Shown here: in pieces, positions 1 to 53,142 of the stretch | Layout of the letters: every line of letters starts with the position of its first letter | Numbering within the stretch: position 1 is the stretch's first letter | Virus record (IMG/VR): IMGVR_UViG_3300042860_002932 | Span: 1 to 53,142 of that record | DNA: 53,142 nt | Strand: one strand, 5' to 3' | Source of the DNA: a virus | Notes under the pieces: model-generated | What the model was told of the DNA's origin: nothing | Seen by the model: the letters and a program-made list of their open reading frames with translations, nothing else | Database searches by the model: none | Translations under genes and position numbers: made by a program

Positions 1-109
1 GAATAAGTGCGTACCATCCAGCACCTCTACGATTCTCAGGTTTGGTTAAAATTAGAAATACAATATCAAAAAGATATATTACGATTAATATAATTAGAAT
101 CGTCGGCAT
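1..109 (-). CDS. Small membrane protein, partial
   Basis: The 5' part of a gene that runs off the left edge, starting at the ATG at 107-109. The visible 36 residues begin MPTILIILIVIYLFDIVFLI, a single N-terminal membrane segment followed by a basic, glycine-containing stretch. No family is recognised. Confidence 0.55.
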   Translation of the reverse strand, partial: MPTILIILIVIYLFDIVFLILTKPENRRGAGWYALI

Positions 110-111
110 AT

Positions 112-744
112 TTAACTTGCGTTTGTGAGAACGTTCAGTTCTATTTGTTCGTTCAACGTTTGATTTTCAATTTTTTTGTTTGAAATTACAGTTCGCCCTG
201 AAAGTTCACATTGAAAAACATTACTTTTTGATTTAACCTCGGCCTGTTCCTTTAATACAGATTTTTCAACTGTCGAATCAGAAACTCGTGAACCGTTATA
301 AAGTTCGCTATATGAAACATTTGATTTTTTACAAACAACTGTCCAATTTTTTAAAATTGAACTTTTAATTATCGGTTCATCATAAATATCAACGTTATCG
401 TGAATTTCTGAATCTTCAATTTGGGCGTTCCCCCATATTCGAACCTTATCACTAACAACTGTATTTTTCAAATTAACATTTTCAAATACTTGACAGTCAC
501 CTGTTACAAATGAATTTTCAAGTTGAGCATTATCATAAACTTTTGCAAGTTGCGAAACCCAACTGTCGTCTTCTTGACTTAAATTTTTTTCACTCTGAAT
601 GTATCCGCCAATCGTGCCCTCTCTTATAAATTGGGTTTTACATTGAAAATCTTTCAACGCTAAAACTCGATATAATTTTACAGGTAGACCTTTTTTTGGA
701 TGTTTCCAAGTGATGTGGTCGTTTTTTAAAATTTGATACTTCAT
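112..744 (-). CDS. Parallel beta-helix (hexapeptide-like repeat) protein
   Basis: About 210 residues. After a short N-terminal domain comes GGYIQSEKNLSQEDDSWV, then a long run of short repeats with alternating V/I and N/D/S residues (AKVYDNAQLENS, ARIWGNAQIEDS-like units). This is typical of phage proteins with a left-handed or parallel beta-helix built from short repeats. No catalytic motif is visible. I chose the ATG at 742-744 because it overlaps the stop codon of the upstream gene by one base; an ATG 33 bases earlier is also open. Function unknown. Confidence 0.75.
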   Translation of the reverse strand: MKYQILKNDHITWKHPKKGLPVKLYRVLALKDFQCKTQFIREGTIGGYIQSEKNLSQEDDSWVSQLAKVYDNAQLENSFVTGDCQVFENVNLKNTVVSDKVRIWGNAQIEDSEIHDNVDIYDEPIIKSSILKNWTVVCKKSNVSYSELYNGSRVSDSTVEKSVLKEQAEVKSKSNVFQCELSGRTVISNKKIENQTLNEQIELNVLTNAS

Positions 745-980
745 TAAGCCTGAACTCCTTTTTGATTGATTGACCAATTATTTTCAGAATCTTTGGTCAA
801 ATTCCAACCGGAATCATTTAACAAGGCTTTGATTTCCTGAAAATACCTTTGCGTTTGGTATTCAGGTTTGAACTTAAAAGTGTGATTTTGCATTTTAGTT
901 TTTACATCATTAATTGCAAGATGTAATTGGGTAGGAAACGCAAACAATTCCTGCGGTGTGGGAAATATGTTATTCTCCAT
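744..980 (-). CDS. Hypothetical protein, 78 aa
   Basis: Small soluble protein with no recognised domain. Its stop overlaps the start of the beta-helix gene by one base, and its start overlaps the end of the next gene upstream by 11 bases, so the three are probably translated from one message. Confidence 0.6.
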   Translation of the reverse strand: MENNIFPTPQELFAFPTQLHLAINDVKTKMQNHTFKFKPEYQTQRYFQEIKALLNDSGWNLTKDSENNWSINQKGVQA

Positions 981-1263
981 AAAATTCTTCGTACTCCTCT
1001 TCTATTTCAGTTTGTTTAGGTTTAACTTCCTTGATATTAAGGAAGCGGGTTAATTTGCTACTGTTATTGAATTCAGTCATTCCGGTATTATAGTTTTTTA
1101 GATGAAAAGCACCGTCCTCAAACCATTCTACCATATTAACATCAACAATAAAATCTTCATACGGAACATCATATTTCTGCCATACTTCTAAAATAGCATC
1201 ATTTCTATTTTCAGAATTAACTGAAAAACACGCTCCGTCATTCATTAAAATTATATATTTCAT
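970..1263 (-). CDS. Hypothetical protein, 97 aa
   Basis: Starts MKYIILMNDGACFSV and ends in a strongly acidic tail (EIEEEYEEF). A soluble alpha/beta protein by appearance, with no family recognised. It lies 12 bases downstream of the DUF458 gene in the same orientation. Confidence 0.6.
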   Translation of the reverse strand: MKYIILMNDGACFSVNSENRNDAILEVWQKYDVPYEDFIVDVNMVEWFEDGAFHLKNYNTGMTEFNNSSKLTRFLNIKEVKPKQTEIEEEYEEFYGE

Positions 1264-1275
1264 TTTGAAAATTTT

Positions 1276-1788
1276 TTACACGCCTTGACATAAATGATTT
1301 GCAGCCTTACAAGCGATTTGATCTTCCCATTGGTCGGGCATATGAGCATTTTCTTTGTATTTCACCATATATTTGAAATCATAACCCAATGCCCAACCTT
1401 TTGCTGCGGAAACCAACCGATTTGAAACGGTGTCAACAAGGTTGTTGTAATCAAATTCCAACATAATCATTTCTTTTGGAATAATTTGTTCTTGGGTCAA
1501 TTTCAACGCAACGTCGATAGTTAATTGACATTCGCGTAAAAGTTTGGTAAATAAATCGGGCTTGCCACTTTCTGTTCTATAACTTTGAACTTTTTCTTTA
1601 ACGAAGATAAAATGAACTCCTTGTTTACCATATCTAAACGCAACTACGGTGTAATAATAAACAAAACCATGTGCTGCACTGGAATCCGTTCCGATATGAA
1701 TTTTTAAATCAGAACCATGTTTGATTCGTTGTTCCAAACAATGTTGAATTAGATCAACATTTTGACGTTTGTAATTTTTAAATTGCAT
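1276..1788 (-). CDS. RNase H-fold DUF458 (YkuK-like) protein
   Basis: 170 residues, about the length of the DUF458/YkuK family. The N-terminal IHIGTDSS (about residues 30-37) is the first strand with the metal-binding aspartate of the RNase H fold, followed by YYTVVAFRYGKQGVHFIF. This matches the family pattern, including the central acidic residue in LEFDYN. A nuclease-like role is an inference from the fold; the family has no firmly assigned substrate. It heads the leftmost gene run, just after two small genes. Confidence 0.75.
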   Translation of the reverse strand: MQFKNYKRQNVDLIQHCLEQRIKHGSDLKIHIGTDSSAAHGFVYYYTVVAFRYGKQGVHFIFVKEKVQSYRTESGKPDLFTKLLRECQLTIDVALKLTQEQIIPKEMIMLEFDYNNLVDTVSNRLVSAAKGWALGYDFKYMVKYKENAHMPDQWEDQIACKAANHLCQGV

Positions 1789-1799
1789 TGTTCAAAAAT

Positions 1800-2210
1800 T
1801 TAATCATCCTCGCCGGGCTCATCTTCTGTTTCTTCAACTTCACTCATATCATGATGAATGAAAATTGGACGTGGATACAATTTGATTGTAGGTTCGAGTT
1901 GGAGAAACTTATCAATTCGTTTAACCAAAGTTTCATGAAATTCAAATACGACGGCGCTGTTACCGTCAATAAATTCGATTAAAGTTTCTTCGGGAGAATC
2001 CGGAATCTGCATCATTGCTGCAATTTTTTGAATATCATCTCGCCGAATATATGAATATGCAATTACATCGGTCTCAATTTGTTCGCCTTTTTTTCTTTTT
2101 CCTTCCGCAATTTCTTCCGGAGGTAAATCAAGTTTTTTGGCTAATTCATTTATTGACTTGGGATAAATCCCATTATACAACACGCGCACTTTAAACCAGT
2201 TTGGATTCAT
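1800..2210 (-). CDS. Hypothetical protein, 136 aa
   Basis: Begins MNPNWFKVRVLYNG, has a segment SINELAKKLDLPPEEIA that resembles a short helix-turn-helix, and ends in an acidic tail (EETEDEPGEDD). DNA binding is possible but unproven. The start overlaps the stop of the following upstream gene (2210). Confidence 0.6.
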   Translation of the reverse strand: MNPNWFKVRVLYNGIYPKSINELAKKLDLPPEEIAEGKRKKGEQIETDVIAYSYIRRDDIQKIAAMMQIPDSPEETLIEFIDGNSAVVFEFHETLVKRIDKFLQLEPTIKLYPRPIFIHHDMSEVEETEDEPGEDD

Positions 2211-2440
2211 TATTTTCTTTTAATTGTTAACTTTAATGTAGAGTCTCTGAAATAAATATCTACGTTTTCTTTATTAATAATTACACAACCACGTTCAATA
2301 TCAAAACAACATCTGATATAACCTTCTACAAAACCATCCGATTTATTTACTGGTTTGATATAGTAATAAAATGTCCAACTGACGTTAAACCCCAGTAAGA
2401 ATATAATTAAAAAATGTAATATAGGTTTTAACTTTTGCAT
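2210..2440 (-). CDS. Single-pass membrane protein, 76 aa
   Basis: I place the start at the ATG at 2438-2440, just 3' of tRNA-Gly; the longer open frame would run through the tRNA. The protein has a hydrophobic N-terminus (LHFLIIFLLGFNVSWTFYYY) that anchors it in the membrane, then about 45 exposed residues. Function unknown. Confidence 0.6.
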   Translation of the reverse strand: MQKLKPILHFLIIFLLGFNVSWTFYYYIKPVNKSDGFVEGYIRCCFDIERGCVIINKENVDIYFRDSTLKLTIKRK

Positions 2441-2445
2441 TTTTG

Positions 2446-2517
2446 TCAGGGTAATCAGAATCGAACTGATATCACTTGATTGGAAATCAAATACACTAAC
2501 CGTTGTGCTATACCCCG
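2446..2517 (-). tRNA. tRNA-Gly (UCC)
   Basis: 72 nt. The acceptor stem CGGGGTA/TACCCTG has one G-U pair, and D arm GCAC/GTGT and T arm ATCAG-TTCGATT-CTGAT are present. The anticodon arm TTTGA-TTTCCAA-TCAAG gives anticodon UCC. CCA is not encoded. It is the last tRNA of the array in the direction of transcription. Confidence 0.9.
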
Positions 2518-2686
2518 TTAACCAGTTTGGAACTACCCTCAAAGCCTTACTGGAATTGCTTGGTTTTCAAATTGTTTCCTAATAAAGTTACATTCAGTCT
2601 CGTTAAGTAACTATAAAACAAAACCAAAAAGAACCTTTCGAACGATTCGTTTCGGGCCGGATATTTGACCCATATCTGGGAGTTTG

Positions 2687-2759
2687 AGCAGTAGACTGGA
2701 ATCGAGCCAGTTTCACCGATTTACAAGATCGGGCATCATCCATTAAATGCTTCAACTGC
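2687..2759 (-). tRNA. tRNA-Thr (UGU)
   Basis: 73 nt. The acceptor is GCAGTTG/CTACTGC with one T-T mismatch. The anticodon arm CCGAT-CTTGTAA-ATCGG is perfect and gives UGU. The T arm ACTGG-CTCGATT-CCAGT is intact, and CCA is not encoded. Confidence 0.88.
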
Positions 2760-2768
2760 TTAGTTTTG

Positions 2769-2848
2769 TCGACTTGGAAAGATTCGAACTTTCATTTTCA
2801 ACACCAATTACGAATATCGATCTTATCAGGATCGCTCGGTACAAGTCG
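2769..2848 (-). tRNA. tRNA-Ile (GAU), atypical: no D arm, long variable region
   Basis: The acceptor CGACTTG/CAAGTCG (7 perfect pairs), anticodon arm CGATC-CTGATAA-GATCG (canonical GAU loop) and T arm GAAAG-TTCGAAT-CTTTC are all perfect. Only 7 bases separate the acceptor from the anticodon arm, so no D arm can form there. Instead 24 bases lie between the anticodon arm and the T arm, and they contain the D-loop-like AATTGGTG. Either this is a D-armless tRNA with an extended variable region or a rearranged tRNA; see findings. Confidence 0.7.
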
Positions 2849-2872
2849 TTAATTTATTTTCAGTTTTGATAG

Positions 2873-2945
2873 TACCCACTATCGGAATCGAACCAATACT
2901 TTGCTTGTATGTAAAACAAGTGCCATACCATTAGGCGAAGCGGGT
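2873..2945 (-). tRNA. tRNA-Val (UAC)
   Basis: 73 nt. The acceptor is ACCCGCT/AGTGGGT. The anticodon arm CTTGT-TTTACAT-ACAAG gives UAC. The T arm ATTGG-TTCGATT-CCGAT and discriminator A are present, and CCA is not encoded. Confidence 0.9.
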
Positions 2946-2950
2946 AATTT

Positions 2951-3022
2951 GTGGCTATAATGGGTCTCGAACCACTACTGTCAGATTCAAAATCTGATTT
3001 GCTTCCATTACAACAATTCCCA
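2951..3022 (-). tRNA. tRNA-Gln (UUG), imperfect acceptor
   Basis: The anticodon arm TCAGA-TTTTGAA-TCTGA gives UUG, and the 5' end TGG is typical of tRNA-Gln. The acceptor pairs at positions 1-3 and 6-7 but is mismatched at 4 and 5. The T loop (TTCGAGAC) has 8 bases. It may be a decaying or an unusual tRNA. Confidence 0.65.
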
Positions 3023-3040
3023 TTAAATTTAATATTTTAG

Positions 3041-3129
3041 GGAGTATGACCAGAATCGAACTGGCTTAGATTTTTATATCTTTCAGGGTCACAACCTGAT
3101 TCGTTTCCGACAAACGAGTTACATACTCC
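3041..3129 (-). tRNA. tRNA-His (GUG) with encoded G-1 and extra variable arm
   Basis: The acceptor GAGTATG/CATACTC is perfect. A genomically encoded G at -1 faces C73, the histidine identity pair. The anticodon arm TCAGG-TTGTGAC-CCTGA gives GUG. The variable region is 17 bases and folds as AGAT-ATAAAA-ATCT, whereas normal tRNA-His has about 5 bases. The D arm is a 6-pair hairpin, TCGTTT/AAACGA. Confidence 0.8.
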
Positions 3130-3139
3130 ATTCATTTTG

Positions 3140-3211
3140 CGCCATGCCCTCGATTCGAACGAGGAACCACGATTTTGGAGATCGTTCGGTTACCAGTTAC
3201 CCCAGCACGAC
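3140..3211 (-). tRNA. tRNA-Trp (CCA)
   Basis: 72 nt. The acceptor is GTCGTGC/GCATGGC. The anticodon arm ACGAT-CTCCAAA-ATCGT gives CCA, and the discriminator G is expected for Trp. The T arm CCTCG-TTCGAAT-CGAGG is perfect. Confidence 0.9.
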
Positions 3212-3217
3212 AGTTGA

Positions 3218-3439
3218 TTATAAATATACTTTTTTAAACTTTTTTCTTCCTATACGCTTTATCAAAAACGCTTCGTTTAAATCCGTATCGAGAAAAACCT
3301 GATATCGCTTTCCGTCTCGATCCAAATATTTTGCTTTTGATAATTCCCAATTACAATTCTTCAAAATTTGAAGACTGTCGGAGTCTTGACTAAATACCAA
3401 GATGGGGGATACCAAAAATATAAATATCAATTTTTTCAT
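3218..3439 (-). CDS. Small secreted protein with signal peptide
   Basis: I place the start at the ATG ending at 3439, because the longer open frame reads through tRNA-Asp. The N-terminus MKKLIFIFLVSPILVFSQ is a signal peptide with a probable cut before Q or D. About 55 residues follow with no recognised family. The product probably goes to the periplasm. Confidence 0.65.
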   Translation of the reverse strand: MKKLIFIFLVSPILVFSQDSDSLQILKNCNWELSKAKYLDRDGKRYQVFLDTDLNEAFLIKRIGRKKFKKVYL

Positions 3440-3455
3440 AATCAAAACTTCTTTG

Positions 3456-3528
3456 CAGTCCCGACGGGATTTGAACCCGCATACACCAGTGTGACAGACT
3501 GGCAGTTTAACCATTGTCCTACGGGACT
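3456..3528 (-). tRNA. tRNA-Asp (GUC)
   Basis: 73 nt. The acceptor AGTCCCG/CGGGACT is perfect. The anticodon arm CCAGT-CTGTCAC-ACTGG gives GUC, with discriminator G. CCA is not encoded. Confidence 0.92.
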
Positions 3529-3536
3529 AAACCTTT

Positions 3537-4349
3537 TTATTGTTGATTGACAATCACCGGCGTTTTACCGTCAGTTATAATAACTTTATTGTTGGTACTA
3601 CGAATAGCATCAATCCATTTATCTTGAAGAATTTCCTTAGTCAACCCTTGTGTTTTTACCAAATCTTTTTCTCGATAAATTTTAGCCTTTTCTAATTCCA
3701 TTTTAGCAATTTCAAGTTCATTTCGAGCCTGTTCTGCTTGTTGAATTGTATTGTTTCTATTTTCAATGGCTTTAATCATAGATTCGGGAGGTCTCAATCC
3801 AGAACTCAACGTCAACAAATTGAAGAATTTTCCATTAAATTCGGTTTTCAGTCGAGTTTCTACCGCCAATTCAAATTTAGCCAAATTTTTCAATAACTCA
3901 TCGGTCGAAAATTTTCTTGCTTCTTCCCGGTAAGCATTTAAAATAATCGGAGTTAAAATATTGGTTTCGATATTGTCCATAAACCCTGATATATCTGCCG
4001 GATTAACGTGCTTGTAATTAAAAACAATTTCCGGACCTTTTCCCCTAATGGCTTCGTAAGCGTAATTTGGGTCTACCTTATAGAAGCCGCCATCATTTGT
4101 TGTTACACCGAGTTCTGGCGCATCTCCCTTTTGTTCGAACATGGGAACCTGATATAGTTCTGAGCAGGGACCAAGGGGACCCTGAGCGCCTGTAACAAGT
4201 TTAAAATCGGCAAGACCGTTTTTGCCGCAGTTTTCCATGAGAACACCTTCGAAATTTGGTTCAGGTCGATTACATCCCGTACAACCAGTTTGAAAAATTT
4301 GATAAACGCCCAATAGAGCAAAGAAAATAAAGAACTTAATTTGTTTCAT
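3537..4349 (-). CDS. Prohibitin-like (SPFH/Band 7) lipoprotein
   Basis: 270 residues. A hydrophobic N-terminus ends in FQTGC, a plausible lipobox with Cys23 as the lipidation site. The middle follows the prohibitin/Band 7 pattern (GPxSELYQVP region, YAYEAIRGKGPEIVFNYKHV, then NILTPIILNAYREEARKFSTDELL). A charged coiled coil follows at about residues 195-230 (EQARNELEIAKMELEKAKIYREK). SPFH proteins form rings on membranes, and phage members are of unknown role. It sits alone among tRNA genes. I am fairly sure of the family, not of the function. Confidence 0.75.
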   Translation of the reverse strand: MKQIKFFIFFALLGVYQIFQTGCTGCNRPEPNFEGVLMENCGKNGLADFKLVTGAQGPLGPCSELYQVPMFEQKGDAPELGVTTNDGGFYKVDPNYAYEAIRGKGPEIVFNYKHVNPADISGFMDNIETNILTPIILNAYREEARKFSTDELLKNLAKFELAVETRLKTEFNGKFFNLLTLSSGLRPPESMIKAIENRNNTIQQAEQARNELEIAKMELEKAKIYREKDLVKTQGLTKEILQDKWIDAIRSTNNKVIITDGKTPVIVNQQ

Positions 4350-4370
4350 TTAATGAACTGATTTTGATTC

Positions 4371-4535
4371 TTAAAAGTTAAATGTATAGCGAACATATCT
4401 ATAAAATCCATAAAGTGATAATGGGAGTGTCAGATATGTCAGTTGAAAAATTTTAGATTGCCATAAATAGGTATGACCTATATATAACAAAAAACCCAAT
4501 AATGGTACTGTTAAATATTTTAATTCTTTTTTCAT
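4371..4535 (-). CDS. Small membrane protein, 54 aa
   Basis: I choose the ATG at 4533-4535, because a longer frame would run into tRNA-Leu. The sequence MKKELKYLTVPLLGFLLYIG starts one of two short hydrophobic segments. No family is recognised. Confidence 0.5.
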   Translation of the reverse strand: MKKELKYLTVPLLGFLLYIGHTYLWQSKIFQLTYLTLPLSLYGFYRYVRYTFNF

Positions 4536-4548
4536 TTTTAATGTTTTG

Positions 4549-4628
4549 TGCCCCCATCCGGCCTCGAACCGGAAAGCTCGCGCGGCACCGTTTAAGGATG
4601 CTGTGTTTACCAATTTCACCACAGGGGC
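4549..4628 (-). tRNA. tRNA-Leu (UAA)
   Basis: Class II, 80 nt. The acceptor is GCCCCTG/TGGGGGC. The anticodon arm GCATC-CTTAAAC-GGTGC gives UAA. It has a short variable hairpin, T arm TCCGG-TTCGAGG-CCGGA and discriminator A. Confidence 0.9.
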
Positions 4629-4712
4629 AAATTATTAAATTTCATTTTTGTTGGCTGAACAAATGCAATCCAAAAAGAAATTTACAAAGAAAAAAATCTA
4701 TGTTCAGTTTCG

Positions 4713-4786
4713 TAGTCCATTTCAGATTCGAACTGAAACGTAAGCAATTCCTAAAATTGCCGCCTCTTCCGTTGGGCTAATGGACT
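4713..4786 (-). tRNA. tRNA with Leu anticodon UAG but short variable loop
   Basis: 74 nt. The acceptor AGTCCAT/ATGGACT is perfect, and the anticodon arm GCAAT-TTTAGGA-ATTGC and T arm TTCAG-TTCGAAT-CTGAA are perfect. The anticodon reads UAG, which decodes CUA leucine. The variable loop has only about 6 bases, so this is not a class II tRNA-Leu. Aminoacylation identity is uncertain. Confidence 0.8.
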
Positions 4787-4985
4787 ATTTAAATTTTTTA
4801 AATGATTTGAAAAACATATCCTTTGACATGATTGGTTTAAAATTGCCGTCGATATTTGAAATTTGAATTCCTTTCTCTCCAATTTCGAGAACTCTTACTC
4901 GGAGACCTCGATCAGTATCGGGAAAGGTCGGATCATAAAACCAAATTTCGCCTATTTTTATTTTCGGTTTAAAAAAATTAAACAT
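4785..4985 (-). CDS. Hypothetical protein, 66 aa
   Basis: Small basic protein starting MFNFFKPKIKIGEIWFYD. It has the look of a small SH3-like barrel with several beta strands. The 3' end overlaps the first bases of the adjoining tRNA. Function unknown. Confidence 0.5.
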   Translation of the reverse strand: MFNFFKPKIKIGEIWFYDPTFPDTDRGLRVRVLEIGEKGIQISNIDGNFKPIMSKDMFFKSFKKFK

Positions 4986-5007
4986 ATTTAAACTGCTTAA
5001 ATGTTAG

Positions 5008-5080
5008 TAGGCCGACATGGATTCGAACCATGAACAACGGATTAAAAGTCCGCGATTTTACCAATTGAAACTACCGACCC
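5008..5080 (-). tRNA. tRNA-Lys (UUU)
   Basis: 73 nt. The acceptor GGGTCGG/TCGGCCT has several G-U pairs. The anticodon arm GCGGA-CTTTTAA-TCCGT gives UUU. The T arm CATGG-TTCGAAT-CCATG is perfect. Confidence 0.9.
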
Positions 5081-5097
5081 AATTTTCAATTAAATTC

Positions 5098-5117
5098 AGT
5101 CATTAACTTTTTAATGA
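5098..5117 (-). other. Leader hairpin upstream of tRNA-Lys
   Basis: GTCATTAA and TTAATGAC form an 8-pair stem around a 4-base loop. It lies in the transcribed leader between the promoter at 5160 and tRNA-Lys. Its role is unknown; RNA processing or a stabilising element are options. Confidence 0.4.
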
Positions 5118-5159
5118 CCTTTTTCTTCTGTTTTTTGTTCCAAATGTTTAATTACATTA

Positions 5160-5200
5160 CAAAGGTAAAAAACCTTTTTCAATTTACCAAGTCCATTAAC
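5160..5200 (-). promoter_or_regulatory. Bacteroidota-type promoter
   Basis: The -7 box TACCTTTG is at 5160-5167 and TTGG at 5187-5190, spaced 19 bases, with GTTAATG just upstream. It would fire leftward into tRNA-Lys and the tRNAs beyond it. Confidence 0.65.
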
Positions 5201-5215
5201 ATTTCATTTGGAAAA

Positions 5216-5282
5216 GGATTGGATTTAAGTTCCAAATTTCGGTTTCTAATTGAAAGGTACTGTTCAGAAGAAAATCCAATCC
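5216..5282 (-). other. Long hairpin between promoter and tRNA-Ala
   Basis: A perfect 11-base inverted repeat (GGATTGGATTT at 5216-5226 with its complement at 5272-5282) encloses 45 bases that contain a further small hairpin. It lies 3' of tRNA-Ala and just upstream of the next promoter, so it could be a stable RNA, a processing signal or a transcription stop. Confidence 0.45.
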
Positions 5283-5308
5283 TCTAATCACAAACAACTA
5301 AACAAACG

Positions 5309-5382
5309 TGGACACATTTGGGATTTGAACCCAAGTGATCTTGTTTGCAAAACAAGTGCATAGCCTCTCTGCCAATGGCCCC
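5309..5382 (-). tRNA. tRNA-Ala (UGC)
   Basis: 74 nt. The anticodon arm CTTGT-TTTGCAA-ACAAG gives UGC. The acceptor starts GGGGCCA and retains the G3-U70 pair that defines alanine identity, with mismatches at pairs 4 and 5. The T arm TTGGG-TTCAAAT-CCCAA is perfect. Confidence 0.82.
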
Positions 5383-5387
5383 TAATA

Positions 5388-5450
5388 AAGTCTAATCTTC
5401 AAAGGTTTTTATGAATTTACAAGTTTCGAGTAACCTTTGAAATGTGACTT
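5388..5450 (-). repeat. Hairpin repeat element, copy 1
   Basis: 63 bases nearly identical to 11404-11466, differing by small indels in the loop. AAGTC/GACTT and an 11-pair inner stem containing TTCAAAGG/CCTTTGAA fold it into a long hairpin. It lies between tRNA-Met and tRNA-Ala. A divergent third copy is at 11096-11153. Confidence 0.65.
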
Positions 5451-5455
5451 TTTGG

Positions 5456-5528
5456 TGGCGAGGTCGAGATTTGAACTCGAAGTATAAGATCATGAGTCTT
5501 ATGTGTTAACCAATTACACTACCTCGCT
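5456..5528 (-). tRNA. tRNA-Met (CAU), CCA encoded
   Basis: 73 nt. It has D arm GTGT/ACAC, anticodon arm TAAGA-CTCATGA-TCTTA (CAU) and T arm TCGAG-TTCAAAT-CTCGA. The first acceptor pair is A1-C72 and unpaired; the other six pair. CCA is encoded at 5453-5455. The sequence alone does not tell elongator Met from Ile2 (lysidine); the unpaired 1-72 position recalls initiator tRNAs. Confidence 0.85.
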
Positions 5529-5537
5529 ATATTTCTT

Positions 5538-5693
5538 CTATCGATTTCCTTCAAGATAATCAAACACCATTAAAAATGGCCCTATTACTGGAATGAAATC
5601 TAACATTTTTATTTTTAACCAAGAACCTTCTGCAATTGAAAGTGTGATATAAAAACAAAGTTGAAATAAAAATAATGATAGAAAATAGATCAT
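5538..5693 (-). CDS. Small membrane protein, 51 aa
   Basis: Starts MIYFLSLFLFQLCFYITLS and has a second hydrophobic stretch (MLDFIPVIGPFLMVF), so two membrane segments are likely. It fills the gap between tRNA-Glu and tRNA-Met. No family is recognised. Confidence 0.55.
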   Translation of the reverse strand: MIYFLSLFLFQLCFYITLSIAEGSWLKIKMLDFIPVIGPFLMVFDYLEGNR

Positions 5694-5708
5694 TTTAGTT
5701 TATTTTAG

Positions 5709-5782
5709 TAGAGCGGACGGGGTACGATCCCGCACAGTCAAGATTGAAAATCTTGTTTCTTAGCCAATTTGAATACCGCTCC
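5709..5782 (-). tRNA. tRNA-Glu (UUC)
   Basis: 74 nt. The acceptor is GGAGCGG/CCGCTCT. The anticodon arm CAAGA-TTTTCAA-TCTTG gives UUC. The T loop ATCGTAC departs from the usual TTC start. Confidence 0.88.
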
Positions 5783-5854
5783 AAGTATTTAACCAAAGTA
5801 CCAGCCAGACCTCTCGTTTACTGCCCACCATTGAGGTTGTTTGTTCCACTTTTA

Positions 5855-5880
5855 AGAGCAGCATAGGATTCGAACCTACG
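5855..5880 (-). pseudogene. tRNA 3' half remnant
   Basis: A good T arm (GTAGG-TTCGAAT-CCTAT) is followed by an acceptor 3' strand GCTGCTC. The expected 5' half is not found upstream, where a protein gene begins immediately (stop codon at 5894). It is best read as the remains of a deleted tRNA. Confidence 0.5.
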
Positions 5881-5893
5881 AACATTTGGTTAA

Positions 5894-6094
5894 TTATTTA
5901 TTTGGGTTTTCAATTGAATGAATATTCAACTGATTTAAACTTACCATCACAAATCCGTAACAAAGCACTGATGTTTGAATCGCATCCCAATTTATTGTTT
6001 GAAATAGAGCCAAATCCAATATAAACTTGGCCATTCCCCCAAAACAAAATGCAATTAACGGCATTATTGAAAGTGATAATTTATTTGCTTGCAT
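5894..6094 (-). CDS. Membrane protein, 66 aa, two segments
   Basis: MQANKLSLSIMPLIAFCFGG starts the first hydrophobic segment and VLCYGFVMVSL lies in the second. The stop is close to the tRNA remnant. Function unknown. Confidence 0.55.
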   Translation of the reverse strand: MQANKLSLSIMPLIAFCFGGMAKFILDLALFQTINWDAIQTSVLCYGFVMVSLNQLNIHSIENPNK

Positions 6095-6104
6095 TTTTTA
6101 GATG

Positions 6105-6380
6105 TTAATTACTCACTCTGGTTATTAAAAATTCTTCACAAAAATCTCCAGTATCAGGATAAATCAAATCTATTTTGAATGATTCCGAAGGCCGAACCTT
6201 TGAAAGGTATATACTTCGCGTCATTTCCGTTCCATCTGTAAGTTTACCGGAATAGCCGATGGAATCAAATTCTTTTAGTTCTTCGCGATCCAAGAAATCT
6301 AATTGATCGCCAGATGAACTGATTTTACCCATTACGGTTTTAATTCTGTAAGTTTCAATTTTCATGTTTGTTAATTTCAT
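6105..6380 (-). CDS. Hypothetical protein, 85-91 aa
   Basis: A soluble, beta-rich protein read from a promoter at 6407. Two in-frame ATGs near the start (MKLTNMKIETYRIK) make the exact N-terminus uncertain. No family is recognised. Confidence 0.6.
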   Translation of the reverse strand: MKLTNMKIETYRIKTVMGKISSSGDQLDFLDREELKEFDSIGYSGKLTDGTEMTRSIYLSKVRPSESFKIDLIYPDTGDFCEEFLITRVSN

Positions 6381-6406
6381 TTAAAAACCACAATAAAAAG
6401 ACCTCT

Positions 6407-6440
6407 CAAAGATACAAACTTGTGGTTAGAAAAGCACAAA
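6407..6440 (-). promoter_or_regulatory. Promoter for the 6105-6380 gene
   Basis: TATCTTTG at 6407-6414 is a -7 box, with TTTG at 6437-6440. The spacing of 22 bases is longer than elsewhere in the window. Confidence 0.45.
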
Positions 6441-6460
6441 ACAAAGTTTTATACCCTTCA

Positions 6461-12606: not shown

Positions 12607-13068
12607 TTACTTGTTAAACAACCGTTCGTTCAGAATTCGTTTAATGAACCTTTGAACACCTTCATCTTTTGACATACCAGTACGTTCACTTTCATTCATA
12701 TCGTACTCGCAAGTTGCGAGGTACATTAAATTTTGCAACTCATGTATTGTCAACTGAATAGGAGTTTGACTCATTAAAACTGAACAAGTGTCTTCTGAAA
12801 TTTGTTCATATAGATCAATATTAAACCACCCCGGATTCGGAAGTTCAATGATAATATTATTCGACTCGGACCAGCATTTTACTGGTCGATCTTCTTCATT
12901 TAACCAAACAATTTCACGCTTTCCGTTATTCAAAATTCGAGTGTAAATTTTCATGGCCTTACCAAGTTTGTTAAGTTCATCTTTCACGGCTGGGAGAATG
13001 ACAAATCGCTTCATTGGACTGTTACTTTCTTCCAAGTTCTTTATTGCTTTGTTGAAAATTTCTCTCAT
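12607..13068 (-). CDS. Hypothetical protein, 153 aa
   Basis: I use the ATG ending at 13068 (MREIFNKAIKNLEESNSPMK); an upstream ATG would add nine leader-like residues. A helical, soluble protein with no recognised family. Confidence 0.6.
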   Translation of the reverse strand: MREIFNKAIKNLEESNSPMKRFVILPAVKDELNKLGKAMKIYTRILNNGKREIVWLNEEDRPVKCWSESNNIIIELPNPGWFNIDLYEQISEDTCSVLMSQTPIQLTIHELQNLMYLATCEYDMNESERTGMSKDEGVQRFIKRILNERLFNK

Positions 13069-13112
13069 ATTTAAAAACGCGGTTAACCTATACACCGCAA
13101 GGTAAAATTGGG

Positions 13113-13322
13113 TTACAGTTTGTTTCCTTTTCCGACTATTTCATATTCATATCCCATTCCAATGCAAAACTGTTCAAAATCGTTAAACATTATTCCTAAA
13201 AGGGAATCCGATGCAATGTGCCTGATTTCGTCCTCAATTGACGCAGAAGTAATTGCCACGAACTCCCGACCGTTTTTAATGATAATCGGAGGAAGGCGGC
13301 ATGCTGTTTTTAATTCCCCCAT
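13113..13322 (-). CDS. Hypothetical protein, 69 aa
   Basis: Starts MGELKTACRLPPIIIKNGRE. The plus strand is also open here, but the minus frame fits the direction and spacing of its neighbours. Function unknown. Confidence 0.5.
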   Translation of the reverse strand: MGELKTACRLPPIIIKNGREFVAITSASIEDEIRHIASDSLLGIMFNDFEQFCIGMGYEYEIVGKGNKL

Positions 13323-13368
13323 CTAAATTTTCGAATCGATAACTTTTATGTCCATGAAAAAGTTGTTT

Positions 13369-14388
13369 TTAATTGAAAAGTGCCAGTTCCAAACCTTTAA
13401 TAGGAGTAATGTTTCTGGAAAGTGCAAGTTGTGCGGCTTTTTCGGTTGTTCCTTGATAACCAAGGTTCAAAACAGTTGAAAGCATCTGGTCTTCCGGACT
13501 ATCAAAGTCTTTCGTACCCAAAAATCCTGTCACACCGTTAAATGCGCCCCATCCTGTGCCTTTAAATTCTTTTTGGCCGGGACCACTTTCGTAGTAAGAA
13601 AGCGCAGAAGTAATGATGTTTCGCTTCCGGGTTGAAATAATCGAATCGCCTTCTGCATCCAAAATTTGACCAAGCGCAAGGGCTTCAATTTCTTCCCCGG
13701 TCAAAAATACATGACCAAAGAAATCGACTGGGTTAATTTGGATATCTGACATTTGGTTGAACGCGTCACCAAGTATGGTTACGTTCTTTTCCAAAAGGCC
13801 CATCACTTTGACAAACTCGCGAATTTTTTCATTCGCACTTTGGGTGTGACGGAATGTGTACTTTTCTTTTGCGCCGCGCAATGCAGCGGTCAGCGTGTTG
13901 TTACAAACAACCCTGATTGGTGTAAAAATAACGCTAATTGGTGAAGTTCCATCAAAACTGTTGGTGAACAAGAGGTACATATCGGTTACGTCAGTTCCTT
14001 TTACCACCACCTGTTTATCCGATTTCATTGAAACAAACGAAATAGCACCGTCTTTAAGTACGCCAGCAGTTTCAATGTGAAATGGGAACTGGTTAACAAT
14101 TGCAAGTGCGTCCGCGTTTTGAACCGGAGTGTAACGGCTACCTACCGTTCCCAAAACTTTATGAGTGTCAGTACGCCAAGTAAAGAATGAACTTTCGCTG
14201 ATGATTTCAATCTCGCCCATACGGTGAATGTTTGGCGATTTTTCAACGTGGTAATCAAGTCCGCCATATTGCATAGCGTCTTGAAGGTTGACTTGTTCGA
14301 GGATTGTACCAAACCCGTGCCAAGGTTTGATATTTTTGGAAACAAAGTCTCCGGTTTCGTTTTTCTGAAAACTAAGGTTATGTGCCAT
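13369..14388 (-). CDS. DUF932 phage/plasmid-like protein
   Basis: 339 residues, the usual length for DUF932 (TIGR03299-type) proteins. Recognisable parts are the N-terminal KPWHGFGTILE, SRYTPVQNADALAI, the central FDGTSPISVIFTPIRVVCNNTL, and GWGAFNGVTGFLGT near the C-terminus. The family is widespread in phages and plasmids. A role in DNA metabolism or recombination has been suggested, but no reaction is established. It has its own promoter at 14420. Confidence 0.9.
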   Translation of the reverse strand: MAHNLSFQKNETGDFVSKNIKPWHGFGTILEQVNLQDAMQYGGLDYHVEKSPNIHRMGEIEIISESSFFTWRTDTHKVLGTVGSRYTPVQNADALAIVNQFPFHIETAGVLKDGAISFVSMKSDKQVVVKGTDVTDMYLLFTNSFDGTSPISVIFTPIRVVCNNTLTAALRGAKEKYTFRHTQSANEKIREFVKVMGLLEKNVTILGDAFNQMSDIQINPVDFFGHVFLTGEEIEALALGQILDAEGDSIISTRKRNIITSALSYYESGPGQKEFKGTGWGAFNGVTGFLGTKDFDSPEDQMLSTVLNLGYQGTTEKAAQLALSRNITPIKGLELALFN

Positions 14389-14419
14389 TGTTAAAAAAGT
14401 TTGTTTGTTAATTACTATA

Positions 14420-14480
14420 CAAAGGTAAGGGAGTGTTTTTAAACTTCCAAATGGATTAACAAGCCATTAACACAGTGAAT
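14420..14480 (-). promoter_or_regulatory. Promoter of the DUF932 gene
   Basis: TACCTTTG is at 14420-14427 and TTTGG at 14447-14451, spaced 19 bases. Two GTTAAT boxes one helical turn apart lie directly upstream. Confidence 0.7.
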
Positions 14481-14682
14481 GTTTTATAACTTGATTAAGA
14501 TTTTCAAAAGTTCTTCCGTCAAATTTAGAATAGTTTGCAGTGCAATAACCGGATATATTTCCGGAAATTGTGACCGATGCTTCGTATTGTTTTTCATTAA
14601 CACTGAAATATACCGAACTGTTATCTTCGGTAAATTCAATATTCATTTTAGTGAACTTTCTTTTTAAATTGTCAATTTTCAT
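14467..14682 (-). CDS. Hypothetical protein, 71 aa
   Basis: Starts MKIDNLKRKFTKMNIEFTED; two residues earlier is another ATG. A small alpha/beta protein of unknown role, read from the promoter at 14707. Confidence 0.6.
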   Translation of the reverse strand: MKIDNLKRKFTKMNIEFTEDNSSVYFSVNEKQYEASVTISGNISGYCTANYSKFDGRTFENLNQVIKHSLC

Positions 14683-14706
14683 AATCAATTGTTTTTAATT
14701 ACGATA

Positions 14707-14760
14707 CAAAGATAAAGGCTTGATCCTTACGAACCAAGCCCATTAACAAACATTAACAAC
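14707..14760 (-). promoter_or_regulatory. Promoter of the 71-aa gene
   Basis: TATCTTTG is at 14707-14714 and CTTGG at 14734-14738, spaced 19 bases. Paired GTTAATG boxes lie 10 bases apart upstream. Confidence 0.7.
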
Positions 14761-14762
14761 CT

Positions 14763-14876
14763 TTAAGAATTCATATTTCGGTAATGATCCCAATCATTAT
14801 TATCAGTTGGGAATTTCAAATATTTGAATATAAAGATGATTGCGGCACAAAGGCCAATAAAGAATAGGATTTTCAT
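14763..14876 (-). CDS. Small membrane protein, 37 aa
   Basis: MKILFFIGLCAAIIFIFKYL is one membrane segment, followed by a polar tail NNDWDHYRNMNS. Its start overlaps the stop of the next gene by 4 bases (ATGA), which supports coupled translation. Confidence 0.55.
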   Translation of the reverse strand: MKILFFIGLCAAIIFIFKYLKFPTDNNDWDHYRNMNS

Positions 14877-15259
14877 ATATTTTTAGATTTAAAAAGTTTG
14901 TGACATTTATCAGGTTGAATATCTTCAATGGTCTGTCGACGACCTACGCCAATCATCCAAGTATTCAAAGTCATAACTGAATTTGGATAGATCGGATCAT
15001 GAACTTCATCATATACGATGGTATATGAAGTTGGTTCCCAATCTTTGGGAACGGATGCATAAAAAATTATACAAAGCAGACACCAATCAGAATCTTGAAC
15101 TTCGCGCCAAAAAACATCTTTAAAAGGAACTCCGATTTCTTTTGCAAATTTAGTTGCGCCTTCTTTTAGATTCCTAACAGCATCCGCGACATTTAAAGTT
15201 TGCATATAACCAGCATTATATGCGACCATCGAACTGTATGTGAACAAAGATAATGTCAT
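14873..15259 (-). CDS. Hypothetical protein, 128 aa
   Basis: A soluble protein with two nearby cysteines (DSDWCLLCIIF). Overlaps both neighbours by 4 bases (ATGA arrangement), so it is translated as part of a three-gene unit with 15256-15894. No family is recognised. Confidence 0.6.
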   Translation of the reverse strand: MTLSLFTYSSMVAYNAGYMQTLNVADAVRNLKEGATKFAKEIGVPFKDVFWREVQDSDWCLLCIIFYASVPKDWEPTSYTIVYDEVHDPIYPNSVMTLNTWMIGVGRRQTIEDIQPDKCHKLFKSKNI

Positions 15260-15894
15260 TGTTGAGTTTGATTTTTATATTGATATTGATATTCACATTC
15301 TCCCGGAAGGAAATAAGCATACGCCCTGCAAAATTCCGGATATTGCGCTTTAAATTCTTTAACGGCATCTTTGCAGTCGAACTCGTTAAAATATTGACCA
15401 TAATGTACTACCCAATAATCTTTGATCTCTCGGGTACTTCCGTCTTTATATTTTTGAGTCAATGAACCTTTTGGAAGTTTGGTACACATGGAACCATCTG
15501 GACGTGAACCCGGAGGTTGAATCAAAAGTTCCATCCTGATAGTCCAATACCCACCAGTCGTTCTACCGGGACGCTGGCCGAAGCGTTGATTTGAAATAAC
15601 GACCGTATCGCGACTCAAAACAGTCGTTTCGGCCTTACAATTATCAGCGTCCCAACTTGTTTCTGAAACGACTCTGACGCGTTTCTTGACTTCTTGGTAA
15701 CCTGAAACTGGACTATAAACAAGTTCGCCAATCGTTCCATAATTCGATTTCGCATCGCATGGGTCGGGAGTCAGTGGAGATTGCATTGAATATTGCAAAG
15801 GAAATTCAAAACGCTGAATCAACTCTTCACATTGGGCATTTAAGTCACCAAAGGTTAGTCCGATTAGACTAAGAATTAAAATCGTAATTTTCAT
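15256..15894 (-). CDS. Secreted cysteine-containing protein
   Basis: 212 residues with a signal peptide (MKITILILSLIGLTFGDLNA, cut before Q). About seven cysteines in the mature part suggest disulphides. The rest is beta-rich with basic residues. It is probably periplasmic or surface exposed. No family is recognised. Confidence 0.65.
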   Translation of the reverse strand: MKITILILSLIGLTFGDLNAQCEELIQRFEFPLQYSMQSPLTPDPCDAKSNYGTIGELVYSPVSGYQEVKKRVRVVSETSWDADNCKAETTVLSRDTVVISNQRFGQRPGRTTGGYWTIRMELLIQPPGSRPDGSMCTKLPKGSLTQKYKDGSTREIKDYWVVHYGQYFNEFDCKDAVKEFKAQYPEFCRAYAYFLPGECEYQYQYKNQTQQ

Positions 15895-16087
15895 ATTGTT
15901 GTTTTATTTGTTTTAATTGTGAAAGTAATTCAGTTCCTTCTTTAAGAAACTGATCGATCATTTTGTTTGTGTGTGGCCAAAACCAATTGCCAATTTTACT
16001 TAGTCTCTTAGATTCAAGCCAAATAAGATGTTCTTCCTGATTTTTAATCATGACATCGATTCGATCCAATAATGCCTGTTTGTTCAT
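15869..16087 (-). CDS. Coiled-coil protein, 72 aa
   Basis: Almost entirely helical with heptad-like hydrophobics (MNKQALLDRIDVMIKNQEEH, then LLSQLKQIKQQYEN). Overlaps the start of the secreted protein gene by 26 bases. Confidence 0.6.
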   Translation of the reverse strand: MNKQALLDRIDVMIKNQEEHLIWLESKRLSKIGNWFWPHTNKMIDQFLKEGTELLSQLKQIKQQYENYDFNS

Positions 16088-16236
16088 TGATCTAAAATAT
16101 TTTCAAGTAAATCTTGGATTTTGGTTAACAGTTTTTCAGCCTTTGAATTACCAACAACACCGTATTTTTTTATGATCCGATTATGACGTCGGAGCCATTG
16201 TTTCCACCATTCGGGATTCTGCTCTCGTTTAGTCAT
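16084..16236 (-). CDS. Hypothetical protein, 50 aa
   Basis: Starts MTKREQNPEWWKQWLRRHNR and is basic and helical. Its stop overlaps the start of the coiled-coil gene by 4 bases and its start overlaps the next stop, which supports it as a real gene in a coupled series. Confidence 0.55.
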   Translation of the reverse strand: MTKREQNPEWWKQWLRRHNRIIKKYGVVGNSKAEKLLTKIQDLLENILDQ

Positions 16237-16528
16237 TGATTTCAATTGTGATTGTTGCGTTTACTCGTGTAACCACTTTCCCTATAAATTCAGGGATATA
16301 GTCTTTAATAGTCTCAGTGTTCAATTTTGACCATTCGTCAATTTTTACTGGGTTATCTTTTCGATTCCATTCCATCTCGTTTTCAAGAACAAACAAAATC
16401 ATTTTGCCGTAATCACACTGAGCAATTAGAAAATATTGGCCATCTACTTTGATAATATTTTCACCATTGTAATAAGACAGTTCTTGTACTTGTGGTTGGG
16501 TATCGGTGATAATAATTTTAGTTGTCAT
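16229..16528 (-). CDS. Hypothetical protein, 99 aa
   Basis: I use the ATG ending at 16528 (MTTKIIITDTQPQVQELSYY), because a longer frame would overlap the upstream gene by about 38 bases. A beta-rich soluble protein, function unknown. Confidence 0.6.
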   Translation of the reverse strand: MTTKIIITDTQPQVQELSYYNGENIIKVDGQYFLIAQCDYGKMILFVLENEMEWNRKDNPVKIDEWSKLNTETIKDYIPEFIGKVVTRVNATITIEIND

Positions 16529-16529
16529 G

Positions 16530-16841
16530 TTAAAAGAATTTATCGTTTTGTTGTGTGTACGGTTCAATTTTAATTTTTAATCCCAAGTCTTTGTTTCTGC
16601 CTCGGAATTTTTCGCGATCGTAATCGTTATTCATCATTTCAGTATTTCGCCAATGTAAATGACCATTGTCATTATGATTCGTTTTACTTTTGGTCGTAAC
16701 TGATTTATAAAGTTTCAAATCCTCGGCAGAGAGCATTTCAAGTTGTCGACGTTTCAGTTCCAAAAGAAACTTTTCAACCTCGGGTTCAGTACCAATAAAA
16801 GTTTCATTGATACTTCCGGTAACTTTAAGACGTTTAGTCAT
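16530..16841 (-). CDS. Hypothetical protein, 103 aa
   Basis: Starts MTKRLKVTGSINETFIGTEP. A polar, asparagine-rich C-terminal half looks disordered. No family is recognised. Confidence 0.6.
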   Translation of the reverse strand: MTKRLKVTGSINETFIGTEPEVEKFLLELKRRQLEMLSAEDLKLYKSVTTKSKTNHNDNGHLHWRNTEMMNNDYDREKFRGRNKDLGLKIKIEPYTQQNDKFF

Positions 16842-17022
16842 ATTGAAAGTTAAAGGTTAATGAAACAAACACTCGTTCAAGTATTGTTTCGGGCGTTAAG
16901 GCTTTATACGCACGATCAATGGTTGCGTAAATTTTAAAATTGCCGTTTGGAAAGGTAACTTTCCACGCTTGTGTCATACCATCAGGGACGGCATCATAAT
17001 AACAAGGTGATTTCAGGTTCAT
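16834..17022 (-). CDS. Hypothetical protein, 62 aa
   Basis: Starts MNLKSPCYYDAVPDGMTQAW. Overlaps the next gene by 8 bases. The promoter at 17054 is just upstream. Confidence 0.6.
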   Translation of the reverse strand: MNLKSPCYYDAVPDGMTQAWKVTFPNGNFKIYATIDRAYKALTPETILERVFVSLTFNFQYD

Positions 17023-17042
17023 TTTTTTAAAAGTTTATTTGT

Positions 17043-17101
17043 TAATTACAGTACAAAAGTAAAACCTAAAAATGAATTAACCAAACACATTAACATTTCA
17101 T
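17043..17101 (-). repeat. Duplicated promoter block, copy 1
   Basis: About 59 bases nearly identical to 17604-17662. It contains the -7 box TACTTTTG (17054-17061), TTTGG (17081-17085) at 19-base spacing and the upstream GTTAATG. One base in the -7 box differs from copy 2, which has TACCTTTG. Confidence 0.7.
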
Positions 17102-17102
17102 T

Positions 17103-17309
17103 TTATCTTTTTATTTTTTGACCGTTAATAAACATAAATTTCTTACTATCAAACGCAAATGGCTCGATCATAAATTCTTTCAAATGTCCCATATGTTTGG
17201 CCTCTATAATTGCGGCATCGGCATCAAATGCATAATAATGTCCCAGTTCAAAATAAGAAGAACCGGGAACATTCAATTTAACGCAAACCGTAAATCGTTT
17301 CGATTTCAT
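17103..17309 (-). CDS. Hypothetical protein, 68 aa
   Basis: Starts MKSKRFTVCVKLNVPGSSYF. A small alpha/beta protein. It shares the transcript with the 87-aa gene directly upstream. Confidence 0.6.
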   Translation of the reverse strand: MKSKRFTVCVKLNVPGSSYFELGHYYAFDADAAIIEAKHMGHLKEFMIEPFAFDSKKFMFINGQKIKR

Positions 17310-17573
17310 TTAGGCAGGATAATGAGTTTTAAAATTTCCCAACATAGGAACGTTTGACCAGTCCCTATAATACAAAGGACATTCATCCTTTGAAAGAATG
17401 GTTGTGTTTTCCAACCCAATCTCGCAAGGCTTTAATGCAACGGCCTTTGTAACATTACGAAGGCTTTTAGTTGAACCATCTGCAAAGGTTGCAGTGAATA
17501 CGGTGCTTGCGCGTTTAGCGTCAAGCATTTCAATAGAGCGAGAAATCAAAACTGGAACTAACATAAACTTCAA
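17310..17573 (-). CDS. Hypothetical protein, 87 aa
   Basis: Starts MKFMLVPVLISRSIEMLDAK. The stop directly abuts the next gene. Its promoter is at 17615. Function unknown. Confidence 0.6.
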   Translation of the reverse strand: MKFMLVPVLISRSIEMLDAKRASTVFTATFADGSTKSLRNVTKAVALKPCEIGLENTTILSKDECPLYYRDWSNVPMLGNFKTHYPA

Positions 17574-17603
17574 AGGTTAAGCCCTAACCGGCGGGCCGCC
17601 GTT

Positions 17604-17662
17604 TAATTACAGTACAAAGGTAAAACCTAAAAATGAATTAACCAAACACATTAACATTTCAT
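17604..17662 (-). repeat. Duplicated promoter block, copy 2
   Basis: TACCTTTG is at 17615-17622 and TTTGG at 17642-17646, spaced 19 bases, with tandem GTTAATG boxes. It drives the 17310 and 17103 genes. Compare copy 1 at 17043. Confidence 0.7.
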
Positions 17663-17920
17663 TAACGAAAATTGGTAGTGATCGTTATCAAACCGAAATA
17701 TTTCGCCAGAATCGTATTTAGGGCTAATTGGAAATGCGTGTTCTTCATAACCTTCAAGACAGAAATAATCATCAGCATATTCATCTTTCATAATGCGCTC
17801 AGATTCGAAAATCTCGGGTTCCTGACAATCAGAATGTAAGTTCCAATATTTAAGGATATATTTTCCTTTAATATCGTTTTCTACTATATTGAATAACTCG
17901 TCGACTGTAATGTATTTCAT
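17651..17920 (-). CDS. Hypothetical protein, 89 aa
   Basis: An acidic soluble protein starting MKYITVDELFNIVENDIKGK. Its 3' end overlaps the GTTAATG boxes of the promoter block at 17604. Confidence 0.6.
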   Translation of the reverse strand: MKYITVDELFNIVENDIKGKYILKYWNLHSDCQEPEIFESERIMKDEYADDYFCLEGYEEHAFPISPKYDSGEIFRFDNDHYQFSLMKC

Positions 17921-17928
17921 ATTTATAG

Positions 17929-18321
17929 TCAGAATAATTTTAAAATTTCAAAAAATTTCTCGTTTGAAATTTCTTCGTATTGGATATCGTATATATCATT
18001 GATGTGTAATTTTAAATCTTTCAATTCTGACCGTTCATTCAAAAATCTCAAAATAAAATCATAATGACCGTAAGTAAGCCCTTTCCGACATCCGTATGAT
18101 TTAACAGTTCCGTCAGTGTTTTTCATTTCCAAAAACGTAGCATAATGAATTACTCCATTAATGTTAAGTTTGAAAGAACGGTTTCCTAACCATTTAAAAT
18201 ATCTGTCAATGAAGATGCTTTGGGTACATCTTGTTGATTTTGAATTTAATGGAATTGAACGAGAAAACTTATCATGTACCTTGATAAGTTTGTTAATCCA
18301 TTTAGGGTCAATTGTTTGCAT
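17929..18321 (-). CDS. Hypothetical protein, 130 aa
   Basis: Starts MQTIDPKWINKLIKVHDKFS and is basic in the N-terminal half. Overlaps the upstream gene by 14 bases. No family is recognised. Confidence 0.6.
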   Translation of the reverse strand: MQTIDPKWINKLIKVHDKFSRSIPLNSKSTRCTQSIFIDRYFKWLGNRSFKLNINGVIHYATFLEMKNTDGTVKSYGCRKGLTYGHYDFILRFLNERSELKDLKLHINDIYDIQYEEISNEKFFEILKLF

Positions 18322-18739
18322 TTAAAATAATTTTAGAATTCATAATAAGGACACATTCACAATCCCATCCATATAAAGACATTCTGGTTTTCCACATTCC
18401 CCGCTCAGTTAAATGAATGGCATCATATTGGGAGGACAATAATTCAAAGTCCAGATAGTCACCAACTTTAAGTTGGTTACCAACTTTGGGTAACTCGTCG
18501 AAATCGCTTCTACTATCAATTACTAAAATTTTAGCATCTGGACTTAATTCAAAAGTAAAAGAATTATCATCTTCACAATCGCGAAATTGTGCCTCTTTGC
18601 ACCACTGTTTCCAACCATATTCGGAATCAACGGCCGAAGCCCATAAACCACCTTTCGGTTTAGAAAAGTAAGACAAGTTTTTTATCTGTCCGAATTTGGA
18701 AACATCAAAGGATGTTGCGCCGTAATGGATGAGTTTCAT
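18308..18739 (-). CDS. Possible ADP-ribosyltransferase-fold protein
   Basis: 143 residues. The pattern KPKGGLWASAVDSEYGWKQW near residue 30, then acidic and hydrophobic strands, and a C-terminal YDAIHLTERG with LYGWDCECVLIMN resembles a group of small phage and bacterial proteins related to ADP-ribosyltransferases. I cannot confirm the catalytic residues, so the assignment is tentative. It overlaps the next upstream gene by 4 bases. Confidence 0.45.
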   Translation of the reverse strand: MKLIHYGATSFDVSKFGQIKNLSYFSKPKGGLWASAVDSEYGWKQWCKEAQFRDCEDDNSFTFELSPDAKILVIDSRSDFDELPKVGNQLKVGDYLDFELLSSQYDAIHLTERGMWKTRMSLYGWDCECVLIMNSKIILNANN

Positions 18740-19635
18740 ATTTGAAATTCAGCAAGGAACTTCTCTGCAAACTTTACGTTTTCAGGTCTTTCCTCGTTAT
18801 GATGTTTAATGATTTCTTCGCACACCTCAATGCCTACATTAATGTAGGACGGATGTGTATTCCTATCAAATTTGCTTATGTTTGAATATTCACAAATAGG
18901 GTAGTACGGGTTGTAACGTTCTTCTGTTAAGAACTTTGCCTTTTCTGATAGGTCATAATATTTTTTCTGCCGAGCAGCGTTTATTTTTGTAAAGTAATCG
19001 TGGGCAGAATCCACAACCTCTTTAACAACTGGATTGGAAATAAGTTTTACAATTTCCTCCGGCAAGACTGAATTTTCCCACAGGCCATACTCTGATATGT
19101 CTTGGTTTGCCCCACTTGCCTCTTCATATATAAAACCGTCCTTGTAACCCATTTCAGTACCAATAACGCACAACAAGTGGTTTGCTACTGCTCTTTTGTT
19201 TGGGAATATACTTTTGTAAGGATAGTCCGGGTGTAACATTTGTGTAACCCACTCTTCAAAGGTTTTGTTAGACTTTCTTGACAATTGTTCAAGTTCGGAC
19301 AGTTGTTTTTCTGCCCCAAGTACAATGCTTGAAAATTCATCCCAACTTGGTCGATAATCTCCAACGTGCATACCCCAAGCATCGTAGATGAGATTATCGT
19401 GTTCGTCGCAATTTGGATCGCACATTTCAATTTTGTATTTTGGGTTGTCTTCGCAGGAATTTTCTTTATTTAATATTCCATCAAACCCATAACAAATTCT
19501 ACCTCCGTACCATAAGGTATTATAAATGTATCCCAATTTGGCAAGTAGTGGAAGACCTTCTGGCTTGCACAGTTCATCCTGATTATCTCGAATGTATGTG
19601 AGAATTGGGTCTATAATTTTCGGTTCAAAGTTCAT
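18736..19635 (-). CDS. Hypothetical protein, 299 aa
   Basis: Soluble and acidic, with a cysteine cluster near residues 60-76 (SCEDNPKYKIEMCDPNCDEH). Its stop overlaps the start of the 143-aa gene. No family is recognised and no membrane segment is visible. Confidence 0.65.
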   Translation of the reverse strand: MNFEPKIIDPILTYIRDNQDELCKPEGLPLLAKLGYIYNTLWYGGRICYGFDGILNKENSCEDNPKYKIEMCDPNCDEHDNLIYDAWGMHVGDYRPSWDEFSSIVLGAEKQLSELEQLSRKSNKTFEEWVTQMLHPDYPYKSIFPNKRAVANHLLCVIGTEMGYKDGFIYEEASGANQDISEYGLWENSVLPEEIVKLISNPVVKEVVDSAHDYFTKINAARQKKYYDLSEKAKFLTEERYNPYYPICEYSNISKFDRNTHPSYINVGIEVCEEIIKHHNEERPENVKFAEKFLAEFQI

Positions 19636-19742
19636 TTATTTTGTTTAAAAAAGTTCAAATATCTAAAAAAATTATTTGCGCGATGAGAACAGGTATTACG
19701 CCTCGGTAGAAACACTGAAAATCGCACAGGAAACGCTAAATT

Positions 19743-19790
19743 AAGGGGTGTATGGGCGCAATTTAACCCCTAAAACACCCCCCTATATTT
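19743..19790 (-). terminator. GC-rich hairpin, possible terminator
   Basis: GGGGTGT and ACACCCC form a 7-pair stem around a long loop, followed on the minus strand by TTAATTT. It lies after the 19801-20156 gene pair and 100 bases before the 299-aa gene. It could instead be a regulatory leader element. The rest of 19640-19790 shows nothing else. Confidence 0.4.
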
Positions 19791-19800
19791 TAACGTTCTA

Positions 19801-20002
19801 TTAACATTTCATTAACCTTCGTATTCTGGAAACCAAGGTTCATCGGTAGGACAATCGTACAGATAATCGTCTGAACAATTAGGAGCGCAAATTGCCCTAC
19901 AATCGACTTAGGCATTTGTTGATCCATTGGAATAAAGGTTTGAAATTTATTTCTTGAATATTCATGGTGATTTGAATTTAAGTTTTTAGTTGTAAAAGCC
20001 AT
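19801..20002 (-). pseudogene. Frameshifted small gene
   Basis: The frame starts MAFTTKNLNSNHHEYSRNKF and reads sensibly to DQQMPK. It then becomes hydrophobic and unlike a protein. Shifting back one base gives VDCRAICAPNCSDDYLYDCP and ends DEPWFPEYEG, which looks like the true C-terminus. Either a one-base deletion (or two-base insertion), a base-calling error or a frameshift site lies near 19908. The 5' end overlaps the 56-aa gene by 17 bases. Confidence 0.45.
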
Positions 20003-20156
20003 AGGTTACACTTAAATGTAAACCTGAAAATAAGGATTGAACCTTAATGACATCGGATTGTAATTTACAATCAATTGCGATTTGACCATTTTTAAGGTGA
20101 ACTTTGGCCTTAATACCAGATGTTTTCAACTTTTCTTTGACGTATTTGATGGACAT
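19986..20156 (-). CDS. Hypothetical protein, 56 aa
   Basis: Starts MSIKYVKEKLKTSGIKAKVH. A small alpha/beta protein, first gene after the promoter at 20192. Confidence 0.6.
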   Translation of the reverse strand: MSIKYVKEKLKTSGIKAKVHLKNGQIAIDCKLQSDVIKVQSLFSGLHLSVTYGFYN

Positions 20157-20191
20157 GATAAGAGTGATTTAAGTTGTTTTAAATTGTACTG

Positions 20192-20221
20192 TAAAGGTAC
20201 GAACCTTTTACTGAATGTCAA
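20192..20221 (-). promoter_or_regulatory. Promoter of the 56-aa gene
   Basis: TACCTTTA is at 20192-20199 and TTG at 20219-20221, spaced 19 bases. Confidence 0.55.
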
Positions 20222-20243
20222 TACCTCATTTGTTAATGAATTC

Positions 20244-20576
20244 TTAAAGTTCAAAACACGCCTCCAAATCCATGTTCAATAAATCTTTGGAAGTGATGGC
20301 GTGCTTATTGTGATCAACAGCATATTCGTAAACGATATATTCAATTGCAGCAATAATTGCTCCGCGCTTAGAATAAATGGCAGGTTCATCATCTGCCCAA
20401 CCATTGTAACAACCACGAACGTCACGATCTCGCTTACACGCATCTTCGTACCATTCGTCAAACAAATATTCAACAGCCTTGAAGATGGTTGATTTGGGAG
20501 AAACCTTATTAGCATCAAACCATTCAGTGTCGATGACTTGGGTTCCAAAGTTCTTGGTGATAATTCTGATTTTCAT
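20244..20576 (-). CDS. Hypothetical protein, 110 aa
   Basis: Starts MKIRIITKNFGTQVIDTEWF. A soluble acidic protein with conserved-looking aromatic and charged residues (FDEWYEDACKRDRDVRGCYN). Its promoter is at 20603. Confidence 0.65.
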   Translation of the reverse strand: MKIRIITKNFGTQVIDTEWFDANKVSPKSTIFKAVEYLFDEWYEDACKRDRDVRGCYNGWADDEPAIYSKRGAIIAAIEYIVYEYAVDHNKHAITSKDLLNMDLEACFEL

Positions 20577-20602
20577 AATCGTTGTTCGTTTTAATTACAG
20601 TA

Positions 20603-20660
20603 CAAAGGTACAGCCCGGAACAATACGAACCAAACCTTTTTAAAACTTTAACATTTTATT
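20603..20660 (-). promoter_or_regulatory. Promoter of the 110-aa gene
   Basis: TACCTTTG is at 20603-20610 and TTTGG at 20630-20634, spaced 19 bases. GTTAA boxes lie further upstream than usual. Confidence 0.65.
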
Positions 20661-20966
20661 AACAGAAATTCCCGATCCTGATTACAGTTTATCAGTCGGG
20701 CTCGAGGTTCATATTAGGAAATTGATTCAGAAATTGGACTATTTTGTTCGGTCCTTAAATGCGGGTCACCTCTGTGATAGTGCATAGACGTTACTTAAAA
20801 AGGTTCAATTTCAAAGAAAAAACAAATCATTTACTAAACTTTTCTGTATTCCGTACTATGATTCAGCACCACCTGTTAATCGACTCATCAGCCAAAAGGT
20901 TCAATGATTTAATATAAATATCCCCAATAAAATTAAAACATTCATTTTTACAATCATGGTAGTACA
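20661..20966. other. Intergenic stretch with one hairpin
   Basis: About 300 bases with no credible gene. A hairpin at 20670-20699 (CCCGA/TCGGG plus CTGAT/ATCAG) is the only structure I see. No promoter box of the local type is present. Confidence 0.5.
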
Positions 20967-21205
20967 TTAATCTTCATCATCCCATTCATCTTCTTCAATA
21001 ATTGAAAGTATTTCAAAACCAATTACCTGACCAAATACTTCTATTTCAAATATAAATCCATCCTTAGATAAACTTATTTTTAATTCAAACCATGACAGAA
21101 ATGAATCCCTTGTCAAGGTTGTACTATAAATGGAAGTATTTCTCTCCCCATCATGAGTTATTATTCCGAATTCAATTGTTCCAGAGTCAATTTGAGTGTA
21201 ACATT
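20967..21205 (-). pseudogene. Open frame without start codon
   Basis: A coding-like frame of about 80 codons ends EFEILSIIEEDEWDDED-like at 20967. No ATG, GTG or TTG occurs in its upstream part before an in-frame stop. It may be the remnant of a longer gene truncated at its 5' end. Confidence 0.35.
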
Positions 21206-21211
21206 ATTTTG

Positions 21212-21433
21212 TTATTTAAACCTTTTAAGAAAATCCTCAGCCTCTTGAGCATTAAAGGACTTATTCAAATTATTCTCCCCATTTCTGCATAAAATACCTA
21301 ATGCAGAATCGATCCCGCTACCAATACGATCAAATACATTAAAGAAATTTTTAATGGCGTTTTCCTGACTGCCAATCTCGGCAGCCTTTTGTTTCAAAAA
21401 TTCTTGTCTAGCAATTTTCTTGTTAGAGTTCAT
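21212..21433 (-). CDS. Hypothetical protein, 73 aa
   Basis: Starts MNSNKKIARQEFLKQKAAEI and is helical with a charged N-terminus. A TATATTTG -7 box at 21464-21471 lies upstream but lacks a clear -33. Confidence 0.55.
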   Translation of the reverse strand: MNSNKKIARQEFLKQKAAEIGSQENAIKNFFNVFDRIGSGIDSALGILCRNGENNLNKSFNAQEAEDFLKRFK

Positions 21434-21470
21434 TTCTAATCAATTATTTTTTTAAAGTGATACAAATATA

Positions 21471-21710
21471 TTACCCCATAGGAGAAAGTCGATCCTGCGA
21501 CGATTTAGAGCCCTTGTCGTACATTTTAGACGCAGGTAAAATTACAGCAATTAATTTCCCCATAAAGGTAATGAGATTTCCTTGACGGATCGGTGTTTCT
21601 GGTGTTAAAGTTCTGTTAACCATTTTTCTGGTGGATTTTTTATTTTTTCGGGACAGGATGAGACGTGGCGTAATACTTCTCCTCCCCCAACTTACCAAAA
21701 TTGTACCCAT
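21471..21710 (-). CDS. Hypothetical basic protein, 79 aa, uncertain
   Basis: The frame starts MGTILVSWGRRSITPRLILS and is basic with no recognisable domain. It is the only open frame in its interval, but composition does not strongly support it. Confidence 0.35.
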   Translation of the reverse strand: MGTILVSWGRRSITPRLILSRKNKKSTRKMVNRTLTPETPIRQGNLITFMGKLIAVILPASKMYDKGSKSSQDRLSPMG

Positions 21711-21866
21711 TTTCAAGAAAAAAGCCTCAATAAACAACAAATATTATTAAAATGATACATTTTAGGCCAAAAAATACTAATAATATCTAAATTCCAAAAA
21801 TTTCCCAAATTCCTCTTCTGACAGTTTAAGTTCTGGTCAGTTTTATATTTTTAAAAACATCATTGT

Positions 21867-22112
21867 TTAATTCCAACTTATGGTGTAATAACTTCTTTCT
21901 CTTTGGTCTCTGAAGTCGCCTTGATTATATGCGATTCTATATCCCTCGGATTCCAACTTTTGTTTAGTTAGTTGGTGGATGGTATAAACATAAATCGAAT
22001 AGTCTCCTTTTTTGGATGCTTCTTCAATTTTTGTCATAATGGCGTTATAACCATTTTCTGAGTTTTCCAGTTGAAATTGATCACTGAGTTGTTTTGCTTC
22101 GAGTGCTTTCAT
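21867..22112 (-). CDS. Small paralogous phage protein, copy 1
   Basis: 81 residues. Shares with 22114-22356 and 50309-50539 a layout of an N-terminal helix, a KKGDYSIYV-type segment, a helix with KLESEGYRI, and a C-terminal YYTISWN strand. The three are a gene family expanded within this phage. Function unknown. Confidence 0.65.
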   Translation of the reverse strand: MKALEAKQLSDQFQLENSENGYNAIMTKIEEASKKGDYSIYVYTIHQLTKQKLESEGYRIAYNQGDFRDQRERSYYTISWN

Positions 22113-22113
22113 T

Positions 22114-22356
22114 TTATTTCCAATCTATGTTATAGAACATTATAGTTTCTCCTGTTTCATAATCGTATTCCATTGTTGTATGAACGAGGAAACCATCTTG
22201 TTTTAGTTTTTGAATCATTGGTTCGTTTAATCTATATCTGGGTAAGGAAATGGAATAGTTTCCTTTTTTTGCTTCTTTTTTAAGGAACCTTAACATTTGA
22301 TGATATTCGCTTTTACTTTCATCTGCTAAGGTTCTGAACTTTTGGGCTTTATTCAT
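22114..22356 (-). CDS. Small paralogous phage protein, copy 2
   Basis: 80 residues. The key parts are KKGNYSISL, KLKQDGFLV and the C-terminal MFYNIDWK, matching the same layout as 21867-22112, which follows after one base. This pair looks like a tandem duplication. Confidence 0.65.
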   Translation of the reverse strand: MNKAQKFRTLADESKSEYHQMLRFLKKEAKKGNYSISLPRYRLNEPMIQKLKQDGFLVHTTMEYDYETGETIMFYNIDWK

Positions 22357-22693
22357 TCTTTAATTTAAAGTTTAACCATGTGTCATGGTTTGTTTGGTAT
22401 TTTATTTTTATTGAATGAACCTTGACGTTTGCATCGAACCAAAACGTCTGCTCATCTTGTCCAGAATTGATTATTTGGGGTTCTGGTGCATTGTTTATTG
22501 TTATCCATACCAAACCTTCAATCCAACGATCAAATTCAACTGAGGTTAAATTTATGGGATTACGAAAGGTCATAACAATGTTATGTTCCTCTAACTGGGA
22601 ATCAGGTAACTGAACGTGAAATTCTTGCAACTCCTGACCGTGGGTTAGAGTTGGTAGGAAAAATAACAGTAAAATTTTCAGGATTGTTTTCAA
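22349..22693 (-). CDS. Secreted beta-sandwich-like protein
   Basis: 114 residues. A signal peptide (MKTILKILLLFFLPTLTHGQ) is followed by a beta-rich mature part (FHVQLPDSQLEEHNIVMTF). Probably periplasmic. No family is recognised. Confidence 0.6.
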   Translation of the reverse strand: MKTILKILLLFFLPTLTHGQELQEFHVQLPDSQLEEHNIVMTFRNPINLTSVEFDRWIEGLVWITINNAPEPQIINSGQDEQTFWFDANVKVHSIKIKYQTNHDTWLNFKLKNE

Positions 22694-22902
22694 GCAGTTC
22701 TGATTAAATTTTCGTTGTCATCATTACAAACGAACACTTCGCCGACTTCTACACCATTACCCTTCCAGTTTTCAGTAATTGGTAATGTAGTTTCCTCTGC
22801 TTCAATAATTTGAATTAAATGAATTCCAGTGTGTCTGGTGAGTTCATCCGAATAACAAGTTGTTGTATCTGTTACTGGATTAAAATAAACGTAAACTTTC
22901 AT
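22690..22902 (-). CDS. Hypothetical protein, 70 aa
   Basis: Starts MKVYVYFNPVTDTTTCYSDE. Linked by 4-base overlaps (ATGA) to the genes on both sides. Confidence 0.6.
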   Translation of the reverse strand: MKVYVYFNPVTDTTTCYSDELTRHTGIHLIQIIEAEETTLPITENWKGNGVEVGEVFVCNDDNENLIRTA

Positions 22903-23834
22903 ATTATAGGTTGATTTTGTTTAATTTTTTCAATTATTTTCGTATCGAACCTTTGCATTATTTCACTGTAACCGTAGTAAAAATAATCAAGATTGGATTT
23001 GCAAATATCATTTTCCTTTGATTCCTCATCGGTTAGAACCTTTGGAACCCATTCAATCATATTGTCCAGCGTTCCTGCCCACTGAAATGAACCCAAGGGT
23101 TGATACCGTTCGTAATCTTTTTTACTCAACGGTTTACCAAGTTGAGCCTTTAATACTGGATTCTTTGCTTCCAGTCTTAATAACCAACTTAACAAACTAT
23201 TTTGTCCTTTTAATGACCAAATCATCCAACTGAGATTATAAAGGGCATAATGCGGATAAATCAATTTTTGATAAATCCATTTCTTCCACTTTGGTTGCGG
23301 TGTTAGTTTTGTTTGTGGTGTTATTTTTTTTACTTGTAAAATGAGTCTCAATATGAAATTCCAAGGAACGGTAAATAAAAACAACAAAAAGTTCAGTAAA
23401 AAGAAACTTTCTCTTAAAATGAACCTTTTAATGAAGTTTCTCTCTATTTCGGCTTTCAAAGTTTTTTGCCACAACCAAAAGTCCAATGTTTGCCAATAAC
23501 GTCTTGAAAGTTGAAGTGGTAAATTATCCAATATCCACTTCAATTCTACATAATCCCTGTTCAAATACAAGGCCAATATAATCGCAGAAACATGATCTCT
23601 TGACATCGTTTCAGCACCCTCATTCGGATACCGATAAAATTGGACGTATCCATCGTCACGCAGTTTAACGCATCGAAGTAATGTCTCTTTTAACCAAGGA
23701 ACATTCGGATGAAAGATGTAAAAAAACGCATTTCTTCCGATGGAATCTCCTTTGGACCAAGGAGTTCCCTCTTCCAACGCAATTAGATTTTCATCAAAAC
23801 GCCAAAACGTTTTTTGGTTATATGGGCTGATCAT
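22899..23834 (-). CDS. Large hypothetical protein with central membrane segment
   Basis: 311 residues. The N-terminal half has PWSKGDSIGRNAFFYI and YPNEGAETMSRDHVSAI, a pattern seen in uncharacterised phage proteins. A hydrophobic stretch at about 140-165 (FFLLNFLLFLFTVPWNFILR) could span or lie on the membrane. The C-terminal half has aromatic repeats and ends with a charged helix. No enzyme family is recognised. Confidence 0.65.
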   Translation of the reverse strand: MISPYNQKTFWRFDENLIALEEGTPWSKGDSIGRNAFFYIFHPNVPWLKETLLRCVKLRDDGYVQFYRYPNEGAETMSRDHVSAIILALYLNRDYVELKWILDNLPLQLSRRYWQTLDFWLWQKTLKAEIERNFIKRFILRESFFLLNFLLFLFTVPWNFILRLILQVKKITPQTKLTPQPKWKKWIYQKLIYPHYALYNLSWMIWSLKGQNSLLSWLLRLEAKNPVLKAQLGKPLSKKDYERYQPLGSFQWAGTLDNMIEWVPKVLTDEESKENDICKSNLDYFYYGYSEIMQRFDTKIIEKIKQNQPII

Positions 23835-23886
23835 TAATATTCCATAATGTTGTTTATTATCAACATTTTACTGAAAAATGTCGAAA

Positions 23887-24237
23887 TTAATCAACATTTT
23901 CCCAATTGTACCAAATACCATCTGCATTTGGCCACGTTGGATGGTTTGTTTGGGCTTTGATCGCATTTGGAGCGACCAAGTTTTTCAATTCCGTGACCCG
24001 AAAGAGGTCAAAACTATGCGAACATCTTTCCTCATGAATTGAACCATCGGGAAGATGAAACTTGATGGTCATCCCATCAAAATAGTTTAACCATACGAGT
24101 TGAGCAAGAACTTCGTCCGAATTTGATTTCCCGCTACTTATCCAGTCAAAATATGCTTCATCAATCATTTCTTTTGTTGGCGCTATTCGTTCAGGAAAAA
24201 GCCAATTCGAAAGTCGAGCGTAGGTTTCCTTGTTCAT
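23887..24237 (-). CDS. Hypothetical protein, 116 aa
   Basis: Starts MNKETYARLSNWLFPERIAP and is rich in tryptophan and aromatic residues. Soluble. No family is recognised. Confidence 0.6.
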   Translation of the reverse strand: MNKETYARLSNWLFPERIAPTKEMIDEAYFDWISSGKSNSDEVLAQLVWLNYFDGMTIKFHLPDGSIHEERCSHSFDLFRVTELKNLVAPNAIKAQTNHPTWPNADGIWYNWENVD

Positions 24238-24239
24238 GT

Positions 24240-24362
24240 TTAATAATATTTTGAGTCTTCTCCAGCCTTGTCAAATATTGCAAATCCAAACTCTCCGAAA
24301 TAAGTCAGAGCAAAGACTGCAACCAACCAAATAAAAATGTAAAGGTAAAAAAAGTTTTTCAT
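24240..24362 (-). CDS. Small membrane protein, 40 aa
   Basis: Starts at the ATG ending at 24362, five bases after tRNA-Met; the longer frame reads through the tRNA. MKNFFYLYIFIWLVAVFALT is a membrane segment, with an acidic tail. Confidence 0.55.
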   Translation of the reverse strand: MKNFFYLYIFIWLVAVFALTYFGEFGFAIFDKAGEDSKYY

Positions 24363-24367
24363 AATAG

Positions 24368-24440
24368 TGGACCGTACTGGACTTGAACCAGTGGCTCTCG
24401 CGTTATGAGCGCGGCACTCTACCAACTGAGTTAACGGTCC
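24368..24440 (-). tRNA. tRNA-Met (CAU)
   Basis: 73 nt. The acceptor GGACCGT/ACGGTCC is perfect, the D arm is ACTC/GAGT and the T arm ACTGG-TTCAAGT-CCAGT is perfect. The anticodon loop CTCATAA gives CAU. Unlike the copy at 5456, CCA is not encoded and pair 1-72 is normal. It stands apart from the main array. It may be elongator Met or Ile2. Confidence 0.9.
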
Positions 24441-24462
24441 ATGTGCCTACAAAAGTAGGCGG

Positions 24463-24552
24463 TTAATCATCAATTTCCATCAACAGCATACATGCTATTT
24501 CCAACGTCACAAGTCCAAAAATGACTAAATAAACAATTTCAAAAACGTTCAT
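24463..24552 (-). CDS. Tiny membrane protein, 29 aa
   Basis: MNVFEIVYLVIFGLVTLEIA is a single membrane segment with an acidic C-terminus. Its position between the lipoprotein gene and tRNA-Met supports a real small gene. Confidence 0.45.
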   Translation of the reverse strand: MNVFEIVYLVIFGLVTLEIACMLLMEIDD

Positions 24553-24553
24553 A

Positions 24554-24871
24554 TTATTCGCAATTACACGCTGACGGGTAAATTTCCATAAATTTTTTCA
24601 AATTTACCGGAGTGTTTGGATCGTTCAAAACTCGTTCTTGTGATTGAACAAATTCCCAGTTCAGTTCGTCGGGACAACCCCAAACTTCTGTAACAAGAGT
24701 ATCAGAATATAACACAAACGTTTCATCTCCAGACTCATTGCTACTCGGAGGGCACCATGTATAACTGAATTGGATGTATGTGCATTTTGCACGATAGTTG
24801 TCGCAGTCAACTTTCTGCTTTTGACAGGCAATGGTTGAAAGAACGATGATAAAGAAAAACAGTTGTTTCAT
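24554..24871 (-). CDS. Small lipoprotein
   Basis: 105 residues. The N-terminus MKQLFFFIIVLSTIACQKQK ends in a lipobox with Cys16. The mature part carries several cysteines (WCPPSS, VWGCPDE, ACNCE). It opens the lysis-type block, and a phage lipoprotein here could be an outer-membrane spanin partner, but that is only positional. The promoter is at 24896. Confidence 0.65.
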   Translation of the reverse strand: MKQLFFFIIVLSTIACQKQKVDCDNYRAKCTYIQFSYTWCPPSSNESGDETFVLYSDTLVTEVWGCPDELNWEFVQSQERVLNDPNTPVNLKKFMEIYPSACNCE

Positions 24872-24895
24872 TTTTTATTTGTTTTAATTACACCA

Positions 24896-24950
24896 CAAAG
24901 ATAAAAGTATTTATTTCAAATTTCCAAATGGATTAACAACTCATTAACTA
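24896..24950 (-). promoter_or_regulatory. Promoter of the lipoprotein gene
   Basis: TATCTTTG is at 24896-24903 and TTTGG at 24924-24928, spaced 20 bases. GTTAATG and GTTAAT boxes lie directly upstream. Confidence 0.7.
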
Positions 24951-25528
24951 CCTTGTTCATTTATAACTGAAAGCGTTCCTAAAAATCCAATCAATTTATT
25001 ATTTACATCTCGCAATTGATATGCAACTCCATGAACTTTTTGAAATTTACCAGACGGGAGAACAAAACGGTATTCCATATCAAAGTTTAAATCATTTTGA
25101 ACACAACGATACCACTCTTCAAATACATCATCTTTTTCATCAGGATGAATCCAATTAGACCAGTTATCTCCTTTTATTTCACCCTCAGTTCGACCTATTA
25201 TTTTACACAAAGAACGATTGACATCTATACACTTTCCTCGTTCGTCACTTATCCAAGTTCCAAGTGGTAAGGATTTAATAATTGCTATCGTCTTTTGTTC
25301 CTGCAATGTTATCTTATCTTCGATCCTATTAATTGCATCTCTTAAAGTTGAACCGCCGTTTGGCCTAAATTCTTCTGCCATCTTTTGAATCTTTCCGTAT
25401 AATTCCCTTCCTTCCTCATATCTTTGTTTTAACCAAAATTTCCATAAAGCGCCGCCGACAATTCCAAATGGGGCTAAAAGTGAGAGCCATTCTTTTAGTA
25501 CGATTAAAATTGATTTAAAAAATTCCAA
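24944..25528 (-). CDS. Membrane-anchored PAS-domain protein
   Basis: 194 residues. An N-terminal hydrophobic segment (LLAPFGIVGGALWKFWL, about 17-33) is followed by a charged linker with RPNGGSTLRDAINRIEDKI, then a PAS domain (about 80-188). The PAS domain has LGTWISDERGKCIDVN, SLCKIIGRTEGEIKGDNWSNWI and a C-terminal PAC-like part (MEYRFVLPSGKFQKVHGVA). No kinase or output domain follows. PAS domains sense ligands, redox state or light. It is adjacent to the amidase and lysozyme genes, so a sensor tied to lysis is possible. Confidence 0.8.
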   Translation of the reverse strand: MEFFKSILIVLKEWLSLLAPFGIVGGALWKFWLKQRYEEGRELYGKIQKMAEEFRPNGGSTLRDAINRIEDKITLQEQKTIAIIKSLPLGTWISDERGKCIDVNRSLCKIIGRTEGEIKGDNWSNWIHPDEKDDVFEEWYRCVQNDLNFDMEYRFVLPSGKFQKVHGVAYQLRDVNNKLIGFLGTLSVINEQGS

Positions 25529-25560
25529 AATGCGTGTCCTCTTATTTTGATGATTGTTGA

Positions 25561-25812
25561 TTATTTCTTTTTTGACTTTTTAATGGGAGGAATTTTATCT
25601 GGATGCCAATCGATTAAAAGTTCATCCTCTTGACTGGTATTCCGCCAGTATTTTGGACTGAACTTCGAAATTTGTTTATCCTTGTCTATAAATATGGGAA
25701 ATCCTGCGCTAAAACCTTTATAATAACCCAAGACTTCTTTTAATTGTGGATTTAACCACCAAACAAGATCATTTATTTGAGGTTTTGATTGCGGAAAAAT
25801 TTGATATTTCAT
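25561..25812 (-). CDS. Hypothetical protein, 83 aa
   Basis: I use the ATG ending at 25812 (MKYQIFPQSKPQINDLVWWL). It has a basic tail PPIKKSKKK. Overlaps the 3' end of the amidase gene by 44 bases. Confidence 0.5.
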   Translation of the reverse strand: MKYQIFPQSKPQINDLVWWLNPQLKEVLGYYKGFSAGFPIFIDKDKQISKFSPKYWRNTSQEDELLIDWHPDKIPPIKKSKKK

Positions 25813-26503
25813 TATTTTGAATTTTTTCTCGAACGTACTTATCAACTAAAAGTTTAAATTTACAAAACGCATTATCTTCTTGCTTTTGATTCCAATTTTG
25901 CTTGTAAAAGAATTTGGGACATTGCTTTCCGGAAACGTCATGGTGACGTATAACTCTGCTAACGTCCGGAACCTTCCTGTATAGCGTTACGACTTTACCT
26001 TGTGCGGCAGACCATAATTGAACTGTTTCTAAACGAACAAACCCTTTATCAATCATTTGCCAAGCAATTGAACGGGCAGTCATATCAACGATTAGCGAAT
26101 CGTTTCTGCCGCCGCCGAGGCACATTTCATAAGAAAGAGAATTTTCATTAAAAACTTTTCCCTTTAACCAAGGCTTAGGAATAAATCCGAACCATTTACG
26201 ATCCCCGACTGCAAACGCAACTTCGGTTTCCGGAACACATTGAATTATTTCTTCATCGTCAACTGCATAATGACAACCAGCATTTCTTGCTCTTTGTAAA
26301 TACCGAGCATTCATTTCTGCATTTGCTTTTGGGTGAAAGTTTGCAGTATAATGAACGACTATATATTCAATTCGTTCTTTCCTTTTTCTTGTATGTTTGT
26401 CCAATATTTGACGGAAGGAAACTCCGCCAACGAAAAGTACAAATATAAGTCCTAATATATATTTAACTTTGTGGGTTTTTAAATGTAAAATAATTTTTTT
26501 CAT
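25769..26503 (-). CDS. N-acetylmuramoyl-L-alanine amidase (Amidase_2/PGRP fold)
   Basis: 244 residues. An N-terminal membrane segment (VKYILGLIFVLFVGGVSF) acts as a signal anchor. The amidase domain runs from IEYIVVHYTANFHPKANAEM to HHDVSGKQCPKFF. The first zinc histidine is in VVHYT, the second in RHHDVSGKQC and the third ligand is the cysteine of that motif; HYAVDDEEI and the tyrosine of LSYEMCLGGG also fit. It cleaves the amide bond between MurNAc and the peptide stem. It lies 3 bases downstream of the lysozyme gene. Confidence 0.88.
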   Translation of the reverse strand: MKKIILHLKTHKVKYILGLIFVLFVGGVSFRQILDKHTRKRKERIEYIVVHYTANFHPKANAEMNARYLQRARNAGCHYAVDDEEIIQCVPETEVAFAVGDRKWFGFIPKPWLKGKVFNENSLSYEMCLGGGRNDSLIVDMTARSIAWQMIDKGFVRLETVQLWSAAQGKVVTLYRKVPDVSRVIRHHDVSGKQCPKFFYKQNWNQKQEDNAFCKFKLLVDKYVREKIQNNEISNFSAIKTSNK

Positions 26504-26506
26504 CTC

Positions 26507-27076
26507 TTAGTCCTTTCCCATTGCTATCAATTTTTGAAGGTTTTCTTCTGTCATTTTATTAATCGTCGAATAATCATGATTCCAGCAAGCAAGTTCGAAT
26601 TTTCTACGACGGGAATGACTTTTTTTGATGTCTTTATTTTTATTACCGCAACCCCAACTTGCGCCACAACATCTTCCTAATTTTCGTCCATTCTTGGTTA
26701 AGCCTCTTGCATATGAGTACATTCGTAAAGCATTGTTTTTCAAATCATCTTTATGTAAACGACCATACTTGTTAATTTCGTAAATCGTTATCTTAGTTGC
26801 TTCGTCAAATGTAACTTTACCATCCTTGGTATATTGTTTAATTTCATGTCTACGAACCTGACCTTGGTCATTCCACCCGAAGCCAATTGAATATGCTTGT
26901 TTACCATTCACAAACCCGTCTTTATACCACCACGAGCGGTATCCTTCATTCGCTTTAATTTCCCATACCATAATTTGATATGGAGAATATTTTAATTTAG
27001 ATTCGTCGCTGTTAGGTTTGTTGGCTGCAACGAGAGCAAATAAGCATAACGAGCCAAAAATTATGCGTGTTTTCAT
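26507..27076 (-). CDS. Phage lysozyme-like endolysin (GH24-type)
   Basis: 189 residues with a signal peptide (MKTRIIFGSLCLFALVAANK). The catalytic region reads IKANEGYRSWWYKDGFVNGK followed by YSIGFGWND, matching the E-x8-D/x-T/S-I-G-x-G layout of GH24 lysozymes. A basic C-terminal half has CCGASWGCGNKNKDI. The signal sequence suggests export independent of a holin. It pairs with the downstream amidase. Confidence 0.82.
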   Translation of the reverse strand: MKTRIIFGSLCLFALVAANKPNSDESKLKYSPYQIMVWEIKANEGYRSWWYKDGFVNGKQAYSIGFGWNDQGQVRRHEIKQYTKDGKVTFDEATKITIYEINKYGRLHKDDLKNNALRMYSYARGLTKNGRKLGRCCGASWGCGNKNKDIKKSHSRRRKFELACWNHDYSTINKMTEENLQKLIAMGKD

Positions 27077-27110
27077 TTGGTTTAACTCCTTTATATTTTG
27101 AGGTTTATTT

Positions 27111-27551
27111 TTATAGGGGGATTAATTTCTTATATACCCAATACAAATCTTCCATCGAACCTTCAAATGTTTGAAAATCAAATGGACTGACATCGAACTT
27201 GAATGCTCTATTTAGTTCCAATTCAAGTTCATGTAGTAATTTCAACTCATGTTGGCAATGGGCTTCTGCCAGTTTTCTGTTTTCTTTATTCCACTTGGCT
27301 CTCCTGACAATGAACCAATCTTCAAAGGCTTCTTTACTTGCAAGTTTGTTTTTCTGTTTCCATTCAACTTGCTCGTGTTTGAAAAGTTGATTATTTTCTT
27401 CAACCATTTGTAAATATGGACTTTCATTAAATTCTCCGTTTCTAATACGGTAAAGAATCAAATGTTCATTTTCTCCAAAAGGAACTTTCTTTAACTTCGG
27501 TTTTGAAGTAGTTTGACCTTTTCGCCAGTAATTAAATTGGTTGAATGACAT
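27111..27551 (-). CDS. Hypothetical charged helical protein, 146 aa
   Basis: Starts MSFNQFNYWRKGQTTSKPKL at the ATG ending at 27551; the 48 bases before look like leader. The central part is a long charged helix (KHEQVEWKQKNKLASKEAFE and LKLLHELELELNRAF). It may be structural or lysis associated; no family is recognised. Confidence 0.6.
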   Translation of the reverse strand: MSFNQFNYWRKGQTTSKPKLKKVPFGENEHLILYRIRNGEFNESPYLQMVEENNQLFKHEQVEWKQKNKLASKEAFEDWFIVRRAKWNKENRKLAEAHCQHELKLLHELELELNRAFKFDVSPFDFQTFEGSMEDLYWVYKKLIPL

Positions 27552-27645
27552 ATAAATATCTTTTAAGATTTTCTTAACATTTGTAAGTAGTAATTTCAAA
27601 CGAAATAAACTACAATTTTAACAAGCATTAACAAAAGTTTAACAA

Positions 27646-27683
27646 ATAAAAAACCCCATCCGACTTGTGAAAGTGAACGGGGA
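27646..27683 (-). terminator. Rho-independent terminator
   Basis: On the minus strand CCCC pairs with GGGG and an inner ACTT-TCAC-AAGT hairpin forms, followed directly by TTTTTT. It lies downstream of the 27744-28004 gene. Confidence 0.6.
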
Positions 27684-27743
27684 CATAATAAGTAATTTAT
27701 TTATTACATTGGCGGAAAATTACAATACTCTGATTTTTTTGGT

Positions 27744-28004
27744 TTATACCATATCTAATACATCAGTTAGCCTGCGGCCTGACTTCACAAATAACCAATC
27801 CCTTTGAGCAAAGTAGTCCTCAAATGCTGCCAGCAACCGTTCTTCGTTGCTATAAATATTGAATCGTTCGTCATCCGAAAACTCTCGTTCGGCCCAAGTC
27901 TCAAAATAGAGAGCCAATGTGATTCTCGCAAAATGCTTAGATGACGCTTCTAAATCGCGGTACTCCATTACATCAACGGGAACGGAAATTGTCTTTTTGC
28001 TCAT
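27744..28004 (-). CDS. Hypothetical protein, 86 aa
   Basis: I use the ATG ending at 28004 (MSKKTISVPVDVMEYRDLEA), which sits 44 bases after the -7 box of the promoter at 28048. The N-terminus has the short beta strand plus two helices expected of a ribbon-helix-helix protein (SKKTISVPVDVMEYRDLEAS). DNA binding is likely but unproven. Confidence 0.6.
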   Translation of the reverse strand: MSKKTISVPVDVMEYRDLEASSKHFARITLALYFETWAEREFSDDERFNIYSNEERLLAAFEDYFAQRDWLFVKSGRRLTDVLDMV

Positions 28005-28047
28005 TTTTAAAAATTTAAGTGTGATGCCTTGCGGCGTTTTGTTAGGA

Positions 28048-28110
28048 CAAATGTACGTTGACGTTTGTAAACAACCAAACTCATTAACAATCATTAACAA
28101 ATTAGTCTCT
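28048..28110 (-). promoter_or_regulatory. Promoter of the 86-aa gene
   Basis: TACATTTG is at 28048-28055 and TTTGG at 28075-28079, spaced 19 bases. Tandem GTTAATG boxes lie 10 bases apart upstream. Confidence 0.7.
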
Positions 28111-28308
28111 CAACAATTGTTTCCCGGTAAATGAACGTTCTTGAATCGGATTTGATTGCTTCATCTGCCATTGCAAAAATTCCTCACTTGTGATTGTCAT
28201 TTCAACCAGTCCGTTTGAAGGTTGAAGGGAATATGATTGCGGAAAGCCTAATTCATTTATACTTTTCATTTCAGTTGGGTGAACCCAAACTTTGACTTGC
28301 CTGTTCAT
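28102..28308 (-). CDS. Hypothetical protein, 68 aa
   Basis: Starts MNRQVKVWVHPTEMKSINEL at the ATG ending at 28308. Small and soluble; its 3' end overlaps the upstream boxes of the promoter at 28048. Confidence 0.5.
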   Translation of the reverse strand: MNRQVKVWVHPTEMKSINELGFPQSYSLQPSNGLVEMTITSEEFLQWQMKQSNPIQERSFTGKQLLRD

Positions 28309-28465
28309 TTTGTTTTTCCTTAATTTGGTTATGAAGTTTTTGACGATAATTTTCAAGTTCTTCCAGAAAATTACTCGTTTCAATGTAAGTGAAATCTGCC
28401 AACCCATACTCACTCAGGAGTTGTTCCAAGGTCAGATTCTTCAAGTCTTTTTCTAAATTCAGCAT
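28271..28465 (-). CDS. Hypothetical coiled-coil protein, 64 aa
   Basis: Starts MLNLEKDLKNLTLEQLLSEY at the ATG ending at 28465. Helical with ELENYRQKLHNQIKEKQ. Overlaps both neighbours, which is common in this genome. Confidence 0.5.
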   Translation of the reverse strand: MLNLEKDLKNLTLEQLLSEYGLADFTYIETSNFLEELENYRQKLHNQIKEKQNEQASQSLGSPN

Positions 28466-29072
28466 TGTCTTTTTCGTTTTTGGCGTGACGATATTCTGCC
28501 CGAACATAAGCCCAAGTTGGGTTGTCGCCGTGATCTCTGTTTTGCAGGCTCATATTTGGGCCGGTTTTATTGTAATATAAATAAGCGTGATTGAAACATA
28601 CCAATTCCATGTTTTCCAATATGCAATTGTCTTTATTTCCATCTTTCCACATCAACATCAACGGAACTTTATAATCAGTTATTCGTCTTTCATTGAACCC
28701 GCAAATATGACATTCTTCAACCATCAAACCTTCTTCAATCAACATTTGTTGAAGTTTTTCTTTACTATGAGTATGCTTCCGCCCATTAATAACTTCCAAT
28801 GCAGTTGCTTTTGGAGCAGTAGAAGTGAAGACGTGGTTTCCTTTTTTATGAAGGTCAAATAAAGATTTTCCAGTTTCTTTATCAATGTATCTACTCGCAT
28901 ACTTGCGCCAAGTTTCTGGCCTAATCTTTAAATATTTAAAGGCTTGACGATTGTTTTCGGTAATCGACATAACATAGCGAACCTCTTCTTCCGTAAGGTT
29001 GTAAGATTTTCGAGTCCACACGCCTTTGTGTGGGTCTAATTTTTTATCATTATAATCAAGTTCTCTATCCAA
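28410..29072 (-). CDS. HNH-type endonuclease-like protein, altered active site
   Basis: 220 residues. A helical N-terminal part with NRQAFKYLKIRPETWRKYAS resembles the DNA-binding region of phage homing endonucleases. The HNH core has C121 and C124 (ECHICG), then LMLMWKDGNKDNCILENMEL and C159-F-N-H162. The histidine expected before DGN is a tryptophan (W142), and the second zinc knuckle has histidine in place of the last cysteine. It may be catalytically dead or divergent, or a zinc-binding DNA-binding protein. Confidence 0.65.
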   Translation of the reverse strand: MDRELDYNDKKLDPHKGVWTRKSYNLTEEEVRYVMSITENNRQAFKYLKIRPETWRKYASRYIDKETGKSLFDLHKKGNHVFTSTAPKATALEVINGRKHTHSKEKLQQMLIEEGLMVEECHICGFNERRITDYKVPLMLMWKDGNKDNCILENMELVCFNHAYLYYNKTGPNMSLQNRDHGDNPTWAYVRAEYRHAKNEKDNAEFRKRLEESDLGTTPE

Positions 29073-29382
29073 GTTTAGCCTCCAAGCAATGAATAAACCA
29101 AGTAAGTGAAGAATAAAATAAACCAGTCCAAACCCATGAAATGGTTCCTATTTCTAAAAATTGCCCAACGTCAAACAAAAAGAATGCGACAAACCAACCT
29201 ACCCAAACACCTGTGCAAAGGAAACAACCAAATAAATGCCCAATCCAACGTAACCCGATAAAATTCCTGTATTCCAAATCTCTCAACCATTTAAATAATG
29301 GAAATGTCGATTCGCTTATTATTTGGGTAATATTGTAAGTAATGAATACGGAAAAAATAAGTTTGAATATTATAAAATTCAT
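29065..29382 (-). CDS. DUF1360-like membrane protein
   Basis: 105 residues with three hydrophobic segments. The centre HLFGCFLCTGVWVGWFVAFF matches the C-x2-C-x-G-x-W signature of DUF1360 proteins (such as sporulation YjcA-like proteins), which occur widely in phages. Inner-membrane location; function unknown. Confidence 0.65.
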   Translation of the reverse strand: MNFIIFKLIFSVFITYNITQIISESTFPLFKWLRDLEYRNFIGLRWIGHLFGCFLCTGVWVGWFVAFFLFDVGQFLEIGTISWVWTGLFYSSLTWFIHCLEAKLG

Positions 29383-29633
29383 TTTCTCGATTTGATTAAT
29401 TTAAAAGGTACATTGTTTTCTGCTAACCTTTGGTTCAACTTCATCAATTGTTCTAAGGGCGCAGAAGTTAGTAAAAATTGACCTTGCAGTTGTGCAAATT
29501 CAATCGCGGCTTTACTTTTAGCCTCACTCCATTTCATGACAGTCATTAAACCATTTTTGATCGGTTCAGTATCTTGTCCGGTTTCGAACTTTAACAAAAG
29601 ATTATATTTTTCGTCTTTGCAACAATCAACCAT
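29379..29633 (-). CDS. Small protein with possible ClpS / L7-L12 C-terminal fold
   Basis: 84 residues. KYNLLLKFETGQDTEPIKNG, then a helix with KAAIEFAQLQGQFLLTSAP and LEQLMKLNQRLAENNVPFKL, gives the beta-alpha-alpha-beta-alpha-beta order of the ClpS and L7/L12 C-terminal fold. This is a fold-level impression only; the ClpS substrate-binding residues are not clearly present. Confidence 0.45.
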   Translation of the reverse strand: MVDCCKDEKYNLLLKFETGQDTEPIKNGLMTVMKWSEAKSKAAIEFAQLQGQFLLTSAPLEQLMKLNQRLAENNVPFKLIKSRK

Positions 29634-29752
29634 TGATTTATCCCATCTAATGTTTTGTCTACCGATTCAGTTATGACTGAATAAATATTTAGTTTTCCAA
29701 CCCTGATATAGCCAATGAAATGACCGTTTGAAGGTTTAATGATAATATTCAC
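29591..29752 (-). CDS. Hypothetical protein, 53 aa, GTG start
   Basis: The frame begins GTG at 29750-29752, overlapping the stop codon of the upstream gene, and reads NIIIKPSNGHFIGYIRVGKL. It overlaps the next gene out of frame by about 43 bases. The GTG start is inferred from the coupled arrangement. Confidence 0.4.
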   Translation of the reverse strand: MNIIIKPSNGHFIGYIRVGKLNIYSVITESVDKTLDGINQWLIVAKTKNIIFC

Positions 29753-30174
29753 TTATGAAGTCTCCTTTTTCCTGCTTCTTTAACTAACATCTTTCCGATA
29801 TCATAAACCTTACTGAAATGAGCCAATTCAGGTTCTTTTTCCTTTTTCGGCTCAGGTTCCTCTACCGGAGGTTCTTCTTCTGGACTTGGTTCTGAGTTAG
29901 AACTTCCTTTTTTCTCTTTTTCTTCTTCCGGTTTTTGAGTCATAAAGGCTTGTAATTGTTCCAACGTATAAGTTTGATTACCAACTTTTATTTGAGTTAT
30001 ATCTCTGTAATCAAACCTATGATCTTTACCATAAACATCGTAACCAATACCGTCGAGGTTGTCACTCAAATCACCTTTATCTGCAACATCGTACCAAACA
30101 CTTCCAACACAAACCTTTAAAGGTTTTCTTTGGTCCAAATATTGTTGTAAAAACCTGTTATCAAAATAATACAT
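29749..30174 (-). CDS. Hypothetical protein with acidic disordered linker
   Basis: 141 residues. An N-terminal folded part (LKVCVGSVWYDVADKGDLSD) is followed at 80-115 by a low-complexity Glu/Pro/Lys/Ser linker and a short basic C-terminal helix (VYDIGKMLVKEAGKRR). Function unknown. Confidence 0.6.
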   Translation of the reverse strand: MYYFDNRFLQQYLDQRKPLKVCVGSVWYDVADKGDLSDNLDGIGYDVYGKDHRFDYRDITQIKVGNQTYTLEQLQAFMTQKPEEEKEKKGSSNSEPSPEEEPPVEEPEPKKEKEPELAHFSKVYDIGKMLVKEAGKRRLHK

Positions 30175-30316
30175 CTAAATCATTTCCTTTACGTTTTTTC
30201 TTTTTAAAATCTTTGTCCTTTTCAAGTTCAGGATTCCAATCTTTTTTCTTTTTTTTGATTTTTTCTTTTTCAGGAAGTTCTTCAAATTCTTCCCAATCAT
30301 TCAAATTAACTTTCAT
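30161..30316 (-). CDS. Highly charged protein, 51 aa
   Basis: Starts MKVNLNDWEEFEELPEKEKI, acidic then very lysine rich (KKKKKDW, FKKKKRKGN). Overlaps both neighbours. Possibly a nucleic-acid-associated peptide. Confidence 0.45.
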   Translation of the reverse strand: MKVNLNDWEEFEELPEKEKIKKKKKDWNPELEKDKDFKKKKRKGNDLDVLF

Positions 30317-30612
30317 TTTCTGAACTCTACGTTTTGAAGTCCTGCAAATAATTTTTCTAACGTATAATTTTTCCCCGTACTGGTAAAAAATTTAGTTGCC
30401 TCTAAAATATCCATTCTATCCTTTTGCATTAATGTTTCCATTATTGCCCAACCTTGGTGTTTGGTGAAAATGGCTTTATTGTAAAAATCATGATCTTTTG
30501 GATATGTTCGCAAATAATCAATTCTCCCAAGTTGGTTAGTTTCAACTATTAAATCCTCGTCTTTAATTCCCGGCCATTGAGCATAAAAGATTGTTGGTTG
30601 TAATTTACTCAT
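30313..30612 (-). CDS. Hypothetical protein, 99 aa
   Basis: Starts MSKLQPTIFYAQWPGIKDED; soluble. Its start overlaps the stop of the 51-aa gene upstream. Confidence 0.55.
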   Translation of the reverse strand: MSKLQPTIFYAQWPGIKDEDLIVETNQLGRIDYLRTYPKDHDFYNKAIFTKHQGWAIMETLMQKDRMDILEATKFFTSTGKNYTLEKLFAGLQNVEFRK

Positions 30613-30760
30613 CGGAACCTTGATTTTTATTTCTTGAATTCGGGTAAAAGGTTCGATGTAATAATTCTTTATAAATCATTCGGCGTAAATAAGTTTTCTC
30701 ATTTTGTTGATTCAACATATTTTTCAATTCTTCTGTTGTATATTCATGTAGTGGTTTCAT
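30605..30760 (-). CDS. Hypothetical protein, 51 aa
   Basis: Starts MKPLHEYTTEELKNMLNQQN; a helical, basic protein. Overlaps the 58-aa gene by 17 bases and the 99-aa gene by 8 bases. Confidence 0.45.
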   Translation of the reverse strand: MKPLHEYTTEELKNMLNQQNEKTYLRRMIYKELLHRTFYPNSRNKNQGSDE

Positions 30761-30920
30761 TCGTCACTGTTTTAATTGCTTCTTTAAATCTTTCTAAAAA
30801 CCAATTCGCTTCAAGTTCACTTTCTTGTGCTTGTAATAAAAAGGATTGTTTTCCTATTGTTATTTTCGGATGCCAACCTTTTAATGATTTTTGAAGTGAA
30901 TATTTAATTTCAGGTTTCAT
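30744..30920 (-). CDS. Hypothetical protein, 58 aa
   Basis: Starts MKPEIKYSLQKSLKGWHPKI; small alpha/beta protein. Its start overlaps the stop of the glycosyltransferase gene by 4 bases. Confidence 0.5.
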   Translation of the reverse strand: MKPEIKYSLQKSLKGWHPKITIGKQSFLLQAQESELEANWFLERFKEAIKTVTNETTT

Positions 30921-32197
30921 TTCAAAGTTATGGGTTCATTTTTACAAACAATCAATTCTTTTTCATACGTTTGAAGTGAACGTATTGTTATTTTTAAATT
31001 TCCGAGTTCAAATTCCCCAAGTTCGTTTGCTTGGGTTATGATATCACTCAAATGTTGAATATTTATAAAGTCAGTTTGATTGAACCTTTGACCGTCAATT
31101 TCAACAATTACGTCGGTTTCACACGCACCATACTCCATCTTTGTTTTCAAATCAAACTTCGTATTATGTTGTTCACGTTTAACATAAGTATCAATAATTT
31201 CTTGTTCCAATTCGACATAAACCAATCTGTCGCACCAAGGTTCTAATGCTGAAATAAAATCATAACCACAATTTCGAAGAATAAAGCCGATATTTCGTCT
31301 ATGTTTAGGCATTATAGGATGATGCCATTCGTCATGTTTCGGAAATGATTGCCATTTCCTGATGAAATTTAACATTGAATTTCTGTTGTTAAATTCCCAT
31401 TCTTCTGAACTTTTGCCCGGAGTTGTTAAATATGGATTAAACCTTGAACCTCTACACGTCATGTGATAACAATATCCTTCACGAGTTTGAACAAATTCAG
31501 TTCCGTTTAATAAAAATCTATTCCACAGATCATCGTCTTCTTTGGATTGTGGTGTAAACAAGTAATCGTGACCGTTTATTTCTAAAAATTCATCTTTACA
31601 AACTGTCCACGGAGCAAAAATTCCAGATGTGGTTCCTTTCAACGGAACATTAAATTTCATAGGTTGATTTGGATTGAAATTACAAGTATATTCCCAGTTA
31701 TCTAATCTTGACCAAACATCTAACTGAGCAAATAAACCGTCCTCATCAAAACTTTCAGGTTCAATTCCAAAATTACCAACTATCTTTTCCTTCCCACCCG
31801 GGTGAAGTGGCGGCTCTATTCGTGTAAGCGACACTATACGGTTTTTTATCAAATTCTCCCCATCATACATCAACTTTTCAATTTCATCCAATGCTCCCGG
31901 ACAAAGATACATATCACAATGCCAAACCATTACCAAATCAGTTTCAACAATGTCTTCGACAATTTTATTGTAAAGAATTGTAAGACCTAACCGTTCTGGT
32001 CCTGAATTGACAATATATTTAAAATAGGGGTCTTTTTTGGAAAGTTCCTCATACCATTCTAATGTTCCATCAGTACAAGCATCAACTGCCGAGCAAATCC
32101 AAACTTCGTGGTTTCCTTGATTCTTCCTAATTGAATCGTAACTCCACTTAAAATATTTTAAGTTATTTCTGTTGGGGACAATAAGTGAAATTTTCAT
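30917..32197 (-). CDS. Family 2-type glycosyltransferase
   Basis: 426 residues. The N-terminal GT-A domain starts MKISLIVPNRNNLKYFKWSY, followed by SAVDACTDGTLEWYEELSKK and a metal-binding DxD-like motif in MVWHCDMYLCPG (about residue 93). The acceptor part has KEDDDLWNRFLLNGTEFVQT. About 130 extra C-terminal residues are not part of the usual domain. It should transfer a sugar from a nucleotide donor; the acceptor is unknown. First member of the sugar-gene group. Confidence 0.82.
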   Translation of the reverse strand: MKISLIVPNRNNLKYFKWSYDSIRKNQGNHEVWICSAVDACTDGTLEWYEELSKKDPYFKYIVNSGPERLGLTILYNKIVEDIVETDLVMVWHCDMYLCPGALDEIEKLMYDGENLIKNRIVSLTRIEPPLHPGGKEKIVGNFGIEPESFDEDGLFAQLDVWSRLDNWEYTCNFNPNQPMKFNVPLKGTTSGIFAPWTVCKDEFLEINGHDYLFTPQSKEDDDLWNRFLLNGTEFVQTREGYCYHMTCRGSRFNPYLTTPGKSSEEWEFNNRNSMLNFIRKWQSFPKHDEWHHPIMPKHRRNIGFILRNCGYDFISALEPWCDRLVYVELEQEIIDTYVKREQHNTKFDLKTKMEYGACETDVIVEIDGQRFNQTDFINIQHLSDIITQANELGEFELGNLKITIRSLQTYEKELIVCKNEPITLK

Positions 32198-32397
32198 TTA
32201 ACTTTTTCTTTTGCAAGTTGATATAATTCTTCTGGAACTTCGGTGTTAACGATCATATCATATTCGTCTTTGAAGGGATACAATCCTACTTCTTCCATTA
32301 ACATTTGAATGACTCTTTCGTTGGGAGTTTCCCATTTCCAATCACCATAATACATTGATTTTGCAAATAATTTGCAGATTACTTCGCATTTGTTCAT
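32194..32397 (-). CDS. Hypothetical protein, 67 aa
   Basis: Starts MNKCEVICKLFAKSMYYGDW. Its stop overlaps the glycosyltransferase start by 4 bases, so they are co-translated. Confidence 0.55.
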   Translation of the reverse strand: MNKCEVICKLFAKSMYYGDWKWETPNERVIQMLMEEVGLYPFKDEYDMIVNTEVPEELYQLAKEKVK

Positions 32398-32430
32398 ATT
32401 AAACTTTCGTATTTATCTATAATTTTAGAA

Positions 32431-32808
32431 TCAACATTCAAAATTTCTCGGCCTTGCATGGTTGGAAATAAAACTTTTATTTGTGTCACAATTTCCTCCC
32501 ATCTTTTTATAATCACCATCAATTTGCGATTTCAGATTTTTGAAACTATTGAAAAACTTTTCTATATCGAAATAACCACAATTATGGTATTTTCTGACAA
32601 TCATTGGTAAAAAAATTGCTGCAAAATTTTCATGATTGACCGTTTTATCGTCATTAACAAATGAAACTAAACGATTCGCGCCTATTTCCAATAAACATGA
32701 TAATTCAAATTGTTGTTCAATATCAAGTCCTTCGATCAATCCAGTAGATTTCCATTTTTTATAATATTTGATTGCGTCTATTAAAATGATTTCTCGCTTC
32801 ATTTTCAA
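32431..32808 (-). CDS. Hypothetical protein, 125 aa
   Basis: Starts MKMKREIILIDAIKYYKKWK; helical and soluble. Overlaps the next gene by 4 bases. No family is recognised. Confidence 0.55.
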   Translation of the reverse strand: MKMKREIILIDAIKYYKKWKSTGLIEGLDIEQQFELSCLLEIGANRLVSFVNDDKTVNHENFAAIFLPMIVRKYHNCGYFDIEKFFNSFKNLKSQIDGDYKKMGGNCDTNKSFISNHARPRNFEC

Positions 32809-33029
32809 ATTTGTTTAATTATTGGTAAGTTGCCTGAAAACCCTTCAATTGAATAAATGCTTTCAGTTTCATATTTTTCAATTAGAACCATTTGCAATAT
32901 CCCATCTTTTCGTATTAACCCAAACGTATAATAATCACCTAAATTTATGAACTTCCCACTATGATAGCAAACCATTTGCAAATCATTGTATTTTTTAGAA
33001 GTCATACGTTGCCATTTAATTTCTTGCAT
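32805..33029 (-). CDS. Hypothetical protein, 74 aa
   Basis: I start at the ATG ending at 33029 (MQEIKWQRMTSKKYNDLQMV), three bases after the tRNA-like gene; the longer frame reads through it. A beta-rich small protein. Confidence 0.55.
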   Translation of the reverse strand: MQEIKWQRMTSKKYNDLQMVCYHSGKFINLGDYYTFGLIRKDGILQMVLIEKYETESIYSIEGFSGNLPIIKQI

Positions 33030-33031
33030 AG

Positions 33032-33132
33032 TTGGATGTATAGGATTCGAACCTATATGGAAAATCTCAGGCATATTTGATATATTACAATTTTCCTCAC
33101 CGCGAGCGTCTAACCAATTCCGCCAACATCCA
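33032..33132 (-). tRNA. Leu-type tRNA-like gene with aberrant anticodon arm
   Basis: 101 nt. The acceptor TGGATGT/ACATCCA is perfect, positions 8-9 TG and D arm GCG-GAATTGGTTAGA-CGC are typical of tRNA-Leu, T arm ATAGG-TTCGAAT-CCTAT is perfect and the discriminator is A. The anticodon arm is reduced to CTC-GCGGT-GAG, and a large variable region closes with GGAAAAT/ATTTTCC. No normal 7-base anticodon loop can form. It stands alone between protein genes. Confidence 0.6.
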
Positions 33133-33174
33133 ATTTTAATTTCAGTACCCAAACCGTCATTTACGGTTATTTAA

Positions 33175-33747
33175 TTATTTGAATTGTTCTTTAAAATTTT
33201 CTACAATTTTGTCTTGAATTTCTGAATCTAACTCGACAGTTCCAAATTTTGAACTGGCGGCGGCAAGACGTTCTCCCATTGCAATTTTCTTCCAATTTGA
33301 GGCAGTGTCCAAGATCGGAACTTCCTCAGGTTTGGCCTCTTTCGCAAAAGGAATGTAGATTGTCAAAATTCCATTCTCAAACACGGATTGAATTCCTGTA
33401 TGGTCAAATTTTGATGTAATTTGCCAAGTAAAATCAAAATCTCGTTTGATAATGTTCCTTTTAACATAAGTTCGCTTAGATTCATCTTCCCGGTTTGAAC
33501 GGTTGTATTTGATTCTAAGTTTATCCGATGTTTTAGTTACTTGAATATCCTCGCGTTTGGCATCCAAAATTGGAATTTCAAAAACTAAAAATTCATCGTT
33601 GAACCAACTGTCTAATGGATAAGGAACCTTTGTTAAATCGCCGAAAGGTTCAAATACTGATTTCCCTCTGGCTAACTCGTTACGGAATAAAAGGTTCAAT
33701 TCCTGAAAAAATGGGTCATTTGCGATCCCTGCTCTGTATTGTGTCAT
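33175..33747 (-). CDS. Small heat shock protein (Hsp20/alpha-crystallin)
   Basis: 190 residues. The alpha-crystallin domain spans about residues 43-140: YPLDSWFNDEFLVFEIPILD, then REDIQVTKTSDKLRIKYNRS, RNIIKRDFDFTWQI and the typical end VFENGILTIYIPF. The C-terminal extension has an EVPIL motif (IxI/V-like anchor). Hsp20 proteins hold unfolded proteins. Phage copies are known in T4-like and cyanophages, probably for capsid or tail assembly. Cytoplasmic. Confidence 0.88.
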   Translation of the reverse strand: MTQYRAGIANDPFFQELNLLFRNELARGKSVFEPFGDLTKVPYPLDSWFNDEFLVFEIPILDAKREDIQVTKTSDKLRIKYNRSNREDESKRTYVKRNIIKRDFDFTWQITSKFDHTGIQSVFENGILTIYIPFAKEAKPEEVPILDTASNWKKIAMGERLAAASSKFGTVELDSEIQDKIVENFKEQFK

Positions 33748-33803
33748 TTGTTACCTCCTAAGATGGTTTATGAAATGACGGCTTGGGGTACTGAATATTT
33801 TTT

Positions 33804-34022
33804 TTATCGAATAACTGTTTCTTCAAATATTTCAAACAGTGAACGTTCAGGACAACTAATTATAAACTGAGCATTTTCAAACCAACTCGTCCTTCCCAAA
33901 AGTTTCAAATAAATCGTTTTTGTTTCAGAAGGCAAACCTTTTGCTGCCCCAACAATATCAAAAACGGTGTAACTGTAATTTTTTCCTTTCAACTTGAAAG
34001 TATTACCAATTTCAATGTTCAT
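33804..34022 (-). CDS. Hypothetical protein, 72 aa
   Basis: Starts MNIEIGNTFKLKGKNYSYTV; a small beta-barrel-like protein. Overlaps the 3' end of its upstream glycosyltransferase by 11 bases. Confidence 0.55.
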   Translation of the reverse strand: MNIEIGNTFKLKGKNYSYTVFDIVGAAKGLPSETKTIYLKLLGRTSWFENAQFIISCPERSLFEIFEETVIR

Positions 34023-34974
34023 CTTTTAACTCCTTTGTTAATTTAGTTATAAATATCTTTTCTGAATAAATTTCGTTGTAAGCCTTGAACGCATATTCAC
34101 TTACATGATCGTAAAAAAGTTTATTTTCTTTTAAATGCTTTGCAACTCGCAATGCTTCCTGCATATTTCCTTTCGGAATTGTTAATTCGGGGAACAACAA
34201 ACGTTGCGCATCGCAGCCTTCTGGGCTTTTATCATCATTTCTTCCCCAACCCAAACAAGGAATTTTTAACCTTGCACACGCTAATGAAAAACTTCCGGCA
34301 GCAAAAGTAGGCATTAGATTGATACCATATTTACGTTTATTCAATTCCAAGAACCATTGTTGCCAAGTCATGTAAGGTAAATGGTGTAAATCGACAATTC
34401 CATCTTCATTTTCTAACTTTCGACCCATTGACGGGGCAAATACTTGTTCGCCTAAAAATTGGGCTACAATAAACGAATCCATTCCTCCGTACCAACTACA
34501 CATATTTCCCGAAATAAGTGAACCTGAACGATTCTCGTGCGGAATAGCAGGGATTGAATCTTCAATTAACAAACTTGGAAGCGTATAAACTTTTTTATCC
34601 GGAAAAATACCTTTGAAATAAATAACATCTTGCTCGTTATGACAATAAATGAAATCTACTTCATTTAAAAACCCTAAGAATTGAAGTTGAGTTTCAATTG
34701 GGAAATCTTGATATAGATTTGCTGGCCCTTCCTGCATCCAGCACCATTTTTCACAAATGTTTCTGTTTTCCCAGAAAAAATTAATTGCTTTCATGGGTTC
34801 TTTTTTAGGAACAATTATGAAACCAAATTCAAACCAAGAATCAATTTCTTTGCTTTGGTTAAAATTGAAATGTTCTGCATCTAACCCGACAATCCAGTTA
34901 GCATCAGTTCTGCCACCTTGATTTCTGGCTAATTTTCCAGTAAATTGATTTTCAGTAAAAAATGCTATATACAT
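34012..34974 (-). CDS. GT-B-like glycosyltransferase
   Basis: 320 residues. Although short for GT-B, it has the two-domain look: an N-terminal part with VDFIYCHNEQDVIYFKGIFP and VYTLPSLLIEDSI, and a C-terminal part with SGNMCSWYGGMDSFIVAQFL, GINLMPTFAAGSFSLACARL and KIPCLGWGRN. The last two resemble the donor-binding region of group 1 glycosyltransferases. I am moderately sure of the fold and cannot name donor or acceptor. Confidence 0.6.
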   Translation of the reverse strand: MYIAFFTENQFTGKLARNQGGRTDANWIVGLDAEHFNFNQSKEIDSWFEFGFIIVPKKEPMKAINFFWENRNICEKWCWMQEGPANLYQDFPIETQLQFLGFLNEVDFIYCHNEQDVIYFKGIFPDKKVYTLPSLLIEDSIPAIPHENRSGSLISGNMCSWYGGMDSFIVAQFLGEQVFAPSMGRKLENEDGIVDLHHLPYMTWQQWFLELNKRKYGINLMPTFAAGSFSLACARLKIPCLGWGRNDDKSPEGCDAQRLLFPELTIPKGNMQEALRVAKHLKENKLFYDHVSEYAFKAYNEIYSEKIFITKLTKELKDEH

Positions 34975-35144
34975 GAAATTCCTGTTTCTAATGCTTCTCT
35001 AATTTGTTTTGCAGTATAACCTCGGATTGTGAGTTCATCCAAAAGTTCATATACTGAAACATAATCTAAATAATTTAGATTTTTTTGTTCAAACCATCTA
35101 CCATAATGCAATTTATTTCCATTGTTTGATTCTTTATTTTTCAT
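34965..35144 (-). CDS. Hypothetical protein, 59 aa
   Basis: Starts MKNKESNNGNKLHYGRWFEQ; helical and acidic in the C-terminal part. Overlaps the glycosyltransferase start by 10 bases. Confidence 0.5.
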   Translation of the reverse strand: MKNKESNNGNKLHYGRWFEQKNLNYLDYVSVYELLDELTIRGYTAKQIREALETGISCI

Positions 35145-35518
35145 ATTATTTCAATTTTATCGTAAATACTACATTTAAAAATATTCGTAGGTTCGTTTGT
35201 GCATAAATACGGAAAAGTACCAACTTCAAAATCTTTCAATTGAAATTCAAGCCCATTATCGTACTCATCATCACTAAAATTGATGTTTAAAATTTCAAAT
35301 TCGTGTGCTTCTATTTTCATAGTTTCCAAATGAAGTTTTTGCCATTTTTGCGTATTATAGTTAAACTGATAACTGCCCATATTAGGTTCAGTCTGAAACG
35401 TTGTATATTCAATATTTCGGTTTTTCGCCGTTGTTCGGTCTACCCAACTGAATTTATATAATCTTAGTTTCTTATTAATAAGATACGAGGTCAAAATTTC
35501 ATGTATAGACGTAATCAT
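35141..35518 (-). CDS. Hypothetical protein, 125 aa
   Basis: I use the ATG ending at 35518 (MITSIHEILTSYLINKKLRL), because the longer frame would overlap the membrane protein gene by 59 bases. Beta-rich; no family is recognised. Confidence 0.5.
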   Translation of the reverse strand: MITSIHEILTSYLINKKLRLYKFSWVDRTTAKNRNIEYTTFQTEPNMGSYQFNYNTQKWQKLHLETMKIEAHEFEILNINFSDDEYDNGLEFQLKDFEVGTFPYLCTNEPTNIFKCSIYDKIEII

Positions 35519-35519
35519 A

Positions 35520-35675
35520 TCATCGTCTTTTGAAGTTAAATAATTCCTTCCAGTTATATGCAATAAAAGTTGAACCAACTCCTAATACAAAACTTTTGAA
35601 GTCAATTCCGCCCATAATAAGGTCAAATCCAAAGGCTAAACCAAAAATAATCAAAAATGCTGGTTCTATTTTCAT
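35520..35675 (-). CDS. Small membrane protein, 51 aa
   Basis: MKIEPAFLIIFGLAFGFDLI is the first of two hydrophobic segments; the C-terminus is basic. Overlaps the next gene by 4 bases. Confidence 0.5.
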   Translation of the reverse strand: MKIEPAFLIIFGLAFGFDLIMGGIDFKSFVLGVGSTFIAYNWKELFNFKRR

Positions 35676-35929
35676 TTTAAAAATTCTTTTATTGTTTTAA
35701 TTAAAGGTTCTCTTTCTCTAAAATCTTGACATAACTTCATTTCTTTATTTAACCAAATAACCAATATGTATCTTCCTTCATGTTCATCGTTTTCATAATA
35801 ATCATCTAAATAAAAATGTAAGCCTTCTTTCCAACCAAATTGATAAAAAATGGATGAATCAACGGTATATCGCTCTCCTTTCAAATAATCAAATTGCGCA
35901 AGTTCTTTAAGTTGTTCTAATAAAGACAT
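35672..35929 (-). CDS. Hypothetical protein, 85 aa
   Basis: Starts MSLLEQLKELAQFDYLKGER; soluble, acidic and aromatic. Overlaps the deacetylase-like gene by 13 bases. Confidence 0.55.
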   Translation of the reverse strand: MSLLEQLKELAQFDYLKGERYTVDSSIFYQFGWKEGLHFYLDDYYENDEHEGRYILVIWLNKEMKLCQDFREREPLIKTIKEFLK

Positions 35930-36606
35930 TCTTTTAAAAATTTAGGTTCCACCGTATAATTTTCAAATAAATAAGTTAAACTCGTCCGCAATTGCGCATA
36001 ATTTTGTTCATTCCAGACATTATGATTGTGTTTACCTGCAATATGACTTTGAAACATAATCATATCGTGATTATGAATGGAAATATTTTCTTGGTGAATT
36101 CCGTCGTGGCCAAAGAATGTTTTACATTGCCATTCCAAATTGTTATTATGCTGATAATGAAGTGCTACATATTTGAATTTGCTTTGTAATTCATATTTTG
36201 ATTCTGGCGAACATAACCATCCCGGATTACGATGTCCCATTTCAGATAAATCAAATCCGCATTCAGCCCATTCATTCTCCATTAACGAAATTCTTTCTTG
36301 TATTTGTTTTGAATCTCGCAATTCAGCCCACTCGCACTCTCCATAAAGTTTAGGGTCAGAAGTCATGTGGAAGTGGCCGTGGGTGCAAATTTCTGTGAAC
36401 GAAAGACTTGCAAGTTCTTGAATCCAACTTTTATCTTTACTAATGGGATATTCGCGGTGGTAACAAGAAGGAACGAAAATATTGAATTTACAGCCAAATT
36501 CTTCATTCAAACTTCTAAACCATTTTTCCGCAGGTTCTCCAAGTAATCGGTAGCCTTTTTTGGGATTTATGTCATCTACTGCTATATTTAATTTAAACTG
36601 GCTCAT
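35917..36606 (-). CDS. Polysaccharide deacetylase-like (NodB/CE4-type) protein
   Basis: About 229 residues from the ATG ending at 36606. It has the NodB-type layout: KLNIAVDDINPKKG supplies the paired aspartates of motif 1, CTHGHFHM the two metal histidines of motif 2, MGHRNPGWLC resembles the motif 3 arginine-proline segment, and MIMFQSHIAG supplies the C-terminal histidine. CE4 enzymes remove N-acetyl groups from sugars or act on related amides. With the glycosyltransferases nearby, the likely substrate is a phage-made or host glycan. Confidence 0.65.
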   Translation of the reverse strand: MSQFKLNIAVDDINPKKGYRLLGEPAEKWFRSLNEEFGCKFNIFVPSCYHREYPISKDKSWIQELASLSFTEICTHGHFHMTSDPKLYGECEWAELRDSKQIQERISLMENEWAECGFDLSEMGHRNPGWLCSPESKYELQSKFKYVALHYQHNNNLEWQCKTFFGHDGIHQENISIHNHDMIMFQSHIAGKHNHNVWNEQNYAQLRTSLTYLFENYTVEPKFLKECLY

Positions 36607-36898
36607 GTCTAAAACTTTCCTTACTATGAATATAACAATGAAAAACGGTTTTAATCCAAGGACAAACATTTATGTCATTGGCAAACCAAATGCCTTCTTG
36701 ACCGTGAGAGAATATAATGCAATTATCATGCTCCTCACGAATATGTTTCCAAGATTTGTCACTCTCAATATTTAACAACCACTTTTCAAACAAATCTGCC
36801 CATTCTTTGTAATTAGGACTTATAAACATAGTGTCATCATCTGGGCAATCGTTTGAAAAATAAATCGCCTCAAACAGTTTTTCTTGATATTTGGTCAT
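36593..36898 (-). CDS. Hypothetical protein, 101 aa
   Basis: Starts MTKYQEKLFEAIYFSNDCPD; acidic and soluble with many tryptophans. Overlaps the deacetylase-like gene by 14 bases. Confidence 0.55.
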   Translation of the reverse strand: MTKYQEKLFEAIYFSNDCPDDDTMFISPNYKEWADLFEKWLLNIESDKSWKHIREEHDNCIIFSHGQEGIWFANDINVCPWIKTVFHCYIHSKESFRHEPV

Positions 36899-36907
36899 AA
36901 ATTTAAT

Positions 36908-37189
36908 TTATCGTGCAAATAATATGATAGCAGGTTGAACGTTGTTATGTTTATCAATTACTTCTTGGATTTCATCCGATAAATCATCAGCATCTTCATT
37001 AATATACCAAATTAATTCATTATCATTCATAGCAAATCGATCGTTAGAATCCAAAACGACTGAATTATCTTTACTGATAAAATCATGAACTCCGGTTCTG
37101 CCATATTGATCATATGCATATAAAACAGCGGCTTCTGGGTCGCATTTTTGAAGTTCTGAAATTAAATCTTTAACTTTAATGGTTTGCAT
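36908..37189 (-). CDS. Hypothetical protein, 93 aa
   Basis: Starts MQTIKVKDLISELQKCDPEA, a beginning seen in many small phage and bacterial proteins with a beta-strand then helix. Very acidic. Function unknown. Confidence 0.6.
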   Translation of the reverse strand: MQTIKVKDLISELQKCDPEAAVLYAYDQYGRTGVHDFISKDNSVVLDSNDRFAMNDNELIWYINEDADDLSDEIQEVIDKHNNVQPAIILFAR

Positions 37190-37595
37190 TTATTTCTTTA
37201 ATTTTTTGTTCTCTTAAATTTTGCAATTTTTTAATTTGATGGTCAATTTCAATTATATCAGAATGTAGAAATACATATCGAAATTCAAACTCATTGAAAT
37301 TATACCAATCATCATGTTGAACAACGATCGTTAATTCTGAATCTTTTTTGTTGTACCGATTAAACTCGCAAAAGTGAACTAAGTTTTTTGTCGGTGTAAT
37401 TTGAAACCCTCGACTGCATAGCCAATCAGCATCTTCCAACCTAAATGTCACGGCTCTGAACTGTCTATCAAATAATGACTTATACGATTGTTCAAATGCG
37501 CTGTTAAAGGTATAATCTTGGGGTTCAAGGGTTCGGGTTTTGAAATCTTTGATTGTAATTGTTTTCCAAGGTAAATCTTGCGGATTTATAAGCAT
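37176..37595 (-). CDS. Hypothetical protein, 139 aa
   Basis: Starts MLINPQDLPWKTITIKDFKT; a C-terminal helix IDHQIKKLQNLREQKIKEI. Overlaps the next gene by 14 bases. No family is recognised. Confidence 0.55.
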   Translation of the reverse strand: MLINPQDLPWKTITIKDFKTRTLEPQDYTFNSAFEQSYKSLFDRQFRAVTFRLEDADWLCSRGFQITPTKNLVHFCEFNRYNKKDSELTIVVQHDDWYNFNEFEFRYVFLHSDIIEIDHQIKKLQNLREQKIKEINANH

Positions 37596-37599
37596 AATT

Positions 37600-37827
37600 T
37601 CAATTATTGTTATTTTTAATTTGTTCTAACTTTGATGCAAATAAGGCTACTTCCCAACCAATTTCTTCAACAAATTCACCTACTACTTTACAATAACCTA
37701 ACCCATTGTTTTGACAATACATTTCTGCTTCTTGCCAATTTAAGGCTTCAATGTTCGGGCCTTGCCAAACTTTTAATTCACCGTCATTTGGATCAATAGC
37801 ACGAATTTCAGTTGTAAATTTCTTCAT
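37600..37827 (-). CDS. Hypothetical phage protein, 75 aa
   Basis: Starts MKKFTTEIRAIDPNDGELKV with PNIEALNWQEAEMYCQNNGL, a layout I associate with small conserved proteins of Bacteroidota phages. Function unknown. Confidence 0.6.
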   Translation of the reverse strand: MKKFTTEIRAIDPNDGELKVWQGPNIEALNWQEAEMYCQNNGLGYCKVVGEFVEEIGWEVALFASKLEQIKNNNN

Positions 37828-38102
37828 TAAACATAACCTTCGTTTTCTTTCATAAATTCTTTTCGGGTTATTGCAATTATGGGTAAATTATCCAAATATG
37901 ACAAATCAGGATCGGCTTCCAATTTAGTCTTCCAACATTGTTCTACTTCATTGAATTCAAAGTCAACGCCCCACTCTCCAGCAGGTCGCCAATAATAATA
38001 TCCCGAATCCGAAGCAAAATAATTGTGCTGCCTTCGTTCCAACCTCATTGCGGTTCCGGTCGGGGAACCTATACGAACGTATTTGGGCGGTTTATTTTTC
38101 AT
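37827..38102 (-). CDS. Hypothetical protein, 91 aa
   Basis: Starts MKNKPPKYVRIGSPTGTAMR; beta-rich and aromatic. The stop overlaps the next start by one base. Confidence 0.55.
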   Translation of the reverse strand: MKNKPPKYVRIGSPTGTAMRLERRQHNYFASDSGYYYWRPAGEWGVDFEFNEVEQCWKTKLEADPDLSYLDNLPIIAITRKEFMKENEGYV

Positions 38103-38105
38103 CTG

Positions 38106-38267
38106 CTATTTAAAATGACTTTTTATCCAGTTTAAAATGTTATTGTAATTTAAAATAGTCAGCATCAAAATAAACCACACTACACTCCAAATTTCATATT
38201 GAAATGAACCTTCAAATGCAAACAATACTCCTAAAAAATAAAATAGTATAGCAATAATGTTTTTCAT
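38106..38267 (-). CDS. Small membrane protein, 53 aa
   Basis: MKNIIAILFYFLGVLFAFEG begins the first of two membrane segments. Overlaps the stop of the glycosyltransferase-like gene by 4 bases. Confidence 0.5.
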   Translation of the reverse strand: MKNIIAILFYFLGVLFAFEGSFQYEIWSVVWFILMLTILNYNNILNWIKSHFK

Positions 38268-39286
38268 AGTGACTTCGATTTTACCTGTTTAAACAATGTT
38301 TCAAGATTATGTTTCGATTTTTCTTCTAATTCAACCCACCAGTTTCCTTTTTTTTCAGCATTACAAATTCCAGTTGGATTATCTTCATTTAAGATAAACT
38401 TTCGTTTTTGTGGGTGTCTACGGTTATGAACCCGTAAAATGTTTTTGAAATTGAACTGAACAAAGTCATCTCCCATAATCCGTTTGGCGATTCTTAAAAT
38501 TGATTCATCTTCGCCGTGATGGATTAATGAATGGGGCAAAGTTACTCCCGATTTTAAAAGTTCACTTGTAAAAACCAAACAACTTCCATCGGCCTTGGGT
38601 TCAGTCAATGCTTGGACTTGAATTTTATCGGGACTGATATTATTTATTTCATTCATTTGTTCTAAGGACATATAAGATTTTTCAGAGGCAGGATTGTTAA
38701 AAATCCAATTTTCATCATCTTGATATGGAATTGATTCAAATAAAGGATGCGTTATCACGTCCCAACTTTTGTCCCAATTCTTTCTTCCGGCAAAGTTAGC
38801 AACATATTTGGGATATTGGCCGGAAACTTGTTCATGTAAAGTTTCCAAAGCAAATAACGTTTGTTTGGGCCATAGAGAATCCACCTCGTTCCAACAAATA
38901 AAGTCATGTGTATTGGTATATTTCCAACATATATCTCTGCGAGAGTGTGCAATATTATAAAAAGGAACATCATCAAAAATATATGAAATCTTCACATCCA
39001 ATTCAGATGGTAGTTTACCCCATATCTTTCCAAATTGTTCTTTAAATAAAATAAAACCATAGTATTCGTTTATAAATACTCTGCCATTTCCATGCTGTTC
39101 ATAAAATTTATACCAATCTATTTTTTCAAATTTTTGCTGAAAATTAAAACATAAATCTATTGTAATATTTTGTTTATTAGTTATTGGTTCAGTCATCTGA
39201 ATCAGAGATTGAATATGTTCATTGAACATTCCAATTTCATAAAATTGAATTAACGACGAAAATACATATTTATTATTTAATTGCAT
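38264..39286 (-). CDS. GT-A glycosyltransferase-like protein
   Basis: 340 residues. ICWNEVDSLWPKQTLFALET carries a DxD-like acidic motif (about residue 133). The C-terminal LPHSLIHHGEDESILRIAKR fits the acceptor and metal-binding end of GT-A enzymes. The first 40 residues (starting MQLNNKYVFSSLIQFYEIGM) are homologous to an orphan 39-residue fragment at 40255-40374. The start overlaps the stop of the LAGLIDADG gene by 14 bases. Confidence 0.65.
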   Translation of the reverse strand: MQLNNKYVFSSLIQFYEIGMFNEHIQSLIQMTEPITNKQNITIDLCFNFQQKFEKIDWYKFYEQHGNGRVFINEYYGFILFKEQFGKIWGKLPSELDVKISYIFDDVPFYNIAHSRRDICWKYTNTHDFICWNEVDSLWPKQTLFALETLHEQVSGQYPKYVANFAGRKNWDKSWDVITHPLFESIPYQDDENWIFNNPASEKSYMSLEQMNEINNISPDKIQVQALTEPKADGSCLVFTSELLKSGVTLPHSLIHHGEDESILRIAKRIMGDDFVQFNFKNILRVHNRRHPQKRKFILNEDNPTGICNAEKKGNWWVELEEKSKHNLETLFKQVKSKSL

Positions 39287-40070
39287 ATTTTTTTATTATT
39301 CTATATGTATGACTTAAATCATAATTTAACAACTGGGATATTTCTTTTGGTGTTTTTCCGCTATTGTATAATTCTAAACATTGAATTTTTATATTTTGAG
39401 ATTTTTCATGAGAATTGTTATGATTAATATCAATTCGATCCCATTTTCGTTCGAGTAATGGGAGTTTCAGTGCAGTTAAATTAGTCTTAAGAGTTTTTAA
39501 TTCTGAATTAACACCCAATCGCAAAAAACTCATATCTCCCCATATATGTATGGTACTTCTATTTGAAATATATTTTTTAAAAAATTCAAGAATATGTACC
39601 CAATTTTTATGTATTGCTATTGATAAAAATACTCTTTTATCGGACTTAGGTGTCTTGACAATTGATCCGTCCCCGTCTATATAACCTGCAATAAGTGATA
39701 ATATTTGGTTCTTATTAAAATTGCTCTCATAGTCATTTATATCGGGCGGATTATACGTTTTATTCGGTTTAATGTGAAATTTATTTACTATTTGTTTAAC
39801 TACAATCTTGTCGCAAAAACGAATGCGACAACTGGTATTATTACTTGTCTTGGTTTTAACTTCTCTATGATCGATTTCATTTTTAAAATTTACAAATTTT
39901 TTAAATTTAAACAAATGATCATAATCTTTATTATTTATTTCTAATGACATTTGTTGGGAATTTTGCGAAAACCAACCATCCGCTAACAGAAATCCGACCC
40001 AATAAAATGATTCGTTATCGTTTTCCAATAGTTTAGTCAAATCATAATTTGTTTCTTTTTCTTGTTTCAT
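39273..40070 (-). CDS. LAGLIDADG homing endonuclease
   Basis: 265 residues with two LAGLIDADG motifs: VGFLLADGW (about 25-33) and IAGYIDGDGS (about 127-136), each with the catalytic acidic residue. A C-terminal helix-turn-helix (about 225-265: LYNSGKTPKEISQLLNYDLS) resembles a DNA-binding module. It cuts long target sites and spreads by repair. It is free-standing, preceded by a ribbon-helix-helix-like gene with which it overlaps by 29 bases, and has no surrounding intron core that I can see. Confidence 0.88.
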   Translation of the reverse strand: MKQEKETNYDLTKLLENDNESFYWVGFLLADGWFSQNSQQMSLEINNKDYDHLFKFKKFVNFKNEIDHREVKTKTSNNTSCRIRFCDKIVVKQIVNKFHIKPNKTYNPPDINDYESNFNKNQILSLIAGYIDGDGSIVKTPKSDKRVFLSIAIHKNWVHILEFFKKYISNRSTIHIWGDMSFLRLGVNSELKTLKTNLTALKLPLLERKWDRIDINHNNSHEKSQNIKIQCLELYNSGKTPKEISQLLNYDLSHTYRIIKKYAIK

Positions 40071-40221
40071 TTTTTTGAATTTCCTTTATAGTTTTTATAA
40101 GAAGATTGCTAACAAATTGATTAACTTTTAGAGAATTCTGTTTACAATATTCTTTAACAATCGAATGACATTCAACTGACACTCTAAAACTTTTCAATTC
40201 ATCGATTTCTTCTTGTTTCAT
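40042..40221 (-). CDS. Ribbon-helix-helix-like small protein, cassette 1
   Basis: 59 residues starting MKQEEIDELKSFRVSVECHS. A short strand (KSFRVSV) is followed by two helices (SIVKEYCKQN and NQFVSNLLIKTIKE), the layout of MetJ/Arc-type DNA-binding proteins. Its end overlaps the LAGLIDADG start by 29 bases. A palindromic leader overlaps its start codon, suggesting that it controls its own cassette. Compare 52744-52911. Confidence 0.6.
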   Translation of the reverse strand: MKQEEIDELKSFRVSVECHSIVKEYCKQNSLKVNQFVSNLLIKTIKEIQKNETRKRNKL

Positions 40222-40245
40222 ATACTATAAGTATCCAAAATTTTA
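40219..40245 (-). promoter_or_regulatory. Palindromic leader / possible operator, cassette 1
   Basis: On the minus strand GGATACTTATAGTAT precedes the ATG. ATACT and AGTAT form a perfect inverted repeat. The block, including GTAAAATTT further upstream, recurs at 52909-52935. It is probably the operator of the ribbon-helix-helix protein. Confidence 0.5.
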
Positions 40246-40254
40246 CAAAAAAAG

Positions 40255-40374
40255 TTACAAATTATTTTCAATTCCTTCCAACATTTGTTGGCAAGAACGT
40301 AAATGCTTATCCAACATTTCAATTTCGTAAAACTGAACTTGGGTTCCGATGAGGTAAGTGTTTTTTAATTTCAT
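40255..40374 (-). pseudogene. Truncated 5' fragment of a glycosyltransferase-type gene
   Basis: A 39-residue frame starting MKLKNTYLIGTQVQFYEIEM, homologous to the first 40 residues of the complete gene at 38264-39286 (both share QFYEI followed by a matching helix). It ends at a stop just upstream of the endonuclease cassette leader. It is either the original 5' end of the gene, cut off by cassette insertion, or what remains of a tandem paralogue. Confidence 0.7.
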
Positions 40375-40376
40375 TT

Positions 40377-40637
40377 TTAAATCATTTTACAGCCAGAATA
40401 GGCTTCATAATTGTAAAGATTGGGGGCATAATGAAGATATTCTTCATGAACTGCATAATTAATCACTTCTCCGTTTGACAAACGTTCTGATTTCCATTCC
40501 CATTGGCCGTATTCATTACGTTGCGGCACTGTCAAAACTTTGGTTTTTATACAGCAACCATATTCATATTCGTAATGAATATCGCCAATTTTTATGCCTT
40601 GAACCTCGACATCACCCTTTGTAAAAATTCTATTCAT
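40377..40637 (-). CDS. Hypothetical protein, 86 aa
   Basis: Starts MNRIFTKGDVEVQGIKIGDI; beta-rich with many tyrosines. Overlaps the secreted protein gene by 8 bases. Confidence 0.55.
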   Translation of the reverse strand: MNRIFTKGDVEVQGIKIGDIHYEYEYGCCIKTKVLTVPQRNEYGQWEWKSERLSNGEVINYAVHEEYLHYAPNLYNYEAYSGCKMI

Positions 40638-40941
40638 TTTTCAGTATTTTTATCGTTTGAATTATTTCACCAGTAAATATCTTTTTTCTAACTAAGAAAA
40701 CTTGTCCGGGCCGAACCTCAAAGTGAAATTCAGTATCATGGTAAATCCATTGCCATGAATAAATGTCATCACTACTGGGGTTTATTTGCTTAACTTTAAC
40801 CCGTTTAATTCCATAAGGCGGTATATTGATATAATTGTCGTTTAACAATATTTCACCTGCTTCCGAATTAACTTTAAAGGTTTGGGCATTTGAGTTTAAC
40901 CAAAGACAAATAAATACAAAACTAAACAGTTTCCTCATCAT
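40630..40941 (-). CDS. Secreted protein, 103 aa
   Basis: The signal peptide MMRKLFSFVFICLWLNSNAQ, cut before T, is followed by a beta-rich mature domain. Probably periplasmic. No family is recognised. Confidence 0.6.
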   Translation of the reverse strand: MMRKLFSFVFICLWLNSNAQTFKVNSEAGEILLNDNYINIPPYGIKRVKVKQINPSSDDIYSWQWIYHDTEFHFEVRPGQVFLVRKKIFTGEIIQTIKILKNE

Positions 40942-41221
40942 TAAAATGTTTTAATTGATAAACCATCATCATTGCATTACAAGCAAGAGCAATTAAATGA
41001 CCGTTTTCCTGACCATCATCATCAAAGGTTCCTTCTTGAATTTCCATAAAATGCCGTATCAAGGCTTGATTCAATTCCTCAACATCAATCTTTTTTTTCC
41101 AGTTGAACCTTGGATATTTGTCTCCCTTATTTTGGGACATTCGTTCGGCCATTGATTTAACAAATGACCAATCCAACTCGTAGAAAAGTTTATCTTTGTT
41201 CTCTTTTATTCCAGAATTCAT
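40922..41221 (-). CDS. DUF5664-like (dATP/dGTP diphosphohydrolase-type) protein
   Basis: 99 residues. The helix-rich sequence NQALIRHFMEIQEGTFDDDG followed by HLIALACNAMMMVYQLKHF fits small phage proteins annotated as DUF5664 or dATP/dGTP diphosphohydrolase. The acidic DDD and the downstream histidine would bind metal. A nucleotide-pool role is an inference from family annotation. Confidence 0.6.
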   Translation of the reverse strand: MNSGIKENKDKLFYELDWSFVKSMAERMSQNKGDKYPRFNWKKKIDVEELNQALIRHFMEIQEGTFDDDGQENGHLIALACNAMMMVYQLKHFNDEETV

Positions 41222-41336
41222 TCAAAACCATTATTGTGAACGTTAAAAATCCGGCATATATAAAAGAATTTATATGCGTATAGAGTCCTAAAATGGACAA
41301 TCCGGCACTTACAAAAGTTAACTGAAAGGATTTCAT
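41190..41336 (-). CDS. Small membrane protein, 48 aa
   Basis: I use the ATG ending at 41336 (MKSFQLTFVSAGLSILGLYT), which overlaps the stop of the next gene. Two hydrophobic segments. Confidence 0.5.
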   Translation of the reverse strand: MKSFQLTFVSAGLSILGLYTHINSFIYAGFLTFTIMVLNEFWNKREQR

Positions 41337-41539
41337 TATTTCAATTTTATAAACAATAACGCAAAACCAAATATAGGCCAACCTAATACAAGCAACACCG
41401 AAAAAATAATCAAAACTGGAACAATAAAAATCATTTGTTCTGAATGATAATATTTCGCGGTAAGATATTTAAAATCTTGATAAGCAATAAAGCCGAAAAT
41501 AACTACTCCGAATAGATAAATTAGTAAAATAGTACCCAT
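41336..41539 (-). CDS. Two-segment membrane protein, 67 aa
   Basis: MGTILLIYLFGVVIFGFIAY and a second segment (IFIVPVLIIFSVLLVLGWPI) make it an inner-membrane protein. Function unknown. Confidence 0.55.
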   Translation of the reverse strand: MGTILLIYLFGVVIFGFIAYQDFKYLTAKYYHSEQMIFIVPVLIIFSVLLVLGWPIFGFALLFIKLK

Positions 41540-41541
41540 TT

Positions 41542-41949
41542 TTAAAAATTATTTAATATGTCCCAAAATTCAACAGGGAGATGAATGTTTTTATTTGATA
41601 TTGCAATATGAAATAATGGTGCGATTTCTTCTGACGAATAACCACTTAAACCACAACCAATTTTGGTTACTAAGAATATTTTATCAGGATTTTGTTTTGC
41701 ATATTCAACAAAGATTTTAACATAAGGTTCGATTTCATTTATTGAAAGAACCTTCAAATTTCTATCCTTAGTCGGAATTGCATAACATTCGCCTGTTGGG
41801 CCAAATCCAACGCCGTATTCTGCTCCAAATTGATTTTTAGCATTTAAGGCTGCACCTAATCCGTGCTTTCCTGCTAAGTTCGAACCAAATACGAAAATCT
41901 CGTTTGGTTTGAGTTCAGTTATATTTGGATGAGTTATTCTATTAATCAT
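41542..41949 (-). CDS. Macro-domain-like protein (A1S_2505 phage type)
   Basis: 135 residues. NEIFVFGSNLAGKHGLGAAL, then YGVGFGPTGECYAIPTKDRN and FLVTKIGCGLSGYSSEEIAP are the signature of the phage-associated A1S_2505 family, which has a macro-domain fold. Macro domains bind ADP-ribose and related nucleotides; some remove ADP-ribose from targets. Its exact substrate is not known. Confidence 0.8.
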   Translation of the reverse strand: MINRITHPNITELKPNEIFVFGSNLAGKHGLGAALNAKNQFGAEYGVGFGPTGECYAIPTKDRNLKVLSINEIEPYVKIFVEYAKQNPDKIFLVTKIGCGLSGYSSEEIAPLFHIAISNKNIHLPVEFWDILNNF

Positions 41950-42576
41950 TTATCTGTTGAGTTTACAAATCAATCCTTCTGAACCTTTGGTTAATACCCG
42001 CTCAGGAAACCCGCCGAAGGAATATTTGATTGGATGGCCAATTTCTTGAATTTTGACCAATCTACCGTTATAAATCAATTGTTCAATTGCGACAAATACC
42101 CGTTCGTTTAACCCATAATCGTCAAAAATAAAATAAACATCTCCATTACCCAAATTCATTGAACAGGCACGAGCAACGTCATCTAAGACGTTTTGGGTAT
42201 CGTGTCCAGCATCTACGACAAATACATTCAAAGGTTTAGTATTTGGATTATCATCAAATGTATAACTTTTATATAAAACCATAGCAATGTACTCAATATT
42301 GGTTCTATCTGAATTCAAAACTTGGGCTTCGTGAAAATGTCCCGGAAAGTTTATCGTGTAAACCTTTGAAAACAAATAACTCAAAACTCTCGTTGTTTGA
42401 CCTTTATGAGTTCCAAATTCAAGTGCATTCCATGTATGAGAACCTTCCAAGTTTTTGAAAAACTCCCATACATCGGTTTTAAACTTGAAAGAGGTAGTTG
42501 AAAAGTTTTGAAACTTATCCTCTCCTACTTCTTCTAAAATTTCTTCTATTGACTTAAAATAGACCGTTTCTTTCAT
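41950..42576 (-). CDS. SAM-dependent methyltransferase-like protein
   Basis: 208 residues. NALEFGTHKGQTTRVLSYLF is a Rossmann motif I of the class I type, NVFVVDAGHDTQNVLDDVAR fits motifs II to IV of the Methyltransf_24/TylF-like group, and YFIFDDYGLN follows. It sits among sugar genes, so a sugar or glycan methylation role is plausible. The nucleophile or substrate site cannot be read from sequence. Confidence 0.65.
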   Translation of the reverse strand: MKETVYFKSIEEILEEVGEDKFQNFSTTSFKFKTDVWEFFKNLEGSHTWNALEFGTHKGQTTRVLSYLFSKVYTINFPGHFHEAQVLNSDRTNIEYIAMVLYKSYTFDDNPNTKPLNVFVVDAGHDTQNVLDDVARACSMNLGNGDVYFIFDDYGLNERVFVAIEQLIYNGRLVKIQEIGHPIKYSFGGFPERVLTKGSEGLICKLNR

Positions 42577-42749
42577 GTTAGAATAACCAAATTAAAATGT
42601 AATAGAATTCCAACCATTGCGCAAAATGTTGACAATGTACTTGTAATGGTACAAATAAATGCTCCGAATAAAGTTTCTTCATTAGATTTAAAGATTTTAT
42701 ACGAATTTACAAGTCCGATAAATGGAATTAACGATATGAAAATGTTCAT
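42573..42749 (-). CDS. Small membrane protein, 58 aa
   Basis: MNIFISLIPFIGLVNSYKIF and a second segment (TSTLSTFCAMVGILLHFNLV). Overlaps both neighbours by 4 bases. Confidence 0.55.
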   Translation of the reverse strand: MNIFISLIPFIGLVNSYKIFKSNEETLFGAFICTITSTLSTFCAMVGILLHFNLVILT

Positions 42750-43714
42750 AATCCTAACTTTTGTTTGACAAGTGAATAATTGTAACTAAAAGGGTATTTA
42801 GAATTTACTGGTAGACCTAATGCTTCGCCTAAACGCAAAATTGTCGGTTTCTTAACTGCATAAAGTTCTTTACTTGTTTTAAAAAGAACCTTTGCAGCAG
42901 TTTCCCAATCAACTGTCGATGGAGTGGGAGGAACAGGAACCGAACCATTATCAAACTTAACTTCTTCAATGCACCAAAAATCATCAGCCTCGTTTGAATT
43001 TAAAGCAAATGAATAAGGCATCCAGAACAAACCTTCCTCCCCCCAACTTGTACCCCAACTATTTTGAATTAAAAAGCATTTTTTTGAGTCAGAAAAACCA
43101 ATAATTGTAACCGCGTGTCCTCCCAATAGTCGATCTCCACGTTTTGGTAGAGGCATTATTCCAGTAGTCGACTCCCAACTTCCGTAAAAACTTTGATAAA
43201 CGTTGAAACCAAAACTTACAGCAGCGCCACTCAAAAGCGTTTGTTTTATTTTAGGTTCATTCTGATCAACACTTGCATATTTGACGGCGACATTTTTTAA
43301 ACCATCTTCATATACATTGGGAGTTGGTTCTTTGGTCAAGGCAGAAAGCGTATCCTGATATGGCCATAAACTTTCATTGGCCAAGCCCCACTTATTCAAT
43401 GCTTTGAATCCGTCCCTAATATAGGCACCCGAATCTTCCCCTTCCCAACCTTGAAGTTTTCTTGCATTATAATATTCAAATAGACGCGACGGTTCGAATT
43501 TAAAATCGTTTGTCACTTGCGCAACCTCGTAACGAAAACAAGCGCAAGCACTATTGGAAACACACGAGCCAATATTTCCTTGGTCGTATATGGGAATCTT
43601 TCTATCCAACTCAAATTCACTTGGAAGTGAAACGGGTGCAGATAAATGTCTTACTGATTTTAAATCACGCTCGTCTTTTGGCTGACGCTGCCAATTAAGA
43701 ATTCTGGTTTGCAA
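42746..43714 (-). CDS. Papain-like (C1A) cysteine peptidase
   Basis: 322 residues. The catalytic residues are all present: Q45 of the oxyanion hole and C51 in YDQGNIGSCVSNSACACF, H200 in LLGGHAVTIIGF, and N218 in IQNSWGTSWGEEGLF. There is no signal peptide and no long prodomain. A PVPPTPST linker leads to a C-terminal domain of about 65 residues (WETAAKVLFKTSKELYAVKK) that may target it. C1A peptidases are uncommon in phages. It may act on the host or on virion proteins. Confidence 0.85.
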   Translation of the reverse strand: MQTRILNWQRQPKDERDLKSVRHLSAPVSLPSEFELDRKIPIYDQGNIGSCVSNSACACFRYEVAQVTNDFKFEPSRLFEYYNARKLQGWEGEDSGAYIRDGFKALNKWGLANESLWPYQDTLSALTKEPTPNVYEDGLKNVAVKYASVDQNEPKIKQTLLSGAAVSFGFNVYQSFYGSWESTTGIMPLPKRGDRLLGGHAVTIIGFSDSKKCFLIQNSWGTSWGEEGLFWMPYSFALNSNEADDFWCIEEVKFDNGSVPVPPTPSTVDWETAAKVLFKTSKELYAVKKPTILRLGEALGLPVNSKYPFSYNYSLVKQKLGL

Positions 43715-43999
43715 TTATATTTCCTCATAATTTTGTAATTTTAAATCTGCCAATAAATGAAGTCGAAATACAACTCCTCTATCATCTTTTACCAAATAAC
43801 CTAAGACTTCTTGGGTTTTATATTTTGAACCATAAAAATGGTCATTTTCATATACATCGTCGTAACTTCCATTACCATAATAAATACGGTGGTAAAAGGT
43901 TGGAAGCCCGACAATTTCCAACCGTTCAGTTCCATTCCACAAAACTATATCCCCAATTCTAAATTCTTCAACGTTTTTTAATGCTTCAAATACAGTCAT
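43715..43999 (-). CDS. Hypothetical protein, 94 aa
   Basis: Starts MTVFEALKNVEEFRIGDIVL; SH3-like beta-rich pattern. Directly adjacent to the peptidase gene. Confidence 0.6.
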   Translation of the reverse strand: MTVFEALKNVEEFRIGDIVLWNGTERLEIVGLPTFYHRIYYGNGSYDDVYENDHFYGSKYKTQEVLGYLVKDDRGVVFRLHLLADLKLQNYEEI

Positions 44000-44227
44000 C
44001 TAAAACTCTCCCTTCCAAATTTTAATAATTAATGCAGTTATTCCTAAAAATAATGCAGTAGCAAAAAGAATACCCGCAACCATCATGTTAATAACCAGAT
44101 AATTTTCAAGAAATGTAACTGTTTCAGGTTGAAAATTTTCAGGATAATGAATTCTACCAAAATAAACTACGGCCAAGTTCAACAAAAATATAACTACCAA
44201 AAATATAATTAACCATTTTCCTTTCAT
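44000..44227 (-). CDS. Two-segment membrane protein, 75 aa
   Basis: MKGKWLIIFLVVIFLLNLAV is the first segment and MMVAGILFATALFLGITALI the second. The promoter at 44229 lies directly upstream, leaving almost no leader. Confidence 0.6.
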   Translation of the reverse strand: MKGKWLIIFLVVIFLLNLAVVYFGRIHYPENFQPETVTFLENYLVINMMVAGILFATALFLGITALIIKIWKGEF

Positions 44228-44228
44228 A

Positions 44229-44280
44229 CAAATATAAGTATTTTCTTAGAACTTTCAAATATTTAGTTTGTTAATTTAAA
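44229..44280 (-). promoter_or_regulatory. Promoter of the 75-aa membrane protein
   Basis: TATATTTG is at 44229-44236 and TTTG at 44256-44259, spaced 19 bases, with GTTAAC and TTAAC boxes upstream. It is the only clear promoter of this type in the right half of the window. Confidence 0.6.
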
Positions 44281-44281
44281 G

Positions 44282-44818
44282 TTAACGTTTTGAAAGGTTA
44301 GACTTAATTAAACTAAATCCTTCCTCATTATTATCAACTCTAAAACATTTATCAATCTTATAACCAGAAGGCAAATGTTTACTTCCAATTAATTTCCAAA
44401 TCCTTAATTTAGTTTTATCAATACCTTCACCACTTCTACTTGTTGCAAATACGGTAACTGCGTCAGGTTTGTTTTTGGAAATGAACCTTTGATTAATTTT
44501 GGTTATGGTTTTGAAAATTGGTAAGGTATAAGATAAATTTGTTTTCTTTGCTTGTGTTTCAAACCCATCTACACTAAATGCGGTATTAAAGACTAATTTA
44601 AGTTTAGGTTGAATTATTTCAGAAAATCTAAAATATTCTCCTATTTCTTCATCAGTAAATGATTCAAATCGAATGTAAACTTCTGAACCATCAGTTGTTT
44701 TAAATTTAAATTCGTGATCGTTTATTTGTTCATACTCGAATTCATCAATATTGTCATAATCCAGAATTTCATTTAAAAAATCTTTGGTTAAACCTTCATA
44801 TATTTCTTTGATTTTCAT
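44282..44818 (-). CDS. Hypothetical protein, 178 aa
   Basis: Starts MKIKEIYEGLTKDFLNEILD with an acidic N-terminal half and FATSRSGEGIDKTKLRIWKL later. The pattern recalls small phage structural-type proteins that read DxD..FxF and FxTS.. segments, but I cannot name a family. Confidence 0.55.
   Translation of the reverse strand: MKIKEIYEGLTKDFLNEILDYDNIDEFEYEQINDHEFKFKTTDGSEVYIRFESFTDEEIGEYFRFSEIIQPKLKLVFNTAFSVDGFETQAKKTNLSYTLPIFKTITKINQRFISKNKPDAVTVFATSRSGEGIDKTKLRIWKLIGSKHLPSGYKIDKCFRVDNNEEGFSLIKSNLSKR

Positions 44819-53142: not shown

Follow-up and report, generated by a model that had tools for sequence, protein, structure and literature searches.

A LAGLIDADG endonuclease cassette between a severed 5' end and a complete glycosyltransferase gene in an uncultured phage: a candidate case of gene-end replacement

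In the genome of an uncultured tailed phage, a gene for a homing-endonuclease-like protein lies between a short 5' fragment of a glycosyltransferase gene and a complete gene of the same family. This arrangement raises the question of how the locus came to hold two 5' ends of one kind of gene, and whether the endonuclease had a part in it. The window analysed here is the whole stretch of 53,142 nt from IMG/VR record IMGVR_UViG_3300042860_002932. Read along the minus strand, the locus has the following order:

40377-40637, minus strand: gene directly upstream of the fragment, phrog_11618 (E 3.9e-8), recipient-side flank in the reading favoured below
40255-40374, minus strand: 39-codon 5' fragment of a GT-A glycosyltransferase gene, recognised by the family HMM; presumed recipient 5' end, cut at codon 38
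40042-40221, minus strand: Arc/ribbon-helix-helix (RHH)-like ORF, 59 aa; weak match to the phrog_582 Arc-like repressor (E 0.013)
39273-40070, minus strand: LAGLIDADG homing-endonuclease-like gene, 265 aa, with two motifs and a C-terminal helix-turn-helix
38264-39286, minus strand: complete glycosyltransferase gene encoding 340 aa, with a 5' end of its own; predicted GT-A fold (family alignment, AlphaFold)

Two further intervals overlap these features:

39287-40254, minus strand: 968-bp insert from the fragment's stop to the ATG of the complete gene, comprising the RHH ORF and nearly the whole LAGLIDADG gene
38879-39286, minus strand: 5' tract covering codons 1 to about 136 of the complete gene; AT-rich, more divergent, with a 15-aa insertion

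A reading made from the sequence only had given these coordinates for the fragment, the cassette and the complete gene, and they are correct; the LAGLIDADG cassette does lie between fragment and gene, and the Arc/RHH-like ORF was found there as well. Two further IMG/VR contigs (G001 and G002) share the identical arrangement with 100% identity over the locus, which is thus no artefact of a single assembly. The record IMGVR_UViG_3300036719_003459 (L017) represents the same phage in a further sample; it differs at 19 positions over 20 kb and at 0 in the 13 kb around the cassette. The phrog_11618 gene has relatives of 54-59% identity in other large phage contigs, where it occurs without the glycosyltransferase.

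The locus is part of a long glycan-synthesis cluster (30917-51869, minus strand) with GT2, GT34-like, epimerase, FAD oxidoreductase and GT-A genes; its order resembles that of uncultured phages, and among named phages the nearest for one gene is Flavobacterium phage immuto (40% identity). Nearby are a papain-like cysteine peptidase gene (phrog_16701, 42746-43714, minus strand) and a gene for a conserved phrog_2072 protein (41542-41949, minus strand). Elsewhere, the window carries an array of 17 tRNA genes over 9 kb (2445-11392, minus strand), one more tRNA gene, for tRNA-Met, at 24367-24440, and a 61-base repeat with 98% identity between its copies at 17042-17102 and 17603-17663, seen in the contig comparison.

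The product of the LAGLIDADG gene matches PF14528 (8.2e-7), HTH_23 (1.5e-4) and phrog_4645 'endonuclease' (2.9e-23), contains both motifs (GFLLADGW and IAGYIDGDG) and gives weak I-CreI-like matches. The gene is real and, as judged from these features, reads as an intact putative endonuclease; a single-sequence structure model reached a pLDDT of 39.5, too poor for use. The RHH-like ORF overlaps the start of the endonuclease gene by 29 nt, and no match to it was found among phages. Searching for relatives of the cassette with P0002 returned only the two identical contigs and 0 loci of the glycosyltransferase family. A group I intron was rejected, with no Rfam intron at any useful score, and so was an intein, as the ORFs are separate, with intervening stops and no in-frame extein fusion. 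A second homing-endonuclease-like gene is present in the window at 52056-52772 (minus strand); it is GIY-YIG/SegE-like with NUMOD3 (PF07460 5.8e-10, PF19835 6.3e-5).

The fragment had been proposed to be homologous to the 5' end of the complete gene, which is borne out by pairwise alignment and, independently, by a family HMM. Its 39 residues align with residues 1-37 of the 340-aa product, with 17 of 37 identical (46%) and a BLOSUM62 score of 89, compared with a mean of 25.7 (sd 4.0) and a maximum of 45 for 2000 shuffled controls. The family HMM, built from about 70 members with both window sequences left out, assigns the fragment 42.6 bits (E 5.4e-12, model positions 1-38) and the complete gene 336 bits; in a six-frame scan of the window it detected no family pieces other than these two. 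The fragment is up to 59% identical to relatives such as L027, compared with 46% to the N-terminus of the adjacent complete gene, and trees on 38-64 columns are too short to resolve its exact placement. On the AlphaFold model of the complete gene, the fragment spans strand beta1 (residues 7-14) and helix alpha1 (residues 15-32) only, probably the first strand and first helix of the nucleotide-binding half. As only this Rossmann beta1-alpha1 unit is encoded, the model suggests that the fragment cannot work as an enzyme alone.

The complete gene had no Pfam, NCBIfam or PDB sequence matches and no significant PHROG match. Its AlphaFold model, computed from an alignment with 31 relatives, has a pLDDT of 90.9, and VIA-align of the model gave Z of about 16 to GT2/GT27-type enzymes (AvpGT, SpsA, GalNAc-T, TarS-type); the gene product is thus, according to the model, a GT-A fold glycosyltransferase. 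The DXD-like acidic motif E134-x-D136 is invariant across 32 members. Because the window copy keeps the family-invariant residues E134, D136, D260 and H287, all of catalytic type, the enzyme is plausibly active. It is without the nearly invariant G10 and the family's usual E19, and it forms a long branch throughout the family tree.

The family was first reached with a degenerate DNA pattern for KNIL-x-VHNR that gave 44 loci, all but one of them family-encoding or the window's own contigs. More loci were added by an alignment scan and then by a scan with the neighbouring glycosyltransferase (30917-32197), bringing the total to 121 loci, or 91 distinct alleles once duplicates were removed. The analysis thereby reveals a widespread, so far nameless family of phage GT-A glycosyltransferases with a KNIL[RK]VHNR signature (for example L021:3964-4911, L048:39-1004 and L098:8001-8936); none of 32 members tested had a PHROG match, and queries P0001, L098 and L050 found 0 members among INPHARED phages. 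The nearest relatives are only 42-47% identical to the window gene. Single-protein scans for relatives returned only the two identical contigs, two further contig scans returned none, and a 64-aa chimeric probe gave chance matches only. In the collections searched, no near cassette-free relative, empty site or donor allele was found.

Within the flanks examined, the gene is single copy in all 121 loci, and in none of them is there a severed 5' fragment or a protein related to the LAGLIDADG one. The sequence-only reading had predicted that relatives lacking the cassette would carry one gene with a 5' end like the fragment and a body like 38264-39286, and this is what they carry, the body being 49% identical to that of the window gene. 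Two full tandem paralogues, which it named as the alternative outcome, are absent from the relatives seen, as every locus has a single copy. In the closest loci, L021 and L030, homologues of window genes 44796, 47348, 34012 and 30917 surround the gene in largely the same order, so that the window copy occupies the family's usual place. The 25 commonest Pfam families among upstream neighbours in 68 relatives include epimerase, methyltransferase and GT8, and no endonuclease family is among them.

As the sequence-only reading had noted, the endonuclease gene ends inside the next gene, its stop overlapping the first 14 nt of the complete gene. Among 42 distinct 5' ends of the family, 13 likewise reach their first stop in the endonuclease's frame at exactly nt 14, and in several relatives another upstream gene overlaps the glycosyltransferase start by 14 or 17 nt. 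The overlap is ordinary: the endonuclease frame runs into the gene and ends where the family's own 5' sequence supplies a stop. Since the stop at nt 14 recurs across family 5' ends, it marks no special repair of the frame, and the proposal that the insertion restored a reading frame has to be dropped; the glycosyltransferase gene is whole from its ATG onwards and fused to nothing, and an overlap of this kind is usual in the family.

The two 5' ends differ in how closely they follow the family. Mean identity to the close group is 51% for the fragment and 45% for the complete gene's own 5' end, and the family HMM, applied leave-one-out for the relatives, gives the fragment 42.9 bits and residues 1-38 of the gene 36.8 bits, below all tested relatives with a complete 5' end. 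By its sequence, the fragment thus resembles the family no less than does the complete gene's own 5' end. When neutral decay was simulated, at least 42 bits were retained in 73% of runs at 0.05 substitutions per site, 27% at 0.1 and 0.7% at 0.2; on this simulation, selection on the fragment can have ceased no more than about 0.1-0.15 substitutions per site ago. The fragment was severed recently, or it is still under selection. Fragment and gene 5' end share 59.6% of their bases; the 40% that differ correspond to about 0.58 substitutions per site by Jukes-Cantor. Because this divergence exceeds the simulated neutral lifetime of the stub, the two 5' ends were separate alleles before the cut. The older divergence therefore speaks against a duplication made by the insertion. 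The candidates that remain are a donor allele and an old paralogue, and we favour the donor because no relative with two copies was seen.

The explanation that we prefer, and to which we give somewhat better than even chances, is that a donor carrying the cassette served as template for mending a break near codon 38, so that the recipient's 5' end was left as a relic and the complete gene received its start from the donor. The cassette, a small RHH ORF with a free-standing LAGLIDADG endonuclease gene, would have entered a single-copy glycosyltransferase gene through break repair. In a co-infecting donor, the endonuclease gene would have stood directly before a complete, divergent allele of the same glycosyltransferase, and the enzyme, if active, would have cut the recipient's cassette-free gene near codon 38. 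On the right side, repair would have relied on homology within the gene or past it; on the left side, the recipient would have been joined to donor sequence upstream of the cassette with short or no homology. In the recipient, the genes upstream would thus stay in place and codons 1-38 would persist as a relic, while the cassette would arrive together with a complete gene derived from the donor at its 5' end or possibly throughout. The differing 5' end would render the new allele resistant to the enzyme.

If the donor tract ended within the gene, the complete gene would be a chimera, and some features point that way. Codons 1 to about 136 are a possible donor-derived tract: a change-point in divergence lies near residue 136 against the close group (p 0.065) and at residue 171 against the wider reference with all relatives (p 0.005), and GC3 in the first 120 codons is low, 0.175 versus 0.291 (z -2.36), the most extreme value among 17 window genes. 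Maximum-likelihood placement puts the N-terminus and the body of the gene in the same broad group, and the group-affinity statistic for the gene is no more extreme than that for the ordinary relative L062. The raised 5' divergence could also be explained by fast evolution, the gene being a long branch throughout. We do not claim a chimera, as the placement is congruent, the affinity unremarkable and the whole gene on a long branch; the donor tract may end inside the complete gene or beyond it. Of the original proposal that the cassette inserted with its own version of the 5' end, the single-gene relatives and their fragment-like 5' ends speak in favour, whereas the restored frame is not supported, and neither is the idea that the 5' end alone is foreign, for which the change-points and GC3 argue weakly.

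Three other histories have to be weighed against repair from a donor. The locus might once have held two tandem paralogues, of which the upstream one was cut to 38 codons at or after the arrival of the cassette while the downstream one survived unchanged. The congruence, within resolution, of the gene's N-terminus and body would fit this, as would the fact that the fragment is closer to L027, L048 and L055 and the gene body nearest to L021, as expected of two paralogues. We nevertheless regard it as unlikely, as a second copy is seen in none of the 121 loci (91 alleles, flanks examined), the 69.6-kb contig G002 contains no second full copy of the glycosyltransferase, and the family HMM found no remnant of an upstream body in the window. 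A duplication of one gene's 5' end by the insertion itself, with later divergence of the copies, appears very improbable: 22 of 25 bases match in one stretch of the two 5' ends, but a neutral stub would be unrecognisable by the time 40% of its bases had diverged, and this one is nearer to other phages' genes, such as that of L027, than to its neighbour.

Alternatively, ordinary recombination in a modular glycan-synthesis cluster may have swapped the allele and left a stub, with the endonuclease a passenger or a separate arrival. Such clusters in the neighbourhood are highly variable, and a control scan of about 190 related loci for short ORFs homologous to a longer neighbour 0.3-3 kb away found, besides the window locus, one such pair. 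In L050 (7443-9239, minus strand), a 101-aa epimerase 5' fragment and a complete epimerase stand on either side of a 196-aa methyltransferase-type gene. Fragment and epimerase N-terminus agree at 81% of residues over 68 aa, and the layout is that of the window locus except that an endonuclease is absent. Against this explanation, there are only these 2 pairs in the scan, and the entire interval from stub to gene in the window is the cassette alone; we consider it rather improbable. As L050 demonstrates that a stub and a complete gene can form without homing, we place repair from a donor only a little above even. Bolder, and in our view doubtful though worth stating, is the idea that the mobile unit consists of the endonuclease together with a resistant replacement 5' coding end, so that each homing event swaps the N-terminus of the glycosyltransferase and leaves a stub. 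If this were true, a selfish gene would drive the evolution of a phage sugar-modifying enzyme.

Free-standing endonucleases of T4-like phages, including mobE in nrdA of Aeh1, resemble the window gene in lying at or in a gene with short ORF overlaps, and as with them, co-conversion of flanks would be expected (PMC2988022). In T4, break repair that is illegitimate on one side and leaves microhomology junctions is documented, as is co-conversion caused by free-standing endonucleases (PMC2988022). The T4 cases in that review are GIY-YIG or HNH enzymes, whereas the window encodes a LAGLIDADG protein, and Aeh1 mobE leaves two working gene pieces where the window has a short relic and a complete gene (PMC2988022). 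A phage example of gene-end replacement by an endonuclease was not found in the literature searched, from which most subscription journals were absent.

Parallels also come from fungi. In the WHO elements of Torulaspora and Lachancea yeasts, full-length FBA1 is followed by a homing endonuclease gene and then by a fragment of the FBA1 3' end; homing probably exchanges this end, so that the former one persists as a fragment and the new allele is resistant (Coughlan et al. 2020, PMC7282813). The window endonuclease is likewise flanked by a complete gene, its presumed target, and a piece of one end of such a gene, although in the phage it is the 5' end and the cassette is upstream, whereas WHO elements lie downstream. 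WHO proteins are HO-related and intein-like with a zinc finger, while the window endonuclease has a C-terminal helix-turn-helix and a preceding RHH-like ORF; chimerism and cleavage by WHO were established with sister alleles and experiments, while our locus is known from its sequence. The sequence-only reading had pointed to a fungal mitochondrial endonuclease element that carries a replacement coding end, and this corresponds to the mORF hybrids of Allomyces macrogynus (atp6) and Glomus sp. (atp6, atp9, cox2, nad3), in which an inserted foreign C-terminus is followed by an endonuclease ORF (LAGLIDADG in Glomus atp6) and by what remains of the native C-terminus (PMC3630166). The two ends have low identity in both systems (63.5% of nucleotides for Glomus atp6, 59.6% in the window), but mORFs are all carboxy-terminal and mitochondrial, while the window has an amino-terminal end in a phage. 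By analogy, the window locus looks like a mirror image, in a phage, of these yeast and fungal end-replacing elements. If this is right, selfish endonucleases could reshape phage glycan enzymes, gene stubs beside phage endonuclease genes could be read as cut-site footprints, and gene-end replacement by homing elements would extend past yeast, fungal mitochondria and 3' ends.

Follow-up and report, generated by a model that had tools for sequence, protein, structure and literature searches.

Two homing endonuclease genes in one phage genome are each preceded by a small gene whose end they overlap, which raises the question of whether the small gene and the DNA before it form a control unit carried with the endonuclease. 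The first-pass annotation of this locus proposed that they do: a ribbon–helix–helix (RHH)-like protein and its operator would form a transferable module limiting endonuclease expression, with the endonuclease part exchangeable. How harm from such endonucleases is avoided is known mainly from T4, in which autorepression, RNA hairpins, and ORF overlaps serve this end. The reading that we favor, with slightly more doubt than belief, is that the locus represents two free-standing homing cassettes, each with a dedicated RHH autoregulator that exerts control in the manner of the C proteins of restriction systems.

Two Cassettes in One Phage Genome

The window, by which we mean the whole 53,142-nt stretch analyzed here, is part of a phage whose main genes all lie on the minus strand, as do all genes and leaders described below for the window; the sequence can be extended to about 104 kb via contigs of near-identical phages. 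The repeat TTG-N18-23-TAnnTTTG, which we take to be the Bacteroidota promoter form, occurs 27 times on the gene strand and 8 times on the other strand (mean in shuffles, 7.1), so the host of the phage is probably a member of the Bacteroidota. Host-type promoter sequences are repeated in positions 14386–17663, including near-identical 61-nt copies at 17042–17102 and 17603–17663.

Cassette 1 (39273–40259) is composed of a leader, a 59-codon small gene, and an endonuclease gene, and cassette 2 (52056–52935) has the same composition with a small gene of 55 codons. The four ORFs had been placed correctly, in both coordinates and strand, in the first-pass annotation: the small genes encode P0001 (59 aa; 40042–40221) and P0002 (55 aa; 52744–52911), and the endonuclease genes encode P0003 (265 aa; 39273–40070) and P0004 (238 aa; 52056–52772). 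P0003 matches PF14528 (E 8.2e-7, above the cut-off) and phrog_4645 (E 2.9e-23) and has a C-terminal helix–turn–helix (HTH) region matching HTH_23 below the cut-off (E 1.5e-4). It has the two motifs with acidic residues expected of a LAGLIDADG homing endonuclease, ADG (D31) and GxxDGDG (D132–G135), both conserved in all four sequences of alignment A5, which supports its assignment as a putative member of this class. P0004 matches phrog_314 (E 1e-42) and PF07460 (NUMOD3; E 5.8e-10, above the cut-off), with PF01541 below the cut-off, and has relatives in 895 INPHARED records by tblastn. Its core residues Y28, G30, H32, E78, and others are invariant in the seven aligned sequences and are joined to a predicted DNA-binding C-terminus, as in GIY-YIG endonucleases of the Seg-like type. 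On these family assignments P0003 and P0004 belong to unrelated endonuclease families, as had been claimed.

We found three endonucleases in the phage, LAGLIDADG, GIY-YIG, and HNH, and a gene of the P0001/P0002 family at two of the three; the HNH endonuclease, which lies outside the window, has no such gene. The HNH_3 ORF (L042:12120–12821, minus strand; about 83.8 kb in window coordinates) lies in a different frame within a 710-codon DNA-methylase-like ORF (L042:11282–13414, minus strand). The methylase-like frame is open throughout the HNH_3 ORF, which was the case in none of 5000 synonymous shuffles of that ORF (mean 7.7 stops), and a short VFQK repeat is present at its ends; possibly the HNH_3 ORF is a homing insertion within which both frames are coding.

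The Small Proteins

P0001 and P0002 share 35% identity over 48 aa (E 8e-10), and the homology asserted for the two small genes is therefore borne out. Their assignment to the RHH fold is likely though not proven. In a family-model search, no RHH family scored above its curated cut-off for these small proteins; sub-threshold phrog matches labeled Arc-like repressor were obtained for P0001 and P0002 (phrog_582, E 0.013 each) and for P0007, a third family member described below (E 0.081). Of the six PDB matches to profile A6, the first is 2k1o (E 0.054), labeled "Putative" and presumably an RHH protein, and omega (2bnw) is found at E 1.1. The AlphaFold2 model of P0001 (mean pLDDT 79.8) has helices at residues 16–28 and 33–57, and its nearest PDB folds by Foldseek are Arc, ParG, CopASO, KacA, and CopG, with E values of at least 1.2; the top 20 are mostly RHH proteins, all weak (none at E ≤ 0.001). 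The model of P0002 is poorer (mean pLDDT 71.7) and has no RHH fold match, and neither protein shows a formed RHH strand when modeled as a monomer. The description of the small proteins as RHH-like draws on the model of P0001 and, for P0002, on homology; the P0002 model does not resemble the fold. Judging by Arc-type proteins, the strand residues predicted to touch DNA are R/S in P0001 and P0007 and Q/D in P0002.

Weak phrog matches labeled HicB-like antitoxin (P0007, phrog_9151, E 0.002; P0001, E 0.073) bring to mind a toxin–antitoxin-like pair, in which an RHH antitoxin would bind and inhibit the nuclease and repress the pair, and RHH antitoxin genes do precede and often overlap toxin genes. 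We consider this the least probable of the readings discussed here: the partners belong to ordinary site-specific endonuclease families, for which PADLOC returned homing-endonuclease models only, a single RHH family would need to inhibit two unrelated nuclease folds, and the C-terminal tails of the RHH-like proteins are short.

A Third Cassette

A further family member beside an endonuclease had been predicted, and one was found. Scanning the best 80 IMG/VR loci of the LAGLIDADG alignment identified L165, a 5-kb contig of a different phage, in which the gene for P0007 (E 3.4e-20 against a two-sequence profile of P0001 and P0002) lies directly before a LAGLIDADG gene whose product is itself 39% identical to P0003. 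P0007 shares 46–54% identity with P0001 (54% over 50 aa) and 41% over 49 aa with P0002. The L165 leader carries ATACTTATnGTAT before the ATG, as in cassette 1. Behind the L165 LAGLIDADG gene is a gene for P0008, a homolog (45% over 281 aa) of P0006, the product of the gene downstream of cassette 1. Among those L165 ORFs that were matched against the window phage and its extended sequence, the RHH protein, the LAGLIDADG protein, and P0008 gave strong matches, and one further ORF matched weakly (23%, E 4e-4). From these comparisons L165 is an independent third RHH–endonuclease cassette. The L165 LAGLIDADG protein has a cysteine-rich N-terminal region (CPNPENNPRC...CSSC; L165:1827–2000) that is absent in P0003, and it is without the C-terminal HTH region of P0003.

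The Leader

The leader of cassette 1 (40222–40259) contains the conserved block GTAAAATTTTGGATACTTATAG at 40225–40246, and that of cassette 2 (52912–52935) contains GTAAAATTTAGGATACTTATAG at 52914–52935. The common leader block reported in the first-pass annotation is present: GTAAAATTTnGGATACTTATAG occurs exactly before both small genes and nowhere else in the window, and the 22-nt blocks are identical at 21 of 22 positions, whereas the RHH codons of the two cassettes are identical at 89/162 positions (55%; 25/54 at third positions). The same is true between cassette 1 and L165, with 31 of 38 leader positions identical compared with 102/177 in the RHH codons (25/59 at third positions). By these counts the leader is conserved above the RHH coding DNA, a pattern that a regulatory site would be expected to show. 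When upstream regions in the window were compared pairwise (6,105 pairs), the cassette pair was tied third; the two pairs above it and the one tied with it join regions that contain the host-type promoter repeat.

The inverted repeat described over the start codon is more equivocal. ATAC and GTAT are present at both cassettes, but with ATAC-N5-GTAT just before the ATG at 40221 and ATAC-N6-GTAT running into the ATG at 52911, so that spacing and position relative to the ATG differ and the repeat is only suggestive. In T4 segB and mobE an RNA hairpin hides the start. We reject such a hairpin as the main control here because neither leader folds better than shuffled sequences do (z 0.21 and 1.18).

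We also reject the leader as a general promoter of the phage, since the block is absent before other phage genes: leader-like sites are not enriched in the window (38 found and 37 expected with up to three mismatches), and ATACTTAT precedes an ORF start three times in the window, two of these being the cassettes, and not at all in the 50.6-kb extension. The third ATACTTAT site (44228–44258, minus strand; AAATACTTATATTTGTATG) lies before an ORF at 44000–44227 and overlaps a host-type promoter match. A leader search of phage sequences had been proposed in the first-pass annotation. In IMG/VR, GTAAAATTTnGGATACTTATAG was found in five stretches on three contigs, all copies of this phage. The looser pattern GGATACTTATAGN{1,6}ATGAAA was found in 14 stretches; none of the nine new ones has an RHH gene, and they appear chance-like.

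The leader could instead be the cassette's own promoter and translation start region, recognized by phage or host machinery, rather than an operator, with the RHH protein acting otherwise, for example by helping the endonuclease to bind its target or by regulating another gene. Neither cassette has a host-type TTG-N18-23-TAnnTTTG site, compared with 27 on the gene strand, and another promoter would hence be needed. The pattern of block similarity also favors this explanation. Cassettes 1 and 2, which share one genome, have the most similar blocks, with five differences between cassette 1 and L165, although the proteins of cassette 1 and L165 are closer; similarity within one genome is expected if common phage machinery reads the block, and the dissimilar predicted contact residues of P0001 and P0002 fit as well. 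Upstream of the block the relationship is reversed, with cassette 1 and L165 alike and cassettes 1 and 2 unlike. Block similarity that follows the genome, against the RHH tree, could reflect common machinery, cross-recognition, or a short conversion tract. On the other side, the block is absent before other genes of the phage and so is no general promoter class, and small RHH proteins encoded right behind a conserved site are usually autoregulators; we regard this explanation as unlikely, though not negligible.

Gene Overlap and the Endonuclease Start

The overlap between the small gene and the endonuclease gene is exactly 29 nt in both window cassettes (40042–40070 and 52744–52772), with an identical frame relation, as had been noted from the sequence. 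In a tiling of ATG-started ORFs on the gene strand, it is unique to the cassettes, which are the two cases among 110 neighboring pairs. The value holds only if translation truly begins at the ATG, given that both endonuclease frames contain an in-frame TTG 1 or 4 nt past the RHH stop. The N-terminus of P0004 is about 11 residues longer than those of five of six aligned relatives, and the extra residues correspond to the RHH-gene overlap; four relatives begin opposite residue 12, one begins later, and the sixth has two of the extra residues. GIY-YIG relatives thus begin near the TTG that follows the RHH stop, and this TTG could be an alternative endonuclease start in both cassettes. Counted from the ATG, the overlap in L165 is 44 nt in the frame relation seen in the window, so that across the three cassettes the overlap (29, 29, and 44 nt) is not fixed.

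Distribution of the Pairing

All three distinct members of the RHH family that we found adjoin an endonuclease gene, and the pairing is rare, with a family member at one (L165) of 187 relative endonuclease loci examined. These loci comprise 109 GIY-YIG and 78 LAGLIDADG loci (80 after removal of two that are copies of this phage), some of them near-duplicates, with both IMG/VR lists composed of the best 80 matches each. Among the GIY-YIG matches listed, a start was placed at 98 of 109 loci, 61 of these 98 had an upstream ORF of 35–130 aa, and none of the ORFs belonged to the RHH family; an upstream ORF of this size was present at 50 of the 78 LAGLIDADG loci (best 80 less two), one of which, in L165, encodes a member. 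A six-frame scan of the 187 loci among the matches listed returned L165 as the sole family match. The scans target the P0001/P0002 family, and a different RHH family could escape them because Pfam does not recognize these proteins.

Searches of wider scope gave a similar picture. INPHARED contained no RHH relatives in tblastn searches with P0001, P0002, and P0007 at E ≤ 1, and no family member was confirmed in genome_contigs. In a set of 395 Bacteroidota genomes, weak matches, mostly inside longer frames or fragments, were obtained in 2 with profile A1 and in 11 with profile A6, and the three RHH matches in 50 whole phage records were that of L165 itself and two weak ones. We saw no RHH-like gene upstream of endonucleases in six annotated T4-type or other phages and three Lak phages, and we found no description of a homing endonuclease paired with an RHH regulator in the open-access literature.

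Probable Insertion and Descent of the Cassettes

Downstream of cassette 1 is the gene for P0006 (38264–39286; 340 aa, no family), whose start overlaps the end of the LAGLIDADG gene by 14 nt. Upstream, a 39-codon ORF (40255–40374) encodes P0005, a copy of the N-terminus of this gene product. P0005 is 46% identical over 37 aa to the P0006 N-terminus (E 2e-8 within the window; DNA 66/111) and, again over 37 aa, shares 65% identity with the start of the L165 homolog (DNA 83/111), which is more than the 49% shared by the N-termini of P0006 and the L165 homolog. The LAGLIDADG cassette is thus bracketed by a copy of the target start upstream and a full gene downstream, a duplication that suggests insertion, with the P0006 gene as the probable homing target of cassette 1. 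Because the RHH gene and leader lie between the two copies, they would be part of the inserted unit, and we infer that the cassette is mobile as a unit.

The insertion itself is putative. No cassette-free relative was found: P0006 matches in IMG/VR were copies of the same phage only, and INPHARED gave none. The near-identical contig G003 was considered as an empty site and rejected, the LAGLIDADG gene being missing only because the record ends earlier. The N-terminal part of P0006 is no more diverged than the rest (18/37 compared with 21/59 to 33/61), which does not support a hybrid gene. At cassette 2, no duplicated flank was found.

Between the two phages, the LAGLIDADG-linked RHH proteins resemble one another more than they resemble the RHH protein linked to GIY-YIG (35–41%). 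Because the RHH tree follows the endonuclease type, either the endonuclease or the regulator must have been exchanged at least once long ago, and by these comparisons a single exchange suffices, which argues against frequent or recent swapping. The claim that the endonuclease is exchangeable accordingly stands insofar as two unrelated families are found behind related small genes and is weakened where it implied free exchange.

Common descent might also account for the pairing as a whole, the RHH gene being a hitchhiker from one ancestral cassette that has no effect on the endonuclease. Only three distinct cases are available, and cassette 1 and L165, which share their downstream gene, may represent one insertion inherited vertically; identity between them is 46–54% for the RHH proteins, 39% for the LAGLIDADG proteins, and 45% for the downstream proteins. 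A passive gene is, however, not expected to retain its frame, leader, and overlap beside two unrelated endonucleases at approximately 35–46% protein identity, nor is noncoding leader DNA expected to be better conserved than coding DNA. We judge this explanation improbable.

A Model for Cassette Regulation

In the autoregulator model that we favor, each cassette consists of a leader and two overlapping genes, the first for an RHH DNA-binding protein and the second for the endonuclease. Most likely, the RHH protein would bind the conserved leader ahead of its own start codon and, once bound, repress transcription of both genes; with some RHH protein in the cell, endonuclease synthesis would then stay low. 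Endonuclease translation may be reduced further by having its start within the final part of the RHH gene. Our main doubt about autoregulation is that the predicted DNA-contact residues of P0001 and P0002 differ while the leaders agree; a single operator for both proteins is hence not assured.

A broader version of this model posits a portable controller, in which a single RHH family, together with a fixed operator-leader, would have been joined to two or more unrelated endonuclease families, each time with the start of the endonuclease gene set within the last part of the RHH gene. We hold this version to be doubtful, although it has some plausibility. Since the leaders of the two cassettes in this phage are nearly identical, each RHH protein may also act on the other cassette, and if so, a resident cassette would damp an incoming one. 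Should the autoregulator model be correct, the RHH gene and leader would provide a sequence handle for finding and testing such cassettes.

Comparison with Known Systems

The proposed control resembles that of autorepressed T4 endonucleases such as I-TevI, whose expression is limited at a site before the gene according to the relevant passages of PMC2988022. The repressor of I-TevI is the endonuclease itself, whereas in the phage cassettes it would be the product of a separate small gene. Overlaps of T4 endonuclease genes with the upstream ORF are given in section 13 of the same paper as 20 (segC), 11 (segF), 23 (mobA), and 24 bp (mobC), and the proposal made there is that an endonuclease gene beginning within the last part of another ORF is translated less, as we suggest for the cassettes; that section does not present the T4 upstream ORFs as a family of regulators that travel with the endonuclease (PMC2988022).

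With regard to insertion, cassette 1 is similar to the mobile ORFs of fungal mitochondria, in which part of the target gene is present on both sides of an endonuclease unit, the duplicated end being reported for Allomyces atp6 and Glomus atp6, atp9, cox2, and nad3 in the passages concerned of PMC3630166. The fungal ORFs bring with them a replacement segment for the target gene and duplicate a C-terminal part; the putative insertion of cassette 1, in a phage, duplicates an N-terminal part.

Omega and PaaR are RHH repressors of toxin–antitoxin units, and with Arc/CopG they provide a precedent for a small RHH repressor of its own unit, the role proposed here for the phage proteins (PMC3874152, in the portion devoted to these regulators). 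The phage RHH-like proteins have no homology above the cut-off to any named family.

C proteins are helix–turn–helix proteins. They also activate, and they serve restriction enzymes accompanied by a methylase, in contrast to the RHH-like proteins of the phage cassettes, which accompany homing endonucleases and whose DNA binding is predicted; the model of P0001 is RHH-like rather than HTH, and there is no methylase in the cassettes. The arrangement is nonetheless similar to that described for PvuII, BamHI, and other systems in the sections of PMC2997769 on controllers, in which a small DNA-binding protein gene lies upstream of the nuclease gene and overlaps it, a conserved DNA site precedes the small gene, and related controllers are found beside different nucleases. 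In PvuII, translational coupling across the overlap of the controller and endonuclease genes was tested and not found (PMC2997769, same sections), and the overlap in the phage cassettes should therefore not be over-read. By analogy, we posit that the phage cassettes may work like C-protein systems without being members of them; if so, a dedicated regulator shared by unrelated homing endonucleases would be a further way of avoiding harm, distinct from those known in T4 and a counterpart to the controllers used in restriction–modification.
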